Shown: piece by piece, positions 1 through 64,000 of the stretch | How the letters are laid out: each line of letters begins with the position of its first letter | Numbering within the stretch: position 1 is the stretch's first letter | NCBI RefSeq assembly: GCF_937873725.1 | Contig: NZ_CALMYY010000101.1 | Coordinates: forward strand, 1-64,000 | Source: an uncultured Dietzia sp. | GTDB lineage: Bacteria > Actinomycetota > Actinomycetes > Mycobacteriales > Mycobacteriaceae | Length of the DNA stretch: 64,000 nucleotides | Direction of reading: 5' to 3' | Translations under genes and position numbers: made by a program | Notes under the pieces: model-generated | What the model saw: only the letters and a program-made list of their open reading frames with translations | What the model was told of the DNA's origin: nothing | The model's database searches: none

Positions 1-47
1 TGGTACTGCACTCGCGAGGGTGTGGGAGAGTAGGTCACCGCCGAACA
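1..47 (+). rRNA. 5S ribosomal RNA, 3' part
   Basis: The first 47 bases match the 3' end of an actinobacterial 5S rRNA, including the GAGAGTAGG segment and the CACCGCCGAAC end that pairs with the 5' end of the molecule. The window opens inside the gene, so the rest of the rRNA operon lies to the left. A strong hairpin follows at once, as expected for the end of an rrn operon. Confidence 0.88.
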
Positions 48-57
48 CAATTTCACA

Positions 58-94
58 CGAGAGCCCCGATCGCCTTCCGCGACCGGGGCTCTCG
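58..94 (+). terminator. Terminator of the rrn operon
   Basis: An inverted repeat (CGAGAGCCCCG facing CGGGGCTCTCG) encloses a short loop directly after the 5S gene, followed by a weak T-rich stretch (TCATTT). It also sits just beyond the stop codon of the opposing malQ gene and could terminate both transcripts. Confidence 0.8.
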
Positions 95-99
95 TCATT

Positions 100-2274
100 T
101 CACCCGTGCTGTGGGGTTCCCGGGGTGCGGCCGAGCGCGGCGTCCACGACACGACGGGCCAGTGGCGACGTGCGGAGATCCTCGAGGCCGACGAGCGCTC
201 CCCGGCCGTCGGACAGGGGAACCCCCCAGTTGGGGTACTCGTCGGACGTCCCGGGCATGTTGACCGGCCGGCGGTCGCCCACCAGGTCCGCCACCGAGAC
301 CGCGCAGAGCAGCGAGGGGGTCGCGGACAGCATCGCGTGCAACGCCACCACCAGATCCTCGGGGCTGTCGCCGCGCAGGAGTCCGCGCCGGCGGGCGGCG
401 TCCGCGTACGAGCGGATCTCCTCCCCGGCGCTGCGGCGCTCCTCGTCGGGATCGCCGGTCAACTGCCCCAGCTCGCGACGGATGTCCACGTGGACGAGAT
501 CCGCGTACCCGGCGGACGGGGGGAGATCGTGCGTCGTGACCGAGGCCATGCACAGCCGGCGGTAGCTCTCGGGGGGTAGCGGGCTGCTGTCCCGCTGCTC
601 GAACCACATCACCGACGTCCCCAGGACCCCGCGCTCGGCCAGCACCTCTCGGACCCCGGGAGCGACGGTTCCCAGGTCCTCGCCGACCACCACGGCGCCG
701 GCGCGCGCGGCCTCGAGCGCGAGGACGCCGAGCATCGCCTCGGAGTCGTACCGGACGTAGGTGCCCTCGGTGGGCGGGAGGCCGGCGGGGATCCACCACA
801 GTCGGAAGAGCCCGAGGATGTGATCGATCCGCACCCCGCCTGCGTCACGCAGCGCGGCCCGGACGATGTCGCGGAACGGGCCGTAGCCCTGCTCGGCCAG
901 GGAGTCCGGGCGCAACGGCGGCTGCGACCAGTCCTGTCCGCGCTGGTTGTAGACGTCCGGCGGCGCTCCCACGGTGACACCGCGGGCGAGCGAGCGGTGA
1001 AGTGCCCAGGCGTCGGCGCCGGTCGGGTGCACACCGACCGCCAGATCGTGGAGGATCCCCAACCGCATGCCCGCCTCGAGGGCCTTCCGCTGGGCCGCCG
1101 CGCGTTGCTCGGCGACCAGCCACTGCACCCACTGGTGGAAGCGGACCTCCCCGGCGTGATCCCGGGCGAAGCGCGCCACCTCGGGGGACTCGGGATCCCG
1201 CAGGGCCGCGGGCCACCTCGACCAGTCGGCGCCGTGTTCCGCCGCGAGCGCGCACCAGACGGCATAGCGGCCCAGTCCCGGTCCCTCGGCGGAGACGAAG
1301 TCCGCGAGACCGGACTCTCGCTCGGCCCGCCGCGGGGCGGCGAACAGGATCCGCAGCGCCTCGAGTTTGGCCGTCCACGAGGAATCGCGGTCGATGGTGT
1401 CCGCGAGGTTGGCGGGGTGCTGCGACTCCGCGAGCGCGTCCACCCTCGCCCTGTCGGCCGGCGGCAGCCCCGCGTATTCCGGGATCTCCTCCGGCCGCAG
1501 GTAGACAGGCGAGGCGAACCTGCGGGTGGTCGGCAGGTACGGGGACGGCCCCAGCGGAGGGAACGGCTCCCCGGCGTGCATGGGGTTGACCAGCACGAAG
1601 TCGGCGCCCAGGTCCCGGCCCGCCCACTCGGCCAGGGCGACCAGATCCGACAGGTCGCCGACGCCCCAGGACCGCGCCGATCGCACTTGGTAGAGCTGGG
1701 CGGCCAGTCCCACCGCGCGTCGCTCGTCGAGTCCGGCGGGGATGGGGATCGTGGGTGGTGAGACCAGGAGGGTGGACTCGGCGCGGTGCGAGGCGGCCTC
1801 TTCACCCTCGACGACGGCGAGGAGGCGATGCCACCCGGTCGGCAGCGACCCCGGGAGCCGGACGGCGAGGCGGTCGGTGAGCACGCCGTCGACCTCCCGC
1901 GACTGCTCGGGGGTGGGGGACGGGCGTAGCTCGAGGGGGGCGGATCCGTCCTCGAGGGCGATCGACAGGCGCACCCTCGCGCCGCGCGGGACGTGGACCG
2001 GGCTCGTGAGGGCGGTGCCCTGCCTGGCCACGACGGTCGGGGGCAGCACACGCCGCCAGGGGCGCAGCCGCACCTCCGTCAGGGCTTCACGGACGGCGGT
2101 GTCGCCCTCGTCGTCGTCGCGTCCGGTCTCCACCCCCATGGCGGCGAGGACCGCTCGGAGCGTCCGGGAGGAGATGTCCCGGTGGACACCGTGCGCGTCC
2201 TCGTAGCTGGTGGCGACCCCGCACTCCGCGGCGAGCTCGGCCAGGGCGGGGGGTACGGCGTCGATCGGGCTCAC
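100..2274 (-). CDS. malQ: 4-alpha-glucanotransferase (amylomaltase, GH77)
   Basis: MalQ transfers alpha-1,4-glucan chains between maltodextrins in the cytoplasm (glycogen and maltose metabolism). The protein shows the three GH77 active-site regions: the nucleophile Asp in GGVRIDHILG, the acid/base Glu in VVGEDLGTV, and the third carboxylate in VTTHDLPPS. The frame is open further upstream, to 2478, but the GTG at 2274 is preferred. It is preceded by GAGGA at good spacing and gives 724 residues, the length I recall for the M. tuberculosis enzyme. The N-terminal 130 residues form the extra domain typical of long actinobacterial MalQ. It is transcribed toward the 5S gene and divergently from fadA. 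Confidence 0.95.
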   Translation of the reverse strand: MSPIDAVPPALAELAAECGVATSYEDAHGVHRDISSRTLRAVLAAMGVETGRDDDEGDTAVREALTEVRLRPWRRVLPPTVVARQGTALTSPVHVPRGARVRLSIALEDGSAPLELRPSPTPEQSREVDGVLTDRLAVRLPGSLPTGWHRLLAVVEGEEAASHRAESTLLVSPPTIPIPAGLDERRAVGLAAQLYQVRSARSWGVGDLSDLVALAEWAGRDLGADFVLVNPMHAGEPFPPLGPSPYLPTTRRFASPVYLRPEEIPEYAGLPPADRARVDALAESQHPANLADTIDRDSSWTAKLEALRILFAAPRRAERESGLADFVSAEGPGLGRYAVWCALAAEHGADWSRWPAALRDPESPEVARFARDHAGEVRFHQWVQWLVAEQRAAAQRKALEAGMRLGILHDLAVGVHPTGADAWALHRSLARGVTVGAPPDVYNQRGQDWSQPPLRPDSLAEQGYGPFRDIVRAALRDAGGVRIDHILGLFRLWWIPAGLPPTEGTYVRYDSEAMLGVLALEAARAGAVVVGEDLGTVAPGVREVLAERGVLGTSVMWFEQRDSSPLPPESYRRLCMASVTTHDLPPSAGYADLVHVDIRRELGQLTGDPDEERRSAGEEIRSYADAARRRGLLRGDSPEDLVVALHAMLSATPSLLCAVSVADLVGDRRPVNMPGTSDEYPNWGVPLSDGRGALVGLEDLRTSPLARRVVDAALGRTPGTPQHG

Positions 2275-2461
2275 GTGTGTCCTCAGTGGTGGGGCGGCGG
2301 CTGGTCTCACGGCGTCACGGACGCGCAGGCTCCACTGTGCCACCGGTGCGTACCGGGTGCGGTGAGCCGAAACGGACCGCACTCCGAACCGCCCGGGAGC
2401 ACCACGTAGTGTGAAGCGGAACACGTACCAGTTCCGCCCAGAGAAAGGCCGTGGACCACCC

Positions 2462-3673
2462 ATGACCGAGGCATTCATCTACGACGCCATCCGCACACCG
2501 CGGGGCAAGGGTAAGCCCGGCGGCGCCCTCCACGGAGTCAAGCCCATCGATCTGGCCGTCGGGCTGATCGAGGAGATGCGTCACCGCTTCCCCGACCTCG
2601 ACGAGAACCGGATCTCAGACGTGATCCTGGGCATTGTCAGCCCGCTCGGGGACCAGGGCATGGACCTGCCCCGCATCGCCGCGCTGGCCGCCAAGATGCC
2701 CGACACCGTCGCCGGTGTCCAGATCAACCGGTTCTGCGCGTCCGGCCTGAGCTCGATCAACATCGCCGCGCAGAAGATCCGCTCCGGCTGGGACGAGGTC
2801 GTCCTCGCCGGCGGCGTCGAGTCGATGTCGCGCGTCGCGATGGGCTCGGACGGCGGCGCCTGGGCCATGGACCCGGCAACCAACTACGACACCTACTTCT
2901 CGCCCCAGGGCATCGGTGCGGACCTCATCGCCACCATCGAGGGCTTCAGCCGCGAGGACGTGGACCGCTACGCGGAGCGCTCGCAGCGACTCGCCGCCCA
3001 GGCCTGGGACGAGGGGCGGTTCGACCGGTCCGTCGTGCCCGTCAAGGACATCAACGGCATCACCATCCTCGACCGGGACGAGCACATGCGCCCGGGCACC
3101 ACCGTCGAGTCGCTCGCCGGCCTCAAGCCGTCGTTCGCCATGGTCGGCGACATGGGTGGCTTCGACGCCGTGGCGCTGCAGAAGTACCACTGGATCGAGG
3201 AGATCAACCACGTCCACCACGGCGGCAACTCGTCCGGCATCGTTGACGGCGCCGCGCTCGTGCTGGTCGCCTCCGAGAAGGCCGGCACGGAGATGAACAT
3301 GGAGCCGCGCGCCCGCGTCGTGGCTTCGGCCACCTCCGGTGCCGACACCACCATCATGTTGACCGGCCCGACGCCGGCCGCGGAGAAGGCCCTGGCGATC
3401 GCCGGCCTGACCGCGGATGACATCGACCTCTGGGAGATCAACGAGGCGTTCGCGTCCGTCGTCCTGCGCTTCCAGAAGGACATGAACATCCCCGACGAGA
3501 AGCTCAACGTCAACGGTGGCGCGATCGCGATGGGTCACCCCCTCGGCGCGACCGGCGCCATGATCACCGGCACGATGATCGACGAGCTCGAGCGGACCGG
3601 CGGCAAGCGCGCCCTCATCACGCTCTGCGTGGGCGGCGGCATGGGTGTCGCCACCATCATCGAGCGCGTCTGA
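2462..3673 (+). CDS. fadA: Acetyl-CoA acyltransferase (3-ketoacyl-CoA thiolase) FadA
   Basis: Thiolase that cleaves 3-ketoacyl-CoA in the last step of beta-oxidation; it is the beta subunit of the trifunctional complex with FadB. At 403 residues it has the family's length. The nucleophile Cys92 lies in NRFCASGLS, the active-site His in [11 protein letters not shown], and the second Cys in the C-terminal LCVGGGMG. The ATG at 2462 is chosen over the in-frame upstream ATG at 2411 because the protein then starts with the normal thiolase N-terminus, [13 protein letters not shown]. It lies 42 bp upstream of fadB and is co-transcribed with it, the same pair as Rv0859-Rv0860. Confidence 0.95.
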
Positions 3674-3715
3674 TCCTGCCCACCGACACCACAGCCATAC
3701 AGGAGTAGAAAACCA

Positions 3716-5905
3716 GTGAGCGACAACATGTTCCGGTGGGAGCAGGACGGCGACGGCTTCGTCACCCTCACCATGGATGACCCCGACCACGGCGCCAACA
3801 CGATGAACGCCCGGTTCATCGACGACTTCACCACCACCGTCAACCGCATCGAGGCCGAGAAGGACTCGATCAAGGGCGTCGTGCTGACCTCGGCCAAGAA
3901 GAGCTTCTTCGGCGGCGGCGACCTCAAGTCCATGATCCAGGCGGGCCCGGCCGACGCCGAGGACCTGTACGCCCGGTCGATGGAGATCAAGGGCCGCATG
4001 CGCGCCCTCGAGACCTGCGGCGTGCCGGTCGTGGCCGCCATCAACGGCGCGGCCCTCGGCGGCGGCCTCGAGCTGGCCCTGGCCACCCACCACCGCGTGA
4101 TGGCCGACGCCCGTGGCGCCAAGGTGGGTCTGCCCGAGGTCACCCTCGGCCTGCTGCCCGGCGGCGGTGGCATCGTCCGTACCGTGCGCATGTTCGGCCT
4201 GGCCCAGGCCGTGCCGAACATCCTCATGTCCGGCAGGTCCTTCGCGCCCGCCAAGGCACTCGAGATGGGCCTCGTCGACCAGGTCGTCGACGCCGACACG
4301 CTCATCGACGCCGCCAAGGCGTGGCTGAAGTCCGAGCCCGAGGCCACCCAGCCGTGGGACCGCAAGGGCTGGAAGCTGCCCGGCGGCACCATCACCCACC
4401 CGGCCCTGGCCGGCGTCCTGCCGTCCTTCCCGGCCAACATGCGCAAGCAGACCAAGGGTGCGCCCTCCCCGGCGCCGCGAGCCATCATGGCCGCGGCCGT
4501 CGAGGGGTCGCAGGTCGACTTCGCGACCGCCGAGAAGATCGAGGCGCGCTACTTCGTCTCGCTCGTCACGGGCCCCATCGCCAAGAACATGATCCAGGCG
4601 TTCTTCTTCGACCTGCAGCACTGCTCGTCGGGTGGCGCGCGGCCCACGGCCGCCGACGGCTCCGAGATCCCCAAGACCGAGTTCACGAAGGTCGGCGTCA
4701 TCGGCGCCGGCATGATGGGCGCGGGCATCGCCTACGTGTGCGCGAAGGCGGGCATGGAGGTCGTGCTCAAGGACGTCGAGATGGCCGGCGCCGAGAAGGG
4801 CAAGGCCTACTCCGAGAAGATCGAGGCCAAGGCGCTCGAGCGTGGTCGCACCACCAAGGAGAAGTCCGACGCCCTCCTGGCCCGCATCACCCCGACCATC
4901 GATCCGCAGGATCTGGCCGGCTGCGACACGGTCATCGAGGCGGTCTTCGAGTCGCCCGAGCTGAAGAAGAAGGTCTTCCAGGAGATCGAGGGCATCGTCA
5001 ATCCCGACGCGCTCCTCGGCTCCAACACGTCGACCCTGCCGATCACCGACCTGGCCACGGGCGTCCAGCGTCCCGAGGACTTCATCGGGATCCACTTCTT
5101 CTCGCCCGTCGACAAGATGCAGCTCGTCGAGATCATCAAGGGTGACAAGACCACCCCGGAGACGCTCGCCAAGGCCATCGACCTGACCCTCGCCATCCGC
5201 AAGGTGCCGATCGTCGTCAACGACTCGCGTGGCTTCTACACCTCGCGCGTCATCGGCACGTTCGTCAACGAGGCCATCGGCATGCTGGATGAGGGCATCG
5301 AGCCCGCCACCATCGAGCAGGCCGGCCGCATCGCCGGTTACCCGGCCGCGCCGCTGCAGCTGTCGGACGAGCTGAACCTCAACCTCATGCTCAAGATCCG
5401 TCAGACCGCGCGCGACGCCGCCGCCGAGGCCGGCGAGGAGTTCGTCGAGGTCGCCTCCGACCGCGTCACCGCCAAGATGGTCAACGAGCTCGAGCGGTCC
5501 GGCCGCCTCGCCGGTGCCGGCTTCTACGAGTACTCCGACGGCAAGCGCACGGGCCTCTGGCCCGGCCTGCGCGAGGCGTTCAACACCTCGCCGGACAACG
5601 CCCCGCCGCTGCAGGATCTGATCGACCGCATGATCTTCGCCGAGGTGCTCGAGACGCAGAAGTGCGTCGATGAGGGTGTGATCGAGGATGACGCCGACGC
5701 CAATATCGGCTCGATCATCGGCATCGGCTTCCCCGCGTGGACCGGTGGCACCCGCCAGTACGCGAAGAACTACTCGGAGCCGGGCGCCAAGGTCGCCTCG
5801 GGCTACAAGGGCTTCGTCGCCCGAGCCGAGGAGCTGGCCGCCAAGTACGGCGACCACTTCCTGCCCACCGAGTCGCTGAAGAAGCTGGCCGCAGAGCAGG
5901 GCTGA
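3716..5905 (+). CDS. fadB: Fatty-acid oxidation complex alpha subunit FadB (enoyl-CoA hydratase / 3-hydroxyacyl-CoA dehydrogenase)
   Basis: Bifunctional beta-oxidation enzyme. The N-terminal crotonase domain (about residues 1-190) keeps both catalytic glutamates, in LGGGLELAL and GLPEVTLGL. The NAD-binding dehydrogenase domain begins near residue 325 with [12 protein letters not shown], followed by two C-terminal 3-hydroxyacyl-CoA dehydrogenase segments; the His of HFFSPVDKM is the expected catalytic residue. The length is 729 aa. The GTG start at 3716 has AGGAG 10 nt upstream; an in-frame ATG at 3728 is an alternative. It pairs with FadA to form the multienzyme complex known in mycobacteria. 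Confidence 0.95.
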
Positions 5906-5944
5906 TCCTGTTCCAGCCCCACTGAACCGCGCAGACGCGCGCGA

Positions 5945-5978
5945 GGCGGCCGCCCCCGGTGTTCCGGTGGCGGCCGCC
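5945..5978 (+). terminator. Probable terminator of fadAB
   Basis: GGCGGCCGCC at 5945-5954 pairs with the identical palindromic sequence at 5969-5978. An inner CCGG/CCGG stem extends it, with one mismatch. No T-tract follows, as is usual in this lineage. Confidence 0.6.
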
Positions 5979-6031
5979 GTCGTCGTCCCCGACCGCATCA
6001 GTCGGCGCGTACCCGGCCGCGACCGCAAGGT

Positions 6032-6050
6032 TTAGGCAAGGCTATCCAAA
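6032..6050 (+). promoter_or_regulatory. DtxR/IdeR-like iron box 1 (hmuT operon)
   Basis: TTAGGCAAGGCTATCCAAA matches the 19-bp DtxR consensus TTAGGTTAGSCTAACCTAA at 15 of 19 positions. It lies 20 bp (centre to centre) upstream of a second box. This paired arrangement is typical of iron- and haem-responsive promoters, where the Fe(II)-repressor blocks transcription when iron is sufficient. Confidence 0.75.
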
Positions 6051-6051
6051 A

Positions 6052-6070
6052 CTAGGTTAGGCTTGCCTCA
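6052..6070 (+). promoter_or_regulatory. DtxR/IdeR-like iron box 2 overlapping the hmuT -35 region
   Basis: CTAGGTTAGGCTTGCCTCA matches the DtxR consensus at 15 of 19 positions, with a perfect left half AGGTTAGGCT. It covers the expected -35 region of a promoter whose -10 (TAGTGT) is at 6081-6086, so a bound repressor would block RNA polymerase. Confidence 0.8.
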
Positions 6071-6092
6071 GTAATCGTGTTAGTGTTCCCGC

Positions 6093-7193
6093 ATGCTCAG
6101 ACAGTGCTCAGGCTCCCTGCGGGTGGCGATCGTCTCCGCCCTGGCATTCACGCTTGCCTCCTGTGGGGCCGCGTCCGGCCTGGGGGGCGGCCCCGAGAAG
6201 ATCTCCGGGATCCCGTCGGCCTCCCAGGTCACGGCGCTCGAGGACCCGCGCTCGTACCAGGGGCAGCTCGCGCTGCAGCTCACGGACGACCCGGTGGAAC
6301 CCATCGCCGGCGACCCGGTGCCGCAGCTGCCCGCAGTGGTCACCGACAACCAGGGCACGGTCGTCGAGGTGGCGGACGTCTCCCGCGTCCTGCCGCTGGA
6401 CATCTACGGGACCCTGTCGAGGATCGTGTTCGAGCTCGGCCTGGGCGACAACGTGATCGGCCGCGACATCTCGTCCTCCTTCCCGGAAATCGCCGACGTC
6501 CCGCTGGTGACCACCGACGGGCACCAGCTCAACGCCGAGGCGATCCTCGCGCTCAACCCGTCCGTGATCATCACCGACACCTCGCTCGGTCCGTGGGACG
6601 TGGTGCTGCAGCTGCGCGACGCCGGTGTCCCCGTCGTCGTCGTCGACTCCCACCGCTCCCCGGAGAACGTCGAGGCACTCACCGAGGCCGTGGGCGACGC
6701 CCTCGGCCTGCCGGAGGAGGGGCGCGCGCTGGGCGAGCGGACGCGCGCGCAGATCACCGCGACGCAGGAGTCGATCGCCACGATCACCCCGGAGTCCCAG
6801 ACGCAGCAGCTGCGCACGGTGTTCCTCTACGCCCGTGGGGCGGCCGGGGTGTACTACATGTTCGGCCAGGACAGCGGCGCGGACGAGCTCATCTCCGCCG
6901 CCGGCGGGTACGACGTGTCCTCAGAGGTCGGGTGGAAGGGCGCCAAGCCCGCCAACGACGAGGGGCTGATCGCCGCGCAGCCGGACGTGATCATCATGAT
7001 GAACAAGGGCCTCGACTCCGTGGGCGGAGTGGACGGGCTGCTGGAAAAGTTCCCGGCCATGGCCCAGACGCCCGCCGGGGCCAACGAGCGCGTCATCGCG
7101 ATGAACGACGACCTGGTGCTGTCCTTCGGCACCCGCACGCCGGCGGTCCTCAACGCGCTCGCCGTGGCGCTCTACGCCCCCGACGCGCTGTGA
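6093..7193 (+). CDS. hmuT: Haem ABC transporter substrate-binding lipoprotein HmuT
   Basis: Surface lipoprotein that receives haem and passes it to the HmuUV permease. A short charged N-terminus and hydrophobic stretch end in a lipobox, LASC, with Cys24 as the lipidation site. The rest is a class III periplasmic-binding fold (FecB-like). The family's candidate haem ligands are visible: a His in TTDGHQLN and a Tyr in FLYARGAAG. There is no Shine-Dalgarno upstream; the ATG lies six bases after a TAGTGT -10 hexamer, so the mRNA is probably leaderless. The stop overlaps the hmuU start (GTGA). It is the first gene of a six-gene iron-regulated operon. Confidence 0.93.
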   Translation: MLRQCSGSLRVAIVSALAFTLASCGAASGLGGGPEKISGIPSASQVTALEDPRSYQGQLALQLTDDPVEPIAGDPVPQLPAVVTDNQGTVVEVADVSRVLPLDIYGTLSRIVFELGLGDNVIGRDISSSFPEIADVPLVTTDGHQLNAEAILALNPSVIITDTSLGPWDVVLQLRDAGVPVVVVDSHRSPENVEALTEAVGDALGLPEEGRALGERTRAQITATQESIATITPESQTQQLRTVFLYARGAAGVYYMFGQDSGADELISAAGGYDVSSEVGWKGAKPANDEGLIAAQPDVIIMMNKGLDSVGGVDGLLEKFPAMAQTPAGANERVIAMNDDLVLSFGTRTPAVLNALAVALYAPDAL

Positions 7194-8290
7194 CCCTCAC
7201 TGACGCGCGTCCCGCCGCCGCGCACGACCGCGCGCCCGAGACCGGCGGAACGAACCGCCTGCTCACCGGCGGTCTGTTGGTCGCAGGGTTGGCGGTCGCG
7301 CTGGTCGTGTTGGCGGTGATCGCCGCCGCGTCCGGCCAGTTGTCCATCCCGCCGAGCGAGGTCGCCTCGGGCTTCCTGCGCGGCGTCGGAATCGGCCTCG
7401 GCCCCGCCGAGAGCCATCCCCGCGCCGACGCCACCCTGTGGAGCGTCCGGTTCCCGCGGGTGGCCATGGCGATCGTGGTGGGCGCGGCGCTGGCCGTCGC
7501 GGGCGCCCTCATGCAGGGCGCCTTTGGCAACCCGCTCGCCGAACCCAGCGTGGTGGGCGTGTCCGCCGGCGCGGCGGTGGGCGCGGCGTCCGCGATCGTC
7601 TTCGGCCTCACCGCCTTCGGCCCCTGGACGAGCGTGGCCTGCGCCTTCATCGCCGGAATCGTCACCACCGCCGCCGTCTACCTCTTCAGCCGTAGCAACG
7701 GCCGGACCGAGGTGGTGACGCTGGTCCTCACCGGCATCGCGGTCAACGCGGTGGCCGGCGCGGCGCTGGCGTTCCTCATGTTCCTCGGCGACACCCAGGC
7801 CCGCGAGGAGATCGTGTTCTGGCAGCTGGGCAGCCTGAACGGCAGCCGCTGGGAGTACGTGCTCGTGGTGGCCCCGCTGGCCCTGCTCGGGCTGATCCTG
7901 GCGTCGCGCCTGGCCCGCTCACTGGACCTGCTAGCCCTGGGGGAGCGCCCGGCCCGGCACCTGGGAGTCGACGTGGAGCGGCTGCGGATCTACTCGATCC
8001 TGCTGGTGGGCCTTCTCACTGCCGCGGCCGTGGCGTTCTGCGGGATCGTCGCCTTTGTCGGCCTGGTGGTGCCGCACCTGGTCCGCATGATCGCCGGCCC
8101 CGGGCACCGGCTGCTGCTGCCCGCCTCGGCGCTGGGCGGCGCGGTGTGTCTGCTCGCCGCCGACCTGCTGGCCCGCACGGCTGTCAACTATGCCGAGCTG
8201 CCGCTGGGGATGGTGACCGCGGCCGTGGGCGGCCCGTTCTTCTTCTGGCTGCTCCACCTCACCCGTCGCACCGCAGGAGGCTGGGGATGA
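7190..8290 (+). CDS. hmuU: Haem ABC transporter permease HmuU (FecCD family)
   Basis: Inner-membrane permease, 366 aa with about ten transmembrane helices. FecCD signatures are visible: MQGAFGNPLAEPSVVGVS and the coupling-helix sequence FVGLVVPHLVRM. The GTG start at 7190 overlaps the hmuT stop by four bases, and the hmuU stop overlaps the hmuV ATG (ATGA), so the three subunits are translationally coupled. The reading frame is open upstream into hmuT, but that extension is only hmuT in another frame. Confidence 0.94.
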   Translation: MTLTDARPAAAHDRAPETGGTNRLLTGGLLVAGLAVALVVLAVIAAASGQLSIPPSEVASGFLRGVGIGLGPAESHPRADATLWSVRFPRVAMAIVVGAALAVAGALMQGAFGNPLAEPSVVGVSAGAAVGAASAIVFGLTAFGPWTSVACAFIAGIVTTAAVYLFSRSNGRTEVVTLVLTGIAVNAVAGAALAFLMFLGDTQAREEIVFWQLGSLNGSRWEYVLVVAPLALLGLILASRLARSLDLLALGERPARHLGVDVERLRIYSILLVGLLTAAAVAFCGIVAFVGLVVPHLVRMIAGPGHRLLLPASALGGAVCLLAADLLARTAVNYAELPLGMVTAAVGGPFFFWLLHLTRRTAGGWG

Positions 8291-9153
8291 CCGCGCACGC
8301 GACCCGCACGCCCGTGTTGCGTGCCGAGGGAGTGACCGTCCGGATCGGTGGCCGCGTGCTTCTCGACGCGGTGGACCTGGATGTCCATGCTGGCGAGGTG
8401 CTGGCGCTGGTCGGCCCCAACGGGGCGGGCAAGTCCACCCTGCTCGGCGTGGTGGCGGGGGACACGGCGCCCGACTCCGGCCGGACCCTCCTGGACGGCA
8501 CGGACCTGCGCAGGTGGCGCCTGGGAGACCTCGCGCGGCGCCGGGCCCTGCTGACGCAGGCCAACTCCGTGGCCTTCCCGTTCAGCGTGCGGGAAGTGGT
8601 GGTCATGGGACGCGCGCCGTGGACCGGACTGCCCGAGGGGGACGACGACGAGCTGATCATCGACGAGTCCCTGGCCGCCACCGACACCACACACCTGCAC
8701 CTCCGGACGTTCCCGACACTGTCCGGCGGGGAGAAGGCCCGGGTGTCGCTCTCGCGGGCCCTCGCGCAGCGCACCGGGATCCTGCTGCTGGACGAGCCCA
8801 CCGCCGCCGTGGACCTGCGGCACCAGGAGATCGTGCTGGGGCTGGCGAGATCTGTCGCCGACGCCGGGGGAGCGGTGGTGGTGGTGCTCCACGACCTCGC
8901 GCTGGCCGCGGCGTGGTCCGACCGCATGGTGATGATCGCGGGCGGCCGGGTACGCGCCGAGGGCGCCCCGGCCGAGGTCCTCACGGCGGAGCTGGTGGAA
9001 GAGGTCTACCAGCAGCGGGTCCTCATCCACCGTCACCCGGTGACGGGGGACCTGCTGGTCACCCCGGACCGTCGGGGGCTTCGGCGTCCCGCCGTCTGTT
9101 CGCAGAGCACCCACCCGGGCGCCTGCGACCCCGTTCTCAAGGAGTTCTCATGA
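8287..9153 (+). CDS. hmuV: Haem ABC transporter ATP-binding protein HmuV
   Basis: ATPase that powers haem import through HmuU, 288 aa. It has all the ABC motifs in order: Walker A GPNGAGKST, a Q-loop glutamine in LTQANS, signature LSGGEKAR, Walker B ILLLDEPT, and the H-loop His in VVLHDLAL. The last 30 residues, after the ATPase core, are unique and carry two cysteines. Its stop overlaps the ATG of the next gene (ATGA), which ties the exported protein downstream to the transporter. Confidence 0.95.
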   Translation: MTAHATRTPVLRAEGVTVRIGGRVLLDAVDLDVHAGEVLALVGPNGAGKSTLLGVVAGDTAPDSGRTLLDGTDLRRWRLGDLARRRALLTQANSVAFPFSVREVVVMGRAPWTGLPEGDDDELIIDESLAATDTTHLHLRTFPTLSGGEKARVSLSRALAQRTGILLLDEPTAAVDLRHQEIVLGLARSVADAGGAVVVVLHDLALAAAWSDRMVMIAGGRVRAEGAPAEVLTAELVEEVYQQRVLIHRHPVTGDLLVTPDRRGLRRPAVCSQSTHPGACDPVLKEFS

Positions 9154-10472
9154 CCCACTCCACGGTCCGAACGCCCCACGGCGCGAGTCGGCGCATGGTC
9201 GCCATGACGGTCGCCGCTGTGGTCGCCGCGCTGGGCATGGTCGCCGTGTCGGCCGGCACCGCGCAGGCGGTCGCGCGACTGACGGCGACGAGTTCGCTGA
9301 GCGGCGCGGTGGCCTCGACCTCGGGGCCCACCACGTTCACGGTGAGCGGGTCGGGCTTCCAGGCCGTCCAGGGCGGTTTCGGTGGCGTCTACGTGGGCTT
9401 CGGTTGGGTCAACGGATCCAACTGGGGCCCGTCAAAGGGCGGCGCCACCGGCACCTCCTACGACTACGTGCCCGACGAGCAGTCCAGAAGCAACAAGGGC
9501 TACCAGGCGTTCGTCGCGTTCCCGGGGTCGGAGACCTCCGGGGAGGCCCAGGGGACGATGGGCGCGGACGGATCGTTCCGCATCTCGCTCACGGTTCCCG
9601 GTCCCACGTTCACCGGTGCCGGCGGCAAGCGGATCGACTGCCGACAGGTCACCTGTGGGTTCCTCACCTGGGGGGCGCATGGCGTTCGCAACGGCGCGAA
9701 CGAGTCGTTCACCCCGGTGACGTTCCAGGGCGGGGCGGCTCCGGCCGCGCCCGCGGAATCCGGGGCCGCGCCGGCGCAACCGTCCGCAGAGGCACCGGCC
9801 GCCGCGGGCCGCGCCGGGTCGGGCCGCACGGCGGACACCGCCGGGCGCGCGGGTCGGGCCCAGACCTCGATCGAGGCACAGGGCGCCCCCGCCGTCGTGG
9901 CGGGCGGCGCGGAGACGGGGGCTCCGGCGGCCTCGACGGGTGGCGCCGGTGCGGACGGCGAGGCCTCCATGCCGGCGGAGGGACCTGTGGACGCGACCGG
10001 CGGGACCACTCTCAGTGGCGCCGCGGTGATCGAGGTCGACCGCAAGTCGGCACGTGCCGGGGGAGCGATGGGCTTCGCCGCCGCCGGCTTCTGGCCCGGC
10101 GAGCAGGTGTACGTGGTGTTGGGCGACGGGCTCGCCGCGGTGGGTCCGGTGGTGGCGGGGGTCGACGGCGAGGTCGCCGGCGTGATCGTCCTGCCCGAGG
10201 GGATCGAGCCGGGGACACACGAGATCCGCGCGGCCGGCGCCGGCTCGGGCCTCGAGGCCACCGAGCGCTTCCCGTTGCGGGTGGACATCACCCCGGCCGC
10301 GTCGTCCAGCACGCTGCGCGACTCGATGAAATGGCTGTTCCTGGCGCTCGCCGCGCTGGCGCTGCTCGCCGTGGGCGCGTTCGTGGTCAAGCGCCGTCAG
10401 GATGCCGCCGATGACGCCGACGCGCAGACCACACACCCCACCACCGTCACGCAGGAAGAGGTTCAGCGATGA
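9150..10472 (+). CDS. Membrane-anchored exported protein of the haem-uptake operon, unknown function
   Basis: A 440-aa surface protein. It has a signal peptide (cleavage near AQA, residue 40) and a beta-rich module at about 44-195 containing two close cysteines (C164, C169). A low-complexity Ala/Gly/Pro linker follows at about 193-288, then a second beta domain at about 289-385 that resembles actinobacterial Ig-like repeats. It ends in a transmembrane helix (about 394-412) and a KRR-rich cytoplasmic tail. The first module recurs in the protein encoded at 11955-12635: GSGF/GTGF, GVYV/GIYV, ADGSF, GAHG/THAA and TPVTF/QPITF line up. No HtaA signature is obvious. Start and stop overlap both neighbours (ATGA twice), so it is part of the hmuTUV operon. 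A role in surface haem capture or relay is inferred from context only. Confidence 0.85.
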   Translation: MTHSTVRTPHGASRRMVAMTVAAVVAALGMVAVSAGTAQAVARLTATSSLSGAVASTSGPTTFTVSGSGFQAVQGGFGGVYVGFGWVNGSNWGPSKGGATGTSYDYVPDEQSRSNKGYQAFVAFPGSETSGEAQGTMGADGSFRISLTVPGPTFTGAGGKRIDCRQVTCGFLTWGAHGVRNGANESFTPVTFQGGAAPAAPAESGAAPAQPSAEAPAAAGRAGSGRTADTAGRAGRAQTSIEAQGAPAVVAGGAETGAPAASTGGAGADGEASMPAEGPVDATGGTTLSGAAVIEVDRKSARAGGAMGFAAAGFWPGEQVYVVLGDGLAAVGPVVAGVDGEVAGVIVLPEGIEPGTHEIRAAGAGSGLEATERFPLRVDITPAASSSTLRDSMKWLFLALAALALLAVGAFVVKRRQDAADDADAQTTHPTTVTQEEVQR

Positions 10473-11953
10473 CCAGGCAGATCTCCTCGACGCTCCGAGG
10501 CCCGCTCGCGCTGGCGCTGGCCGTTGTGCTCGCCCTGGCGGCGGCGCTGTGGGCACCCCCGGCACGCGCCGCCGCGGTGGAGATCGCCGACGCGGAGTTC
10601 CGGTGGGCGCTGAACAAGCAGAGCTCCGGACCGAGTCACGGCCCCGGACTGAACTTCTTGTCGGCGGGTGACATCTCGGGCGCCATCACCGGGCCCAACA
10701 CGGTGATCGCGCCGTCCGACTGGAAGGCCACCGCCGGCGACGTCACCATCGAGAAGCGGGCGGCCAACGGATCGTCGGCTCCGGCCACCTGGGACGGCGT
10801 ACTGACCGACCAGTCGGGTGCCGCGCTGTCCGCCTCGTCGAGCAGATACAGCAGCCTCGAGATGGTCTTCACCGGCGGTGAGGGCACGGTGGACCCGGCG
10901 GGCAAGACGGCGGAGATCGAGTGGGACGGCACCGTCTCGGTGCTGTACTACTCCGGGTTCGTCTACCTCACCATCAGCGATCCCGTTCTCACCGTCACCC
11001 CTTCGCGCGCCGTGGTGACGGCGACGCTGGGTGGGCATCGAAGTGACCGGGCCGACGCGTCGGAATGGACCAGGATGACGCCCAAGAAGGTCACCCTGGC
11101 AACCCTGGACCGTGACGAGGTCGGACTGTCTGATGAGACCGGGTTCTCTTCGCAGCCGGAGTACCGCGGCGTGTCCTATCCGCGGGCGGACAGCAGTACG
11201 CCCCAGGTCAAGACCGGGTCGGATTGGGGCGCATTCCCGGAGTCGTTCCTTGACTTCGCCAAAGAATCCGGAAGTGGTGGATTCTGGTATTCCACCGGCG
11301 GTTCTTCCGACGCCACCAAGGTGCCATCTCCGATTGTCGTGAGTTGGGATTCCGATAACCCGCACAGTGCGTCCGGCCCGGGCAGTGGGGGATCAGGTGG
11401 GTCCGGTGATCCGGGGGGCTCGAACGGGATCATCGGAGAGGTTCTCCAGGACACCGTCGAGGACATCATCCGCGCGGCGGGAACGGATGTCGCAGGGACT
11501 GCCGAGGCGTGGATGGACGAGGCGTGGAAGCCGCTGCAGCCGGACGCGGTCAAGGCCGCGCAGGCTGGTATCCCGGCCGCCGCAGGCGATTCCGGCGACT
11601 CGGGGGTCCTCGTGGAGGAGGAGTTCGCGGCGCAGTACGAGGAGTACTACGACGCCGGGGTCCCGATGACCGCCGGTACGGTGGGCGCCACCCTCGCGAC
11701 CATCACGATCCCCGCATCCGGGAGCGCGCCCGCAGCGCCCGCAGCGCCCGCGACGCCCGCGTCGAGCCCCGCTGCTCCGCAGGCCGCGGCCCCGGTCGCG
11801 TCGAACCTGCCCCTCACCGAGGTGGCCTACGCACAGACTTCCGGCTCTTCGGAGACGGGGAACCCCGCCGCCCAGTGGCAGTGGTGGGTGGGGGGTGCTC
11901 TGCTCGCGCTCGCGGCAGGGCTTTTCTACCAGACAGTTCGCCGAAAGGACTGA
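10469..11953 (+). CDS. HtaA-domain haem-binding surface protein, membrane-anchored
   Basis: A 494-aa exported protein: signal peptide ending near ARA (residue 34), one HtaA-type domain at about 36-215 (FRWALNKQ at its start, later VLYYSGFVYLTISDP), a less conserved middle, an Ala/Pro-rich stalk (about 415-445), then a C-terminal transmembrane helix (about 470-488) with the tail RRKD. HtaA domains bind haem through a conserved Tyr and His; Tyr residues and a His in GGHRSDRA are candidates. In corynebacteria, anchored HtaA takes haem from haemoglobin and hands it to HmuT. The ATG overlaps the upstream stop (ATGA), and the next gene follows after one base. Confidence 0.88.
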   Translation: MTRQISSTLRGPLALALAVVLALAAALWAPPARAAAVEIADAEFRWALNKQSSGPSHGPGLNFLSAGDISGAITGPNTVIAPSDWKATAGDVTIEKRAANGSSAPATWDGVLTDQSGAALSASSSRYSSLEMVFTGGEGTVDPAGKTAEIEWDGTVSVLYYSGFVYLTISDPVLTVTPSRAVVTATLGGHRSDRADASEWTRMTPKKVTLATLDRDEVGLSDETGFSSQPEYRGVSYPRADSSTPQVKTGSDWGAFPESFLDFAKESGSGGFWYSTGGSSDATKVPSPIVVSWDSDNPHSASGPGSGGSGGSGDPGGSNGIIGEVLQDTVEDIIRAAGTDVAGTAEAWMDEAWKPLQPDAVKAAQAGIPAAAGDSGDSGVLVEEEFAAQYEEYYDAGVPMTAGTVGATLATITIPASGSAPAAPAAPATPASSPAAPQAAAPVASNLPLTEVAYAQTSGSSETGNPAAQWQWWVGGALLALAAGLFYQTVRRKD

Positions 11954-11954
11954 T

Positions 11955-12635
11955 GTGAAGACTTCTCGATCCAGGCTCGCGCTCGCCGGCCGCCGTGTCA
12001 CGGTGCTGGGGGCGGCGGTCGCGCTGCTCTCCGGCGCCGCGATCGTCCCGGTGGCCAATGCCGACGAGGCAGGCCTCGGCGCACTGGTCAGCGCCGCGCT
12101 CCAGTCACTCACCTCGGCCTCGGCCCAGCAGGTCGATGGTCCCCGGGTGACGGTCTCGGAGACAACCCTCAGTGCGGACGGCGAGCACGATATCACCGTC
12201 TCCGGGACCGGCTTCAAGGATGCTTCCGTGGTCGCCAGCCGGCCCCCGCTGGCAGGGAAGAACCCGGGGATCTACGTGATCCTCGGAAAGTTCGCGGACG
12301 AGTGGCAGCCCTCTGCCGGCGCGGTGTCCTCGGCGCGGAAGGTGATCACGCAGTACTGGGCGGTCGACGCCGAGGACATGACGACCATCGGAGGGGCCGC
12401 GAGGGGGGCGATCGAGCTCGGCGCGGACGGCAGCTTCAGCACGACGTTCACCGTGTCCAAGGCGCTGGTGGACGAGGTGGCCGGCGGCGTGGACGGCAAC
12501 CTGGGCATCTACACCTACGCCGGGGGCGGGGCGACGCACGCCGCGTGGGAGACCTACCAGCCGATCACCTTCGGTGAGTCGTCCCCCATGGGCTCGGTGC
12601 CGCTCGGCAGCCTCGCCGGGCTGCTGCCCAGCTGA
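11955..12635 (+). CDS. Secreted protein of the haem-uptake operon, shares a module with the product of 9150-10472
   Basis: A 226-aa secreted protein. The GTG at 11955 follows the upstream stop by one base and has GAAAGGA five bases before it. It has a signal peptide (ANA at 34-36) and a single beta-rich module (about 58-210) equivalent to the first module of the anchored protein at 9150: DITVSGTGF, GIYVILGKF, LGADGSFS and TYQPITF. It has no C-terminal membrane helix, so it is probably released or peripheral, and it ends in GSLAGLLPS. It could act as a soluble haem-binding or scaffolding partner of the anchored proteins; that is inference from operon context. I know of no named family for it. 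Confidence 0.85.
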   Translation: MKTSRSRLALAGRRVTVLGAAVALLSGAAIVPVANADEAGLGALVSAALQSLTSASAQQVDGPRVTVSETTLSADGEHDITVSGTGFKDASVVASRPPLAGKNPGIYVILGKFADEWQPSAGAVSSARKVITQYWAVDAEDMTTIGGAARGAIELGADGSFSTTFTVSKALVDEVAGGVDGNLGIYTYAGGGATHAAWETYQPITFGESSPMGSVPLGSLAGLLPS

Positions 12636-12637
12636 CT

Positions 12638-12655
12638 CCGACACCCTCGTGTCGG
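12638..12655 (+). terminator. Hairpin after the hmuTUV operon
   Basis: CCGACAC at 12638-12644 pairs with GTGTCGG at 12649-12655 around a four-base loop, three bases after the stop codon of the last + strand gene. No T-tract follows, and a larger hairpin lies 56 bp downstream. Confidence 0.5.
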
Positions 12656-12710
12656 GGTCGCCGTCATCGGCCGGGGCCGGCAACTCCACACGCATGCTCG
12701 ACTTCAACGA

Positions 12711-12749
12711 GTGAGGCCCCGGATCCGCGGTGCGGATCCGGGCCCTCAC
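12711..12749 (+). terminator. Bidirectional terminator between the two haem operons
   Basis: An 18-bp stem (GTGAGG...GGATCCGC facing GCGGATCC...CCTCAC) with one C-C mismatch and a three-base loop. It lies between the convergent hmuTUV-hta operon and hmuO, and could terminate both. Confidence 0.75.
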
Positions 12750-12764
12750 GGCAGCGGCGGTGCC

Positions 12765-13403
12765 TCAGCGGACGCCCGCAGCCTCCAGATCGAGGAAGAT
12801 CTGGTGGTTGAGCTCGAAGGCGCGGGTGGCCGCGGCCAGCGCCGCCTCCCGGTCCGACTCGCTCAGGGGAAGGGCGTCGAGGGCGGCCCGGTACTCGTCC
12901 TTGTAGACCTTGGGCTTGTCGATCTCGAACTCGTAGAAGCTCAGCCCGTCCTCGACCCCGTAGTGGCGGCGGACCATGGTCTTGATGATCTGGCCACCCG
13001 AGAGGTCGCCGAGGTAGCGGACGTAGTGGTGTCCGATGAGGGCTGCGGGGTCCGAGGTGCACGCGCGGAGCTCGTCGACGTACACGTTGACGGCCGGGAC
13101 GACCACGTCGCACGAGCGGCCCTGGGCGGCGTGAGTCTCCAGGTCGGCGCGAAGCGCATTCGTCCGGTCGAGGCGCGGGTCGAGGATCGCCGCCAGTCGG
13201 GGATCGTCGCCGGCGCCGCGGCACGCCGTCTCCAGCGCCTCGTAGACGGGGAGGGACTGCCGCAGAAGGGCCACCAGACCGTCCACCGTCCCCTCGCCCG
13301 ACATCAGGCGGGTGATGAACGAGGCGTTCTCCGCCTGATCGTGGGCCGCCATCGTCGAATCGTGAAGCGCTTTCGACAGGGGGGCGGAAAGGGTGGTCAC
13401 CAT
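12765..13403 (-). CDS. hmuO: Haem oxygenase HmuO (biliverdin-producing)
   Basis: Opens haem to release iron, CO and biliverdin in the cytoplasm, completing haem-iron use after import by HmuTUV. At 212 aa it has the family's length. The proximal haem ligand is predicted as His21 in MAAHDQAE, and the distal-helix glycine motif GDLSGGQ is at about 132-138. The ATG has a good ribosome site (GGAGGAA). It is the second gene of a - strand operon, 31 bp after an HtaA-domain gene controlled by DtxR-like boxes, so it should be iron-repressed. Confidence 0.96.
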   Translation of the reverse strand: MVTTLSAPLSKALHDSTMAAHDQAENASFITRLMSGEGTVDGLVALLRQSLPVYEALETACRGAGDDPRLAAILDPRLDRTNALRADLETHAAQGRSCDVVVPAVNVYVDELRACTSDPAALIGHHYVRYLGDLSGGQIIKTMVRRHYGVEDGLSFYEFEIDKPKVYKDEYRAALDALPLSESDREAALAAATRAFELNHQIFLDLEAAGVR

Positions 13404-13434
13404 TGTTCCTCCGGGGTTGCTGTAGGGGAGAGGC

Positions 13435-14181
13435 TCAGGAGCCGAAGTTGAAGAGGTTGCCGAGCGAACCGAAGATGCTGCCGTTGTCGTCGTCGTTCTC
13501 GTCCGCGCCGTTGCACGGCGGCGTGATGTCCAGCACCACGGTGACCGGATCGAGCTGCGAACCGGCGGGGTAACTGCCGAACGCGGGGACGAAGTCGTTC
13601 CCGATGGTCGACGGAGTGGACGTGACGGTCACACGGCCGCCGGTCCGGAAGTTCGAGTCATTCGGCAGGGTGAAGGTGGCGGCGACAACCTGGGTGCCGC
13701 TGACGGGCACGGAGGGTGCACCGGGGGTCATGTTGAGCTCGTTGCCCTCGTAGTCGAGCTTGAGCACGCCCGTCGTCCCGGTGATCTCGACCGTCGGGTT
13801 GGACAGGGTCGTATCCAGGGCGCCCCCGTGGCCGCCGAAGTGGACGCTGCCGTCGCCGGAGGCGGTGGCGGCGTTCTTCCCGGTCACCGCGCCTTCGGAG
13901 ATCGGCCACGCGAACCGGCCGTCGGCCCCGCGCTCGGCACCCTTGAAGGTGACGCCGTCGGAGAGGGTCCAGGTCCCCTGCGCGCCCGTCTGGAAGTAGC
14001 TCCGGAAGCTCTGCTTGAAGCCCCACTCGATGGAGCCGCCGGCGACCGAGTACGTGGTGACGGCGGGGTTGCAGGCGGGCGCGTCGGCGCCGGCGGCGGC
14101 CGGGATGGCGAGAGCGGGCAGGCAGATGAGGGCGGCGGAGGTCAGCGCGACGGCGGCCGACCGGGAAGCAGTGAGAGACAT
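13435..14181 (-). CDS. Secreted HtaA-domain haem-binding protein
   Basis: A 248-aa exported protein with a signal peptide (residues 1-32) and one clear HtaA domain (about 43-225): the WGFKQSFRSYF start, a GRFAWPISEG segment and HFGGHGG. Unlike classical anchored HtaA it has no C-terminal membrane helix. It ends in an Asp/Asn-rich stretch and FGSLGNLFNFGS, so it is probably a released haemophore-like protein. Two cysteines flank the domain (near residue 38 and at TPPC) and may form a disulfide. GAAGGA lies before the ATG. Two DtxR-like boxes lie 70-120 bp upstream, and hmuO follows in the same operon. Confidence 0.9.
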   Translation of the reverse strand: MSLTASRSAAVALTSAALICLPALAIPAAAGADAPACNPAVTTYSVAGGSIEWGFKQSFRSYFQTGAQGTWTLSDGVTFKGAERGADGRFAWPISEGAVTGKNAATASGDGSVHFGGHGGALDTTLSNPTVEITGTTGVLKLDYEGNELNMTPGAPSVPVSGTQVVAATFTLPNDSNFRTGGRVTVTSTPSTIGNDFVPAFGSYPAGSQLDPVTVVLDITPPCNGADENDDDNGSIFGSLGNLFNFGS

Positions 14182-14250
14182 GTGGTGAATTCCTTCGAGG
14201 AATCATCCCGGGCGCCCGTTGCGCCCGGCGGAGTCGACCCCCCTCGGGCG

Positions 14251-14269
14251 GGAGGCAAGGCTTACCTTA
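14251..14269 (-). promoter_or_regulatory. Weaker DtxR/IdeR-like box (htaA-hmuO operon)
   Basis: GGAGGCAAGGCTTACCTTA matches the DtxR consensus at 13 of 19 positions. It is the start-proximal member of a pair whose centres are 30 bp apart, upstream of the secreted HtaA-domain gene. Confidence 0.5.
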
Positions 14270-14280
14270 GTAACAACTAC

Positions 14281-14299
14281 TCAGGAAAGGCTAACCTAA
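14281..14299 (-). promoter_or_regulatory. Strong DtxR/IdeR-like iron box (htaA-hmuO operon)
   Basis: TCAGGAAAGGCTAACCTAA matches the DtxR consensus at 16 of 19 positions, with a perfect right half GGCTAACCTAA. It is the best iron box in the window and should make the HtaA-hmuO operon iron-repressed, in parallel with hmuTUV. Confidence 0.82.
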
Positions 14300-14343
14300 G
14301 TCACCGATGTGATGTATCCCACACATTGACGGGTCCTCGCGGG

Positions 14344-15495
14344 TCACGATCGTGAGGACGCGACCCTGCCCATCCGCGCGATCGCCTCTGTGAGAAGCTC
14401 CTCCGAGCATGCGAAGTTCACGCGGGCGAAGCCCCTGCCCTCCGTCCCGAACGCCGGGCCGTTGCTCAGCGCCACGCGGCCCTCGTCGAGGAAGAACGCC
14501 GCGGGGTCGTCACCGAGGCCCGGGTAGCCGCGCAGGTCGATCCACGCGACGAACCCGGCGTCGGGACGACGCCACCGCGCGCGAGGCAGGTGCTCGGCCA
14601 GGAGCGTGTCCATGAGGTCGAGGTTGGCCGACAGGGCGGTCCGGAGCTCGTCCAGCCAGTCCAACGACTCCGTCAGCGCGGCCTCGGCGGCCAGCGCCCC
14701 GAAGTGCCCCACCGCGCCGGACAGGGCAGAGCGCCGGACGTGGAATCGCTCCGGGTTGCCGTTGACGACGAACGCGCACTTGAGGCCCGCGAGGTTGAAG
14801 GCCTTGGACGCCGACGAGATGGCCAGCCCCACCTCGCGAGCGGAGTCGGAGGCGGCCAGGAACGACCGGAACCCCACCCCGGGCATGGTCAGGGGCGCCC
14901 AGATCTCGTCGGAGACCACCACGGCGTCGTGCGTCGACGCCAGATCGGCGAGGGTGGCCAGCTCGTCTGGGCGGTGCAGCACGCCCGTGGGGTTGTGGGG
15001 GTGGCTGAGGAGCACGGCCCGGGCCCCGTCCGCCAACGCGCGCTCGATGCCCACCAGGTCCAGACGCGGGGCCTCGCCGTCGTGGTCGATCAACGGCACC
15101 GCGACCGGCGCCATCCCCACCCGCCTGATCCACGGCGCGAACGGCATGTACACCGGCGGTGTGTACACCACGCCGCTCCCGGCCGGGAGGATCCGGGCGA
15201 GGGACTCGCGGACGCCGACCCCCACGTCGTTGACGGGGACCACCGAGTCCTCGGGCACCTCGTGGCCGAACCTGGAGTAGTACCGCGCGCACACCCCGGA
15301 GAGTCGCTCGATCTCCGCGAAGTACCCGGTGTCTCCGTCGGCCACCGCGGCCGCCAGTCGGTCCCGGATCGCGGGCGCGAGCAGGACGTCGGTCTCGGCC
15401 ACGAACAGGGGCAAGACGTCCTCGGGGTAGGCCACCCATTTCTGGCTCCGCCGCCTGCGGAGCGCGGACTCGGGGACATTCAGGGGGAACGGCAC
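14344..15495 (-). CDS. PLP-dependent C-S lyase / aminotransferase (MalY/PatB type, cystathionine beta-lyase-like)
   Basis: Fold-type I PLP enzyme of 383 aa. The PLP lysine is K231 in SSASKAFN, and other class I/II aminotransferase landmarks are present: SHPHNPTG, VVSDEIW and the phosphate-binding RVNFA near the end. MalY/PatB proteins cleave cystathionine or cysteine conjugates (C. glutamicum AecD is the local model), giving homocysteine or thiol, pyruvate and ammonia. Its exact substrate cannot be read from sequence. The start is GTG at 15495 with AAGGA nine bases before. It is divergent from the DUF222/HNH gene. Confidence 0.85.
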   Translation of the reverse strand: MPFPLNVPESALRRRRSQKWVAYPEDVLPLFVAETDVLLAPAIRDRLAAAVADGDTGYFAEIERLSGVCARYYSRFGHEVPEDSVVPVNDVGVGVRESLARILPAGSGVVYTPPVYMPFAPWIRRVGMAPVAVPLIDHDGEAPRLDLVGIERALADGARAVLLSHPHNPTGVLHRPDELATLADLASTHDAVVVSDEIWAPLTMPGVGFRSFLAASDSAREVGLAISSASKAFNLAGLKCAFVVNGNPERFHVRRSALSGAVGHFGALAAEAALTESLDWLDELRTALSANLDLMDTLLAEHLPRARWRRPDAGFVAWIDLRGYPGLGDDPAAFFLDEGRVALSNGPAFGTEGRGFARVNFACSEELLTEAIARMGRVASSRS

Positions 15496-15788
15496 GGTGG
15501 CGCATCCTTCCGGGCGGCGGGCGATGGAACGGGCAGAGACCCAAGGGTAGTAGGGGCCCCGTGCTCACCGCGTCGGCAACCGCCCGTGAGCACACCGTGG
15601 CCGCCGGCGTGAGCGTGGTGGCCGGGTCCGCGCCGGTGGGCCCCGCGTCGCCTCCCACGATGCGTGCCGCGCTTTGAGGGCGGGTCGTGTCGTACCCGCG
15701 CGGTACGGTGAGTCAATCGAACACAGGTTCGTGCAGGGGGCTCGGGTGGAGGGGCCCGGGTGGAGGGGTTCGGATGGAGGAGGATCGT

Positions 15789-17486
15789 ATGGCTGACCAG
15801 GGCGGGGTGTCGGCCCCGAATGTGCGGGCGGGATTCCGGGTGGGGTACCCGGAGCAGTCTCCCGCCTGCGAGTTCGGGGGCGGGGAGCCGGGGGACCTGC
15901 GCCGGGTGGTGCGGGAGCGCTACCGGGCCGAGGCGGCGGAATGGTTGGCGTTGTTCACCCTCTACAGGCGGGAGTCGGCCAGGTTGTCCGACGCGGTGCT
16001 GGCGCGGACCGCCGACTACGAGAGGGTCGAGGCGGCGGAGGCGGCCTGCGCCCTCTGGTGCGTGGCGGCTCCGGTGACCGTGGCCGCGACCCGGTACAGG
16101 GTGAAGGCGGCCATCCAGCTCTTCGAGCACCTGCCGTTGTTGGCGAGGTCGTTCCTGGACGGGAAGGTGCCGGGCTCGCTGGTCCAGCAGATCGTGTCCC
16201 GCACCTTCGAGGTCGACCCGCGGCTGTGCGCCGGGGTCGACGCGGGGATCGACCAGATGATCATCTCCGAGCTCGCCACCGGCGCGCGGATGTCGGCCAA
16301 GGCCGTGACCGCGGCGGTCGACGAGATCGTCATGCTCATGGACCCCGACGCCGTCCGCACCGCGGCGAGAGCGGCCAGGGCGGGCATCGGGGTCGACATC
16401 GAGGGGCTTCCGGGTGGGGTGGCCCGTCTGCTGGCTGTGCTGCCGGGGCCGGCCGCGGCGCTCGTCCACGCCCGGGTGGACAGGCTGGCGCGACGGATCC
16501 ACGGGGCGCGTCCGTGCGACGACGACGGGGCCCGCCTGTCGTTGGGGCGCTGTCGTGCGGTGGCGCTGCTGGTGGCGGTCGCCGGGCGGGCGGGGCTACC
16601 GGCGGCAGGCGAGTCGGACGAGCTGGGTGGCATCGTCGACGCTGCACTCGGGTCCGAGGCGGCCGAGGCGGCCGGAGGGCGCACGGGCGCCGGCGGGGTG
16701 GCGGTGATGCTGCACACCACCCAGGAGGCGGTGGACCGGCCGTCCCCGATCGTCCCGGTGTGGATGTCGAGGCTCGGACTCGTGTCGTCGGAGGCGGTGG
16801 CCGGGGTCCTCGCGGCAGCAGGGAGGCTGTTCCCGCCCGGGGGGCCGGTTCAGCAGGTGCGGCCCGGCGACTGGTTGTCGTGGATAACCACTCCGCACAC
16901 CAAGCCGGGCGGCACGCAGTGGGACGCCATCGCGGATGACCTCCCCGCCTACGCGCTCCGGTACCGGATCCCGGACTGGCTCAAGGCCAAGGTCAGGATG
17001 CGTGACGGCTGCTGCCGGTTCCCGGGGTGCAGTGTCCCCGCCGAGGACTGCGACGTGGATCACGTCCGACCGTTCCTGCACCGCGACCCGATCTCGGGCG
17101 GGTGGACCATCGAGGTCAACCTCGGCGCGATGTGCCGGAGCCATCACCGGCTGAAGACCCACGACGAGTGGACGGTGACGGTGGACCAGTACTCGGTGTT
17201 CACCTGGGTGGGACCAGACGGAAGCACGGCGCGGACGTATCCCTCCGGTCCGGCCTCCCGGATCGGGCTCGCCGGGGAGTTCTTCGGCGACCCGATGGCG
17301 GCGGACGACGAGGCCGGGGTCGGGGAGCCGGGCCCGGACCCGTCCGGCGCCGATCCCGGCGGGGAACCGGACCCGTCGGCGGAGCTCCTCGACGCCTGGG
17401 CACTCGACGACCTCGCCGCCGCGGACCTCAACGGCTGGGACCTGGACGGCCGGGACCTGCCTCCCGTCCGTCCCGCGGCGGCGTGA
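15789..17486 (+). CDS. DUF222 domain HNH endonuclease (13E12 repeat family)
   Basis: A 565-aa protein of the DUF222/13E12 family, multicopy in mycobacteria and relatives and often loosely linked to mobile DNA. It has an Ala/Arg/Glu-rich helical DUF222 region (about 30-330) and a C-terminal HNH nuclease (about 405-465) with a zinc site and catalytic residues in RFPGCSVP, CDVDHVRPF and CRSHHRLK. The last 80 residues are acidic and Gly/Pro-rich. The ATG at 15789 is selected because GGAGGAGGA lies about five bases upstream. A 14-bp G-rich motif (CGGGTGGAGGGG-like) occurs three times at 15742-15784, just before the start. No inverted repeats or transposase are seen around it. Confidence 0.9.
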   Translation: MADQGGVSAPNVRAGFRVGYPEQSPACEFGGGEPGDLRRVVRERYRAEAAEWLALFTLYRRESARLSDAVLARTADYERVEAAEAACALWCVAAPVTVAATRYRVKAAIQLFEHLPLLARSFLDGKVPGSLVQQIVSRTFEVDPRLCAGVDAGIDQMIISELATGARMSAKAVTAAVDEIVMLMDPDAVRTAARAARAGIGVDIEGLPGGVARLLAVLPGPAAALVHARVDRLARRIHGARPCDDDGARLSLGRCRAVALLVAVAGRAGLPAAGESDELGGIVDAALGSEAAEAAGGRTGAGGVAVMLHTTQEAVDRPSPIVPVWMSRLGLVSSEAVAGVLAAAGRLFPPGGPVQQVRPGDWLSWITTPHTKPGGTQWDAIADDLPAYALRYRIPDWLKAKVRMRDGCCRFPGCSVPAEDCDVDHVRPFLHRDPISGGWTIEVNLGAMCRSHHRLKTHDEWTVTVDQYSVFTWVGPDGSTARTYPSGPASRIGLAGEFFGDPMAADDEAGVGEPGPDPSGADPGGEPDPSAELLDAWALDDLAAADLNGWDLDGRDLPPVRPAAA

Positions 17487-17515
17487 GTGGGCCGCTGCGG
17501 GGGTGCGGGCCTGGG

Positions 17516-18202
17516 TCAGTCGAGGGGGAGCAGGCTCGTGGGCAGGGCGCTGACCTCGTCGACCCGGTCGAGATTCTGCCGGAGGGTCTCCCATTCTCCG
17601 GCGGGAATCTCCTTGACCAGCCGGCGCAGGACGGTGGTGTCGGGGGTGGCCCAGGCGACGGGCATGGGAGAGATGAACTGGTACAGGTTGTCCCTGCCCC
17701 GCGCGCTGCGGTTGCCCACCACCGCGACGCAGGGGACGCGCTCGCCGACTCGGGTCTCGTGCCCGGGGATCTTCTCGCAACTGCGGGCGACCAGGACGGG
17801 GAGCTTACCGGCGGACCGGTCCACGGCGCGGTCGGCCAGGGCGAGCAGGGTCACACCGCGAGGCCGCACGTCGGCGATGACCGCCGGTATCAACTCGGAC
17901 GTCGCGTAGGTCTGCGCCATCGACCCCATCTTGCGCGGGATGTACCAGATCATCGCCAGGCAGCCGAGGGCGAAGGCGCCGGCCATCGCGGCGATGAACC
18001 AGCCCCACGCGGCCGGACCGGAGTAGACGAGGACGGCGATCCCGGCGGCGAGGACGATGCCCCCCAGGATCCCGGCCGACCACTGCAGCCGCCTGACCTC
18101 GGCGAGGCTCTCGTTGTTCTTGCGGACCCAGGCGTCGTCCACGGGGAACTCGGCGAGGCGGTACTGCTCGTGCGGGGCGCGGGGGGTGCGATCGGCGGCC
18201 AT
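17516..18202 (-). CDS. DUF3239 family membrane protein
   Basis: A 228-aa protein that matches the DUF3239 family of Corynebacteriales, of unknown function. A hydrophilic N-terminus is followed by two transmembrane helices (about 43-63 and 66-88, in ILGGIVLAAGIAVLVY and WFIAAMAGAFALGCL). A soluble C-terminal domain then has the family's IPAVIADVRPRG and LPVLVARSCEKIPG stretches. It lies 26 bp downstream of the XPB helicase stop and is probably in the same transcript. Confidence 0.8.
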   Translation of the reverse strand: MAADRTPRAPHEQYRLAEFPVDDAWVRKNNESLAEVRRLQWSAGILGGIVLAAGIAVLVYSGPAAWGWFIAAMAGAFALGCLAMIWYIPRKMGSMAQTYATSELIPAVIADVRPRGVTLLALADRAVDRSAGKLPVLVARSCEKIPGHETRVGERVPCVAVVGNRSARGRDNLYQFISPMPVAWATPDTTVLRRLVKEIPAGEWETLRQNLDRVDEVSALPTSLLPLD

Positions 18203-18228
18203 GGGTCGAGTATCCCAGGTTTCCCGGT

Positions 18229-19896
18229 TCACCCGACCTCGGGGATCTCCGGGCCGAGCAGGTCGTCGGCGTCGACGATCCGATACGCGTACCCCTGCTC
18301 GGCGAGGAACCGCTGACGGTGGGCGGCGTACTCGGCGTCGAGGGTGTCGCGGGAGACCACGGAGTAGAAGTGCGCCTGGCCGCCGTCGTGCTTCGGCCGC
18401 AGCAGGCGGCCGAGCCGTTGCGCCTCCTCCTGCCGGGACCCGAAGGTCCCGGACACCTGCACGGCGACGCTCGCCTCGGGCAGATCGATCGAGAAGTTGG
18501 CGACCTTCGACACGACGAGCGTGGTGATTTCGCCGGCGCGGAAGGCGTCGAAGAGCTTCTCCCGCTCGCGGTTCGTGGTGGAACCCTGGATCACGGGCGC
18601 GTCGAGCTCGACCCCGAGCTCCGCGAGCTGGTCGAGGTACGCGCCGATCACCAGGGTCGGCGCGCCGGCGTGCCTGGCGAGGATGCTCTTGACCACCGGG
18701 ATCTTGGTCCGGGCGGTCGAGCACAGCTTGTACTTGTCCTCGGCCTCCGCGGTGGCGTAGATCATCCGCTCGTTCTCGGTGAGCGTCACCCGGACCTCCA
18801 CGCAGTCGGCGGGTGCGATCCAGCCCTGCGCCTCGATGTCCTTCCATGGGGCGTCGTAGCGCTTGGGGCCGATGAGGGAGAACACGTCGCCCTCCCGGCC
18901 GTCCTCGCGGACGAGGGTCGCCGTGAGGCCGAGTCGGCGTCGGGACTGCAGATCGGCGGTCATCCGGAAGACCGGTGCCGGGAGCAGGTGCACCTCGTCG
19001 TAGATCATCAGGCCCCAGTCGCGGGAGTCGAACAGCTCCAACGCGCGGTGCACACCCTTGGTCTTGCGCGTGACCACCTGATAGGTGGCGATGGTGACCG
19101 GTCGGATCTCCTTGCGCTCGCCCGAGTACTCGCCGATCTCGTCCTCGGTGAGCGTGGTCCGGGCCAGGAGTTCGCGCTTCCACTGCCGACCCGCGACGGT
19201 GTTGGTCACGAGGATCAGGGTGGTGGCCTTGGCCTTTGCCATCGCGGCCGCGCCGACCATCGTCTTGCCCGCGCCGCACGGCAGCACGACCACGCCGGAC
19301 CCGCCGGCCCAGAACGAGTCCGCGGCCATCTGCTGATAGTCCCGAAGCTCCCAGGGCTCGGTCTCGGTGGACAGGTCGATGTCGTGGGCCTCGCCGTCGA
19401 CGTATCCCGCCAGGTCCTCGGCAGGCCAGCCCACCTTGAGCAGTTCCTGCTTGATGCGGCCGCGCTCGGAGGGGTGGACGACGACGGTGTCCGCGTCGAC
19501 CTCGGCCCCGAGCATGGGGGCGATCTTCTTGTGGCGCTTGACCTCGGCGAGCACGGCGGCGTCGAGGGAGATCAGGACCAGGCCGTGAACCGGGCTCTTG
19601 ACCAGTTGGAGCCGGCCGTAGCGGGCCATGGTCTCGGCGATGTCCACCAGCAGCGGCTGAGGCACCGGAAAGCGCGAGTAGGTGACGAGCACGTCGACGA
19701 CCTGCTCGGCGTCGTGTCCGGCGGCACGGGCGTTCCACAGCGCGAGCGGGGTGATCCGGTACGTGTGCACGTGCTCGGGGGCGCGCTCGAGTTCGGCGAA
19801 CGGTGCCAGGGCCTGCCGGGCGTCGTTCGCCCGGTCGTGGTCGGTCTCCAGAAGCACGGTCTTGTCCGACTGGACGATCAGCGGTCCACCACTCAC
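18229..19896 (-). CDS. xpb: DNA repair helicase XPB (superfamily 2)
   Basis: Bacterial homologue of eukaryotic XPB/ERCC3, a 3'-5' DNA helicase. Of its 555 aa, the first 190 are the helicase N-terminal/damage-recognition region. The ATPase core then shows Walker A PCGAGKT (about 206-212), DEVH (about 296), LTATL, and motif VI QRLGRLLRPK. The GTG start has GAGGAGA upstream. It follows, after 103 bp, the large helicase-associated gene at 20000, the same pair as Rv0861c-Rv0862c. In M. tuberculosis fadB is next to it; here 12 kb separates them. Confidence 0.95.
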   Translation of the reverse strand: MSGGPLIVQSDKTVLLETDHDRANDARQALAPFAELERAPEHVHTYRITPLALWNARAAGHDAEQVVDVLVTYSRFPVPQPLLVDIAETMARYGRLQLVKSPVHGLVLISLDAAVLAEVKRHKKIAPMLGAEVDADTVVVHPSERGRIKQELLKVGWPAEDLAGYVDGEAHDIDLSTETEPWELRDYQQMAADSFWAGGSGVVVLPCGAGKTMVGAAAMAKAKATTLILVTNTVAGRQWKRELLARTTLTEDEIGEYSGERKEIRPVTIATYQVVTRKTKGVHRALELFDSRDWGLMIYDEVHLLPAPVFRMTADLQSRRRLGLTATLVREDGREGDVFSLIGPKRYDAPWKDIEAQGWIAPADCVEVRVTLTENERMIYATAEAEDKYKLCSTARTKIPVVKSILARHAGAPTLVIGAYLDQLAELGVELDAPVIQGSTTNREREKLFDAFRAGEITTLVVSKVANFSIDLPEASVAVQVSGTFGSRQEEAQRLGRLLRPKHDGGQAHFYSVVSRDTLDAEYAAHRQRFLAEQGYAYRIVDADDLLGPEIPEVG

Positions 19897-19965
19897 GTCG
19901 GTTCTCCTCGGTTCTCTCGGGCCCGCGCGGACCCGACCCTCCAGTGTCCCGGAAAATCGGGCGGC

Positions 19966-20004
19966 GGGTCGGGTCAGCGGGTCGGGTCAGCGGGTCGGGT
20001 CAGC
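19966..20004. repeat. Three perfect tandem copies of a 13-bp unit
   Basis: GGGTCGGGTCAGC is repeated three times head to tail, with a degenerate fourth copy to about 20017. The array straddles the stop codon (20000-20002) of the helicase-associated gene and extends into the spacer before xpb. Copy-number change by slippage would alter the end of that protein. Confidence 0.95.
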
Positions 20005-22318
20005 GCGTCGGGTCGAGGTCCGCGACCGAGATCACGCGGTGCAGCGGCAGCGTCACGGTCTCGGCGGAGTCCGGCTCGATGCCCTCGATCCGCCCCCCGG
20101 CGACCGACGCCGGCACGACGATCCGCGACGTCGACCGGCCCTGAGCGTCGACCACGGAGACGGTCACCGCGGTACCGGTGCTCGCGGCCTCGTGCAGCCG
20201 GGCTATGGCGGCCTCGCCGGTGTATCCGGCACCGGTCCCGCCGCGGGCGGAACGGACGCGGTCCGCCGCACGCATCGCGGTGATCGCGGCGCGGAGCTCG
20301 GCGGGGGTGGCGACCCGCGTCGGGACGCGGGGTGCCCTCCGGGGTGCGGTGGCGGTGACGCGGGCGACGGGACGGGACAGCGCGACGACCGCGCCCGTGG
20401 TGTCCTCGACGACGGGCGCGAAGCCGTGCTCGCGCAGGGTCTCGACGAGGTCCAGCGGGCGGGCCTGGGAGACCAGGACCGTCGGGGCGACCGAGCGGAG
20501 CGAGCAGGCCTCGGCGACAGGGGATCCGAGGACGTGCGCGATCAGGGTGGGGTCGTCGCAGCGGAGGAACGACAACGCGGACCCCACCCGCAGCCGACCG
20601 TGCCGGCGGGCCACGTCCTCGATGAGGTAGTCCAGCGACTGTGGCACCGGGGTGATGGACGTCCTGGCCAGCAACTCCCGGATCCCGGCGGCCGTCCGGC
20701 CCGAGTCGAGCGCCCGGCGCAGGGAGTTCTCGGTGACCCGGTAGGTCGTGGCGGCCCCGGCCGACTCGACGTCGGCGAGTTGCGCGAAGTCCGCGGCGAG
20801 GTCCGGCACGAGCGGGCCGGGGGCGAGGATGGTGAGGTCGGCCTGGACGATCACCTCGGAGACCGGATCGGGCAGCGCCGCGGTGAGGACGGGCTCGAGA
20901 TCGTCGGTGGTGGGGGAGCCTGCGGCGAGGAGCCTGGCCGCGGTGGTGGCGGTGGTCCCGACGACGAGGCCCAGCCGCCTCGCCTCGTCGACGGTCTCCG
21001 TGCACGGCCGGGCCCCCGCCCGCGAGAACCACACCGGCGAGAACCAGCGCACGACCTCCGGCAGCAGGGCGTCGCCGGGATCGGAGGCCGGGCCCAGCTC
21101 GGACAGGGCCCGCAGGACCCGGCTGCGTTCGGTCGGGGCCGGCGGGCCGACCGGGTCGCCCAGGGCGGGGACGGGGCCCCCGCCCTCGATCTGGGAGCCG
21201 ACCCGCCACGCCGCGCGGGGCATCGACCACCAGGCCAGGACGAGCTCGGCCCACCGGCGCGCCGGCTCCCGGGCCGACCACACGTCGGCGGCCTCCGTGG
21301 GCGCCCACACCGAGTCGAAGCCCGTGTCGCCGACCTCGGTGTCCCCCACGGCGATCAACCCGGCCGCCGCGAGCACCTCGAGGAGCAGCGGGGGCTCGTG
21401 CTCCTCGAGGGCGGCGGCCCGGGCCACGCGGCGGAGCTCCCGGACACCCACGCCCCCGGCCTTGAGGGTGGCGGCCGGGGCGACGGACAGCGCCGAGAGC
21501 AGCGCGTCGCACCGATGGAGCAGGTCCAGCGCGGCCACGCCGCCGGAGGCGTCGAGTCCCGCCGAGGCAGCCCTGGAGGCCGCGGCGGGCGCCGACCAGG
21601 CGGGGGTGTGGAGGAGGGAGGAGCCGACCGGGCGGACGCCGTGCCGGGCCCGGTCCACCGCGTGGGCCCGGGGGACCACCACCTCGCCGTCGTCCCCGGT
21701 GACCTCGGCGAGTCCCGCCGCCGCCAGCTCCGCCGCCGCCGCGCGGACGGTGCCGGAGGCGCCGGCACCGAGGGAGCCGACCGGCGTCCGACCCCGGGCG
21801 ATGGCCTCGAGGACCCCCACCGCGCCGGCGGACAACCCGGACCACGCGGCCTCGAGCGCGGCGCCGGTGGGTTCACCGGGATGGGGTGCGGTGACGGGCG
21901 CCGCGTCGATCGCGGCACCCGTGACGGGAACGATCCGGGCGTGCGTCTCCTCGCCCCAGATCAGCGCGAGGTCACGGAGGCCGCGGACGGCCGTGCGGAA
22001 GGCGTCCTCGTCGTCGTCGACCCCCACCCGCGCCGCCACCGCGGCGAGCGGGACGGGACCGGAATCGGCGCCGAGCGCCGCGGCCGTGGCCAGGATCAGC
22101 AGGTCCGGCCAGGTGAGCGTGCCGATCGCGCGTGCCGTGGATGCGGGCAGCCGGAGTCGCGAGGCGAGGACGTCCAGAGAGGCGGGGGGAGGGTTCGCCA
22201 CGTCCGGGCGGAGCTCGCACAAGCGGACCAGGGCGTCGTCGGACAGGGCGGCCAGCCAGGCGGGGAAGTCGGGTTCACCCCTGGCGGCGTTACGTGGCGT
22301 GGAGCTCGAGGTGGGCAT
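20000..22318 (-). CDS. Helicase-associated domain protein (Rv0862c-like), putative XPB partner
   Basis: A 772-aa Ala-rich cytoplasmic protein resembling mycobacterial Rv0862c and the helicase XPB/Ssl2 N-terminal-domain family. No ATPase motifs are present. The visible similarity is in the C-terminal third: DLTILAPGPL, YRVTENSLRRALD, and QSLDYLIEDVARRHG followed by LRVGSALSFLRCDD, which is typical of the family. Its fixed position immediately upstream of xpb suggests a joint role in DNA repair, perhaps like archaeal Bax1 with XPB, but no activity is known. The ATG lies nine bases after TAGGCT, so it may be leaderless. Its stop falls in a 13-bp tandem repeat. Confidence 0.88.
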   Translation of the reverse strand: MPTSSSTPRNAARGEPDFPAWLAALSDDALVRLCELRPDVANPPPASLDVLASRLRLPASTARAIGTLTWPDLLILATAAALGADSGPVPLAAVAARVGVDDDEDAFRTAVRGLRDLALIWGEETHARIVPVTGAAIDAAPVTAPHPGEPTGAALEAAWSGLSAGAVGVLEAIARGRTPVGSLGAGASGTVRAAAAELAAAGLAEVTGDDGEVVVPRAHAVDRARHGVRPVGSSLLHTPAWSAPAAASRAASAGLDASGGVAALDLLHRCDALLSALSVAPAATLKAGGVGVRELRRVARAAALEEHEPPLLLEVLAAAGLIAVGDTEVGDTGFDSVWAPTEAADVWSAREPARRWAELVLAWWSMPRAAWRVGSQIEGGGPVPALGDPVGPPAPTERSRVLRALSELGPASDPGDALLPEVVRWFSPVWFSRAGARPCTETVDEARRLGLVVGTTATTAARLLAAGSPTTDDLEPVLTAALPDPVSEVIVQADLTILAPGPLVPDLAADFAQLADVESAGAATTYRVTENSLRRALDSGRTAAGIRELLARTSITPVPQSLDYLIEDVARRHGRLRVGSALSFLRCDDPTLIAHVLGSPVAEACSLRSVAPTVLVSQARPLDLVETLREHGFAPVVEDTTGAVVALSRPVARVTATAPRRAPRVPTRVATPAELRAAITAMRAADRVRSARGGTGAGYTGEAAIARLHEAASTGTAVTVSVVDAQGRSTSRIVVPASVAGGRIEGIEPDSAETVTLPLHRVISVADLDPTR

Positions 22319-22418
22319 ATCCGTCCAAGCCTAGTGAGAAGTCGCCCGGGGAGAATTCGTGTGGGTGGTATCGGACCCAGTTGCTGACGGATCGGGCGCG
22401 AGGTGAGAGACTACCCAC

Positions 22419-22616
22419 GTGGCTGCCAAGAAACTGACCTACGACAACCCGGGATGGCCCGACGCCTCGTTCGGCGAGCACCCGGTGACCGAACTAGCTG
22501 CGCTGGTCGCGGGAGGACTGTCCCCGTTCGGACAGGAGATCTTCCCGCTGCCGCAGGAGCGCCTGCACTACATCCACCCGGTGACGGTGGTGAACAAGAC
22601 CGTCCGATCACGCTGA
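22419..22616 (+). CDS. Conserved hypothetical small protein (Rv0863-like position)
   Basis: A 65-aa soluble protein starting at GTG 22419, with GAGGTGAGA about nine bases before it. It has no transmembrane segment or metal motif; aromatic and Pro-rich stretches (NPGWPDASFGEHP, FGQEIFPLPQERLHYIHP) look conserved rather than random. It is divergent from the helicase-associated gene, the place Rv0863 holds in M. tuberculosis, and is followed by a strong terminator. Function unknown. Confidence 0.75.
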   Translation: MAAKKLTYDNPGWPDASFGEHPVTELAALVAGGLSPFGQEIFPLPQERLHYIHPVTVVNKTVRSR

Positions 22617-22634
22617 CAGCGGACGCCTGACATA

Positions 22635-22680
22635 CCGGAACGGGCCGCTACTCCCTGTGGGGAGTGGCGGCCCGTTCCGG
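22635..22680 (+). terminator. Bidirectional terminator between the small hypothetical gene and the Rpf gene
   Basis: CCGGAACGGGCCGC-type left arm and its complement form a stem of about 20 bp with small mismatches and a short loop (TGTG), located between two convergent genes. Confidence 0.8.
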
Positions 22681-22701
22681 TGTTGGTCGGGTCGACCGGT
22701 A

Positions 22702-23631
<930 letters not shown>

Positions 23632-23685
23632 TTATCTACTCGTTACCTGGGGGTTCTCCGGCGGATCCCGGGAAGGTGGGTTCGG

Positions 23686-23967
23686 TCACACCCGGGGCGG
23701 ACGCGACCCGAGGATCGCGTACAGCAGGCCCAGGAGGAAGCCGACCGGGGTGAAGATCATCGCGCCCACGTAGAGCAGGGTGGGCGCGTCGCGGCCGATG
23801 ACGAGCGGGGTCAGGGCGGCGAGGATCGTGAACACCACGCCCACCGAGAAGACGATCAGCGCCGCGACGAACAGGCCGCGGCGTCGCGGGCGGACCCGGG
23901 CGGGCCCGCTGGAGTCGGGCGCCCAGGGGTCGGGGTCGTCCGCGGGCCGTCGATCGTCAGGGGTCAC
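23686..23967 (-). CDS. Small integral membrane protein
   Basis: A 93-aa protein with a hydrophilic Asp/Pro/Arg-rich N-terminus and two transmembrane helices (about 31-53 and 64-86). The GTG start is six bases after a TACCCT hexamer with no Shine-Dalgarno, so it is probably leaderless. It sits between rpf and cspB, where M. tuberculosis has the membrane protein Rv0870c; homology is likely but not certain. Function unknown. Confidence 0.72.
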   Translation of the reverse strand: MTPDDRRPADDPDPWAPDSSGPARVRPRRRGLFVAALIVFSVGVVFTILAALTPLVIGRDAPTLLYVGAMIFTPVGFLLGLLYAILGSRPPRV

Positions 23968-24111
23968 ACGGGGAGGGTACCGGCCCCGGAGCGGCGGTGA
24001 CGAACGCCGAGGCGCGGGTACGCTCGGGGATTCGTGGAGGTCGTTGCTCGCGCGCCTGTGGGCGCGCGCGTGGAGACCGCTGGTGGAGACTCGGTGGAGA
24101 GGTGGATCGCG

Positions 24112-24513
24112 GTGCCCAGCGGCAGGGTGAAGTGGTACGACCCGGAGAGGGGCTTCGGCTTCCTGTCCCAGGAGGACGGCGAGGACGTCTACGTCCGGGC
24201 CGACGCGCTCCCGGCAGGGGTGGAGTCGCTCCGGGCCAGGCAGCGCGTGGACTTCGACATGGTCTCCGGCCGCCGCGGCCCCCAGGCGCTACGCGTGGTG
24301 GTCCACGACGAGCCGGCCGTCGCCGAGGACCGTGCACCGCGTGGCGGACCCCGGCGCTCGGCGGACGAGCTGCACGGGATGGTCGAGGACATGATCAAGG
24401 TGCTCGAGACGACCGTTCAACCCGAGTTGCGGCGAGGTCACCGGCCGGACCACAAGGTGGCATCCCGTGTGGCGACGGTGCTCCGCGCGGTCGCCCGCGA
24501 GCTGGACGCGTGA
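24112..24513 (+). CDS. cspB: Cold-shock domain protein CspB with C-terminal extension
   Basis: RNA/single-stranded DNA-binding protein, 133 aa. The cold-shock fold occupies about residues 2-66, with RNP1-like [12 protein letters not shown] and RNP2-like VYVRADAL. An extra C-terminal helical region then has [10 protein letters not shown] and VQPELRRG, the same architecture as mycobacterial Rv0871. The frame is open further upstream, but GTG 24112 fits the family's N-terminus and has GGAGAGG before it. Confidence 0.93.
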
Positions 24514-24522
24514 CCTCCGGCG

Positions 24523-25032
24523 TCACCCCTCGTACGAGAAGCCGATCGACCACTCGCCGTTGACGATCGTCTCCGACCCGTCGGCCGCGTAGGTGAACGT
24601 GACCGCGCGGATCACCACACCGTCGATGCGGCCCTCGTCAGGGGTCGTCACGGGGATGAGGAGCTGGCCGGGGCCGCCCGGCTCGATGGTGTACGTGCGC
24701 TCGCCGCCGGCGCGGATCTCGTAGACGTCGAGAGTCGCCCGCTGGAGCTCCACCGGCAGCCGGACCGTGAGGGTGTGTTCACCGTGGATGGTGAACTCAC
24801 CCACGGGGTTGGAGTAGCTGTTCCCGTCGAGATCCGTGGCGGTGAAGGGGAGCACCGAGGTGTGGCCGCGATCGGTGGCGACCGTGATCTCGGGTATCGC
24901 CCCGTACCGGGACGCCGAGCCCTGCCACGCCCCCGCGATCGCGGCGAACATGACGATCATCCAGGCGAGGATCGCCCACGAGACGGGGCGGATGCGGGGG
25001 CCGGGCCGGGGGGCTGCGCTGCGAGACTTCAC
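24523..25032 (-). CDS. DUF2771-like membrane-anchored exported protein
   Basis: A 169-aa protein with one N-terminal membrane helix (about 18-36, WAILAWMIVMFAAIAGAW) and an extracytoplasmic beta-rich domain with no recognisable active site. It appears to match DUF2771 (Rv0875c-like) from length, layout and neighbours. Its GTG overlaps the stop of the upstream MFS gene by four bases (GTGA), and GGAGGA immediately precedes it, so translation is probably coupled to the transporter. Confidence 0.78.
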   Translation of the reverse strand: MKSRSAAPRPGPRIRPVSWAILAWMIVMFAAIAGAWQGSASRYGAIPEITVATDRGHTSVLPFTATDLDGNSYSNPVGEFTIHGEHTLTVRLPVELQRATLDVYEIRAGGERTYTIEPGGPGQLLIPVTTPDEGRIDGVVIRAVTFTYAADGSETIVNGEWSIGFSYEG

Positions 25033-26429
25033 TCCTCCATTCTGCCGAGCAGCCGGGCTCCGAATGCACGGGGGTCGCGCGGTGCCCCCGGGAACCTCGG
25101 CCGGTTGCCCCCGAGGCCCGGAACGAGCGTCGACCCGCGGGCGGTGAGAAGCGACTGGGTGAACAGCAGCGCGCCGACCGCCGCGATCACGGAGAAGCCG
25201 ACGGTGAAGTCCGGCGGGAGCAGGACCCCGAGTGCGCCGCCGGTGACCCACGCGAGCTGGAGGGCAGTCTCGGACCTGCCGAACGCGGACGAGCGCGCCG
25301 CGTCCGGGATGTCGGTCTGGATCGAGGCGTCGAGCGCGACCTTGCCGAGCGCGCTGGACACCGCGGCGATGAGCGCGAGGGCGGCCGCGGCCCAGACGGT
25401 GCCGAGGAACGCGCCGACGACGGCCGCCGACAGCGCGGCGCCCGCCGCGGTGGCCGTGATCCGGCCCGGTCGCCCCAGCGGCAGGCGCGCCCCCGCCGCG
25501 TTCCCCGCGAAGGTGCCGATTCCGCCGGCCACACCCGCGATCGCGAGGATCCCCGCCTGTTCGGCAGCCGACGCGTGCTCCTGGGCCTTGGCGACGAACG
25601 CCAGGAACAGGGTGAGGAACCCGGTCATGAACCGGATCATCGACACGGCCCACAGGTCGGCGAGCACGTGGCGACCGAGCGGGCGGGTGAGGACCGTCCT
25701 GAGGCCGCCGGTCAGCGAACCGTGGCGGTCCATGCGCAGGGTCGCGGACTCCTCGTCGGGGGACGCCTCGGCCCGGGCGGGGATGGTCATGGCGACGTAC
25801 GCGGCCACGAGCGCGACGGCGGCGAGCAACCACAGGGCGGCGGCGGAGTCCCACACCCACGACACGGCGCCGGCCACGGCGCCGGCGATCAGCGAGCCAC
25901 AGACGTGTCCGAGCACGGTGAGCCGTGAGTTGGTGCGGACCAGGTCGAGCGCCGGCGGCAGGACGTGCGGCGTGATGGACGCCTTGACCACGCCGAAGGT
26001 CTTGGATAACACGAGCATGCCCAGGGCGAGCGGGTACAGCAGCCAGGAGTCGAAGTTGAGCGCGAGGATCACGGCGAGCACCGCGCGGAGGGTGAAGGTC
26101 AGCGAGACCGTCAGTCGACGTCCGCCACGCAGGCGGTCCAGGGCCGGGCCGATCACCGGGGCGATCAGTGCGAACGGAGCGACGGTGACGAGCAGGTAGA
26201 GCACGACATTGCTCCGCGACTCGGCGGTGGCGGCGGCGAAGAACAGCGTGTTGGCCAGGGCGACGGCGAGGATCGCGTCGCACGCGAAATTCGCGACGGT
26301 GACGTAACTGAGCTGTGAGAGCCCGGAACGGTCCGCCCCGTCGGCGTGGAAGACCCGCCGGACGCCCCGCCCGACCGTGGTCGCGGCCCGTCGGGCCGGT
26401 CCGGGCGCACCCGCGTCTGGCTCACCCAA
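25029..26429 (-). CDS. Major facilitator superfamily transporter (Rv0876c-like)
   Basis: A 466-aa protein with about 12 transmembrane helices and a cytoplasmic N-terminal tail. The MFS loop 2-3 motif is recognisable as GPALDRLRGGRR. The substrate cannot be told; the family includes uncharacterised mycobacterial efflux-type proteins. The start is TTG 26429 (CGAGGTG seven bases upstream), since no in-frame ATG or GTG fits near the N-terminus. It overlaps the stop of the upstream glutaminyl cyclase by eight bases and the downstream gene by four, forming a three-gene coupled unit. Confidence 0.85.
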   Translation of the reverse strand: MGEPDAGAPGPARRAATTVGRGVRRVFHADGADRSGLSQLSYVTVANFACDAILAVALANTLFFAAATAESRSNVVLYLLVTVAPFALIAPVIGPALDRLRGGRRLTVSLTFTLRAVLAVILALNFDSWLLYPLALGMLVLSKTFGVVKASITPHVLPPALDLVRTNSRLTVLGHVCGSLIAGAVAGAVSWVWDSAAALWLLAAVALVAAYVAMTIPARAEASPDEESATLRMDRHGSLTGGLRTVLTRPLGRHVLADLWAVSMIRFMTGFLTLFLAFVAKAQEHASAAEQAGILAIAGVAGGIGTFAGNAAGARLPLGRPGRITATAAGAALSAAVVGAFLGTVWAAAALALIAAVSSALGKVALDASIQTDIPDAARSSAFGRSETALQLAWVTGGALGVLLPPDFTVGFSVIAAVGALLFTQSLLTARGSTLVPGLGGNRPRFPGAPRDPRAFGARLLGRMEE

Positions 26430-27336
26430 TGAGGCGCACCTCGTACAGGGAGGTCCACATCTTCCCGGTGAGCAGGAGATTCCCGGAGCCGGGCAGCGCG
26501 GCGATCCCGTTGAGGACCCCGTCCGCGCTGGCGGGTCTCGGCTGTTCGAGGGAGGAGGCGTCGTAGATGGCGGTGACCGCGCCGGTGGCGGGGTCGATCC
26601 GGAGGATCTCGTCGGTCATCCAGACGTTGGCCAGGATCGATCCGTCGGCGCATTCGAGCTCGTTGAGCCGGGAGACCGGGGTGCCGCCGGCCGTCACGGA
26701 GAGGGTCCCGGTGGGTTCGAAGGTGACCGGGTCGCGAAAGGTCAGCTCGTCCGAACCGTTGCTCATGACGAGCCCCGTCCCGTCGAAGCACAGGCCCCAG
26801 CCCTCGCCCTGGTAGGGAACCGCGGAGCGGATCTCGAGGGTCCGGGGGTCCCGATTGTGGGCGACACCATTGTTCCAGGTCAGGGTCCACAGGGTGTCCG
26901 GGGTGACGGCGAGGCCTTCTCCGAACTCGTCGGCGGCCATCGGCACGGAGACCGTGGGTGCGCCGCCCCCCAGCGGGCGCCGCTGCACCAGGGAGCGGCC
27001 GTACAGGCCCGTCGACTCGTAGATCTCGTCACCCACGACCTGCAGGCCCTGGGTGAACAGCGCCGGGTCGTGCGCCAACGTCCTGATGACCTCCACCGAA
27101 CCCCGGGTGGGCTGCGGATCGGCCGGGCCCACCTGCACCGTGCCGGCCGCGCCGCCCGGCGCACCGGAGGAGCCGGCGGAGCCGGACCCGGCGGGCATGC
27201 TGGACGACGCCAGCGAGGGGCCCGTCGACGTGGTGCCCGCGGTGTCGTCGGAATCGCCCCCCGAACACGCGGCGACCGCGCCGACGAGGCAGAGGGAGAC
27301 CGCTACGGAACCGGCGTGACGAAGAGCGTTGCGCAT
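26422..27336 (-). CDS. Glutaminyl-peptide cyclotransferase, plant type, lipoprotein
   Basis: A 304-aa lipoprotein: signal peptide with lipobox VAAC (Cys24), a Ser/Gly-rich linker, then a five-bladed propeller-like domain of the plant-type glutaminyl cyclase family (PF05096). Family hallmarks are FTQGLQ, YESTGLYGRS, ELTFRDP, LNELE and ILANVW. The enzyme would cyclise N-terminal glutamine of exported proteins or peptides to pyroglutamate outside the membrane. It is the first gene of a cyclase-MFS-DUF2771 unit and is divergent from the DUF3027 gene. Confidence 0.88.
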   Translation of the reverse strand: MRNALRHAGSVAVSLCLVGAVAACSGGDSDDTAGTTSTGPSLASSSMPAGSGSAGSSGAPGGAAGTVQVGPADPQPTRGSVEVIRTLAHDPALFTQGLQVVGDEIYESTGLYGRSLVQRRPLGGGAPTVSVPMAADEFGEGLAVTPDTLWTLTWNNGVAHNRDPRTLEIRSAVPYQGEGWGLCFDGTGLVMSNGSDELTFRDPVTFEPTGTLSVTAGGTPVSRLNELECADGSILANVWMTDEILRIDPATGAVTAIYDASSLEQPRPASADGVLNGIAALPGSGNLLLTGKMWTSLYEVRLIG

Positions 27337-27402
27337 GCCCCCAGGATGCCGCACGACGGGCCGGGCCGTGACCCCGACTCGACGACGCGCATAATGGGAC
27401 GG

Positions 27403-28278
27403 GTGAACACCGAGGTAGGCACGGACCAGGAGTCGGGCTCCGTGGGCGGCGGGCAGGCGTCGGACTTTGACGACACGCTGCGCGAGCGGCTCGCCTCCGG
27501 CGCGGACGTGGCCCGGGCGGCCGTCGAGGAGTTCGCCACCGACGGGGTGGGCGAGCATCTAGGGTGTGTCGTCGACGCGCCCTTCACCACGACCCACAGG
27601 TTCGCCTCCGACCTCGCCGGATACCGGGGATGGTACTGGGCCTGCGTGCTGGCGCTGGTCCCCGGTGGCGACCTGACCGTCGACGAGATCTCGCTGCTTC
27701 CCGGCGCGGACGCCGTCGTCGCCCCGGAGTGGGTGCCGTGGGAGAAGCGCATCCGCCGGGGAGACCTCGGGGCGGGGGACCTCCTGCCGCCGGCGGAGGA
27801 CGACGATCGCCTGGTCCCCGGGCAGATGCTCAGCGGGGACGAGGAACTGGACGACCTCGCGGGTCCCGTCGGCCTCGGTCGGCCGCAGCACCTGAGCCTG
27901 GAGGGGCGCTCGGCCGCCGCCGCCCGCTGGGCGGCCGAACGCGGGCCGGACAGTGAGATCGCGCGCGGGGCCAAGTTCCACTGCGGCTCGTGCGGGTTCC
28001 TGGTGCCCGTCGCCGGCTCGCTGGGGTCGATGTTCGGGGTGTGTGCCAACGAGTACTCCGCCGACGGGCAGGTGGTCCACCTCCAGTACGGCTGCGGTGC
28101 CCACAGCGATGTGCAGGTCAGCGTCGATCCCGCGATCCCCGCCCCGGTGGCGTACGACGACGACGCCGTGGACGTGGTGGTGCTCCCGCAGCAGTTGGCG
28201 GCGTCGGCGCGGGCACGGAGCGGGGCGGAGAACGACGATCCCGGCTCCGCAGGTACGGACTCGGCCGCCACCGACTGA
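27403..28278 (+). CDS. DUF3027 family protein
   Basis: A 291-aa cytoplasmic protein of the actinobacterial DUF3027 family, function unknown. Conserved GWYWACVLALVPGG and APEWVPWEKRI are in the first half. The second half has a probable metal site (CGSCGF, then a Cys in FGVCANEYS and one in YGCGAHSD) spaced as in a zinc ribbon. The GTG at 27403 lies seven bases after a CATAAT -10 hexamer with no Shine-Dalgarno, so it is likely leaderless; the ATG at 27394 overlaps that -10. The C-terminus is acidic and disordered. Confidence 0.83.
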   Translation: MNTEVGTDQESGSVGGGQASDFDDTLRERLASGADVARAAVEEFATDGVGEHLGCVVDAPFTTTHRFASDLAGYRGWYWACVLALVPGGDLTVDEISLLPGADAVVAPEWVPWEKRIRRGDLGAGDLLPPAEDDDRLVPGQMLSGDEELDDLAGPVGLGRPQHLSLEGRSAAAARWAAERGPDSEIARGAKFHCGSCGFLVPVAGSLGSMFGVCANEYSADGQVVHLQYGCGAHSDVQVSVDPAIPAPVAYDDDAVDVVVLPQQLAASARARSGAENDDPGSAGTDSAATD

Positions 28279-28284
28279 CGGCGG

Positions 28285-28554
28285 TCAGGAGCGGTCGAAG
28301 TCGAGGCCCTGCTGGGCCCCCGCGCTGCCCCTGAGAACAGCCCGGCGCTGCAGGGCGTAGACGAGCGTGCCGAGCGCGCCCACACCGACGCCGACCCCGC
28401 AGAGGATGACGGTCCGCATGTCGACCTCGTCCATGAGCATCTGTGCCAGCAGCGCGATGGTCCACGCGAGCGTCCCGATGATGACGACCGGTCGCGGGTC
28501 CAGCAGATAACCCGGAATCCGGGGCGCCTGCTGGTCGGTCGACGGGTCCGTCAT
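28285..28554 (-). CDS. DUF2530 family small membrane protein
   Basis: An 89-aa protein with two transmembrane helices (about 23-41 and 48-68) and a basic segment (LQRRAVLRG) after the second. Length and layout match DUF2530 (Rv0882-like). It is convergent with the DUF3027 gene (6 bp apart). The ATG lies seven bases after TACCGT, suggesting a leaderless mRNA. Function unknown. Confidence 0.78.
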   Translation of the reverse strand: MTDPSTDQQAPRIPGYLLDPRPVVIIGTLAWTIALLAQMLMDEVDMRTVILCGVGVGVGALGTLVYALQRRAVLRGSAGAQQGLDFDRS

Positions 28555-28629
28555 GACCGTGACGGTACCGCAGGAGACCGGGCGGTTACTCTATGACGGT
28601 TCCTCACCCATTGCCAGGAAGGTCGCCAG

Positions 28630-30099
28630 ATGTCGCAGAGCACCGGGGCCCCGTCGCCGCCCTCAGCCCGGATCGGGGCGATCGACCGGTACTTCAAGAT
28701 CAGCGAGCGCGGCTCGACGGTGTCCCGCGAGGTCCGCGGCGGTCTCGTCAGCTTCTTCGCGATGGCCTACATCATCGTCCTCAACCCGCTGATCCTCGGC
28801 TCGGGCGTGGACGTCGACGGCAACCGGCTGTCGATCGTCGAGATCGCCGCGGTCACCGCCTTCACGGCCGGCGTGATGACGGTGGCGTTCGGCGCGATCG
28901 CCCGCTACCCCTTCGCGTTCGCGACCGGCCTGGGGATCAACTCGCTCGTCGCGGTGACCATCGCCAAGCAGGTGACGTGGGCGGAGGCGATGGGGCTCGT
29001 CGTGATCGAGGGCCTCATCATCGTCATCCTGGCGGTGAGCGGCTTCCGCAAGGCCGTCTTCGACGCCATCCCGGCGGACCTCAAGGCCGCCATCGCGGTG
29101 GGCATCGGGCTGTTCATCGCCATGGTCGGCTTCGTCGACTCGGGCTTCGTCCGCCGGATCCCGGACGCCGCGGGCACCACGGTCCCCGTGGGGCTGGGGA
29201 TCGAGGGGTCGATCGCCTCGTGGCCCACCGCCGTGTTCGCGTTCGGGCTCCTGCTCTGCGGCGTGCTCGTGGCCCGCCAGATCCGCGGCGGGATCTTCAT
29301 CGGAATCGTCGTCACCACCGTGGTCGCCGCGGTCGTCGAGGCGATCACCAACGCCGGGCCCTCGTTCGTCGACGGCAGTCCCTCGCCCACCGGGTGGAAC
29401 CTCGCAGTCCCCGGCATCCCCGACTCGCTCGGCGGCCTGCCCAACCTCTCCCTCATCGGGCAGGTGGACCTCCTCGGAGCGTTCGTCCGGATCGGCCCAC
29501 TGGCGGCGGGGCTGTTCGTCTTCACCCTGCTGCTCGCCAACTTCTTCGACGCCATGGGCACGTTCACCGGCCTCGGCAAGGAGGCCGGGCTCATGGATGA
29601 GCAGGGGAACCTGCCCAACATGAAGACCGCGCTCGTGGTCGAGGGCGTCGGCGCCGTCGCGGGTGGCTTCACCTCGTCGTCGTCCAACACGGTCTTCCTG
29701 GAGTCGGCGACCGGTATCGCCGAGGGCGCCCGCACCGGACTGGCCAACATCGTCACCGGCGGACTGTTCCTCCTCGCGATGTTCTTCACGCCGCTGTACG
29801 AGGTCGTCCCGGTCGAGGCGGCGGCCCCCGCGCTCGTGGTGGTCGGCGCGCTCATGATGTCGCAGATCGTCCAGATCGACTTCACCAAGTTCTCGATCGC
29901 GCTTCCCGCCTTCCTCACGATCGTCACCATGCCGTTCACCTACTCGATCGCCAACGGCATCGGCATCGGGTTCGTGGCATGGGTCGTGATGGCCTCCGCC
30001 ACCGGCAGGGCCCGGTCCGTGCACCCGTTGTTGTGGGTGGTCGCGGCGGCGTTCCTGGTCTACTTCGCGATCGGGCCCATCACCGACGCGCTGGCCTGA
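28630..30099 (+). CDS. NCS2/AzgA-type purine (adenine/guanine/hypoxanthine) permease
   Basis: A 489-aa membrane protein with about 12-14 helices. AzgA/PbuG signatures are present: FFAMAYIIVLNP, FATGLGINS in TM3, FFDAMGTFTGLG, and the TM10 substrate motif region GGFTSSSSNTVFLESATG. It imports purine bases by proton symport; guanine/hypoxanthine versus adenine cannot be settled by eye. AGGAAGG lies seven bases before the ATG. The 14-bp gap to the following rRNA methyltransferase gene suggests co-transcription. Confidence 0.92.
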   Translation: MSQSTGAPSPPSARIGAIDRYFKISERGSTVSREVRGGLVSFFAMAYIIVLNPLILGSGVDVDGNRLSIVEIAAVTAFTAGVMTVAFGAIARYPFAFATGLGINSLVAVTIAKQVTWAEAMGLVVIEGLIIVILAVSGFRKAVFDAIPADLKAAIAVGIGLFIAMVGFVDSGFVRRIPDAAGTTVPVGLGIEGSIASWPTAVFAFGLLLCGVLVARQIRGGIFIGIVVTTVVAAVVEAITNAGPSFVDGSPSPTGWNLAVPGIPDSLGGLPNLSLIGQVDLLGAFVRIGPLAAGLFVFTLLLANFFDAMGTFTGLGKEAGLMDEQGNLPNMKTALVVEGVGAVAGGFTSSSSNTVFLESATGIAEGARTGLANIVTGGLFLLAMFFTPLYEVVPVEAAAPALVVVGALMMSQIVQIDFTKFSIALPAFLTIVTMPFTYSIANGIGIGFVAWVVMASATGRARSVHPLLWVVAAAFLVYFAIGPITDALA

Positions 30100-30113
30100 C
30101 CGGGGCGCCGGAA

Positions 30114-30950
30114 GTGCTCGTCCTGGACGTCTCCGATCCCGCCGACCCGCGACTGGACGACCTGCGCGACCTCAACCACTCCGATCGGCGTCCCGACCTG
30201 CCGGGCGGCCGCGGCCTGGTGATCGCAGAGGGCACGTACGTGGTGGGCCGGATGCTGCTGTCGCGGTTCCGCCCGCACATCCTCCTGGGCACCGACGCGC
30301 GGCTGCAGCAGCTGCGTCGCGAGGCGGCGGTTGAGGACTGGGACGCCGACGAGCGGGCCGGCGACGCGGTGTACCTGCGGACCACCAAGGACGTGCTCAG
30401 CGAGGTGATCGGGTTCCGGTCCAGCCGCGACATCCTCGCCGCCGCGGATCGGCCGGCCCCGCTCGCGGTCCACGACGTGGTGTCCGGGGCTCGCACGCTG
30501 GTGGTGCTGGAGGGCGTCAACGACCCGGAGAACCTCGGGGCGATCTTCCGCAACTGCGCGGCCCTCGGGGTCGACGGGGTGCTCTTCGGCGCCTCGACCG
30601 GGGACCCGCTCTACCGTCGTGTCGTCCGCGTGTCGATGGGCCACGTGCTCCGTCTGCCGTTCGCGCACCTGCCCGGGACGCCGACCACCTGGCAGCGTTC
30701 GCTCGACGACCTGCGCGGTCAGGGATTCCGGACCGTGGCGCTCACGCCCTCGGGGGCCGTTCCGCTGTCGCGGGCCGTCGACGCCGAGAAAGTGGCGTTC
30801 GTCCTGGGCGCCGAGGGGCCCGGGCTCACCGAGCACGCGATGCAGGCCTGCGATGTCCGGGCCACCATCCCGATGACCGCGGGGACGGATTCGCTCAACG
30901 TGGCCACGGCCGCGGCGGTGGCGTTCTACGAGAGGTCGCGGGAGAGCTGA
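30114..30950 (+). CDS. SpoU/TrmH-family RNA 2'-O-methyltransferase
   Basis: A 278-aa SPOUT methyltransferase: N-terminal substrate-binding domain (about 1-115), then the trefoil-knot catalytic domain with motif 1 (LEGVNDPENLGAIFRN), motif 2 (FVLGAEGPGLTEHA) and motif 3 (IPMTAGTDSLNVATAAAVA). It methylates a ribose in rRNA or tRNA using SAM; the exact nucleotide is unknown. It sits where Rv0881 lies in M. tuberculosis. The GTG start at 30114 follows the permease stop by 14 bp. Confidence 0.92.
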   Translation: MLVLDVSDPADPRLDDLRDLNHSDRRPDLPGGRGLVIAEGTYVVGRMLLSRFRPHILLGTDARLQQLRREAAVEDWDADERAGDAVYLRTTKDVLSEVIGFRSSRDILAAADRPAPLAVHDVVSGARTLVVLEGVNDPENLGAIFRNCAALGVDGVLFGASTGDPLYRRVVRVSMGHVLRLPFAHLPGTPTTWQRSLDDLRGQGFRTVALTPSGAVPLSRAVDAEKVAFVLGAEGPGLTEHAMQACDVRATIPMTAGTDSLNVATAAAVAFYERSRES

Positions 30951-31065
30951 GCGGGCAGCCCCGGCACTCGGGCCTGTGCTGCGGGAATGGACCAATCGCC
31001 CATCGCGAGCCGCGCGAGAACAGACAGAGGGGCAGCGCAGGTCGAAGGGGCAGCGCAGGTCGGCT

Positions 31066-31962
31066 CTACCGCCGGTTCGACAGCCGGCGGCTCATGGCGG
31101 CGCGCGCCCGGCGCACGGCGTCCCGCGCGGCCCCGGCGACCCTGCGGACGGCCACCGACCCCGGTGGGGAGGCCCGGGCCACCGCGGGTACGAGGGGAGC
31201 CCGCTCGTAGTCGTCGTCGACGTAGGGGGTGGACCGGTCCGGGACCGGCTTCCCGGCGCCGGCGTGGCGCCGGGTGGCGGCATGGAGTTCCGCCCGACCG
31301 GGTGACCCCACCACGTGCACGGCCGGGCCCGCGGGCGGGGTGTGCGGGCGGACCTCACGGCGACCGTCGGTGGCGAACCCGTGGACCGGGACATCGAGCC
31401 CGCCCGGGTCCAGGTCGAAGCCCAGCCAGTCGCGGTGCGCGGCGTGGAGGAGCGACGACGGCGAGAACGGCAGCGCGAGCGGGGTGTCGTCGGCCCCGTC
31501 CAGCGGGAACTCGCCGGCCCAGTAGGGCCGCTCGAACGGGAGCGGCATCCCCTCGTCCTCGATGATCCGGTCGTCGGCCCCCGCGAACGAGCGGACGAGC
31601 CGGCCGGATTCCCAGCGGGCGAACCCGCTGACGCCGGAATCGGGCTCGTGGGAGAACAGGAGCACCGTGGGGGCCTCCACCAGCCTCAGCCACCTGTCGG
31701 AGGTCGCCGAGGGCGACACCGGGTCGTCGAGCAGCGTCTGGACCACCGTCAGCCCGGGGAACGAGCCCACGTAGATCTCACCGGGCCCGGTCGAGGCCGA
31801 GCGGTTGAGGGGGAACGCCCCCAACGAGGCGACGGTGACGGTGGGGTGGAGCCTGGAGAGGAGGCGCCGGGCGAAGCCGGGGTCGGACGGGTGGCCGGAA
31901 CGGATCGGCGCAGCCGGGTCGTCGGTGTCGAGATACCAGAATGTGGCGACGTGGTGGCCCAT
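31066..31962 (-). CDS. DUF6928-like hypothetical protein
   Basis: A 298-aa soluble protein, probably of the DUF6928 family, unknown function. The conserved core is in the first 200 residues (ATFWYLDTDDP, NRSASTGPGEIYVGSFPG, LLFSHEPDSGVSGFARW, PYWAGEFPLD). The C-terminal 90 residues are Arg/Ala-rich and probably disordered. The ATG lies only nine bp after the sepH stop, so it is almost certainly expressed with sepH. Two near-identical 13-bp direct repeats (GGGGCAGCGCAGG) lie just past its stop, near 31030-31060. Confidence 0.75.
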   Translation of the reverse strand: MGHHVATFWYLDTDDPAAPIRSGHPSDPGFARRLLSRLHPTVTVASLGAFPLNRSASTGPGEIYVGSFPGLTVVQTLLDDPVSPSATSDRWLRLVEAPTVLLFSHEPDSGVSGFARWESGRLVRSFAGADDRIIEDEGMPLPFERPYWAGEFPLDGADDTPLALPFSPSSLLHAAHRDWLGFDLDPGGLDVPVHGFATDGRREVRPHTPPAGPAVHVVGSPGRAELHAATRRHAGAGKPVPDRSTPYVDDDYERAPLVPAVARASPPGSVAVRRVAGAARDAVRRARAAMSRRLSNRR

Positions 31963-31971
31963 GACGAGGCG

Positions 31972-32844
31972 TCAGTCGTCCTTGCCGCGGACTCCGAGCA
32001 GGACGTCCTCCCAGGACGGCATGGTCGGGTGGCGGCGGGATCCGCGGCGCTCGGGTTCGGTGGGTGGGTGCTGCAGGAATTCGTCGTCCTCCACGGGGGT
32101 GACCGCGGCGGGCGGGGTGAGCTCGGGGCGCCGGGCCGGTTCGACGGGGACGGGCCGAGGGTCCTGCGGCGTCGGCGCCGCCGAGTTCGGGACCGCCCGG
32201 ATGGGAGGGGGACCGGAGGGGAGCGGGGGAGGGGACGCAACCGTGCGGAGGGCGGTCGCCCGGGAGGGGTCGAGGATGCCCTCGGCCTGGTCGTCCAGCG
32301 GACGCGCGGATCCGCCGTGGGAGTCGGGCAGGAAGGACCACGTGGCGGAGGCGTCGTCAGACAGGCCCGCCGGCCACGAGGTCCGCACCACCCAGCCGCC
32401 GGCCCGGTCCCGCCAGGCGTCCCAGGCCACCAGGTCGGGGTCGATGCCACGGCGGTCGAGTGCGGAGTGGACGCGCTCGGCGAGCGTGTCGAGTGCCGGG
32501 CCGTCCGGGAGCACCGGGTGCGCGGACCGCGCGAGGTCGGCCGCGTTGGCGCGTTCGAGGAGAACGGGAACGGCGAATCCCTCGATCCGCGACAGCGGGA
32601 CCCCGGCGTCGGAGGCCACGTCCTCGGGGGAGGCTCCGTGACGGATGCGGTCCTGGATCTCGCGGGGACGCAGCGTGCCGGTCACGGGAACCCGCTCGCG
32701 GCCGCCGGGGGGGAGCGACTCGCCCCGGGCCGCGGCGCGGAGCCGGTCGTCGAGGGGGAGGGAGAACGTCTCACCCGAGTCCGGGACCTCGCACTCGACC
32801 ACCGACGACTCGGGGTCGACCCCGACGATCCTCAGCTTGCGCAT
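31972..32844 (-). CDS. sepH: Cell-division protein SepH (DUF3071)
   Basis: Actinobacterial FtsZ-binding protein that stimulates Z-ring assembly. The N-terminal conserved domain (about 1-110) includes KLRIVGVDPE and the helix-turn-helix-like RPREIQDRIRHGASPEDVA. A Pro-rich disordered linker (about 195-260) and a short conserved C-terminal helix (MPSWEDVLLGVRG) follow. At 290 aa it is somewhat shorter than Streptomyces SepH. GAGGAGG precedes the ATG. It is transcribed away from serC's end and followed closely by the DUF6928-like gene. Confidence 0.9.
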   Translation of the reverse strand: MRKLRIVGVDPESSVVECEVPDSGETFSLPLDDRLRAAARGESLPPGGRERVPVTGTLRPREIQDRIRHGASPEDVASDAGVPLSRIEGFAVPVLLERANAADLARSAHPVLPDGPALDTLAERVHSALDRRGIDPDLVAWDAWRDRAGGWVVRTSWPAGLSDDASATWSFLPDSHGGSARPLDDQAEGILDPSRATALRTVASPPPLPSGPPPIRAVPNSAAPTPQDPRPVPVEPARRPELTPPAAVTPVEDDEFLQHPPTEPERRGSRRHPTMPSWEDVLLGVRGKDD

Positions 32845-32930
32845 GCCGCCTCCTCGACTTCTCACGGCCCCGTCGACGGCCCAGCCGGCGCGCACCCGGG
32901 TCCTGGGCGTTCCCCACATGGTAGGGCAGC

Positions 32931-32968
32931 GCAGCCCACCCGGCACGGTGACGGGCCGGGTGGGCTGC
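32931..32968 (-). terminator. Terminator downstream of serC
   Basis: GCAGCCCACCCGGC pairs with GCCGGGTGGGCTGC around a ten-base loop, 30 bp past the serC stop codon. It has a long stem and no clear T-tract. Confidence 0.75.
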
Positions 32969-32998
32969 GGAAATTCTGCGCCGGGACGGGGGGGAGCG

Positions 32999-36295
<3,297 letters not shown>

Positions 36296-36325
36296 GCCCG
36301 GGAATCCGACTCCAGGAGGAGCCAC

Positions 36326-36682
36326 ATGGACAAGCCCGAGATCGACATGCCGACCGGCCCCGCCCCCACGGGCCTCGTCAGCGAGGACCTCACGGTGGGT
36401 GAGGGCGCCGAGGCCGTGGCCGGCGGCAAGGTCACCGTGCACTACGTCGGTGTGGACTTCGAGACCGGCGAGCAGTTCGACTCGTCGTGGGATCGCGGCG
36501 AGTCCATCACCTTCCCGCTCAACGGCCTCATCCAGGGCTGGCAGGAGGGGATCCCCGGCATGAAGGTCGGCGGTCGCCGCCAGCTGGTGATCCCGCCGGA
36601 CAAGGCCTACGGCACCTCCGCGGCACTGCACCCGCTCGGCGGCAAGACGCTCGTCTTTGTGATCGATCTGATCGACGCCTGA
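36326..36682 (+). CDS. FKBP-type peptidyl-prolyl cis-trans isomerase
   Basis: A 118-aa single-domain FKBP without signal peptide, so cytoplasmic. Active-site residues appear in VTVHYVGVDF, FDSSWDRGE, FPLNGLIQGWQEGIPGMKVG and LVFVIDLID. AGGAGGAG is placed ideally before the ATG. It lies 30 bp after gltA and is probably co-transcribed; the gltA-fkpA pairing is conserved in corynebacteria. Confidence 0.94.
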   Translation: MDKPEIDMPTGPAPTGLVSEDLTVGEGAEAVAGGKVTVHYVGVDFETGEQFDSSWDRGESITFPLNGLIQGWQEGIPGMKVGGRRQLVIPPDKAYGTSAALHPLGGKTLVFVIDLIDA

Positions 36683-36705
36683 GTAGACCCTCGCGCGCTC
36701 CGCTC

Positions 36706-36733
36706 GCCCCGCACTCCCGTCGGAGTGCGGGGC
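36706..36733 (+). terminator. Terminator of gltA-FKBP
   Basis: A perfect 12-bp stem, GCCCCGCACTCC paired with GGAGTGCGGGGC, with the four-base loop CGTC, 23 bp after the FKBP stop. Confidence 0.82.
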
Positions 36734-36866
36734 TCCGAGCTCAGATGCGGTAGGTCGAGCACGCCGGTGCAGTATCCGCGCACCTTCCGGACGGATGTCC
36801 ATGGACCTAGTATTCCGGGTGTACCGGCGGTGACCAGCACCGCGGACCTCCAGGAAGGCATTCGTC

Positions 36867-37265
36867 ATGATCACTGCCCCCCGCATCGCCCGCCGCGCGC
36901 TCGCCGCCGCCGCCGTTCTCGGAATGACCGCCGGCGGCCTCGCCCTGGCCGGGCCGGCCACCGCCTCCGCGGTGCCCCGGGTCGAGACCGTCTCCGGGGC
37001 CACCTACGTGAGCTTCGACGACCTCCCGTCGTGGCAGTTCGACTCCGTCGAGGACGTCGCCGATGAGGTCAACCGGATCCTCCCCGGCGAGGAGGAGGTC
37101 GTCTTCGCGGTCAACAAGAGGGGCCCCCGCTCCGCGATCGGCGTGTTCGCGCCCCGTCGTAGCGGCATCTCCCTGGCGGTCGAGTGCGATCCCGAGGTGG
37201 ACACGTGGGACTCCTACCTCGGCGGCTCCTGCTCGGGCAACGAGGAGTCGCTCCCGGTCCGGTAG
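36867..37265 (+). CDS. Small secreted protein, unknown function
   Basis: A 132-aa exported protein with a Tat-like/Sec signal peptide (RRALAAAAVLGMTAGG..., cleavage near ASA, residue 35) and a compact mature domain of about 95 residues. Two cysteines (VECDPEV and GSCSGNE) can pair, and aromatic residues cluster in YVSFDDLPSWQFD. AGGAAGG lies eight bases before the ATG. No family is recognised. It is flanked by the gltA terminator and the convergent prpE gene. A weak promoter (TAGTAT at about 36808) lies upstream. Confidence 0.78.
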   Translation: MITAPRIARRALAAAAVLGMTAGGLALAGPATASAVPRVETVSGATYVSFDDLPSWQFDSVEDVADEVNRILPGEEEVVFAVNKRGPRSAIGVFAPRRSGISLAVECDPEVDTWDSYLGGSCSGNEESLPVR

Positions 37266-37290
37266 GTCGCCGGCTGGAGAGCCGCGCAGC

Positions 37291-39210
37291 CTAGCCCTGC
37301 TGCCGCAGGAACGGGGCGAGGTCCTCCAGCACCTGCGGGTCCTCGATCGTCGACGGCACGGGAACATTCTCCTGGCCGTCGGCGATCTGCCGCATGGTCT
37401 TGCGCAGGATCTTGCCCGAGCGGGTCTTGGGCAGGCCCTGCACCACCGTGCAGTCGCGGAACGTGGCCACCGCGCCGATGTCCTCGCGGACCATCGTCAC
37501 CAGTTCCGACCTGAGCTGCTCCGGGTCGCGGACCTCGCCGGCCTTGAGCACCACGTAACCGACGGGCCGCTGGCCCTTGAGTTCGTCCCTGACGCCGATC
37601 ACCGCGACCTCGGCGACAGCCGGGTGCTTGGCGATCACGGCCTCCATGGAGCCCGTGGACAGCCGGTGCCCGGCGACGTTGATGACATCGTCCGTCCGGC
37701 CCATGACGTAGACGTAGCCGTCGGAGTCGATGAACCCGCCGTCACCGGTCGAGTAGTAGCCGTCGAACACGGACATGTAGGAGGAGACGAATCGCTCGTC
37801 GTCCTCCCACAGGCCCAGGAGCGTGCCCGGGGCCATCGGTAGCTTGATGACGAGGTTCCCCTCCTCCCCGGCGGCGAGTTCGTTGCCCTCGCCGTCGAGG
37901 ACCCGCAGGTCGTACCCGGGCACGGCGACGGTCGGGGAGCCGGCCTTGATGGTCATGGGGTCCAACCCGCGGAGGTTGGAGGCGATGGGCCAGCCGGTCT
38001 CGGTCTGCCACCAGTTGTCCACCACGGGCTTGCCGAGCTTGTCGGTGGCCCACTGGTACGTCTCGGGGTCGAGGCGCTCGCCCGCACAGAACAGGGTGTG
38101 CATGCCCGACAGGTCGTACTTGCCGATCTCCAGGCCCTCCGGGTCCTCCTTGCGGACGGCCCGCACCGCGGTGGGGGCCGTGAAGAGCGCGACGGCCTTG
38201 TGCTCCGAGATCACACGCCAGAACGCGCCCGCATCGGGGGTGCCGACGGGCTTGCCCTCGTAGATGATCGAGGTCGCCCCCACGAGGAGGGGCGCGTAGA
38301 CGATGTACGAGTGCCCGACCACCCAGCCGACGTCGGAGGCCGACCACCACACGTCTCCGGGCCGCACGCCGTAGACGTTCCACATCGACCACGCGAGCGC
38401 GACCGCGTGCCCGCCGTTGTCCCGGACGACGCCCTTGGGCATGCCCGTGGTGCCGGAGGTGTAGAGGATGTACAGCGGGTCGTTGGCGGCGACGGCGACG
38501 GGACCCGCCGGTTCCGCGACGGCCACGGCGTCGTCCCAGTCGGTCCACGTGACGCCGGGGGTCTCGGGGAACACCTCGTCCGGGAAATGCTCCGCGCGCG
38601 AGGCGACGATCACGGCGCTGGGGCTCGCGTAGCTGAGCCGGAGGGCCTTGGCCACCATGGGGAAGTAGGGGATCCTGCGGGTGGGCTCGATGCCGCCGGT
38701 GGCGGTGACGATGACCTTCGGCCGGGCGTCGTCGATCCGGATCGCGAGTTCCGGGGCGGCGAATCCGCCGAACACGACGGAATGGATCGCGCCGAGGCGG
38801 GCGCAGGCGAGCATGGCGACCGCGGCACGGGGGATCATGGGCATGTAGATGACGACCCGATCGCCCCTGCCGACGCCCTCGGCGCGAAGTGCGCCGGCGA
38901 AGGCCTCCACCTGGTCGAGCAGTTGGGAGTAGGTGATGGTCTCCTTGACCCCGGTGACGGCGGAGTCGTAGATGTACGCGGCCTGGTCCCCCCGGCCCGC
39001 CTCGATGTGGCGGTCGATGCAGTTATACGACGTGTTGAGCTCGCCGTCCGGGAACCAGCGGTAGAAGGGCGGCCGGGACGAGTCGACGGCGGTGGTGGGC
39101 TGCCTGGTCCAGTCGATACCGCGGGCGGCGTCCAGCCAGAAGACGTCGGGATCGGTGATCGAGAGCCGGTGGGCGTCGGCGTAGGTCGACGGGGTCGGGG
39201 AGTTCGACAT
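37291..39210 (-). CDS. prpE: Propionyl-CoA synthetase PrpE (acyl-CoA synthetase)
   Basis: AMP-forming synthetase of 639 aa. Core motifs: A3 YTSGTTGMPKG, A5 WWQTETGWP, YSTGDGGF, and the C-terminal catalytic Lys in KTRSGKILRK, a site normally controlled by acetylation. The FTAPTAVRAVRKEDP stretch and overall layout favour the PrpE/ACSS3 branch (propionate) over acetyl-CoA synthetase, but acetate use is possible. GAGGGG precedes the ATG. It is convergent with the small secreted gene and 62 bp downstream of accD3. Confidence 0.88.
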   Translation of the reverse strand: MSNSPTPSTYADAHRLSITDPDVFWLDAARGIDWTRQPTTAVDSSRPPFYRWFPDGELNTSYNCIDRHIEAGRGDQAAYIYDSAVTGVKETITYSQLLDQVEAFAGALRAEGVGRGDRVVIYMPMIPRAAVAMLACARLGAIHSVVFGGFAAPELAIRIDDARPKVIVTATGGIEPTRRIPYFPMVAKALRLSYASPSAVIVASRAEHFPDEVFPETPGVTWTDWDDAVAVAEPAGPVAVAANDPLYILYTSGTTGMPKGVVRDNGGHAVALAWSMWNVYGVRPGDVWWSASDVGWVVGHSYIVYAPLLVGATSIIYEGKPVGTPDAGAFWRVISEHKAVALFTAPTAVRAVRKEDPEGLEIGKYDLSGMHTLFCAGERLDPETYQWATDKLGKPVVDNWWQTETGWPIASNLRGLDPMTIKAGSPTVAVPGYDLRVLDGEGNELAAGEEGNLVIKLPMAPGTLLGLWEDDERFVSSYMSVFDGYYSTGDGGFIDSDGYVYVMGRTDDVINVAGHRLSTGSMEAVIAKHPAVAEVAVIGVRDELKGQRPVGYVVLKAGEVRDPEQLRSELVTMVREDIGAVATFRDCTVVQGLPKTRSGKILRKTMRQIADGQENVPVPSTIEDPQVLEDLAPFLRQQG

Positions 39211-39272
39211 CGGGCAGGCCCCTCACGTACGGGAGTGTGCCGCCGATCGGTGCCGGCGGACTGTGACCCGGT

Positions 39273-40799
39273 TCACTCTAGCGCCAGGCCCAGGTGGCGA
39301 TACCTGGACATGCGTTCGGCGTACCTCCGCTCGGGGGGGAGGCGCCGGACCTCCATCAAGGCCGAGGCCACGGCGTCGGCCAGGCGGTCGCAGAACGCGT
39401 CGGGCTCATCGGCGGCGTCGGGCCGCTCGGGGACCACGACGTCGACGATCCCCGCCGCGTGGAGGTCCGCCGAGGTGATGCCCTGCGTTCGCGCCACCTC
39501 CGCGGCGCGGGACGTGGTGTGGTGGAGGATCGCGCTCGCACCCTCGGGTGGCAGTGGCGCGAGCCACCCGTGTCTGGCGCACAGCACCCGGTCGGCCGGG
39601 AGCATGGCCAAGGCGGCGCCACCGGTGCCCTGACCCAGGATCACCGAGACGGTCGGGGTGGGGAGGGTGACGAGGTCCGCCAGGCTGCGGGCGATCTCGC
39701 CCGCGAGGCCGCCCTCCTCCGCCTCGCGGGACAGCGCGGCGCCGCGGGTGTCGATGAGCAGGACCAGCGGGACCCCGACCTCCGCCGCGATCCGCATCCC
39801 CCTGCGGGCCGAACGCAGGGCCGACGGGCCGAGCGGGCTCGATTCGTTCTCCGCGTCGCGGTCCTGGGCCAGGACCACGGCGGACTGTCCGCGGAATCGC
39901 GCGAGCGCGAGCAGGAGCGAACCGCTGTCCTCGCCCTGACCGGTTCCCGAGAGCGGGACCCGGTCAGGCGCGACGCGCGCGAGGAACGACCGCGCGCCGG
40001 GTCGGTCGCCGCGGCGGGAGCGGGTGATGGCGTCCCACGCGTCCGGCGGTCCGGCCTCATCGGTCTCCGGCGGGCGGACCGGCCCGGGAGGTGGGGCCGG
40101 CTCGTCGTCGGACGGCGGGTCCTCGCACAGCACCCGCAGCGCCATCGCGGTGAGGTCCCGCACCCCCTCCGGTGGGACCACTCCGTCGATCATCCCGCGG
40201 CGCGCGAGGTTCTCCGAGACCTGGACGCCCTCGGGGAAGGGGGCCTGGTAGAGCGCCTCGTACACGCGGGGGCCGAGGAAGCCGATGAGCGCACCGGGTT
40301 CGGCCACGGAGACGTGCCCGAGTGATCCCCAGGAGGCGAACACCCCGCCGGTGGTGGGATGTCGCAGGTAGACGAGGTACGGAAGCCCCGCGGACTTGTG
40401 CCCGGCCACCGCCCCGGAGATCTTGACCATCTGGAGGAACGCGATTGTGCCCTCCTGCATCCGGGTGCCGCCGGACGTCGGCGACGCCAGGACCGGGAGC
40501 CGCTCCGCCGTGGCGCGCTCGATCGCGGAGACGATCCGCTCGGCGGCCGCGATGCCGATCGATCCGGCGAGGAAGTCGAACTCGCAGGCGATGAACACCA
40601 CCCGCCGGCCCCTCAGGGTGCCCTCGCCGGTGATGACCGCCTCGTCGACGCCCGAGGACCGCGCCGCACGCTCGAGCGCGGCGGCGTACCCGGGGACCGA
40701 GTCGACCTGCGTCGAGCGCACCGGAGCCCTGTCCCAGGACCGGAACGAGCCGGCGTCGAGGACCAGGTCGAGGATCTGCAGAGCTCCGGTTCGCGCCAT
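39273..40799 (-). CDS. Acetyl/propionyl-CoA carboxylase carboxyltransferase subunit (AccD3-like, fused beta+alpha)
   Basis: A 508-aa carboxyltransferase with both halves in one chain: N-domain (about 1-230; SGGTRMQEG, GGVFASWGSLGH) and C-domain (about 260-500; LLIDTRGAALS, GQGTGGAALAM). It carries no N-terminal zinc ribbon. Its partner biotin subunit is not in the window. In mycobacteria and corynebacteria accD3 lies next to echA6 and gltA/mctC, as here. The ATG is six bases after TACGAT, so it is probably leaderless. Divergent from echA6. Confidence 0.87.
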   Translation of the reverse strand: MARTGALQILDLVLDAGSFRSWDRAPVRSTQVDSVPGYAAALERAARSSGVDEAVITGEGTLRGRRVVFIACEFDFLAGSIGIAAAERIVSAIERATAERLPVLASPTSGGTRMQEGTIAFLQMVKISGAVAGHKSAGLPYLVYLRHPTTGGVFASWGSLGHVSVAEPGALIGFLGPRVYEALYQAPFPEGVQVSENLARRGMIDGVVPPEGVRDLTAMALRVLCEDPPSDDEPAPPPGPVRPPETDEAGPPDAWDAITRSRRGDRPGARSFLARVAPDRVPLSGTGQGEDSGSLLLALARFRGQSAVVLAQDRDAENESSPLGPSALRSARRGMRIAAEVGVPLVLLIDTRGAALSREAEEGGLAGEIARSLADLVTLPTPTVSVILGQGTGGAALAMLPADRVLCARHGWLAPLPPEGASAILHHTTSRAAEVARTQGITSADLHAAGIVDVVVPERPDAADEPDAFCDRLADAVASALMEVRRLPPERRYAERMSRYRHLGLALE

Positions 40800-40894
40800 G
40801 ACCGCATCGTACGGTGGGGGCGCTCACCAGCGGGTACCGTCATCGAAGGGGTGCACGACCGTACCCCCATCCCGCAGAGGAGGCCCCCGCCGCC

Positions 40895-41641
40895 ATGATC
40901 GTCACCGGAAGGGACGGTGCAGTCGCCGTCGTCACCATCGACCGCCACGCCACCCGCAACGCCCTCGACGCGCAGGTGTGTACCGCCCTGCGCGAGGCCA
41001 TCGAGTCCGCCGGCGCACTCGCGGAGGCCGAGGACCCGGTGCGCGCCATCGTCGTCACCGGGGCCGGGACCGCCTTCTGTGCGGGCGCGGACCTGTCCGG
41101 CGGGGTCTACAACACCGACTTCTACGAGGCCCACGCGGCGATGCTCCGCGCCGTGGAGTCCGTTCCCGTCCCTGTCGTGGCGGCCGTCAACGGTCCCGCG
41201 GTGGGTGCGGGGGTCCAGCTCGCGCTGGCGGCGGACCTCAGGGTGGTCGCGCCCGGGGCGGTGTTCGCCGTACCGGTGGTCAAGGTGGGGCTGGCCCTGG
41301 ACAACTGGACCATCAAGCGGCTGGCCAACGTCGTCGGCGGTGGGCACGCCCGGTCGGTGCTCATGACCGCGCGACCGGTCGGTGCCGAGGAGGCGGCTCG
41401 CATCGGGCTGGCCAACGAGATCGGTGGGCTGGACACCGCGATGGAACTGGCGGCCGAGATCTCCAGGTTCGCCCCGCTGAGCCTGCGGCACATCAAGTCC
41501 GTGATCAACGACGACGACGCCCGGTTGCTGCCGCGGGACGAACACACCGAGCTCCAGCAGCGGGCCTGGAGCAGCGACGACATGGCGGAGGCCCGCGCGG
41601 CCCGCGCGGAGAAGCGACCCCCCGTGTTCCGGGGACGGTGA
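40895..41641 (+). CDS. echA6: Enoyl-CoA hydratase-like protein EchA6, catalytic glutamates absent
   Basis: A 248-aa crotonase-fold protein. The oxyanion-hole segments are kept (AFCAGADLSG, NGPAVGAG), but the two catalytic glutamates of true hydratases are replaced: Gln108 in GAGVQLAL and Val128 in AVPVVKVG. M. tuberculosis EchA6 (Rv0905) also lacks hydratase activity and is reported to bind long-chain acyl-CoA and feed FAS-II for mycolate synthesis; it is a drug target. The same role is inferred here from the missing residues and the accD3 neighbour. AGAGGAGG precedes the ATG. Confidence 0.9.
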   Translation: MIVTGRDGAVAVVTIDRHATRNALDAQVCTALREAIESAGALAEAEDPVRAIVVTGAGTAFCAGADLSGGVYNTDFYEAHAAMLRAVESVPVPVVAAVNGPAVGAGVQLALAADLRVVAPGAVFAVPVVKVGLALDNWTIKRLANVVGGGHARSVLMTARPVGAEEAARIGLANEIGGLDTAMELAAEISRFAPLSLRHIKSVINDDDARLLPRDEHTELQQRAWSSDDMAEARAARAEKRPPVFRGR

Positions 41642-41645
41642 CCCG

Positions 41646-41661
41646 GGCCGCACGTGCGGCC
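41646..41661 (+). terminator. Possible terminator after echA6
   Basis: GGCCGC-ACGT-GCGGCC, a 16-base perfect palindrome five bases after the echA6 stop. It is short and has no T-tract. Confidence 0.45.
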
Positions 41662-41761
41662 AGCCCCACGTGAGGTGACCGCACCCCCCCGATGGGGGCG
41701 GCCGTCGGGCGGTCTTCGCGCAGTTCATTTGCGTTGCCGGGGCGGGGTTCTGCGAAACTCC

Positions 41762-41777
41762 TGTGTCTCGTGTCACA
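41762..41777 (+). promoter_or_regulatory. GlxR/Crp-like site, upstream member
   Basis: TGTGTCTCGTGTCACA matches TGTGA-N6-TCACA at nine of ten defined positions. It lies 33 bp (centre to centre) from a second site, both upstream of the DUF485-mctC operon. Confidence 0.6.
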
Positions 41778-41794
41778 CTCTCTCCGTCACTGTC

Positions 41795-41810
41795 TGTGAG
41801 GTGCACCACA
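41795..41810 (+). promoter_or_regulatory. GlxR/Crp-like site, downstream member
   Basis: TGTGAGGTGCACCACA matches TGTGA-N6-TCACA at nine of ten defined positions. It lies 41 bp before the DUF485 start codon. GlxR, the cAMP-responsive regulator of corynebacteria, controls acetate and monocarboxylate genes. Confidence 0.62.
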
Positions 41811-41850
41811 ACAGAGGTGCGGCTCGAGCGATCTGAAACGGAGGACCCCC

Positions 41851-42213
41851 GTGTCCCAACCAACTGATCCGCCGACGGGGGGGCCACCCCGGCGCACGCC
41901 GGAAGCGCCGGAATTCGCGGCGATGCGCACCAGCCCGGAGTTCGAGGAACTGCGAAGCCGCTTCAGGTCGTTCGTGTTCCCCATGACGATCGCGTTCCTC
42001 GTCTGGTACTTCCTCTACGTTCTACTGTCGATCTACGCGACGGGCTTCATGGGCTCGCGAGCGTTCGGGAACATCACCTGGGGTCTCATCATCGGGTTGG
42101 GGCAGTTCGTCACCACGTTCCTCATCACGTTCCTCTACATCCGGTTCGCCAACCGGGAGATCGATCCCCGCGCGGCAGCGATCCGCCACGAGCTGGAAGG
42201 TGAGGTGGCCTGA
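41851..42213 (+). CDS. DUF485 domain membrane protein (partner of MctC/ActP-type transporter)
   Basis: A 120-aa protein with a cytoplasmic Pro-rich N-terminus and two transmembrane helices (about 43-67 and 77-101). The DUF485 motif is FRSFVFPMTIAFLVWYFLYV. Such proteins are almost always encoded just before a monocarboxylate/acetate:cation symporter and probably assist it. GTG start with GGAGGA before it. Its stop overlaps the mctC ATG (TGATG). Confidence 0.9.
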   Translation: MSQPTDPPTGGPPRRTPEAPEFAAMRTSPEFEELRSRFRSFVFPMTIAFLVWYFLYVLLSIYATGFMGSRAFGNITWGLIIGLGQFVTTFLITFLYIRFANREIDPRAAAIRHELEGEVA

Positions 42214-43835
42214 TGGGCGACTGGCTGATCAACATCAACGAACTCGTCCCGGGCGAGCAGGTCGGCAGCACCGTGCTCAACATGGTCGTCTTCGGCGTCT
42301 TCATCGTCATCACGATGACCCTCGTGCTGAGGGCCTCCAAATCGACCAAGTCGACCAAGGACTTCTACACCGGCGGTTCGAGCTTCACCGGACCCCAGAA
42401 CGGGTTCGCGATCGCCGGCGACTACCTGTCGGCGGCCTCGTTCCTCGGCATCGCCGGCGCCATCGCGATCAACGGCTACGACGGCTTCCTCTACTCCATC
42501 GGCTTCCTGGTGGCCTGGCTCGTCGCCCTGATGCTGGTCGCGGAGTTGATGCGCAACACGGGCCGATTCACGATGGCGGACGTGCTGAGCTTCCGGCTCA
42601 ACCAGCGGCCGGTCCGGATGGCCGCGGCCCTGGCGACCCTCGCGGTGTGCCTGTTCTACCTCATCGCCCAGATGGCGGGCGCGGGTGGCCTGGTCGCCCT
42701 TCTCCTCAACATCGACGACTCGACCGGGCAGGCGATCGTCGTCGCGGTCGTGGGACTGCTGATGATCGTGTACGTCCTGGTCGGCGGCATGAAGGGCACC
42801 ACCTACGTCCAGATGGTCAAGGCGGTCCTGCTCGTGGGCGGCGTGTTGATCATGTGCATCCTCGTGCTGGTGGCCGCCCGCGGCAACTTCTCCGCGCTGC
42901 TCGGTGAGGCGGTGGCCAACTCCGGCAAGGACCTGCTCCAACCGGGTCTGCAGTACGGCGCCACCGAGACCAGCAAGCTCGACTTCGTCTCGCTGTCGAT
43001 CGCCCTGGTCTTCGGCACCGCCGGTCTCCCGCACGTGCTGATGCGCTTCTACACCGTCCCGACGGCCAAGGAGGCGCGCCGGTCCGTGACCTGGGCGATC
43101 GTCCTCATCGGCGGCTTCTACCTGTTCACCCTCGTCCTCGGCTTCGGCGCGGCGGCGATGGTGGGGCCCGAGGTCATCAAGGCGGCGCCGGGCGGCGTCA
43201 ACTCGGCGGCACCGCTGCTGGCGTTCGCCCTCGGCGGCGAGATCTTCCTGGGCATCATCTCGGCGGTCGCCTTCGCCACCATCCTCGCGGTGGTGGCCGG
43301 ACTGGCGATCACCGCGTCGGCGTCGTTCGCCCACGACATCTACAACGGCGTGATCAAGCACGGCAAGGCGACCGAGAAGGACCAGCTCCGGGTCTCCAGG
43401 ATCACCGTGGTCGTGATCGGCCTCGTGTCGATCGTGATGGGGATCGGCGCGATGGGTCAGAACATCGCGTTCCTCGTGGCGCTCGCCTTTGCCATCGCGG
43501 CCTCGGCGAACCTGCCGACGATCCTGTACTCGCTGTTCTGGAAGCGGTTCAACACCACCGGCGCCCTGTGCTCCATGTACGGCGGCCTGATCACCACCCT
43601 GGTGCTGATCGCGCTGTCGCCGGCCGTCTCCGGCAGTGAGAAGTCGATGATCTCCAGCGTGGACTTCTCCCTGTTCCCGCTGTCCAATCCGGGCATCGTG
43701 TCGATCCCGCTGGCGTTCCTGCTGGGCATCATCGGTACCTTCCTCGGCAAGAAGGACGAGTTCCCCGAGAGGCGGATCGAGATGGAGGTGCGCTCCCTCA
43801 CGGGTGTCGGTGTGGAGAAGACGATCTCGCACTGA
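42213..43835 (+). CDS. mctC: Monocarboxylate/acetate symporter MctC (sodium:solute symporter family)
   Basis: A 540-aa SSS-family permease with about 13 helices. ActP/MctC hallmarks: DFYTGGSSFTGPQNGFAIAG, the FTMADVLSFRL segment, LVGGMKGTTYVQ, and the later GTAGLPHVLMRFYTV. C. glutamicum MctC imports pyruvate, acetate and propionate. Gene order (gltA, fkpA, accD3, DUF485, mctC) matches that species, with prpE and echA6 added here. Twin GlxR-like sites upstream suggest cAMP control. Confidence 0.92.
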   Translation: MGDWLININELVPGEQVGSTVLNMVVFGVFIVITMTLVLRASKSTKSTKDFYTGGSSFTGPQNGFAIAGDYLSAASFLGIAGAIAINGYDGFLYSIGFLVAWLVALMLVAELMRNTGRFTMADVLSFRLNQRPVRMAAALATLAVCLFYLIAQMAGAGGLVALLLNIDDSTGQAIVVAVVGLLMIVYVLVGGMKGTTYVQMVKAVLLVGGVLIMCILVLVAARGNFSALLGEAVANSGKDLLQPGLQYGATETSKLDFVSLSIALVFGTAGLPHVLMRFYTVPTAKEARRSVTWAIVLIGGFYLFTLVLGFGAAAMVGPEVIKAAPGGVNSAAPLLAFALGGEIFLGIISAVAFATILAVVAGLAITASASFAHDIYNGVIKHGKATEKDQLRVSRITVVVIGLVSIVMGIGAMGQNIAFLVALAFAIAASANLPTILYSLFWKRFNTTGALCSMYGGLITTLVLIALSPAVSGSEKSMISSVDFSLFPLSNPGIVSIPLAFLLGIIGTFLGKKDEFPERRIEMEVRSLTGVGVEKTISH

Positions 43836-43877
43836 CGGATCCGCACTGACGGACGCGTCCCGGCGCGACCCACCACC

Positions 43878-43911
43878 GGCCCGCCCGACCGCCACAACGG
43901 TCGGGCGGGCC
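43878..43911 (+). terminator. Terminator of DUF485-mctC
   Basis: A perfect 14-bp stem, GGCCCGCCCGACCG with CGGTCGGGCGGGCC, and a six-base loop, 42 bp after the mctC stop. Confidence 0.85.
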
Positions 43912-43972
43912 GCGTCATGTCCACGGGAGGGCTACCCTCGGGGACCACCACACGTAATCGAAGGCGGTAGCG

Positions 43973-44515
43973 ATGTATCCCGGACAGGACGACCAGACAC
44001 GGCGGATGGGGCAGCAGCCGGAATCCCGCGCGTATTCGCAGGCCGGCGGGAACCCCGCGTACGACGAGCCCTACGCGACCGACCCCGGGTATCCGGAGCG
44101 CCGCGAACCCCGCGGCCCGGCGCTCGACGTGGGGAAGTTCGTCGGCAGCGTCGCCGCCACCGCGCTGGTCGCGGCGATCGCCGGGTGGCTGATCTCGTGG
44201 GTGGTCGACGCGGTGTTCACCAGGTTCGGTCACCAGTGGGCAGGCGGCGGCAACACCCCCACCATGTACGCCGTGTACGGGGCGGTGGCGGCGCTCCTGG
44301 CGGGCCTGCTCTGGTACCTCCTGCTGGTGGGTACCGCGAACCCCCAGCAGTTCTTCTCGTGGACCGTCGGGCTCCTCATCGTGGCCGCGGTGGCCCTGCC
44401 CCTGTTGGTCACGGTCCCGTTCCTTGACGGTCTGGCGGCGGCGATAGTGCACCTGCTCATCGGGCTGCCGATCCTCGCGCTGACCGGGTCGCTCAACGCC
44501 ACCCTCCGGCGCTGA
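43973..44515 (+). CDS. DUF6069-like integral membrane protein
   Basis: A 180-aa protein: a Gln/Pro/Tyr-rich disordered N-terminus (about 1-48), then four transmembrane helices in the order expected for DUF6069 (GKFVGSVAATALVAAIAGWL, TMYAVYGAVAALLAGLLWYLL, FFSWTVGLLIVAAVALPLLV, AAIVHLLIGLPILALTGSL). Function unknown. It stands alone between the mctC terminator and the tRNA-Arg gene. Confidence 0.75.
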   Translation: MYPGQDDQTRRMGQQPESRAYSQAGGNPAYDEPYATDPGYPERREPRGPALDVGKFVGSVAATALVAAIAGWLISWVVDAVFTRFGHQWAGGGNTPTMYAVYGAVAALLAGLLWYLLLVGTANPQQFFSWTVGLLIVAAVALPLLVTVPFLDGLAAAIVHLLIGLPILALTGSLNATLRR

Positions 44516-44532
44516 CGATCGGAGGGGGCACG

Positions 44533-44608
44533 TGGTGCCCTCGAGAGGAATCGAACCTCCGACACCGGCTTTAGGAGAGCCGTGCTCTATCCACTGAGCT
44601 ACGAGGGC
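44533..44608 (-). tRNA. tRNA-Arg(CCU)
   Basis: The - strand reads GCCCTCGTAGCTCAGTGGAT, then an anticodon arm CGGCT-CTCCTAA-AGCCG with anticodon CCU, a GGTTCGAATCC T-arm and the acceptor CGAGGGC, discriminator A and an encoded CCA. All four arms fold. It decodes AGG. It lies at the boundary between two gene blocks that are far apart in M. tuberculosis. Confidence 0.96.
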
Positions 44609-44657
44609 GGGAACCGGGGAGAGTCTAACTGATGGCCGGGGCGGGCGTGGCCGCGAG

Positions 44658-44686
44658 TTGGAGCGACGCACCGCGGCCGGTAGGGT
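44658..44686 (+). promoter_or_regulatory. Probable rplM-rpsI promoter
   Basis: A -35 TTGGAG (44658-44663) and a -10 TAGGGT (44681-44686) are separated by exactly 17 bp. Transcription would start near 44693, giving a leader of about 130 nt before rplM. No known leader structure was recognised in it. Confidence 0.6.
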
Positions 44687-44820
44687 AGACCGCTGGCGTC
44701 CGTGTCGTCCCCGTCGCCGGGGATCGACGGACCGCCTCCGCGGGTCACCACCGGCCGCCGCGCGAGGGGGAGGGCGTCCGTCCGGCCGGCAGCCCTACTA
44801 GATAGACAGAGGTATCGCCT

Positions 44821-45264
44821 GTGTCCACGTATGCCCCCAAGCCCGGGGACGTGACGCGCGCCTGGTACGTCATCGACGCCACCGATGTGGTTCTCGGTCG
44901 ACTCGCCGTCCAGGTCGCCAACATCCTCCGCGGCAAGCACAAGCCGCAGTTCGCCCCGAACGCCGACACCGGCGACTTCGTCATCATCATCAACGCCGAC
45001 AAGGTCGCGATCTCGTCCAACAAGCGCGAGCGCGTCTTCCACCACCGCCACTCCGGTTTCCCGGGCGGGCTCAAGTCGCAGTCCCTCGGCAAGGCCATGG
45101 AGACGCGCCCGGACCGCGTCGTCGAGAAGGCGGTCAAGGGCATGCTCCCGAGCAACAAGCTCGGCAATGCCGTCGCCTCCAAGCTGAAGGTGTACGCGGG
45201 TCCCGAGCACCCGCACGCCGCCCAGCAGCCCGTGCCCTACGAGATCAAGCAGGTGGCCCAGTGA
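44821..45264 (+). CDS. rplM: 50S ribosomal protein L13
   Basis: L13, 147 aa, an early-assembling 23S rRNA-binding protein. Family segments are [41 protein letters not shown]-like and [13 protein letters not shown] start with AGAGG eight bases before. Its stop overlaps the rpsI start by four bases (GTGA), the universal rplM-rpsI pairing. Confidence 0.98.
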
Positions 45265-45803
45265 CCGACGAGAACATCACCCCCGAGGCCGAGGTCGCCG
45301 ACGACACCGTGGCGGATCTCGCCGCCGAGGTCGCCGAGGACTACAGCGAGGCCGACTACGCCGGTGGCACCGAGTACGACTCCGGCACCGAGACCCAGCT
45401 GGCGCCGATCGTCACCTCCGGCCCGACGCAGGCCGTCGGCCGCCGCAAGGAGGCCGTCGCCCGCGTCCGCCTCGTGCCCGGCTCCGGCCAGTTCACGCTG
45501 AACGGTCGCACCCTCGAGGGCTACTTCCCGAACAAGGTGCACCAGCAGCTGGTCAAGTCGCCGCTGGTGCTAGTCGAGCGCGAGGAGCAGTTCGACATCG
45601 TGGGTCTGCTCCACGGTGGCGGGCCGTCCGGGCAGGCGGGCGCGTTGCGTCTGGCCATCGCCCGTGCGCTCATCGAGTACGCCCCGGACGATCGCCCGGC
45701 CCTGAAGAAGGCCGGCTTCCTTACCCGGGACGCCCGCGCCGTCGAGCGCAAGAAGGCCGGCCTCAAGAAGGCCCGTAAGGCCCCGCAGTACTCGAAGCGC
45801 TGA
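45261..45803 (+). CDS. rpsI: 30S ribosomal protein S9
   Basis: S9, 180 aa. A 50-residue acidic N-terminal extension, usual in Corynebacteriales, precedes the conserved core: [33 protein letters not shown], and the basic C-terminal tail [11 protein letters not shown] that reaches the P-site tRNA. Translationally coupled to rplM. Confidence 0.98.
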
Positions 45804-45827
45804 TCTCTCCCGCCGAGATCGCGTCAC

Positions 45828-45866
45828 CCAGAGCAGGTTCCCGCACCGCGCGGGGGCCTGCTCTGG
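45828..45866 (+). terminator. Terminator of rplM-rpsI
   Basis: CCAGAGCAGG pairs with CCTGCTCTGG, followed by TCCTTTCC. The loop itself contains a second GC-rich pairing (CCGC/GCGG). Confidence 0.8.
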
Positions 45867-45996
45867 TCCTTTCCAGGACGCTGTCCCCTCAGCGGTTATC
45901 CTGACCGAGGCCCGAACGCCGACTGTCGGCGGCAATGCTCACACGGTGAACATCAGCGGCGCGAACGCGCACACCCGAATCCGGAGGATTCACGAC

Positions 45997-47352
45997 ATGA
46001 CCCGACTCTTCGGCACCGACGGGGTCCGCGGACTGGCCAACCGGACGCTCACCGCGGACCTGGCGCTGCGGCTCGGAGCCGCCGCCGCGGCCGTCCTCGC
46101 GGCGGAACGCGACCACGACGGCACCGTCACCGCCCGCCCGCTGGCAGTGGTGGGACGGGACCCGCGCGTCTCCGGCGAGATGCTCGAAGCCGCCCTCTCG
46201 GCAGGCCTGTCCAGCCAGGGCGTCGACGTGCTCCTGGTGGGCGAGCTGCCCACCCCGGCCGTCGCCCACCTCACCGCCCAGCACGGGGCCGCGCTCGGCG
46301 CGATGATCTCCGCCTCGCACAACGCCATGCCGGACAACGGCATCAAGTTCTTCGCCGCCGGCGGGCACAAGCTCGGCGACCACGTCGAGGACGCCATCGA
46401 GTCCGCGCTCACCGGTGAGCCGATCACCGGCCCGACCGGTGACGCGATCGGCCGGATCAGCCGCGCCTGCCCCGCAGACGCCCTGGACGGCTATGTCGGC
46501 CATCTGCTCAGCGCCACGCCGGGTCGGCTGGACGGCCTCGTCGTCGTCGTCGACTGCGCCAACGGCGCCGCCAGCGACGCCGCGCCGCGCGCCTACCGCG
46601 AGGCCGGCGCCACGGTGATCGAGATCCACGCCAGCCCCGACGGCTACAACATCAACGACAAATGCGGCTCCACCCACCTCGACGACGTGCGCGCCGCGGT
46701 GGTCGAGCACGGCGCCGACCTCGGCCTGGCGCACGACGGCGACGCCGACCGCTGCCTCGCCGTGGACGCCGCCGGCGAGGTGGTCGACGGCGACCAGATC
46801 ATGGCCATCCTCGCCCTCGCGATGCGCGACTCCGGCGAGCTGGCGGAGAACACCCTGGTCGCCACCGTGATGAGCAACCTCGGACTCAAGGTCGCCATGC
46901 GCGAGGCGGGCATCGAGATCGCCGAGACCAAGGTCGGCGACCGGTACGTGCTCGAGCGGCTGCGCGAGGGCTCCTACAGCCTCGGCGGCGAGCAGTCCGG
47001 GCACCTCGTGCTGCCCGCGCACGCCACCACCGGCGACGGCGTCCTGACCGGCCTGCGGATCATGGCGCGGATGGCCGAGACCGGCAAGAGCCTCGCCGAG
47101 CTGGCCGGCGTCATGACCGTCCTGCCGCAGGTGCTCATCAACGTGCCCGTCGGGGACAAGGCCGCAGTGGCCGCGTCCGGCGCCGTGGCCGATGCCGTGG
47201 CGGCGGAGGAGGCGACGCTCGGTAGTGCCGGCCGCGTGCTGCTGCGCCCGTCGGGGACCGAGCAACTCGTCCGCGTGATGGTCGAGGCGCAGGACCCCGA
47301 CCTCGCGCAGGGCGTCGCCGAGCGGCTCGCGGACGTCGTCGCCGCGGTCTGA
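45997..47352 (+). CDS. glmM: Phosphoglucosamine mutase
   Basis: Converts glucosamine-6-P to glucosamine-1-P for UDP-GlcNAc and peptidoglycan, 451 aa. The phosphoserine is Ser107 in ISASHN, metal binding is in DGDADRCL, the sugar loop is GGEQSGHL, and the C-terminal phosphate site is [20 protein letters not shown] precedes the ATG. A TATCCT -10 at 45897-45902 probably drives it, with an 88-nt leader. glmS, the preceding enzyme of the pathway, lies 1 kb downstream. Confidence 0.97.
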
Positions 47353-47374
47353 GCCGGTCGGGGAGGGCGCCGGT

Positions 47375-48247
47375 TCAGCTCCCGGTGAGGCCCTTGACCA
47401 ACTTGAGGAGCGGCGGGGTGCTGGGGACGAGGTCGTCCCCCTCCTCGTCCAGCATCTCGTCGGTCACCGTGACGGCGCCCTTGAACCCGGCGTCGGGGTC
47501 GGCGAACGCGGCGTAGGCGTCGTCCCCCGCGAGCGTGGCCAGCAGGTAACCGGCGAGAAGCGGCCGCACCGTGCGCTGCGTGCGGTGGTCCGGGTCGGCC
47601 AGGCCGACGTACTTGAGCAGCGGGGCGCCCTCGACCAGTCCCGGCTCGATCGCCTTGGCCATGCGCCGGTGCACTATCGGCCCGCGCCACGCCAGGTGGA
47701 GTGCGCGCGCGTCCTCGGCGTGGACGCCGCCCGACGCGGACAGCAGCAACGCGGGGGCGTCGATGGTCACGGCGCGATCGGCGGCCGCGGGGACGGTCTC
47801 CGTGGGGAAGAGCATCGCCACCGCGTCGATGTCCGTGCGCTGGGACGCCAACAGGGCGCCGACCCCTCCGCCCAGCCCGTGGCCGACCAGGCCTATCCGG
47901 CGCGCATCGGCGCGGACCGCCCCCCGTCCGAGGGTGGCCTGGAGGGCGTCCTCGACGGCGGCCGACAGGTGGTCGGCGTAGTGCTGGTGGTGCGGCCGGA
48001 CCGACGTGTCGGTGGCCGGTGCCACTACGACGAAGCCCCACGACGCGAGGTGCTTGAGGGTGTCGACGTAGTGACGGGGGGCCTTGGTCCAGTCGTGCGC
48101 GAAGCCCACCAGGGGTGCGGGCGACGACGCGTCCCGGGGGACGAACACCGTGCCGGGGGTCCCGGTGAAGCCGAGATCGCCGGTGTCGACCCCGTGGGGG
48201 CCCCGGCGACTGAGCGTCTCGAGCAGTTCCTTGGTCTTGATGGCCAC
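47375..48247 (-). CDS. Alpha/beta-hydrolase-fold protein lacking the nucleophile serine
   Basis: A 290-aa dienelactone-hydrolase/PET-hydrolase-like protein. The strand-turn-helix elbow reads GLVGHGLGGG: the expected G-x-S-x-G has Gly124 where the catalytic Ser should be. The codon is GGG, read clearly. The rest of the fold is intact: FAHDWTKAPRHY, HLASWGFVVVAPATD, LLLSASGGVHAEDA. It is thus probably a non-catalytic or differently catalytic member. The GTG at 48247 is nine bases after GATACT (probably leaderless); a longer frame to 48322 overlaps glmS. It is convergent with glmM and divergent from glmS. Confidence 0.82.
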   Translation of the reverse strand: MAIKTKELLETLSRRGPHGVDTGDLGFTGTPGTVFVPRDASSPAPLVGFAHDWTKAPRHYVDTLKHLASWGFVVVAPATDTSVRPHHQHYADHLSAAVEDALQATLGRGAVRADARRIGLVGHGLGGGVGALLASQRTDIDAVAMLFPTETVPAAADRAVTIDAPALLLSASGGVHAEDARALHLAWRGPIVHRRMAKAIEPGLVEGAPLLKYVGLADPDHRTQRTVRPLLAGYLLATLAGDDAYAAFADPDAGFKGAVTVTDEMLDEEGDDLVPSTPPLLKLVKGLTGS

Positions 48248-48320
48248 GGGGCCAACAGTATCGCCTCCCGCGCACGGACGGTGCCGGGGAGCCGGGTCGG
48301 CGTGGCTACACTTAGCGCCC

Positions 48321-50177
48321 ATGTGCGGAATCGTCGGTTATGTGGGGCATCAGGCTGCCCTCCCCGTTGTGGTCGAGGCCCTACGGCGGATGGAGTACCG
48401 CGGATACGACTCGTCCGGGGTGGCCATTCTCGACGGGTCGGGCTCGTCCCGGGTCGAGAAGAAGGAGGGCAAGCTCGCCAACCTCGAGGCCGCGCTCGAC
48501 GCCGCCGGCCGGGACGGGTTCCCGGGCACCACGGGGATCGGCCACACGCGGTGGGCCACCCACGGGCGCCCGAGTGACCGCAACGCCCACCCCCACGTGT
48601 CGGGGGACGTGGCGATCGTGCACAACGGCATCATCGAGAACTTCGCCCCGCTGAGAGCCGAGCTCGAGGCCGCGGGCGTCGAGCTGGAGTCGGATACCGA
48701 CTCCGAGGTCGCCGCGCACCTGTTGGCCCGCGAGATGTCTTCCGGCCCGAACGCCGGGGACTTCGTCGCCGCGTGCCGCGCCGTGCTCAACCGCCTCGAG
48801 GGCGCGTTCACGCTGGTGTTCAGTCACGCCGCCCACCCCGACACCCTCGTCGCCGCCCGTCGCTCCACCCCGCTCGTGCTGGGCGTGGGGGAGGGGGAGA
48901 TGTTCCTCGGGTCGGACGTCGCCGCGTTCATCGAGCACACCCGCGAGGCGGTGGAGCTCGGCCAGGACAACGTGGTGGTGCTGCGGGCCGACGGATACGA
49001 GATCACCGACTTCGCCGGTGAGCCCTCCGAGGGCCGTCCGTTCCACATCGACTGGGACCTCGCCGCCGCCGAGAAGGGCGGGTACGACTACTTCATGCTC
49101 AAGGAGATCACCGAGCAGCCGGCGGCCGTGGCGGACACCCTCCTCGGCCATTTCCAGGACGGCCGCATCGTGCTGGACGAGCAGCGGATGAGCGACCAGG
49201 AACTGCGGGACATCGACAAGGTGTTCATCGTGGCCTGCGGCAGTGCCTACCACTCCGGGATGGTGGCCAAGTACGCGATCGAGCACTGGACGCGGCTGCC
49301 GTGTGAGGTCGAGATCGCCTCGGAGTTCCGCTACCGCGACCCCGTGCTGGACCGGTCCACCCTGGTGGTGGCGATCTCCCAGTCCGGCGAGACCGCCGAC
49401 ACCCTCGAGGCGGTGCGACACGCCAGGGCGCAGAAGGCCCGCGTGTTGGCGGTGTGCAACACCAACGGCTCGCAGATCCCCCGGGAGGCCGACGCCGTGC
49501 TCTACACGCACGCCGGCCCCGAGATCGGCGTGGCGTCCACCAAGGCGTACCTCGCGCAGATCACCGCCAACTACCTCGTCGGCCTGGCGTTGGCGCAGGC
49601 CCGCGGCACCAAGTACCCCGACGAGGTGGCCGCCGAGTTCCGCCAGCTCGAGCAGATGCCGGCCCTCATCCAGCAGGTCGTGGACTCCCTGGAGCCGGTC
49701 CGCGAGATCGCGCGGGAGCTGGCCGACTCCAAATCCGTGCTGTTCCTCGGTCGTCACGTCGGCTACCCGACGGCGCTCGAGGGCGCGCTCAAGCTCAAGG
49801 AGCTCGCGTACATGCACGCGGAGGGTTTCCCCGCCGGCGAGCTCAAGCACGGCCCCATCGCGCTCATCGAGGACGGCCTGCCCGTCTTTGTGGTGATGCC
49901 CCCCGTCGAGGGCCGCGGGGTCCTCCACTCCAAGCTGGTGAGCAACATCCAGGAGATCCGGGCCCGCGGCGCGCGGACCATCGTGATCGCCGAGGAGGGT
50001 GACGAGGTGGTGCGGCCGCTGGCGGACCACTTCATCCCGATCCCGGCCACGACCACGCTCCTGCAGCCGCTGCTGGCCACGATCCCGTATCAGGCGTTCG
50101 CCGCCGAGGTGGCCGCCGCCCGCGGCTACGACGTGGACAAGCCGCGCAACCTGGCCAAGTCCGTCACGGTGGAGTGA
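48321..50177 (+). CDS. glmS: Glutamine-fructose-6-phosphate aminotransferase (isomerising)
   Basis: First step of UDP-GlcNAc synthesis, 618 aa. The N-terminal nucleophile Cys2 follows Met1 (MCGIVGYVG), and the glutaminase domain has GHTRWATHG and HNGIIEN. Two SIS sugar-isomerase domains follow (ACGSAYHSGM, SQSGETADTLEA, GRHVGYPTALEGALKLKE), ending in LAKSVTVE. The ATG is eight bases after TACACT without a Shine-Dalgarno, so it is probably leaderless; no glmS ribozyme is present or expected in this lineage. Confidence 0.98.
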   Translation: MCGIVGYVGHQAALPVVVEALRRMEYRGYDSSGVAILDGSGSSRVEKKEGKLANLEAALDAAGRDGFPGTTGIGHTRWATHGRPSDRNAHPHVSGDVAIVHNGIIENFAPLRAELEAAGVELESDTDSEVAAHLLAREMSSGPNAGDFVAACRAVLNRLEGAFTLVFSHAAHPDTLVAARRSTPLVLGVGEGEMFLGSDVAAFIEHTREAVELGQDNVVVLRADGYEITDFAGEPSEGRPFHIDWDLAAAEKGGYDYFMLKEITEQPAAVADTLLGHFQDGRIVLDEQRMSDQELRDIDKVFIVACGSAYHSGMVAKYAIEHWTRLPCEVEIASEFRYRDPVLDRSTLVVAISQSGETADTLEAVRHARAQKARVLAVCNTNGSQIPREADAVLYTHAGPEIGVASTKAYLAQITANYLVGLALAQARGTKYPDEVAAEFRQLEQMPALIQQVVDSLEPVREIARELADSKSVLFLGRHVGYPTALEGALKLKELAYMHAEGFPAGELKHGPIALIEDGLPVFVVMPPVEGRGVLHSKLVSNIQEIRARGARTIVIAEEGDEVVRPLADHFIPIPATTTLLQPLLATIPYQAFAAEVAAARGYDVDKPRNLAKSVTVE

Positions 50178-50199
50178 CCCGTCCGCGAGACTGACGGTC

Positions 50200-51699
50200 A
50201 TGAGGCGAGCACACCCGGTCGAGGCGATCCGGGCCGCCGAGCGCCCGCTTCTCGAGGCGGCCGAGGCATCCGGTGACCCGGACGCCGTGATGCGTCGCGC
50301 GGCCGCGGGCGTCGCCCACCACACCGCCGCGCTGCTGCGCTCGAGGTCCGGCGGCGTGTTCGGCCGGTCGGTCCTGCTGATCGTGGGCAGCGGGGACAAC
50401 GGTGGGGACGCCCTGTACGCCGGCGCGATGCTGCGGGCCCGGGGCTGCCGCGTCGAGGCGGTCCTGCTCGACCCGGCCCGGGCGCACGCGCGGGCCCTCG
50501 CCGCGTTGCGGCGTGCGGGGGGGCGGGCGGCCGGGTTCCGCGCCGGGCCCGGTGCCGGGGCCACCCCGCCCGACGTGGTGATCGACGGGGTCGTGGGCCT
50601 GGCGGGCAGCGGCCCGCTGCGGGAGCCGGCGGCGGGGATCGTCGCCCACCACGCCGCGGCGGGGGTCCCGTTCGTGTCGGTGGATCTGCCGAGCGGGGTC
50701 GACGCGGACACGGGAACGGTCCACGACCCGCACGTGCCGGCCCACGTCACCGTGACCTTCGGCGCTCTCCGGCGGGCCCACCTGCTGGCCTCCCCGGCGT
50801 GCGGCCGGGTCGAGGTGGTGGACATCGGGATGGGCGGGATCCCCGCCGGACCGCGATCCGTCCGCCGACCGGACCGCGCGGAGGTCGGCCGGTCGTGGCC
50901 GGTGCCCGGGCCGGGCGACGACAAGTACAGCCAGGGCGTGGTGGCGATCCGCGCCGGTTCCGACCGCTTCCCCGGGGCGGCCGTCCTCTGCGCCTCGGCG
51001 GCGGTGGCGGCGACCTCGGGGATGGTGCGCTACGTGGGTTCGGGCTCGGGCGCGGTGCTCGCTGTCCGGCCCGAGGTGGTGTGTCACCCGTCGGTGGCGG
51101 AGGCGGGGACCGCGCAGGCCTGGGTCGTGGGCCCGGGTGCGGGCACCGGCGCCGAGGCCGTGGCCGACATCGACGCCGTCCTCGCGCACGGGCTGCCGAC
51201 GGTGCTCGACGCCGACGCCCTGACCTGCGTCGCCGCCCACCCGGTCCTGCTGCGCGGCGTCGCCGCGTCGGTGCTGCTCCCCCCCCACGCGGGGGAGTTC
51301 GACCGCCTCACCGGCGGGTGGGACCGGGCGGACCGGGCCGGGGCCCTGCGCCGGTACGTCGCCGGTCTACGAGACCGGGGGATCAACGCGACGGTGCTGC
51401 TCAAGGGACGCGTCACGCTTGTCGACGACGGCGAGACGACCTGGTCCGTCGACGCCGGCTGCTCCTGGGCCGCCACGGCAGGCTCCGGGGATGTGCTGTC
51501 CGGGATAGCCGGGGCGTTGCTCGCGGGCGGCAGGGGGGACGGTCGGGCCGCGGCGTGGCCGGCGGTCGCGGCGGCGGTGGAGCGCGCCGGCGCCGCCCGC
51601 GCCGCCGCGGTGCGAACGGGCGGGGCGGGCGCGCCGATCGGTGCCACCGACCTGCTGTCCGCACTCCCGGGGGCGATCTCCTCGCTCCGCGATGAATGA
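50200..51699 (+). CDS. nnr: Bifunctional NAD(P)H-hydrate epimerase / ADP-dependent dehydratase (metabolite repair)
   Basis: Repairs damaged hydrated NAD(P)H, 499 aa. The N-terminal epimerase domain (about 1-215) has GSGDNGGDALYAG and VSVDLPSGVDADTG. The C-terminal dehydratase of the ribokinase fold (about 225-499) has KYSQG, VVGPGAGTG, VLDADALT, LPPHAGEF and ATAGSGDVLSGIAGALL. It lies 22 bp after glmS and its end overlaps an upstream in-frame extension of alr. Same order as the Rv3436c-Rv3423c region. Confidence 0.94.
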   Translation: MRRAHPVEAIRAAERPLLEAAEASGDPDAVMRRAAAGVAHHTAALLRSRSGGVFGRSVLLIVGSGDNGGDALYAGAMLRARGCRVEAVLLDPARAHARALAALRRAGGRAAGFRAGPGAGATPPDVVIDGVVGLAGSGPLREPAAGIVAHHAAAGVPFVSVDLPSGVDADTGTVHDPHVPAHVTVTFGALRRAHLLASPACGRVEVVDIGMGGIPAGPRSVRRPDRAEVGRSWPVPGPGDDKYSQGVVAIRAGSDRFPGAAVLCASAAVAATSGMVRYVGSGSGAVLAVRPEVVCHPSVAEAGTAQAWVVGPGAGTGAEAVADIDAVLAHGLPTVLDADALTCVAAHPVLLRGVAASVLLPPHAGEFDRLTGGWDRADRAGALRRYVAGLRDRGINATVLLKGRVTLVDDGETTWSVDAGCSWAATAGSGDVLSGIAGALLAGGRGDGRAAAWPAVAAAVERAGAARAAAVRTGGAGAPIGATDLLSALPGAISSLRDE

Positions 51700-51736
51700 A
51701 TCGCCACCGTCGCCGCTGTTTGGCATAATGGACAAA

Positions 51737-52933
51737 ATGGGTCTGATTGTCCCGCCGGCGCCGTGCCGCGCCGAGATCGATCTGGACGCGATCGAGCACA
51801 ACGCCCGCGTCCTGCTCCGGTCTGCCCGCGGCGCGCGGGTGATGGCCGTGGTCAAGGCCGACGCCTACGGCCACGGTGCCGTCCCGGTCTCCCTCGCGGC
51901 GCTGCGCGGGGGTGCGGACGCCCTCGGGGTGACCACGATCGGGGAGGCGCTCGAACTGCGCGGGGCGGGGATCGACGCGGAGATCCTGGCCTGGCTCTAC
52001 TCGGCCGGCGACGACGTCCGTTCCGCTCTGGAGGCAGACGTGGACCTCGCGGTCCCCGGGCCCGGTCACCTCGACACCATCCTCGACGCCGCGCGCCGCA
52101 CCGGCCGCCGCGCCCGGGTGACCCCCAAGATCGACACCGGGCTCGCCCGCTCCGGGATCACGCTGGACGACTGGCCCGCCGTCCTCGACAGGCTGGTGGA
52201 CGCCTCGGAGGAGGGGCTCATCGAGGTCACCGGGTTGATGGCGCACTTCGCGCATGCCGACGACCCGGGGAACCCGGTGATCGACCAGCAGGTGGCGCGG
52301 CTGCACGAGTGCGTGGCGCAGGCCCGCGCGCGCGGCCTGGACTGCCCCGTCAACCACCACGCCAACTCGGCCGCGACGCTGACCCGCCCGGAGGACGGCT
52401 TCGAGATGGTCCGGCCCGGGATCGCCCTGTACGGGCTCTCCCCGGTCGACGACCCGGGGGTGGAGCTCATTCCGGCCATGACGTTCTCGGCGGAGGTCCT
52501 GATGACCAAGCGGCTGGCGGCCGGTCAGGGTGTGAGCTACGGGCACACCTGGCACGCGCCCCGCGACACCACGGTCGCGCTCGTGGCGGCGGGGTACGCC
52601 GACGGGGTGTGGCGCCTGCTCTCGGGCAGGCTCGACGTCTCGATCGGTGGCCGTCGGTACCCGAACGTCGGTCGCGTCTGCATGGACCAGTTCGTCGTGG
52701 ACCTCGGGCCGGACCCGGGTGACGCGGTGCGGGCGGGCGACACCGCGGTCCTGTTCGGTGCGGGTTCCGACGGGGGCCCCACGGCCGCCGAGTGGGCGCG
52801 GGCCCTGGGGACCATCCACTACGAGGTCGTCACCGCCGTCCGCGGCCGGGCGAGCCGCCAGTACGTTCTCAGGGGGCACCACGTCCCCGGGGGCAACGGT
52901 GTCCCCGGGGGGCACAGGGAGGGTCAACGATGA
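51737..52933 (+). CDS. alr: Alanine racemase
   Basis: PLP enzyme that makes D-alanine for peptidoglycan, 398 aa from this start. The PLP lysine is Lys40 in VVKADAYGHG, the second catalytic base is the Tyr in GVSYGHTW, and PNVGRVCMDQF is conserved. In-frame ATGs at 51692, 51728 and 51737 are possible. The last is preferred because it lies seven bases after a CATAAT hexamer and no candidate has a Shine-Dalgarno; this gives the normal N-terminus. Its stop overlaps the next ATG (ATGA). Confidence 0.95.
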   Translation: MGLIVPPAPCRAEIDLDAIEHNARVLLRSARGARVMAVVKADAYGHGAVPVSLAALRGGADALGVTTIGEALELRGAGIDAEILAWLYSAGDDVRSALEADVDLAVPGPGHLDTILDAARRTGRRARVTPKIDTGLARSGITLDDWPAVLDRLVDASEEGLIEVTGLMAHFAHADDPGNPVIDQQVARLHECVAQARARGLDCPVNHHANSAATLTRPEDGFEMVRPGIALYGLSPVDDPGVELIPAMTFSAEVLMTKRLAAGQGVSYGHTWHAPRDTTVALVAAGYADGVWRLLSGRLDVSIGGRRYPNVGRVCMDQFVVDLGPDPGDAVRAGDTAVLFGAGSDGGPTAAEWARALGTIHYEVVTAVRGRASRQYVLRGHHVPGGNGVPGGHREGQR

Positions 52934-54183
52934 GCGAGAACCAGGACACCGCGGATCGTCGCGGGGGTAGGCCGCGGATCCGGTTGCCCCGCCGCCCCAC
53001 CCGGACCCCGGGGGAGGAGCCGGTCGAGGTCCGGCCCCCCGAGCTCGTCGGCGGGGATCCGGCTGACGTCGAGGCGGTGGCCGAACAGATCCGCACGCCC
53101 GGCGGCCTGGCCGCGGGGCTCAGCGCACTCGGGGCGGCCACCATCGGATCCGTCGGCACGCTCCTGCCCGGGCGGCGGGCCAACGACCCGTGGGCGGGCG
53201 AGGACATGTGGGAACTGGGCGTGGACCGCGGCTCGATGGTCGCCGCCTCGGACGGCGTCCCGCTGGCCGTGCGCGAGGCCGGGCCGACCGACGCCCCGAT
53301 GACGGTGGTGTTCGCCCACGGCTACACGCTCTCGATGGATTCCTGGCACTTCCAGCGCCGGCACCTGCAGGACCGGTTCGGGTCCGAGGTCCGGATGGTG
53401 TTCTACGACCAGCGCGGTCACGGCCTCAGCGGGAAGAGTTCCCGTGCCAACTCGACCATCGCGCAGCTCGCCTCCGACCTCGACACGGTCGTCTCGGCGA
53501 CGGCCCCGACGGGCCCGATCGTGGTGATCGGTCACTCCATGGGGGGCATGACCGTCATGGGCTACGCCGCCCGCCACCCCGGGTCCGTCCGCGAGCGGGT
53601 CCTGGGGGTGGGGCTGGTCGCCACCGCCATGGCCGAGCTGTCCGAGGCGGGGCTCGGCGCGGTGCTCGACAGCAGGACCGTCGCCAGGGTCGCGGGTCTC
53701 GCCGGACGGACCCCCGGCGTGTTCACCGGCGGGCGACGAGCCCTCGGCGCGCTCATCTCCCCGTTCATCTACGGTGGCTCGTTCGGCGACCCGGCCAGGA
53801 TGAGCCCGACCGTCGCCAGGTTCGTGGACAAGCTCATCGCGTCGACCGACGTGCTGACCATCGCGAACTTCTTCGAGACCCTCACCCAACACGACGAGAC
53901 CGCCGCGATGCCCGTGTTGCGGTCCGTGCGCACCACCGTGCTGTGCGGCGACCGCGACCTGCTCACCCCGCTCGACCGGTCCGTGGACATCGCGGAGGCG
54001 CTGCCGGACGCGGAGTTCGTCGTGGTCCCGGGGTGCGGTCACATGGTGATGATGGAGGAGCCCGCACACGTCTCCGAGGTCCTCGGTGACCTCATCGCGG
54101 ACGCGATCGTCGAGTGGCGCACGCGTATCCGCGCCGCCGAGGAGAACGGCGGCCCCCCGGCGGGGCACAGCAAGGCCTCGTGA
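52930..54183 (+). CDS. Alpha/beta hydrolase
   Basis: A 417-aa hydrolase: a basic, Pro-rich N-terminal region (about 1-75) with a weakly hydrophobic Gly/Ala segment, then a canonical fold with HGYTLS, YDQRGHGLSG, the nucleophile elbow GHSMGGMT, the acid in LCGDRDLLTP and the His in GCGHMVMME. The substrate is unknown. It is embedded by four-base overlaps between alr and tsaE, an arrangement I recall as common in corynebacteria and rhodococci. Confidence 0.88.
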   Translation: MSENQDTADRRGGRPRIRLPRRPTRTPGEEPVEVRPPELVGGDPADVEAVAEQIRTPGGLAAGLSALGAATIGSVGTLLPGRRANDPWAGEDMWELGVDRGSMVAASDGVPLAVREAGPTDAPMTVVFAHGYTLSMDSWHFQRRHLQDRFGSEVRMVFYDQRGHGLSGKSSRANSTIAQLASDLDTVVSATAPTGPIVVIGHSMGGMTVMGYAARHPGSVRERVLGVGLVATAMAELSEAGLGAVLDSRTVARVAGLAGRTPGVFTGGRRALGALISPFIYGGSFGDPARMSPTVARFVDKLIASTDVLTIANFFETLTQHDETAAMPVLRSVRTTVLCGDRDLLTPLDRSVDIAEALPDAEFVVVPGCGHMVMMEEPAHVSEVLGDLIADAIVEWRTRIRAAEENGGPPAGHSKAS

Positions 54184-54692
54184 CGATCGGGGTGCCGGGG
54201 GAACGCGAGTTGCCCTCGGTGGAGCACACCCACGCGCTCGGGGCGGAGCTGGCCGGACTGCTGCGGGCCGGGGACGTGGTGGTGCTCGACGGGCCCCTCG
54301 GCGCGGGCAAGACCGCGCTCGCCTCGGGGATCGCCGCCGGGCTCGGGGTCCGCGGGCGCGTGACGTCGCCGACCTTCGTCATCGCGCGCCGCCACGCGCC
54401 GGGAACCGCGGACGGGCCGGGGCTGGTCCACGTGGACGCGTATCGCCTGCTCGGGGGCGAGGACCCCCACGGCGGTCGGCCCGGCCGGGCGGACCTGGCC
54501 GACCAGCTCGAATCGCTCGACCTGGACTCCGCGCTGGACCGCGACGTGGTGGTGGTCGAATGGGGCGCGGGGTTCGTCGACTCCCTGGTCGCCGACCCGC
54601 TCGTCGTCACGCTGAGCCGCGGCGAGGACACGGACGTGCGCTCGGCGGTCTGGCACCGGGCCGGGGGCGCGCCGGGCCCGGCGGTACCCTGA
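54180..54692 (+). CDS. tsaE: tRNA t6A synthesis ATPase TsaE
   Basis: P-loop ATPase needed to cycle the TsaB-TsaD complex that makes threonylcarbamoyladenosine at tRNA position 37, 170 aa. Walker A is GPLGAGKT; other landmarks are TSPTFVIAR, HVDAYRL and VVVEWGAG. The GTG overlaps the hydrolase stop (GTGA). The middle part has a lineage-type insertion (GGEDPHGGRPGRAD). Confidence 0.94.
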   Translation: MTIGVPGERELPSVEHTHALGAELAGLLRAGDVVVLDGPLGAGKTALASGIAAGLGVRGRVTSPTFVIARRHAPGTADGPGLVHVDAYRLLGGEDPHGGRPGRADLADQLESLDLDSALDRDVVVVEWGAGFVDSLVADPLVVTLSRGEDTDVRSAVWHRAGGAPGPAVP

Positions 54693-54697
54693 CCGGT

Positions 54698-55438
54698 GTG
54701 CTGGTCCTCGCCGTAGACACCTCCACCCCCGCCGTCACCGCGGGGGTCTGCCGCCTCGTGCGCGGCGACGGCCGCCCGGTCGTCACCACCCTCGCCTCGC
54801 GGGTCACCGAGGACGCTCGCGCCCACGCGGAGCTGCTCACCCCCCACATCCTCGACAGCCTCGCCGAGGCGGGACTCGCCCCGGCCGAGCTCGACGCGGT
54901 GGTGGTGGGGGTCGGTCCCGGGCCGTTCACCGGGCTGCGGGTGGGGATGGCCACCGCGGCGGCGTTCGCGGACGCGATCGGGCGACCGGTGTACGGGGTG
55001 GTCTCGCTCGACGGGCTCGCGGAGACCGCGCGCGCCGCCGGGGTGGTCGGCGAGCTCGTCGTCGTCACCGACGCCCGGCGCCGCGAGGCCTACCACGCGC
55101 GCTACTCCGCGGACGGCGCCCGCGTCTCCGGACCGACGGTCGGCCCCGCCGCCGACATCGCGGTGGAGGGCGTCGACCACCTGGTGGGCGACCCCGCCCG
55201 GCTCGCCGAGGTCGTCGGCGCCGCGTCCCCGGCCGCGGCGGGTCTGGTCGCGCCCGGCCCGGTCTCGCCGGACCCCGCCGGGCTCGTCAGGGTCGCGGCC
55301 GGAGACCTGCTGCGCGGCGTGACCCCGGCCCCGCTCGAACCCCTCTACCTCAGGCGGCCGGACGCGGTTCCGCCCCGCAGGGTGGAGCCGTCGCGGGCGT
55401 TGCGGGGCGTCGACCGCAGTGGCGGCCCGCGCCGATGA
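54698..55438 (+). CDS. tsaB: tRNA t6A synthesis protein TsaB
   Basis: Partner of TsaD, of ASKHA fold but without its own catalytic site, 246 aa. The start LVLAVDTSTPAVTAGV and VGVGPGPFTGLRVGMATA are diagnostic; VVTDARRREAYHARY follows. The GTG start is seven bases after TACCCT, so an internal leaderless promoter is possible, although the gene is also only five bases after tsaE. The ATGA overlap with rimI continues the operon. Confidence 0.94.
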   Translation: MLVLAVDTSTPAVTAGVCRLVRGDGRPVVTTLASRVTEDARAHAELLTPHILDSLAEAGLAPAELDAVVVGVGPGPFTGLRVGMATAAAFADAIGRPVYGVVSLDGLAETARAAGVVGELVVVTDARRREAYHARYSADGARVSGPTVGPAADIAVEGVDHLVGDPARLAEVVGAASPAAAGLVAPGPVSPDPAGLVRVAAGDLLRGVTPAPLEPLYLRRPDAVPPRRVEPSRALRGVDRSGGPRR

Positions 55439-55953
55439 GCGGGACGGATCCGGACGGGGTGGTCTACGGGCCGCTCACCGCCGAGGACGCGACGGGCTGC
55501 GCCGGCCTCGAGCGGATCCTGTTCGCCGGTGACGGGCCGTGGTCGGCGGCGGCGTTCCTGTCCGAGATCGGGTCCCGCCACACCACGTGCGTGGCGGCCC
55601 GGGCGGGCGAGCGGCTGGTCGGGTACGCGGTGCTCGCGGCGCTCGGGCGACCGGGCGACCGGGAGTTCGAGGTGCACACCATCGGGGTCGACCCCGCGTA
55701 CCAGGGGCGGGGGATCGGGCGCACGATGCTCCGTCGCCTGCTCGACCTGGCGGACGCGGAGTCCGCACCGGTGGTGCTGGACGTGCGCACCGACAACCTG
55801 CCGGCGCGATCGCTGTACCTCGCGCACGGCTTCGAGGTGGCGGGGGTGCGGCCCCGCTACTACCGGCCGAGCATGGCCGATGCCTACCTGATGGTCCGGT
55901 CCGCGGTGCCCCGGGCGGGGCACCGCGACACCGAGGAGGGGAGTGGCCCGTGA
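55435..55953 (+). CDS. rimI: Ribosomal-protein-alanine N-acetyltransferase RimI (GNAT)
   Basis: A 172-aa GNAT enzyme. The acetyl-CoA loop is [10 protein letters not shown], the preceding strand [10 protein letters not shown], and the late motifs [20 protein letters not shown] and RYYRP are typical of RimI, which acetylates S18 or other N-termini. It lies between tsaB and tsaD as in M. tuberculosis (Rv3420c), with four-base overlaps on both sides. Confidence 0.92.
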
Positions 55954-56987
55954 GAACGGTCATGGGGATCGAGAGCTCGTGCGACGAGACGGGGGTGGCG
56001 GTCGCGCGGATCCACGACGACGGTCGGGTCGAACTGCTCTCCGACGTGGTGGCCTCGTCGATGTCCGAGCACGCGCGGTTCGGCGGGGTGGTTCCCGAGA
56101 TCGCCTCCCGGGCACACCTCGAGGCGCTAGTGCCGACGGTCCGGGGGGCGCTCGCCGACGCGGGGGTCGACCGGCCCGACGCCGTCGCCACGACCATCGG
56201 ACCCGGGCTGTCCGGAGCGCTGCTGGTGGGCTCGTCGGCGGCCAAGGCCTACGCGGCGGCGTGGGGGACGCCGTTCTACGCCGTCAACCATCTGGTCGGG
56301 CACGTGGCCGTGGCGGGATTTGACGGTGACCCGCTCGGCGAGTGCGTGGCGCTGCTCGTCTCCGGCGGGCACACGCAGCTGCTGCACGTGACGTCGTTGA
56401 CCGAGCCCGTGGTGGAACTCGGCTCGACCGTCGACGACGCGGCGGGGGAGGCCTACGACAAGGTGGCGCGGTTGCTGGGCCTGGGCTACCCGGGCGGTCC
56501 GGCGATCGACAGGCTCGCCGCGTCCGGCGATCCCGCGGCCATCGCGTTCCCGCGCGGCATGACCGGCCCCCGGGACGCGCGTCACGACTTCTCCTTCTCC
56601 GGGCTCAAGACCTCCGTCGCGAGGCGGATCGAGGCCGCGGAGCGGGACGGCGTCCGGGTGGACGTGGCGGACGTCGCGGCCTCGTTCCAGGAGGCCGTCG
56701 CCGACGTGCTCACCATGAAGGCGGTCCGGGCCTGCACCGACCTCGGCGTGGACACGCTCCTAGTGGGCGGAGGGGTGGCGGCCAACTCCAGGCTCCGGGA
56801 GTTGGCCGCGCAGCGGTGCGCCGAGGCGGGCATCACCCTGAGGGTCCCCCGCCCACGCCTGTGCACGGACAACGGGGCGATGGTGGTGGGCGTGGCGTCG
56901 GCGCTGTTCGCCTCGGGGGCCGAGCCCAGCGCCCTCACGGTGGCCGTCGACCCGGGGCTGCCGGTCGGGGTGACGCAGGTGAGGTGA
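55950..56987 (+). CDS. tsaD: tRNA N6-adenosine threonylcarbamoyltransferase TsaD
   Basis: Catalytic subunit of t6A synthesis, 345 aa. It has [12 protein letters not shown], the iron-ligand pair in [40 protein letters not shown] and [15 protein letters not shown]. The GTG overlaps rimI (GTGA), and GAGGAGGGGA precedes it. It closes the alr-hydrolase-tsaE-tsaB-rimI-tsaD chain; groES begins 180 bp later from its own promoter. Confidence 0.96.
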
Positions 56988-57049
56988 GGCCTGCCCGGGT
57001 GTTCGCCCTCGGCGAATCGGGCCGATCGGGCACCCGGGGCACTTGAGTG

Positions 57050-57076
57050 CTGGCACTCGCACATATAGAGTGCCAA
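57050..57076 (+). promoter_or_regulatory. CIRCE element (HrcA operator) upstream of groES
   Basis: CTGGCACTC-N9-GAGTGCCAA: two 9-bp arms separated by nine bases, matching the CIRCE consensus TTAGCACTC-N9-GAGTGCTAA at 15 of 18 arm positions. The arms pair with each other. It lies 93 bp before groES and predicts HrcA repression released by heat shock. Confidence 0.9.
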
Positions 57077-57169
57077 TAGGCATGGACCCGGCCGCGTCAC
57101 CCGCGACGACGCCACCCCGGATCCCGCCCCCCAGAACACACATCACCATCTACACACGGAGGATCCATC

Positions 57170-57457
57170 GTGGCGATCAAGCCGCTTGAGGACAAGATTC
57201 TCGTCGAGGCCACCGCTGCCGAGACCACCACGGCGTCCGGCCTCGTCATCCCGGACACCGCCAAGGAGAAGCCCCAGGAGGGCACCGTGGTCGCGGTCGG
57301 CAAGGGCCGCTTCGACGAGGACGGTGACCGCATCCCCATGGACATCAAGGAGGGTGACAAGGTCATCTACTCCAAGTACGGCGGCACCGAGATCAAGTAC
57401 GAGGGCAAGGAGTACCTGATCCTCTCCTCGCGCGACGTTCTCGCGGTCATCGACTGA
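57170..57457 (+). CDS. groES: Co-chaperonin GroES
   Basis: 10-kDa lid of the GroEL chamber, 95 aa: [16 protein letters not shown], the mobile loop around [21 protein letters not shown] and [16 protein letters not shown] start with GGAGGATC before it. It is co-transcribed with groEL1, 122 bp downstream, under CIRCE control. Confidence 0.97.
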
Positions 57458-57498
57458 CGTGAGCTCGTAACCCCCGCCCCGGTGGCGCCGGACAGTGA

Positions 57499-59202
<1,704 letters not shown>

Positions 59203-59215
59203 CATCGGGCGAGAC

Positions 59216-59252
59216 CGGGCCCCGGCCACCGCGACAGCGGGGCCGGGGCCCG
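59216..59252 (+). terminator. Terminator of groES-groEL1
   Basis: CGGGCCCCGGCC pairs with GGCCGGGGCCCG (12 bp), followed by TTCCCCTTTGT, 14 bp after the groEL1 stop. Confidence 0.88.
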
Positions 59253-59475
59253 TTCCCCTTTGTCGGGCGGGCGTGTGGTCTCATGACGGCGTCAACGGTT
59301 ACGCTGGACTCTCACGAGATGACCTCCGGCCCAGGGGTCACGCACGTATCCTGTGCCCACGTCCCGAGAGACACCCGCGGGCCGCGCGTGGGACCACGAC
59401 GTCCGGCGTCGTTCACCACGACAGAAAGGCCGTGCCCCGTAACACACCCGTGTAACGAGAGGCCCCCCGAATTCG

Positions 59476-60057
59476 ATGACAGGTATAGCAGACGAGTTGG
59501 AACTCGCCGTCGCAGACGCGGTCAAGGGAGACCGGACCGCAGCGGCGCGGGTGCTCGAACTCGTACGTCCCGGTGTGGTGCGCTATTGCCGCTCCCGCGT
59601 CGGGGGTGCGGAGAGGGTCAACCTGTCTGCTGACGATGTCGCGCAGGAGGTGTTGATCGCGGTGCTCTCGGCGCTGCCGGGATATCGCGATCAGGGACGT
59701 CCCTTCATGGCGTTCGTGTACGGGATCGCAGCCCACAAGGTTGCGGACGCCCACCGGGGAGCCGCACGGAACAAGTCGGATCCCGTGGAGTACCTCCCCG
59801 AGGTGCTCTCGACGGACACGGGGCCGGAGGACCACGTCCTGGACGGCGAGGTGACCAGGGCGATGAGCCGTCTGCTGGGGACCCTGCCGGAGAAGCAGCG
59901 GGAGATCATCCGGCTGCGAGTGGTGGTCGGTCTCTCCGCGGAGGAGACCGCGGAGATCGTGGACAGTACGGCCGGTGCCGTGCGCGTCGCCCAGCACAGG
60001 GCGATGAAGCAGCTCCGGGCACGGCTCGAGAAGGACGGAGAGGAGCGATGGCGATGA
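59476..60057 (+). CDS. sigD: ECF-family RNA polymerase sigma factor SigD
   Basis: A 193-aa ECF sigma factor. The region 2 core includes LSADDVAQEVLIAVLSALPGY and FMAFVYGIAAHKVAD; region 4 has LPEKQREIIRLRVVVGLSAEETAEIV and a final recognition helix GAVRVAQHRAMKQLRAR. Position and partner match M. tuberculosis SigD (Rv3414c), linked to stationary-phase and starvation responses and activated by loss of RsdA. The 223-bp spacer upstream has TATCCT at 59347 but no convincing -35. Its stop overlaps the rsdA ATG. Confidence 0.94.
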   Translation: MTGIADELELAVADAVKGDRTAAARVLELVRPGVVRYCRSRVGGAERVNLSADDVAQEVLIAVLSALPGYRDQGRPFMAFVYGIAAHKVADAHRGAARNKSDPVEYLPEVLSTDTGPEDHVLDGEVTRAMSRLLGTLPEKQREIIRLRVVVGLSAEETAEIVDSTAGAVRVAQHRAMKQLRARLEKDGEERWR

Positions 60058-61066
60058 ACGACGACGAAGTGGATCCCGGCACCCGGGACGACGACGCCTC
60101 GCTCACCGACGAGAGGTGCGAGCCGGGCGAGGTGGAGCGTGACGACGCGCTCCTCGACGCCCTCGCGGCGGGCGACCGGCCCGCGTCCGAGGACCCGCTT
60201 CTCGCCCTGTTGTCGGACTGGCGCGCCGAGGTGGGCGCCGCACCCCTGCCCGGGTTGCCGAGCGCCGAGGAGATCGAGATCGCCCTCGCGCCCAACGTCT
60301 CCCGCCTGTGGCCGCGACGCGGCTGGGCGAAGTCCCACGAACATCACCACGGGCAGCGCCCGGCGCTCTGGCAGGCGGTGACCGGTGCCGCCGCCGTGGC
60401 CGCCGTGATCGTCGGGGGGCTGTCCGTCGCCGCGCACAGCGCGATGCCGGGTGACCCCCTGTGGGGGTCTCCAAGACGATCTTCTCCGATCGCGCCGGCG
60501 AGGTGGAGCTGGTCAGCGACCTGACCGAGCACCTGGCGGCGGCGGACCTGGCCGCCCGCGAAGGTGACCGGGACACGGCCGAGCGACTCCTGGACGAGGT
60601 GACCGACCGGCTGGACGAGGTCGCGGACGCGTCGGAGCGGGTCGAGTTGATGAAGCGTCGCGACGCGATCATGAGGGACCTGAGCCGGGTCACCCCGAGC
60701 GCGGTCCCGTCGCCGGCCCCCGCTCCCGTCCCGGCCCCGGGGCCGGGACCGGGTGTCGCCACGCTCGTCCCGGGGATCCCGGTTCCGCTACCGACGAACC
60801 TCATCCAGCCGCCCCCGCCCGGTATCCCGGTGATCCCGCTGCCCCTCGACGGGTTGCGGATCCCGACCACGCTGCAGATCCCGATCGACACACAGCGGCT
60901 GCAGGACTTCCTGTCACCCACCACCGGGCTGGAGGAGTCGGATGAGGACGAGTCGGTCACGCCGACCCCGTCCCCCACGCGGACCACCGTGACCCAGGTC
61001 CCGACCCCGTCGACGAGTCCGGCCAGCGACCCTCAGACAGCGCAGTCGAGCCAGCCCGCCAACTGA
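60054..61066 (+). pseudogene. rsdA: Anti-sigma-D factor RsdA, interrupted by a single-base frameshift
   Basis: Two reading frames together make one RsdA-like protein. Frame 1 (60054 to about 60467; MNDDEVDPG start, overlapping the sigD stop as ATGA, AGGAG upstream) encodes the cytoplasmic sigma-binding region and the membrane helix (WQAVTGAAAVAAVIVGGLSVAA), then PGDPLWG. Frame 2 (to 61066) continues VSKTIFSDRAGEVEL and the Pro/Thr-rich extracytoplasmic domain. The switch falls in a run of five Gs at 60463-60467; six would restore one frame. This could be a real inactivating mutation, a phase-variable tract, slippage, or a sequencing error. Without it the protein would be about 337 aa, as expected. 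As read, only a truncated, still membrane-inserted protein (about 155 aa) is made. Confidence 0.88.
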
Positions 61067-61077
61067 GGGCACTCATC

Positions 61078-61125
61078 GACACGGGCCCCGCCCGCACCGT
61101 CGCCGGTGCGGGCGGGGCCCGTGTC
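61078..61125 (+). terminator. Strong bidirectional terminator between rsdA and the DUF5319 gene
   Basis: A perfect 22-bp stem (GACACGGGCCCCGCC...CACCG and its complement) closes on a four-base loop TCGC, placed between convergent genes. It is the longest perfect hairpin seen in the window. Confidence 0.92.
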
Positions 61126-61149
61126 GTCAGCGGGTCGGCAGGCGCCGGG

Positions 61150-63219
<2,070 letters not shown>

Positions 63220-63225
63220 AGGCGC

Positions 63226-64000
63226 GTGCGAGACGTCGTGGAGATCGGAATGGGCCGCGAGGCCCGTCGGATGTACGGGCTGGGCGATGTGGACATCGTT
63301 CCCTCGCGCCGGACCCGCAGTTCCAAGGAGGTGTCGACGGCCTGGCAGATCGATGCCTACCGGATGGACATCCCCGTGATGACCCACCCGACTGACGCGG
63401 TGGTCTCCCCGGCCTCGGCGGTGGAGTTCTCCAGGCTGGGTGGTCTGGCGGTGCTCAACGGTGAGGGGTTGTGGGCCCGGCACGCGGACCCCGAGGCCGC
63501 GATCGCTCAGTTGCGTGAGATCGCGCTCGAGGACGTGACCGGTCACCGGGCGGTGGCGCGTCTGCAGGAACTGCACCGCGCGCCGATCGACCACGACCTG
63601 CTCGCCGCCGCGGTCACGAGGATCCGGGACGAGGGGGGGACCGTCGCCGTCCGGGTGTCCCCTCAGCATGCCCGCGCCCTCACCCCGGGCCTCGTCGCGG
63701 CCGGCATCGACATGCTGGTCGTCCAGGGCACGATCATCTCCGCCGAGCACGTGAGCGGAGAGGACGAGCCCCTGAACCTCAAGGAGTTCATCGGGGGACT
63801 CGACGTGCCGGTGATCGCCGGCGGTGTCGTGGACCACAAGACCGCCCTGCACCTCATGCGCACGGGCGCGGCCGGCGTGATCGTCGGCTACGGCGGCGTC
63901 GACGGTGTCACCACCACCGGCCAGGTGCTGGGCATGGAGGTCCACATGGCCACCGCGATCGCCGACGCGGCGGCCGCGCGCCGTGACTACCTCGACGAGA
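63226..64000 (+). CDS. GuaB3 family IMP dehydrogenase-related protein, 3' end outside the window
   Basis: The GTG at 63226 opens a frame that runs to the window edge without a stop (258 complete codons). VEIGMGREARR, GDVDIVPSRRTRSSKEVSTAW, VLNGEGLWARH, AVRVSPQHA and AAGVIVGYGG match mycobacterial GuaB3 (Rv3410c). Members of this family lack CBS domains; GuaB3 of some bacteria is reported to act as a GMP reductase rather than an IMP dehydrogenase. It is co-transcribed with guaB. Confidence 0.94.
   Translation, partial: MRDVVEIGMGREARRMYGLGDVDIVPSRRTRSSKEVSTAWQIDAYRMDIPVMTHPTDAVVSPASAVEFSRLGGLAVLNGEGLWARHADPEAAIAQLREIALEDVTGHRAVARLQELHRAPIDHDLLAAAVTRIRDEGGTVAVRVSPQHARALTPGLVAAGIDMLVVQGTIISAEHVSGEDEPLNLKEFIGGLDVPVIAGGVVDHKTALHLMRTGAAGVIVGYGGVDGVTTTGQVLGMEVHMATAIADAAAARRDYLDE

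Follow-up and report, generated by a model that had tools for sequence, protein, structure and literature searches.

A Dietzia alpha/beta-hydrolase-fold protein encoded beside glmS lacks the catalytic triad and is probably a core pseudoenzyme of its family

Neuroligins and NDRG proteins have kept the alpha/beta-hydrolase fold, lost catalysis and serve another role. To our knowledge, most of the pseudoenzymes described with this fold are eukaryotic. In the window, the whole stretch of 64,000 nucleotides of Dietzia DNA that we analysed, we found a gene whose product can be likened to these eukaryotic proteins at the level of fold, but which belongs to a bacterial group with repeated loss of the nucleophile. 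It lies beside glmS, which brings to mind the bacterial amino-sugar regulators GlmR and RapZ. Their folds differ from the alpha/beta hydrolase, however, and these regulators of amino-sugar supply would share with the Dietzia protein at most a way of working, namely amino-sugar sensing near GlmS.

The gene (positions 47375 to 48247, minus strand) encodes 290 amino acids, from a GTG start at 48247 to a stop at 47375. Its placement between glmM and glmS, as described in the sequence-only reading, is correct: the convergent glmM (45946 to 47352, plus strand; the start is that of the open reading frame list, and 45997 was used in the computations) ends at 47352, and the divergent glmS (48321 to 50177, plus strand) starts with ATG at 48321. 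The two divergent start codons are only 73 bp apart (48248 to 48320). Within this stretch, a −10-like hexamer TACTGT (48255 to 48260, minus strand) stands 7 nt ahead of the GTG, and a second one, TACACT (48307 to 48312, plus strand), 8 nt ahead of the glmS ATG, these distances being those of the window. The former is kept shortly before the GTG in all of 9 Dietzia sequences. The latter is exact in 7 of 9 sequences, while one of the remaining two has TACAAT and the other, L009, is unaligned there. TACTGT is a possible leaderless promoter of the hydrolase-like gene, and from the facing hexamers we infer that two leaderless transcripts, one for this gene and one for glmS, may arise here. The same protein is encoded with 100% identity on a contig of Dietzia sp. 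UBA5065, and the window's own genome contained no match to it at E 0.001 other than itself.

The nucleophile elbow reads GHGLGG, and residue 124, where serine is expected, is glycine (codon GGG, 47876 to 47878, minus strand), just as first described. No Ser, Cys or Thr that could act as an alternative nucleophile occurs within this elbow. Position 124 is Gly in all 11 Dietzia sequences (among them L001, identical to the window), and since this invariant residue is encoded by four different codons (GGG, GGC, GGT and GGA), chance or a sequencing slip is excluded. A pseudogene or sequencing error was considered as well and ruled out, the open reading frame being intact and the glycine common to the Dietzia sequences read. 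The fold had been described as otherwise well preserved. Family profiles do score above their cut-offs, but the triad has lost more than its Ser, because its Asp and His are also replaced, by Gly174 (47726 to 47728, minus strand) and Glu201 (47645 to 47647, minus strand). Gly124, Gly174 and Glu201 are invariant across nine aligned Dietzia proteins (window plus eight). Among orthologues that carry the Ser, the triad consists of Ser124, Asp174 and His201 and is complete in 45 rows of the families f14, f4 and f15. The Ser and Asp positions were aligned directly with PET hydrolases, and position 174 falls in their acid region. The His position was assigned from orthologues only, through the K-A-x-H-L-G-x-x-E-G block that Ser-bearing members conserve, because the listed matches to solved structures stop before the His.

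We then looked at the family assignment. All Pfam matches of the window protein were above cut-offs (Chlorophyllase 4.9e-10, PETase 8.7e-9, DLH 2.9e-6). For PF12740 it reached 35.6 bits against a cut-off of 28, and at E 0.001 this profile matched 33 of 35 members of the group, Chlorophyllase (PF07224) 34 of 35 and dienelactone hydrolase (PF01738) 24 of 35. In the Protein Data Bank, a profile of the 35 orthologues retrieved PET hydrolases and cutinases, with a leaf-branch compost cutinase as its best match (E 3.4e-18). For the window protein, no NCBIfam model scored above its cut-off, the highest value being 27.6 bits versus 520; over the 35 members, the best E was 9.6e-13, to a model with a 520-bit cut-off. 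Two structure predictions came from shallow alignments, one of nine rows (A1, the window plus eight of the 11 Dietzia loci) and one that added the distant hydrolases L012 and L013 to the same rows (A3). Both models were poor (mean pLDDT 33.4 and 35.6), so fold and pocket are read here from sequence profiles and alignments. By these profiles, the protein would have an alpha/beta-hydrolase fold and be a relative of PET hydrolases and cutinases. With the latter it shares the GH-x-x-G-G elbow context, but the Ser of GxSxG and the catalytic Asp and His that mark serine hydrolases of PF12740 are all absent in Dietzia, where the protein is instead the product of a core gene beside glmS. The likeness to the chlorophyllase and dienelactone hydrolase families is likewise one of profiles, the Dietzia protein having no nucleophile. 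Dienelactone hydrolases use a Cys as nucleophile, whereas the Dietzia protein has Gly124 and only G, S, A and T occur at this position in 176 rows. No secretion signal was seen when the N-terminus was inspected by eye.

Across the order, the gene was detected at E 1e-10 or better in 130 of 298 genomes searched, and the sequences of all but 13 of these 130 were retrieved. Within f1, the family of Dietzia (families are coded), it is present in 248 of 251 genomes. At a completeness of 90% or more it is found in 238 of 238, among them small genomes of 1.9–2.5 Mb; the three f1 genomes without it are 66–87% complete. A class-wide profile search at 1e-20 gave matches in 38 of 345 genomes, namely 31 of f1, one of f14, one of f15 (8.7e-50) and five from other families with weaker scores (5.7e-46 to 2.0e-40). 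Two scans of viral contigs for further relatives found none.

To follow position 124 through the families, one row per genome was counted. The f1 counts omit the 11 loci of named Dietzia, some of which may already be present as rows counted. L172_G308 was left out because, at 27% identity, with the elbow GHSQG and in a genome that is 66% complete, its orthology is doubtful. The residue is almost always Gly in f1 (98 Gly, 2 Ser and 1 Ala in 101 genomes) and mostly Ser in f14 (30 Ser, 8 Gly, 5 Ala; 43 genomes), f4 (11 Ser, 4 Gly, 1 Thr; 16 genomes) and f15 (5 Ser in 5 genomes). Whether glycine is fixed among orthologues thus has a divided answer: it is near-fixed within f1, but Ser, which the sequence-only reading had named as refuting its proposal if orthologues carried it, stands in 46 of 64 rows of the other three families and in 2 of 101 of f1, both of these lacking the His. 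A complete Ser-Asp-His triad was found in 0 of 101 f1 rows, 30 of 43 f14 rows, 10 of 16 f4 rows and 5 of 5 f15 rows. That is, the absence of the catalytic residues is itself conserved in f1, in a gene kept by 238 of 238 good genomes. We consider it very likely that the Gly124 protein carries out no serine-type hydrolysis.

Of the 101 f1 rows, 36 are without Asp174 (65 keep it) and 97 are without His201. His201 remains in four, L128, L181, L190 and L191, which combine Gly124 with both Asp174 and His201, and is absent from both f1 rows with Ser124, L152 (G398) and L158 (G305). The f14 and f4 families together have 18 Ser-less rows, of which 17 have kept both residues, meaning either that these losses of Ser are young or that Asp and His have another job there. 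Such retention is what one would expect of an enzyme with changed chemistry, in which Ser, Ala and Gly are interchangeable and the reaction is Ser-free, for instance through His- or Asp-activated water or as a lyase or isomerase step. On supported branches, nine independent pairs with a difference at Ser point the same way, with the same His in 7–8 and the same Asp in all 9. However, with His201 nearly gone from f1 and both residues absent in Dietzia, neither would be available there for a reaction of this kind, and we regard this explanation as improbable.

The number and route of the losses were read from a tree of 130 of the 177 rows, from which the three catalytic columns had been removed (47 rows were dropped as near-duplicates, or as L172_G308). 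In the best tree f1, f14 and f4 each form one group (support 90/97, 97/81 and 100/100, the f1 branch not being starred), and the minimum number of changes is at least 11 for Ser/non-Ser, 5 for His and 13 for Asp. With Ser taken as ancestral and the distant f15 as outgroup, the 11 changes can be read as about ten losses and one regain. The latter is G398 in f1, which adjoins an Ala member in the tree and has probably regained Ser without the triad His. All 48 of 48 Ser124 codons are TCN, with zero AGY, so two substitutions separate the Ser codons from those of Gly and Ala is a one-step intermediate. A seven-member f14 clade, in which two Gly members are nested among five Ala members, suggests this route from Ser via Ala to Gly. 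In f1, GGC, GGG, GGT and GGA are all used for Gly124. As a control, we examined a second alpha/beta hydrolase of the window (52837 to 54180, downstream of alr, elbow GHSMGG), which has matches in 96 of 121 genomes of the order. Its Ser was present in 30 of 30 loci read out of these 96, its own included, which speaks against a general trend of nucleophile loss in these lineages.

Could the gene simply be on its way out, a drifting remnant of a lost hydrolase? Its catalytic residues vary, and the median root-to-tip paths are longer in f1 (2.17) than in f14 (1.19; f4 1.79), which fits relaxed or changed constraint, although lineage rate is uncontrolled in these values. In Dietzia, its median pN/pS of 0.31 (11 sequences) is above those of glmM (0.23, 9 sequences) and glmS (0.15, 11 sequences). 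By this measure the gene is nevertheless under purifying selection in Dietzia, and it is kept in every good genome of f1. Furthermore, His51, Trp53 and Trp70 are each found in at least 111 of 112 f1 rows, and we therefore consider decay very unlikely.

These residues lie around the former active site. The codons of His51-Asp52-Trp53, a loop on the oxyanion side whose His and Trp are nearly invariant across orthologues, lie at 48089 to 48097 (minus strand). Including the named rows (112 in total), f1 has His51 in 111, Trp53 in 112, Tyr60 in 111, Trp70 in 112, His123 in 111, Arg194 in 108 and Glu206 in 105; among the 59 rows of f14 and f4 the corresponding counts are 59, 57, 59, 59, 59, 58 and 57. 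Near-invariant with or without the triad, the active-site surroundings have thus outlasted it. His51 is also found in 5 of 5 f15 rows and the GH ahead of the nucleophile also in PET hydrolases. The conservation is therefore partly that of the ordinary fold and weak proof of a new binding role, and we lean only slightly towards the old pocket serving as a putative binding site.

Since an amino-sugar pathway context had been proposed from the two flanking genes, we analysed the neighbourhood (the counts leave out the named Dietzia loci). Counting only loci that span 8 kb or more, we found glmS no further than 4.5 kb away in 33 of 35 f1, 40 of 43 f14 and 11 of 15 f4 loci, and glmM in 5 of 35, 2 of 43 and 11 of 15. 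The glmS gene is divergent in 90 of 101 f1 rows (gap below 500 bp in 76, median 95.5, largest 3409), in 40 of 43 f14 rows (every gap below 500 bp, median 129) and in 11 of 16 f4 rows (zero gaps below 500 bp, median 2034), and the f15 stretches examined contained no glmS. In genus g5 of f1, the gene is co-directed with and close to glmS in five more genomes (L058, L059, L060, L062 and L165). In L058 and L059, the g5 loci that reach far enough, it is located between glmM and glmS, all three in the same direction.

This neighbourhood would suit a protein that responds to an amino sugar and, as partner or regulator, acts on GlmS (or GlmM), the product of the adjacent gene. The retention in Dietzia of a −10-like box before each of the two divergent genes would suit it as well, and the action could resemble that of Bacillus GlmR. 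Fourteen genomes, however, had no glmS within the stretch examined around the gene. Seven of them (G301, G304, G310, G122, G080, G051 and G087) carry a 69–77% identical glmS 2–9 kb off, and six (G238, G191, G274, G192, G188 and G108) just a 43–47% identical glmS elsewhere (search threshold E 1e-60). In G368 (81% complete) no glmS was found. In G238, G191, G274, G192 and G188 (loci L130, L057, L080, L109 and L119), an nnr match starts 75–541 bp from the gene match at the glmS site; in these five genomes the native glmS was apparently removed while the hydrolase-like gene stayed. Replacement of native glmS by a distant copy has apparently occurred several times within the order (these five genomes and G108). 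Two g6 genomes among those with replaced glmS have the unusual elbows GDGFGV and GHGWGT, and constraint may have loosened there.

A strict GlmS partnership is weakened by this persistence, as a GlmS regulator would be expected to stay tied to its native partner wherever present and in five genomes the gene is not. The median gap of about 2 kb in f4 argues against it too, and divergent gene pairs can persist without a functional tie. We thus find such a partnership rather doubtful. What stands of the proposed link is glmS as the usual neighbour; glmM is mostly distant in f1 and f14, and the gene outlives native glmS. A tie to amino-sugar or envelope-precursor supply in a wider sense is tentative at best, and the amino-sugar idea a reasonable but weak lead.

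Among the literature matches listed, no study describes the Gly124 protein. We take Rv3438 to be its orthologue in M. tuberculosis, while MSMEG_1567 is perhaps that of M. smegmatis, judging from its position. In one study, Rv3438 is counted among nonessential genes (PMC6395927), which counts against a core pseudoenzyme. A second study lists MSMEG_1567 as a hypothetical protein and reports an excess of its transposon mutants under dibucaine (PMC10127668); MSMEG_1566 is listed as an oxidoreductase.

Taken together, the near-fixed Gly in f1, the lost triad of Dietzia, the presence in 238 of 238 genomes and the purifying selection support the initial suggestion of a pseudoenzyme. In our judgement, the Gly124 protein is probably a core pseudoenzyme that derives from a true hydrolase and is kept family-wide. 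Its ancestor was most likely a Ser-Asp-His hydrolase of the PET-hydrolase/chlorophyllase type, because other families of the order keep the triad, mostly beside glmS. In the family of Dietzia, the Ser would then have given way to Gly, probably via Ala, and the His would have been lost in nearly all members; Dietzia would additionally have lost the Asp, with the gene staying universal and constrained. The old pocket (His51, Trp53, Tyr60, Trp70, His123, Arg194 and Glu206) may bind a small ligand or a protein without hydrolysis. A less likely reading is that non-hydrolytic binding, as an envelope-precursor sensor kept throughout the family of Dietzia and Mycobacterium, has been the real job of the whole group, with Ser dispensable from the start and hydrolysis a side activity. 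If so, hydrolysis disappeared about ten times and came back in part once, in G398, where Ser stands without the His.

Neither the Pfam nor the NCBIfam scan gives the Gly form a family of its own. This form is a core gene of a whole bacterial family, at one end of a bacterial and mostly syntenic series of orthologues that runs from Ser-Asp-His through Ala intermediates and Gly with His to Gly without His. Such a series allows one to measure what remains of a hydrolase once catalysis goes.

Follow-up and report, generated by a model that had tools for sequence, protein, structure and literature searches.

In this Dietzia genome, the gene encoding RsdA, the membrane-bound anti-sigma factor that restrains the stress-response sigma factor SigD, is, as judged from its sequence, a truncated allele and not a functional rsdA. 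We filed it as such because the extracytoplasmic domain does not share the frame of the N-terminal part, as it does in a MAG of the same species. The break coincides with the loss of a single G from a short G run. A recent, strain-private slippage truncation of rsdA, accompanied by Rip1-mediated deregulation of the sigma factor SigD, is the reading we prefer, and we give it an even chance of being correct. The window, that is, the whole stretch of DNA analyzed (64,000 nucleotides), represents contig C101 of this 3.1-Mb genome.

The sigD-rsdA locus and the truncated product

The plus strand carries, in this order, a groEL-like gene, sigD and rsdA, followed by a gene in convergent orientation and one resembling guaB, the groEL and guaB labels being our own assumptions, made by eye. 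The sigD product scores 276.7 bits against the NCBIfam model of the ShbA/SigD subfamily (NF007230; cut-off 209) and is 89–97% identical to most other Dietzia SigD proteins. Immediately downstream, rsdA overlaps sigD. The initial annotation had placed its start at 60054, which we correct to the probable start ATG 60048; this codon is 10 bases short of the sigD end, overlapping the sigD stop, and the same spacing (−10) is shared by all Dietzia. At residue 85 of SigD, the same-species MAG carries a substitution (Ala85Val; window position 59729 compared with L008/L057), while alanine occupies this position in all 99 other compared sequences, some genomes being counted twice; the valine may be a real variant or an error of the MAG.

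Table 1. Positions in the window of sigD, rsdA and the elements surrounding the frame break
Feature	Coordinates	Strand	Evidence
sigD, ECF sigma factor, 193 aa, intact	59476..60057	+	NCBIfam NF007230 and identity to Dietzia SigD
rsdA upstream frame, truncated anti-sigma factor of 158 aa, last 18 residues out of frame	60048..60524	+	
SigD-binding domain of RsdA (PF16751)	60129..60245	+	Pfam profile match
Predicted transmembrane helix, residues about 111–129, retained	60378..60434	+	mean Kyte-Doolittle 2.06
Inverted repeat GACCCCC-TGT-GGGGGTC around the G run, 7-bp stem	60453..60469	.	sequence and DNA folding
Displaced frame, remaining extracytoplasmic RsdA (about 200 aa), unjoined to the N-terminal part	60455..61066	+	
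Five-G run, site of the frame change; the conspecific MAG has one base more	60463..60467	+	

The switch of frame at the GGGGG, which had been read from the DNA alone, was borne out by our analysis (table 1), as was the missing G, since the conspecific MAG is one base longer exactly at this run. Also in agreement with the initial annotation, the 158-residue product keeps both its sigma-binding region and its membrane helix and loses its extracytoplasmic part. The SigD-binding domain is recognized with an E-value of 3.9e-8 (33.9 bits; cut-off 26.7), and the match to the M. tuberculosis Rv3413c chain (3vep) is weak (E = 0.033). Hydropathy, the sole basis for the helix prediction, indicates a single hydrophobic segment; beyond it, a PGDPLWG motif is trailed by 18 unrelated residues, so that about 29 residues would remain outside the membrane versus about 210 in the intact protein. 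In its adjacency to sigD, its PF16751 domain and its one membrane helix followed by a PGDPLW motif, the protein resembles the RsdA of other Mycobacteriales (M. tuberculosis Rv3413c, C. glutamicum RsdA), and the extracytoplasmic tail is present in the intact conspecific; it differs from them in that this part is out of frame. We found no second RsdA elsewhere in the genome, in which this PF16751 domain is the only one.

The displaced frame comprises 203 codons (60455–61063), and the MAG sequence is identical to it apart from the one base. GTG 60461, which the initial annotation had singled out as the head of this frame, is indeed its first possible start, and we saw no sign of its use. Reinitiation there would yield a fragment lacking the membrane helix, and would therefore not restore the protein.

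A private and recent break, real or local error

The MAG of the same species, Dietzia sp. UBA5065 (L008/L057), which is the nearest relative and the only other genome of this species compared, matches our sequence at 99.96% identity over 4.6 kb, and its rsdA is an uninterrupted gene for a protein of 339 aa; only two differences separate the two sequences in this region, the base in the G run and the sigD substitution. All other sigD-rsdA loci covering the site, from about 18 Dietzia species as well as Nocardia, Rhodococcus, Mycobacterium, Williamsia, and Tsukamurella (one locus, L091, being checked by hand), have an open frame across the break; of about 100 loci, no other has the shorter allele. 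Because the MAG copy and every other covering locus are uninterrupted, the break is, on this sequence comparison, private to the present assembly, derived and recent; the intact conspecific and the open frames of the other loci also make a chance pattern of reading frames very unlikely. The initial annotation took an uninterrupted gene in all close relatives as an argument against the break. The relatives are indeed uninterrupted, which indicates that the allele is private to the strain and not that it does not exist.

Whether the missing base belongs to the strain or to its assembly was addressed by aligning the genome with the MAG over 268,608 bases, which contain 324 substitutions and 827 G/C runs of at least five bases. 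Outside a divergent contig end (L246), there are five indels, namely the one-base gap in rsdA, a 2-bp gap, a 3-bp gap and, on the MAG side, two gaps of one base; the rsdA gap is thus the only one-base gap charged to our genome. With one such gap among 827 G/C runs, the assembly is unlikely to be generally prone to homopolymer error, and this 269-kb comparison rules out an assembly riddled with errors. The 2-bp gap in our genome, at L213:12629, lies shortly upstream of an rpsM-like ORF. At L241:5239-5255, the MAG lacks one base in each of two neighboring C runs; these directly follow the stop codon of an ORF whose product we judged by eye to be DinB-like.

Of the assembly error raised in the initial annotation, what survives is an error of sequencing or consensus calling confined to a GC-rich hairpin, the strain's own rsdA being intact, and we consider this quite possible, if somewhat improbable. 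The G run sits within the 7-bp stem of such a hairpin (DNA folding −8.9 kcal/mol, z −2.5), and the uniqueness of the shorter allele is in line with an error. Moreover, the intact sequence of the same species itself comes from a MAG, and errors of this kind probably occur in the genus Dietzia, because in another assembly locus L016 (G004:C24) lacks, within 4.5 kb, two single bases that the nearly identical L015 (G005:C81) has; one of these deletions breaks sigD, the second lies just upstream, and they are probably assembly errors. A local error is, however, made less probable by the lack of any other one-base homopolymer gap charged to this genome in the alignment with the MAG (about 265 kb), and by the agreement with the MAG at the other 15 of 16 hairpin-like sites with G/C runs of at least five bases, the rsdA site being the sole one with an indel. 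On the whole, we lean toward a contraction that is real in the strain. As regards annotation, this pseudogene-like rsdA call needs to be checked against reads before biological claims are built on it.

We also scanned the window for other frameshifts, using the ORFs of two complete genomes of Dietzia, a comparison that is noisy because it includes spurious frames and that is only supportive. It returned further splits; of those that we viewed closely, the ones at 24080 and 40900 correspond to gene starts preceded by non-coding sequence, and the one at 54695 marks where tsaE gives way to the following gene.

Predicted effect on SigD

The initial annotation left open whether the truncation would lock or free SigD, and related systems favor the latter (PMC10202637, PMC7728848, PMC11175481). 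In C. glutamicum, RsdA is cleaved by MarP as site-1 protease and by Rip1 as site-2 protease, and loss of rsdA results in constitutive SigD activity (PMC11175481). In E. coli, RseP excludes full-length RseA by its size and cuts the form already cleaved at site 1 (PMC7728848); RseP also processes a truncated RseA that has not undergone site-1 cleavage, a behavior proposed for truncated MucA as well (PMC10202637). Two protease genes free of internal stops are present in our genome, one Rip1-like (M50 and PDZ domains) and one MarP-like (Colicin_V and trypsin domains). We therefore infer, from the RseA and MucA precedents, the roughly 29 residues left outside, the intact proteases and the lack of a second RsdA, that SigD would be freed rather than locked if the truncation is real. 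The truncated protein, still anchored in the membrane, would resemble an anti-sigma factor on which the site-1 protease has already acted; Rip1 could then cleave it without MarP or an envelope-stress signal, and degradation of the cytosolic piece would leave SigD wholly or partly constitutively active.

The opposite outcome, in which the shortened RsdA persists in the membrane, escapes control by MarP and keeps SigD permanently off, appears improbable to us. It would make sense of the retained SigD-binding domain and helix, and the site-1 cleavage that normally triggers release takes place in the lost part (PMC11175481), but RseP cuts truncated RseA in spite of this lack (PMC7728848, PMC10202637), and the Rip1-like protein found here also possesses a PDZ domain.

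The truncation is of a known kind, and the mucA22 allele of P. aeruginosa is its tightest precedent. There, a −1 deletion in a G5 run, which most strains carry and in which mutations recur, truncates MucA, another anti-sigma factor controlled by proteolysis, on its extracytoplasmic side (PMC2781719). Both cases involve a one-base contraction in a short G run within the gene of a membrane anti-sigma factor, sparing the sigma-binding part and cutting the extracytoplasmic side; they differ in the protein and the sigma factor concerned, and the Dietzia truncation is found in one genome, so that the likeness holds at the level of anatomy only. The E. coli RseA/DegS/RseP system shares the logic of regulated intramembrane proteolysis, with a truncated anti-sigma factor acting as the site-1-cleaved product, and is likened to RsdA as a functional analogue. 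Truncation at the G run could also be an adaptive change that arises repeatedly in Dietzia and renders SigD constitutively active, the Mycobacteriales equivalent of mucA22 mucoid conversion, but this is improbable: among about 100 loci, independent truncations do not recur, one genome alone being affected. Our literature search retrieved no report linking Dietzia, an anti-sigma factor and a frameshift. The truncation points to no new mechanism, its likely effect being well understood from related systems. A real truncation would make the strain a natural truncated-RsdA variant; comparing it with an intact isolate of the species would bear on the bypass of MarP and the release of SigD, as for truncated RseA and as proposed for MucA.

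Origin of the contraction

The contraction is most likely an ordinary strain-level mutation, and slippage in the short G run its most likely cause. In mycobacteria, homopolymer runs promote frameshifts (PMC10159617), and in related actinobacteria indels are not corrected by NucS (PMC8228993). NucS is present in our genome; no MutS was detected in it, in a search whose control was found in 11 of 14 genomes. We also considered a quasipalindrome correction at the inverted repeat and rejected this mechanism as unneeded, because the intact copy folds equally well, with the same 7-bp stem and a loop one base longer.

Programmed or spontaneous frameshifting, by which the two frames would be joined and some full-length protein made, is very unlikely. 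A −1 slip from GGG onto GGG is conceivable at the run, and a hairpin surrounds it; on the other hand, the neighboring tRNA-Trp would re-pair poorly after such a slip, the intact copy forms a hairpin at least as stable, and no relative needs frameshifting at this site, all others having the gene in one frame.

The suggestion of the initial annotation that the homopolymer might be phase-variable, a contingency run turning rsdA on and off, is not supported and is the least probable reading of all: two genomes of the same species do differ by one base in the run, but it is only five to six bases long and, since most Dietzia species interrupt it with C, T, or A, no long tract is maintained, six Gs being found at this position in only three other genomes.
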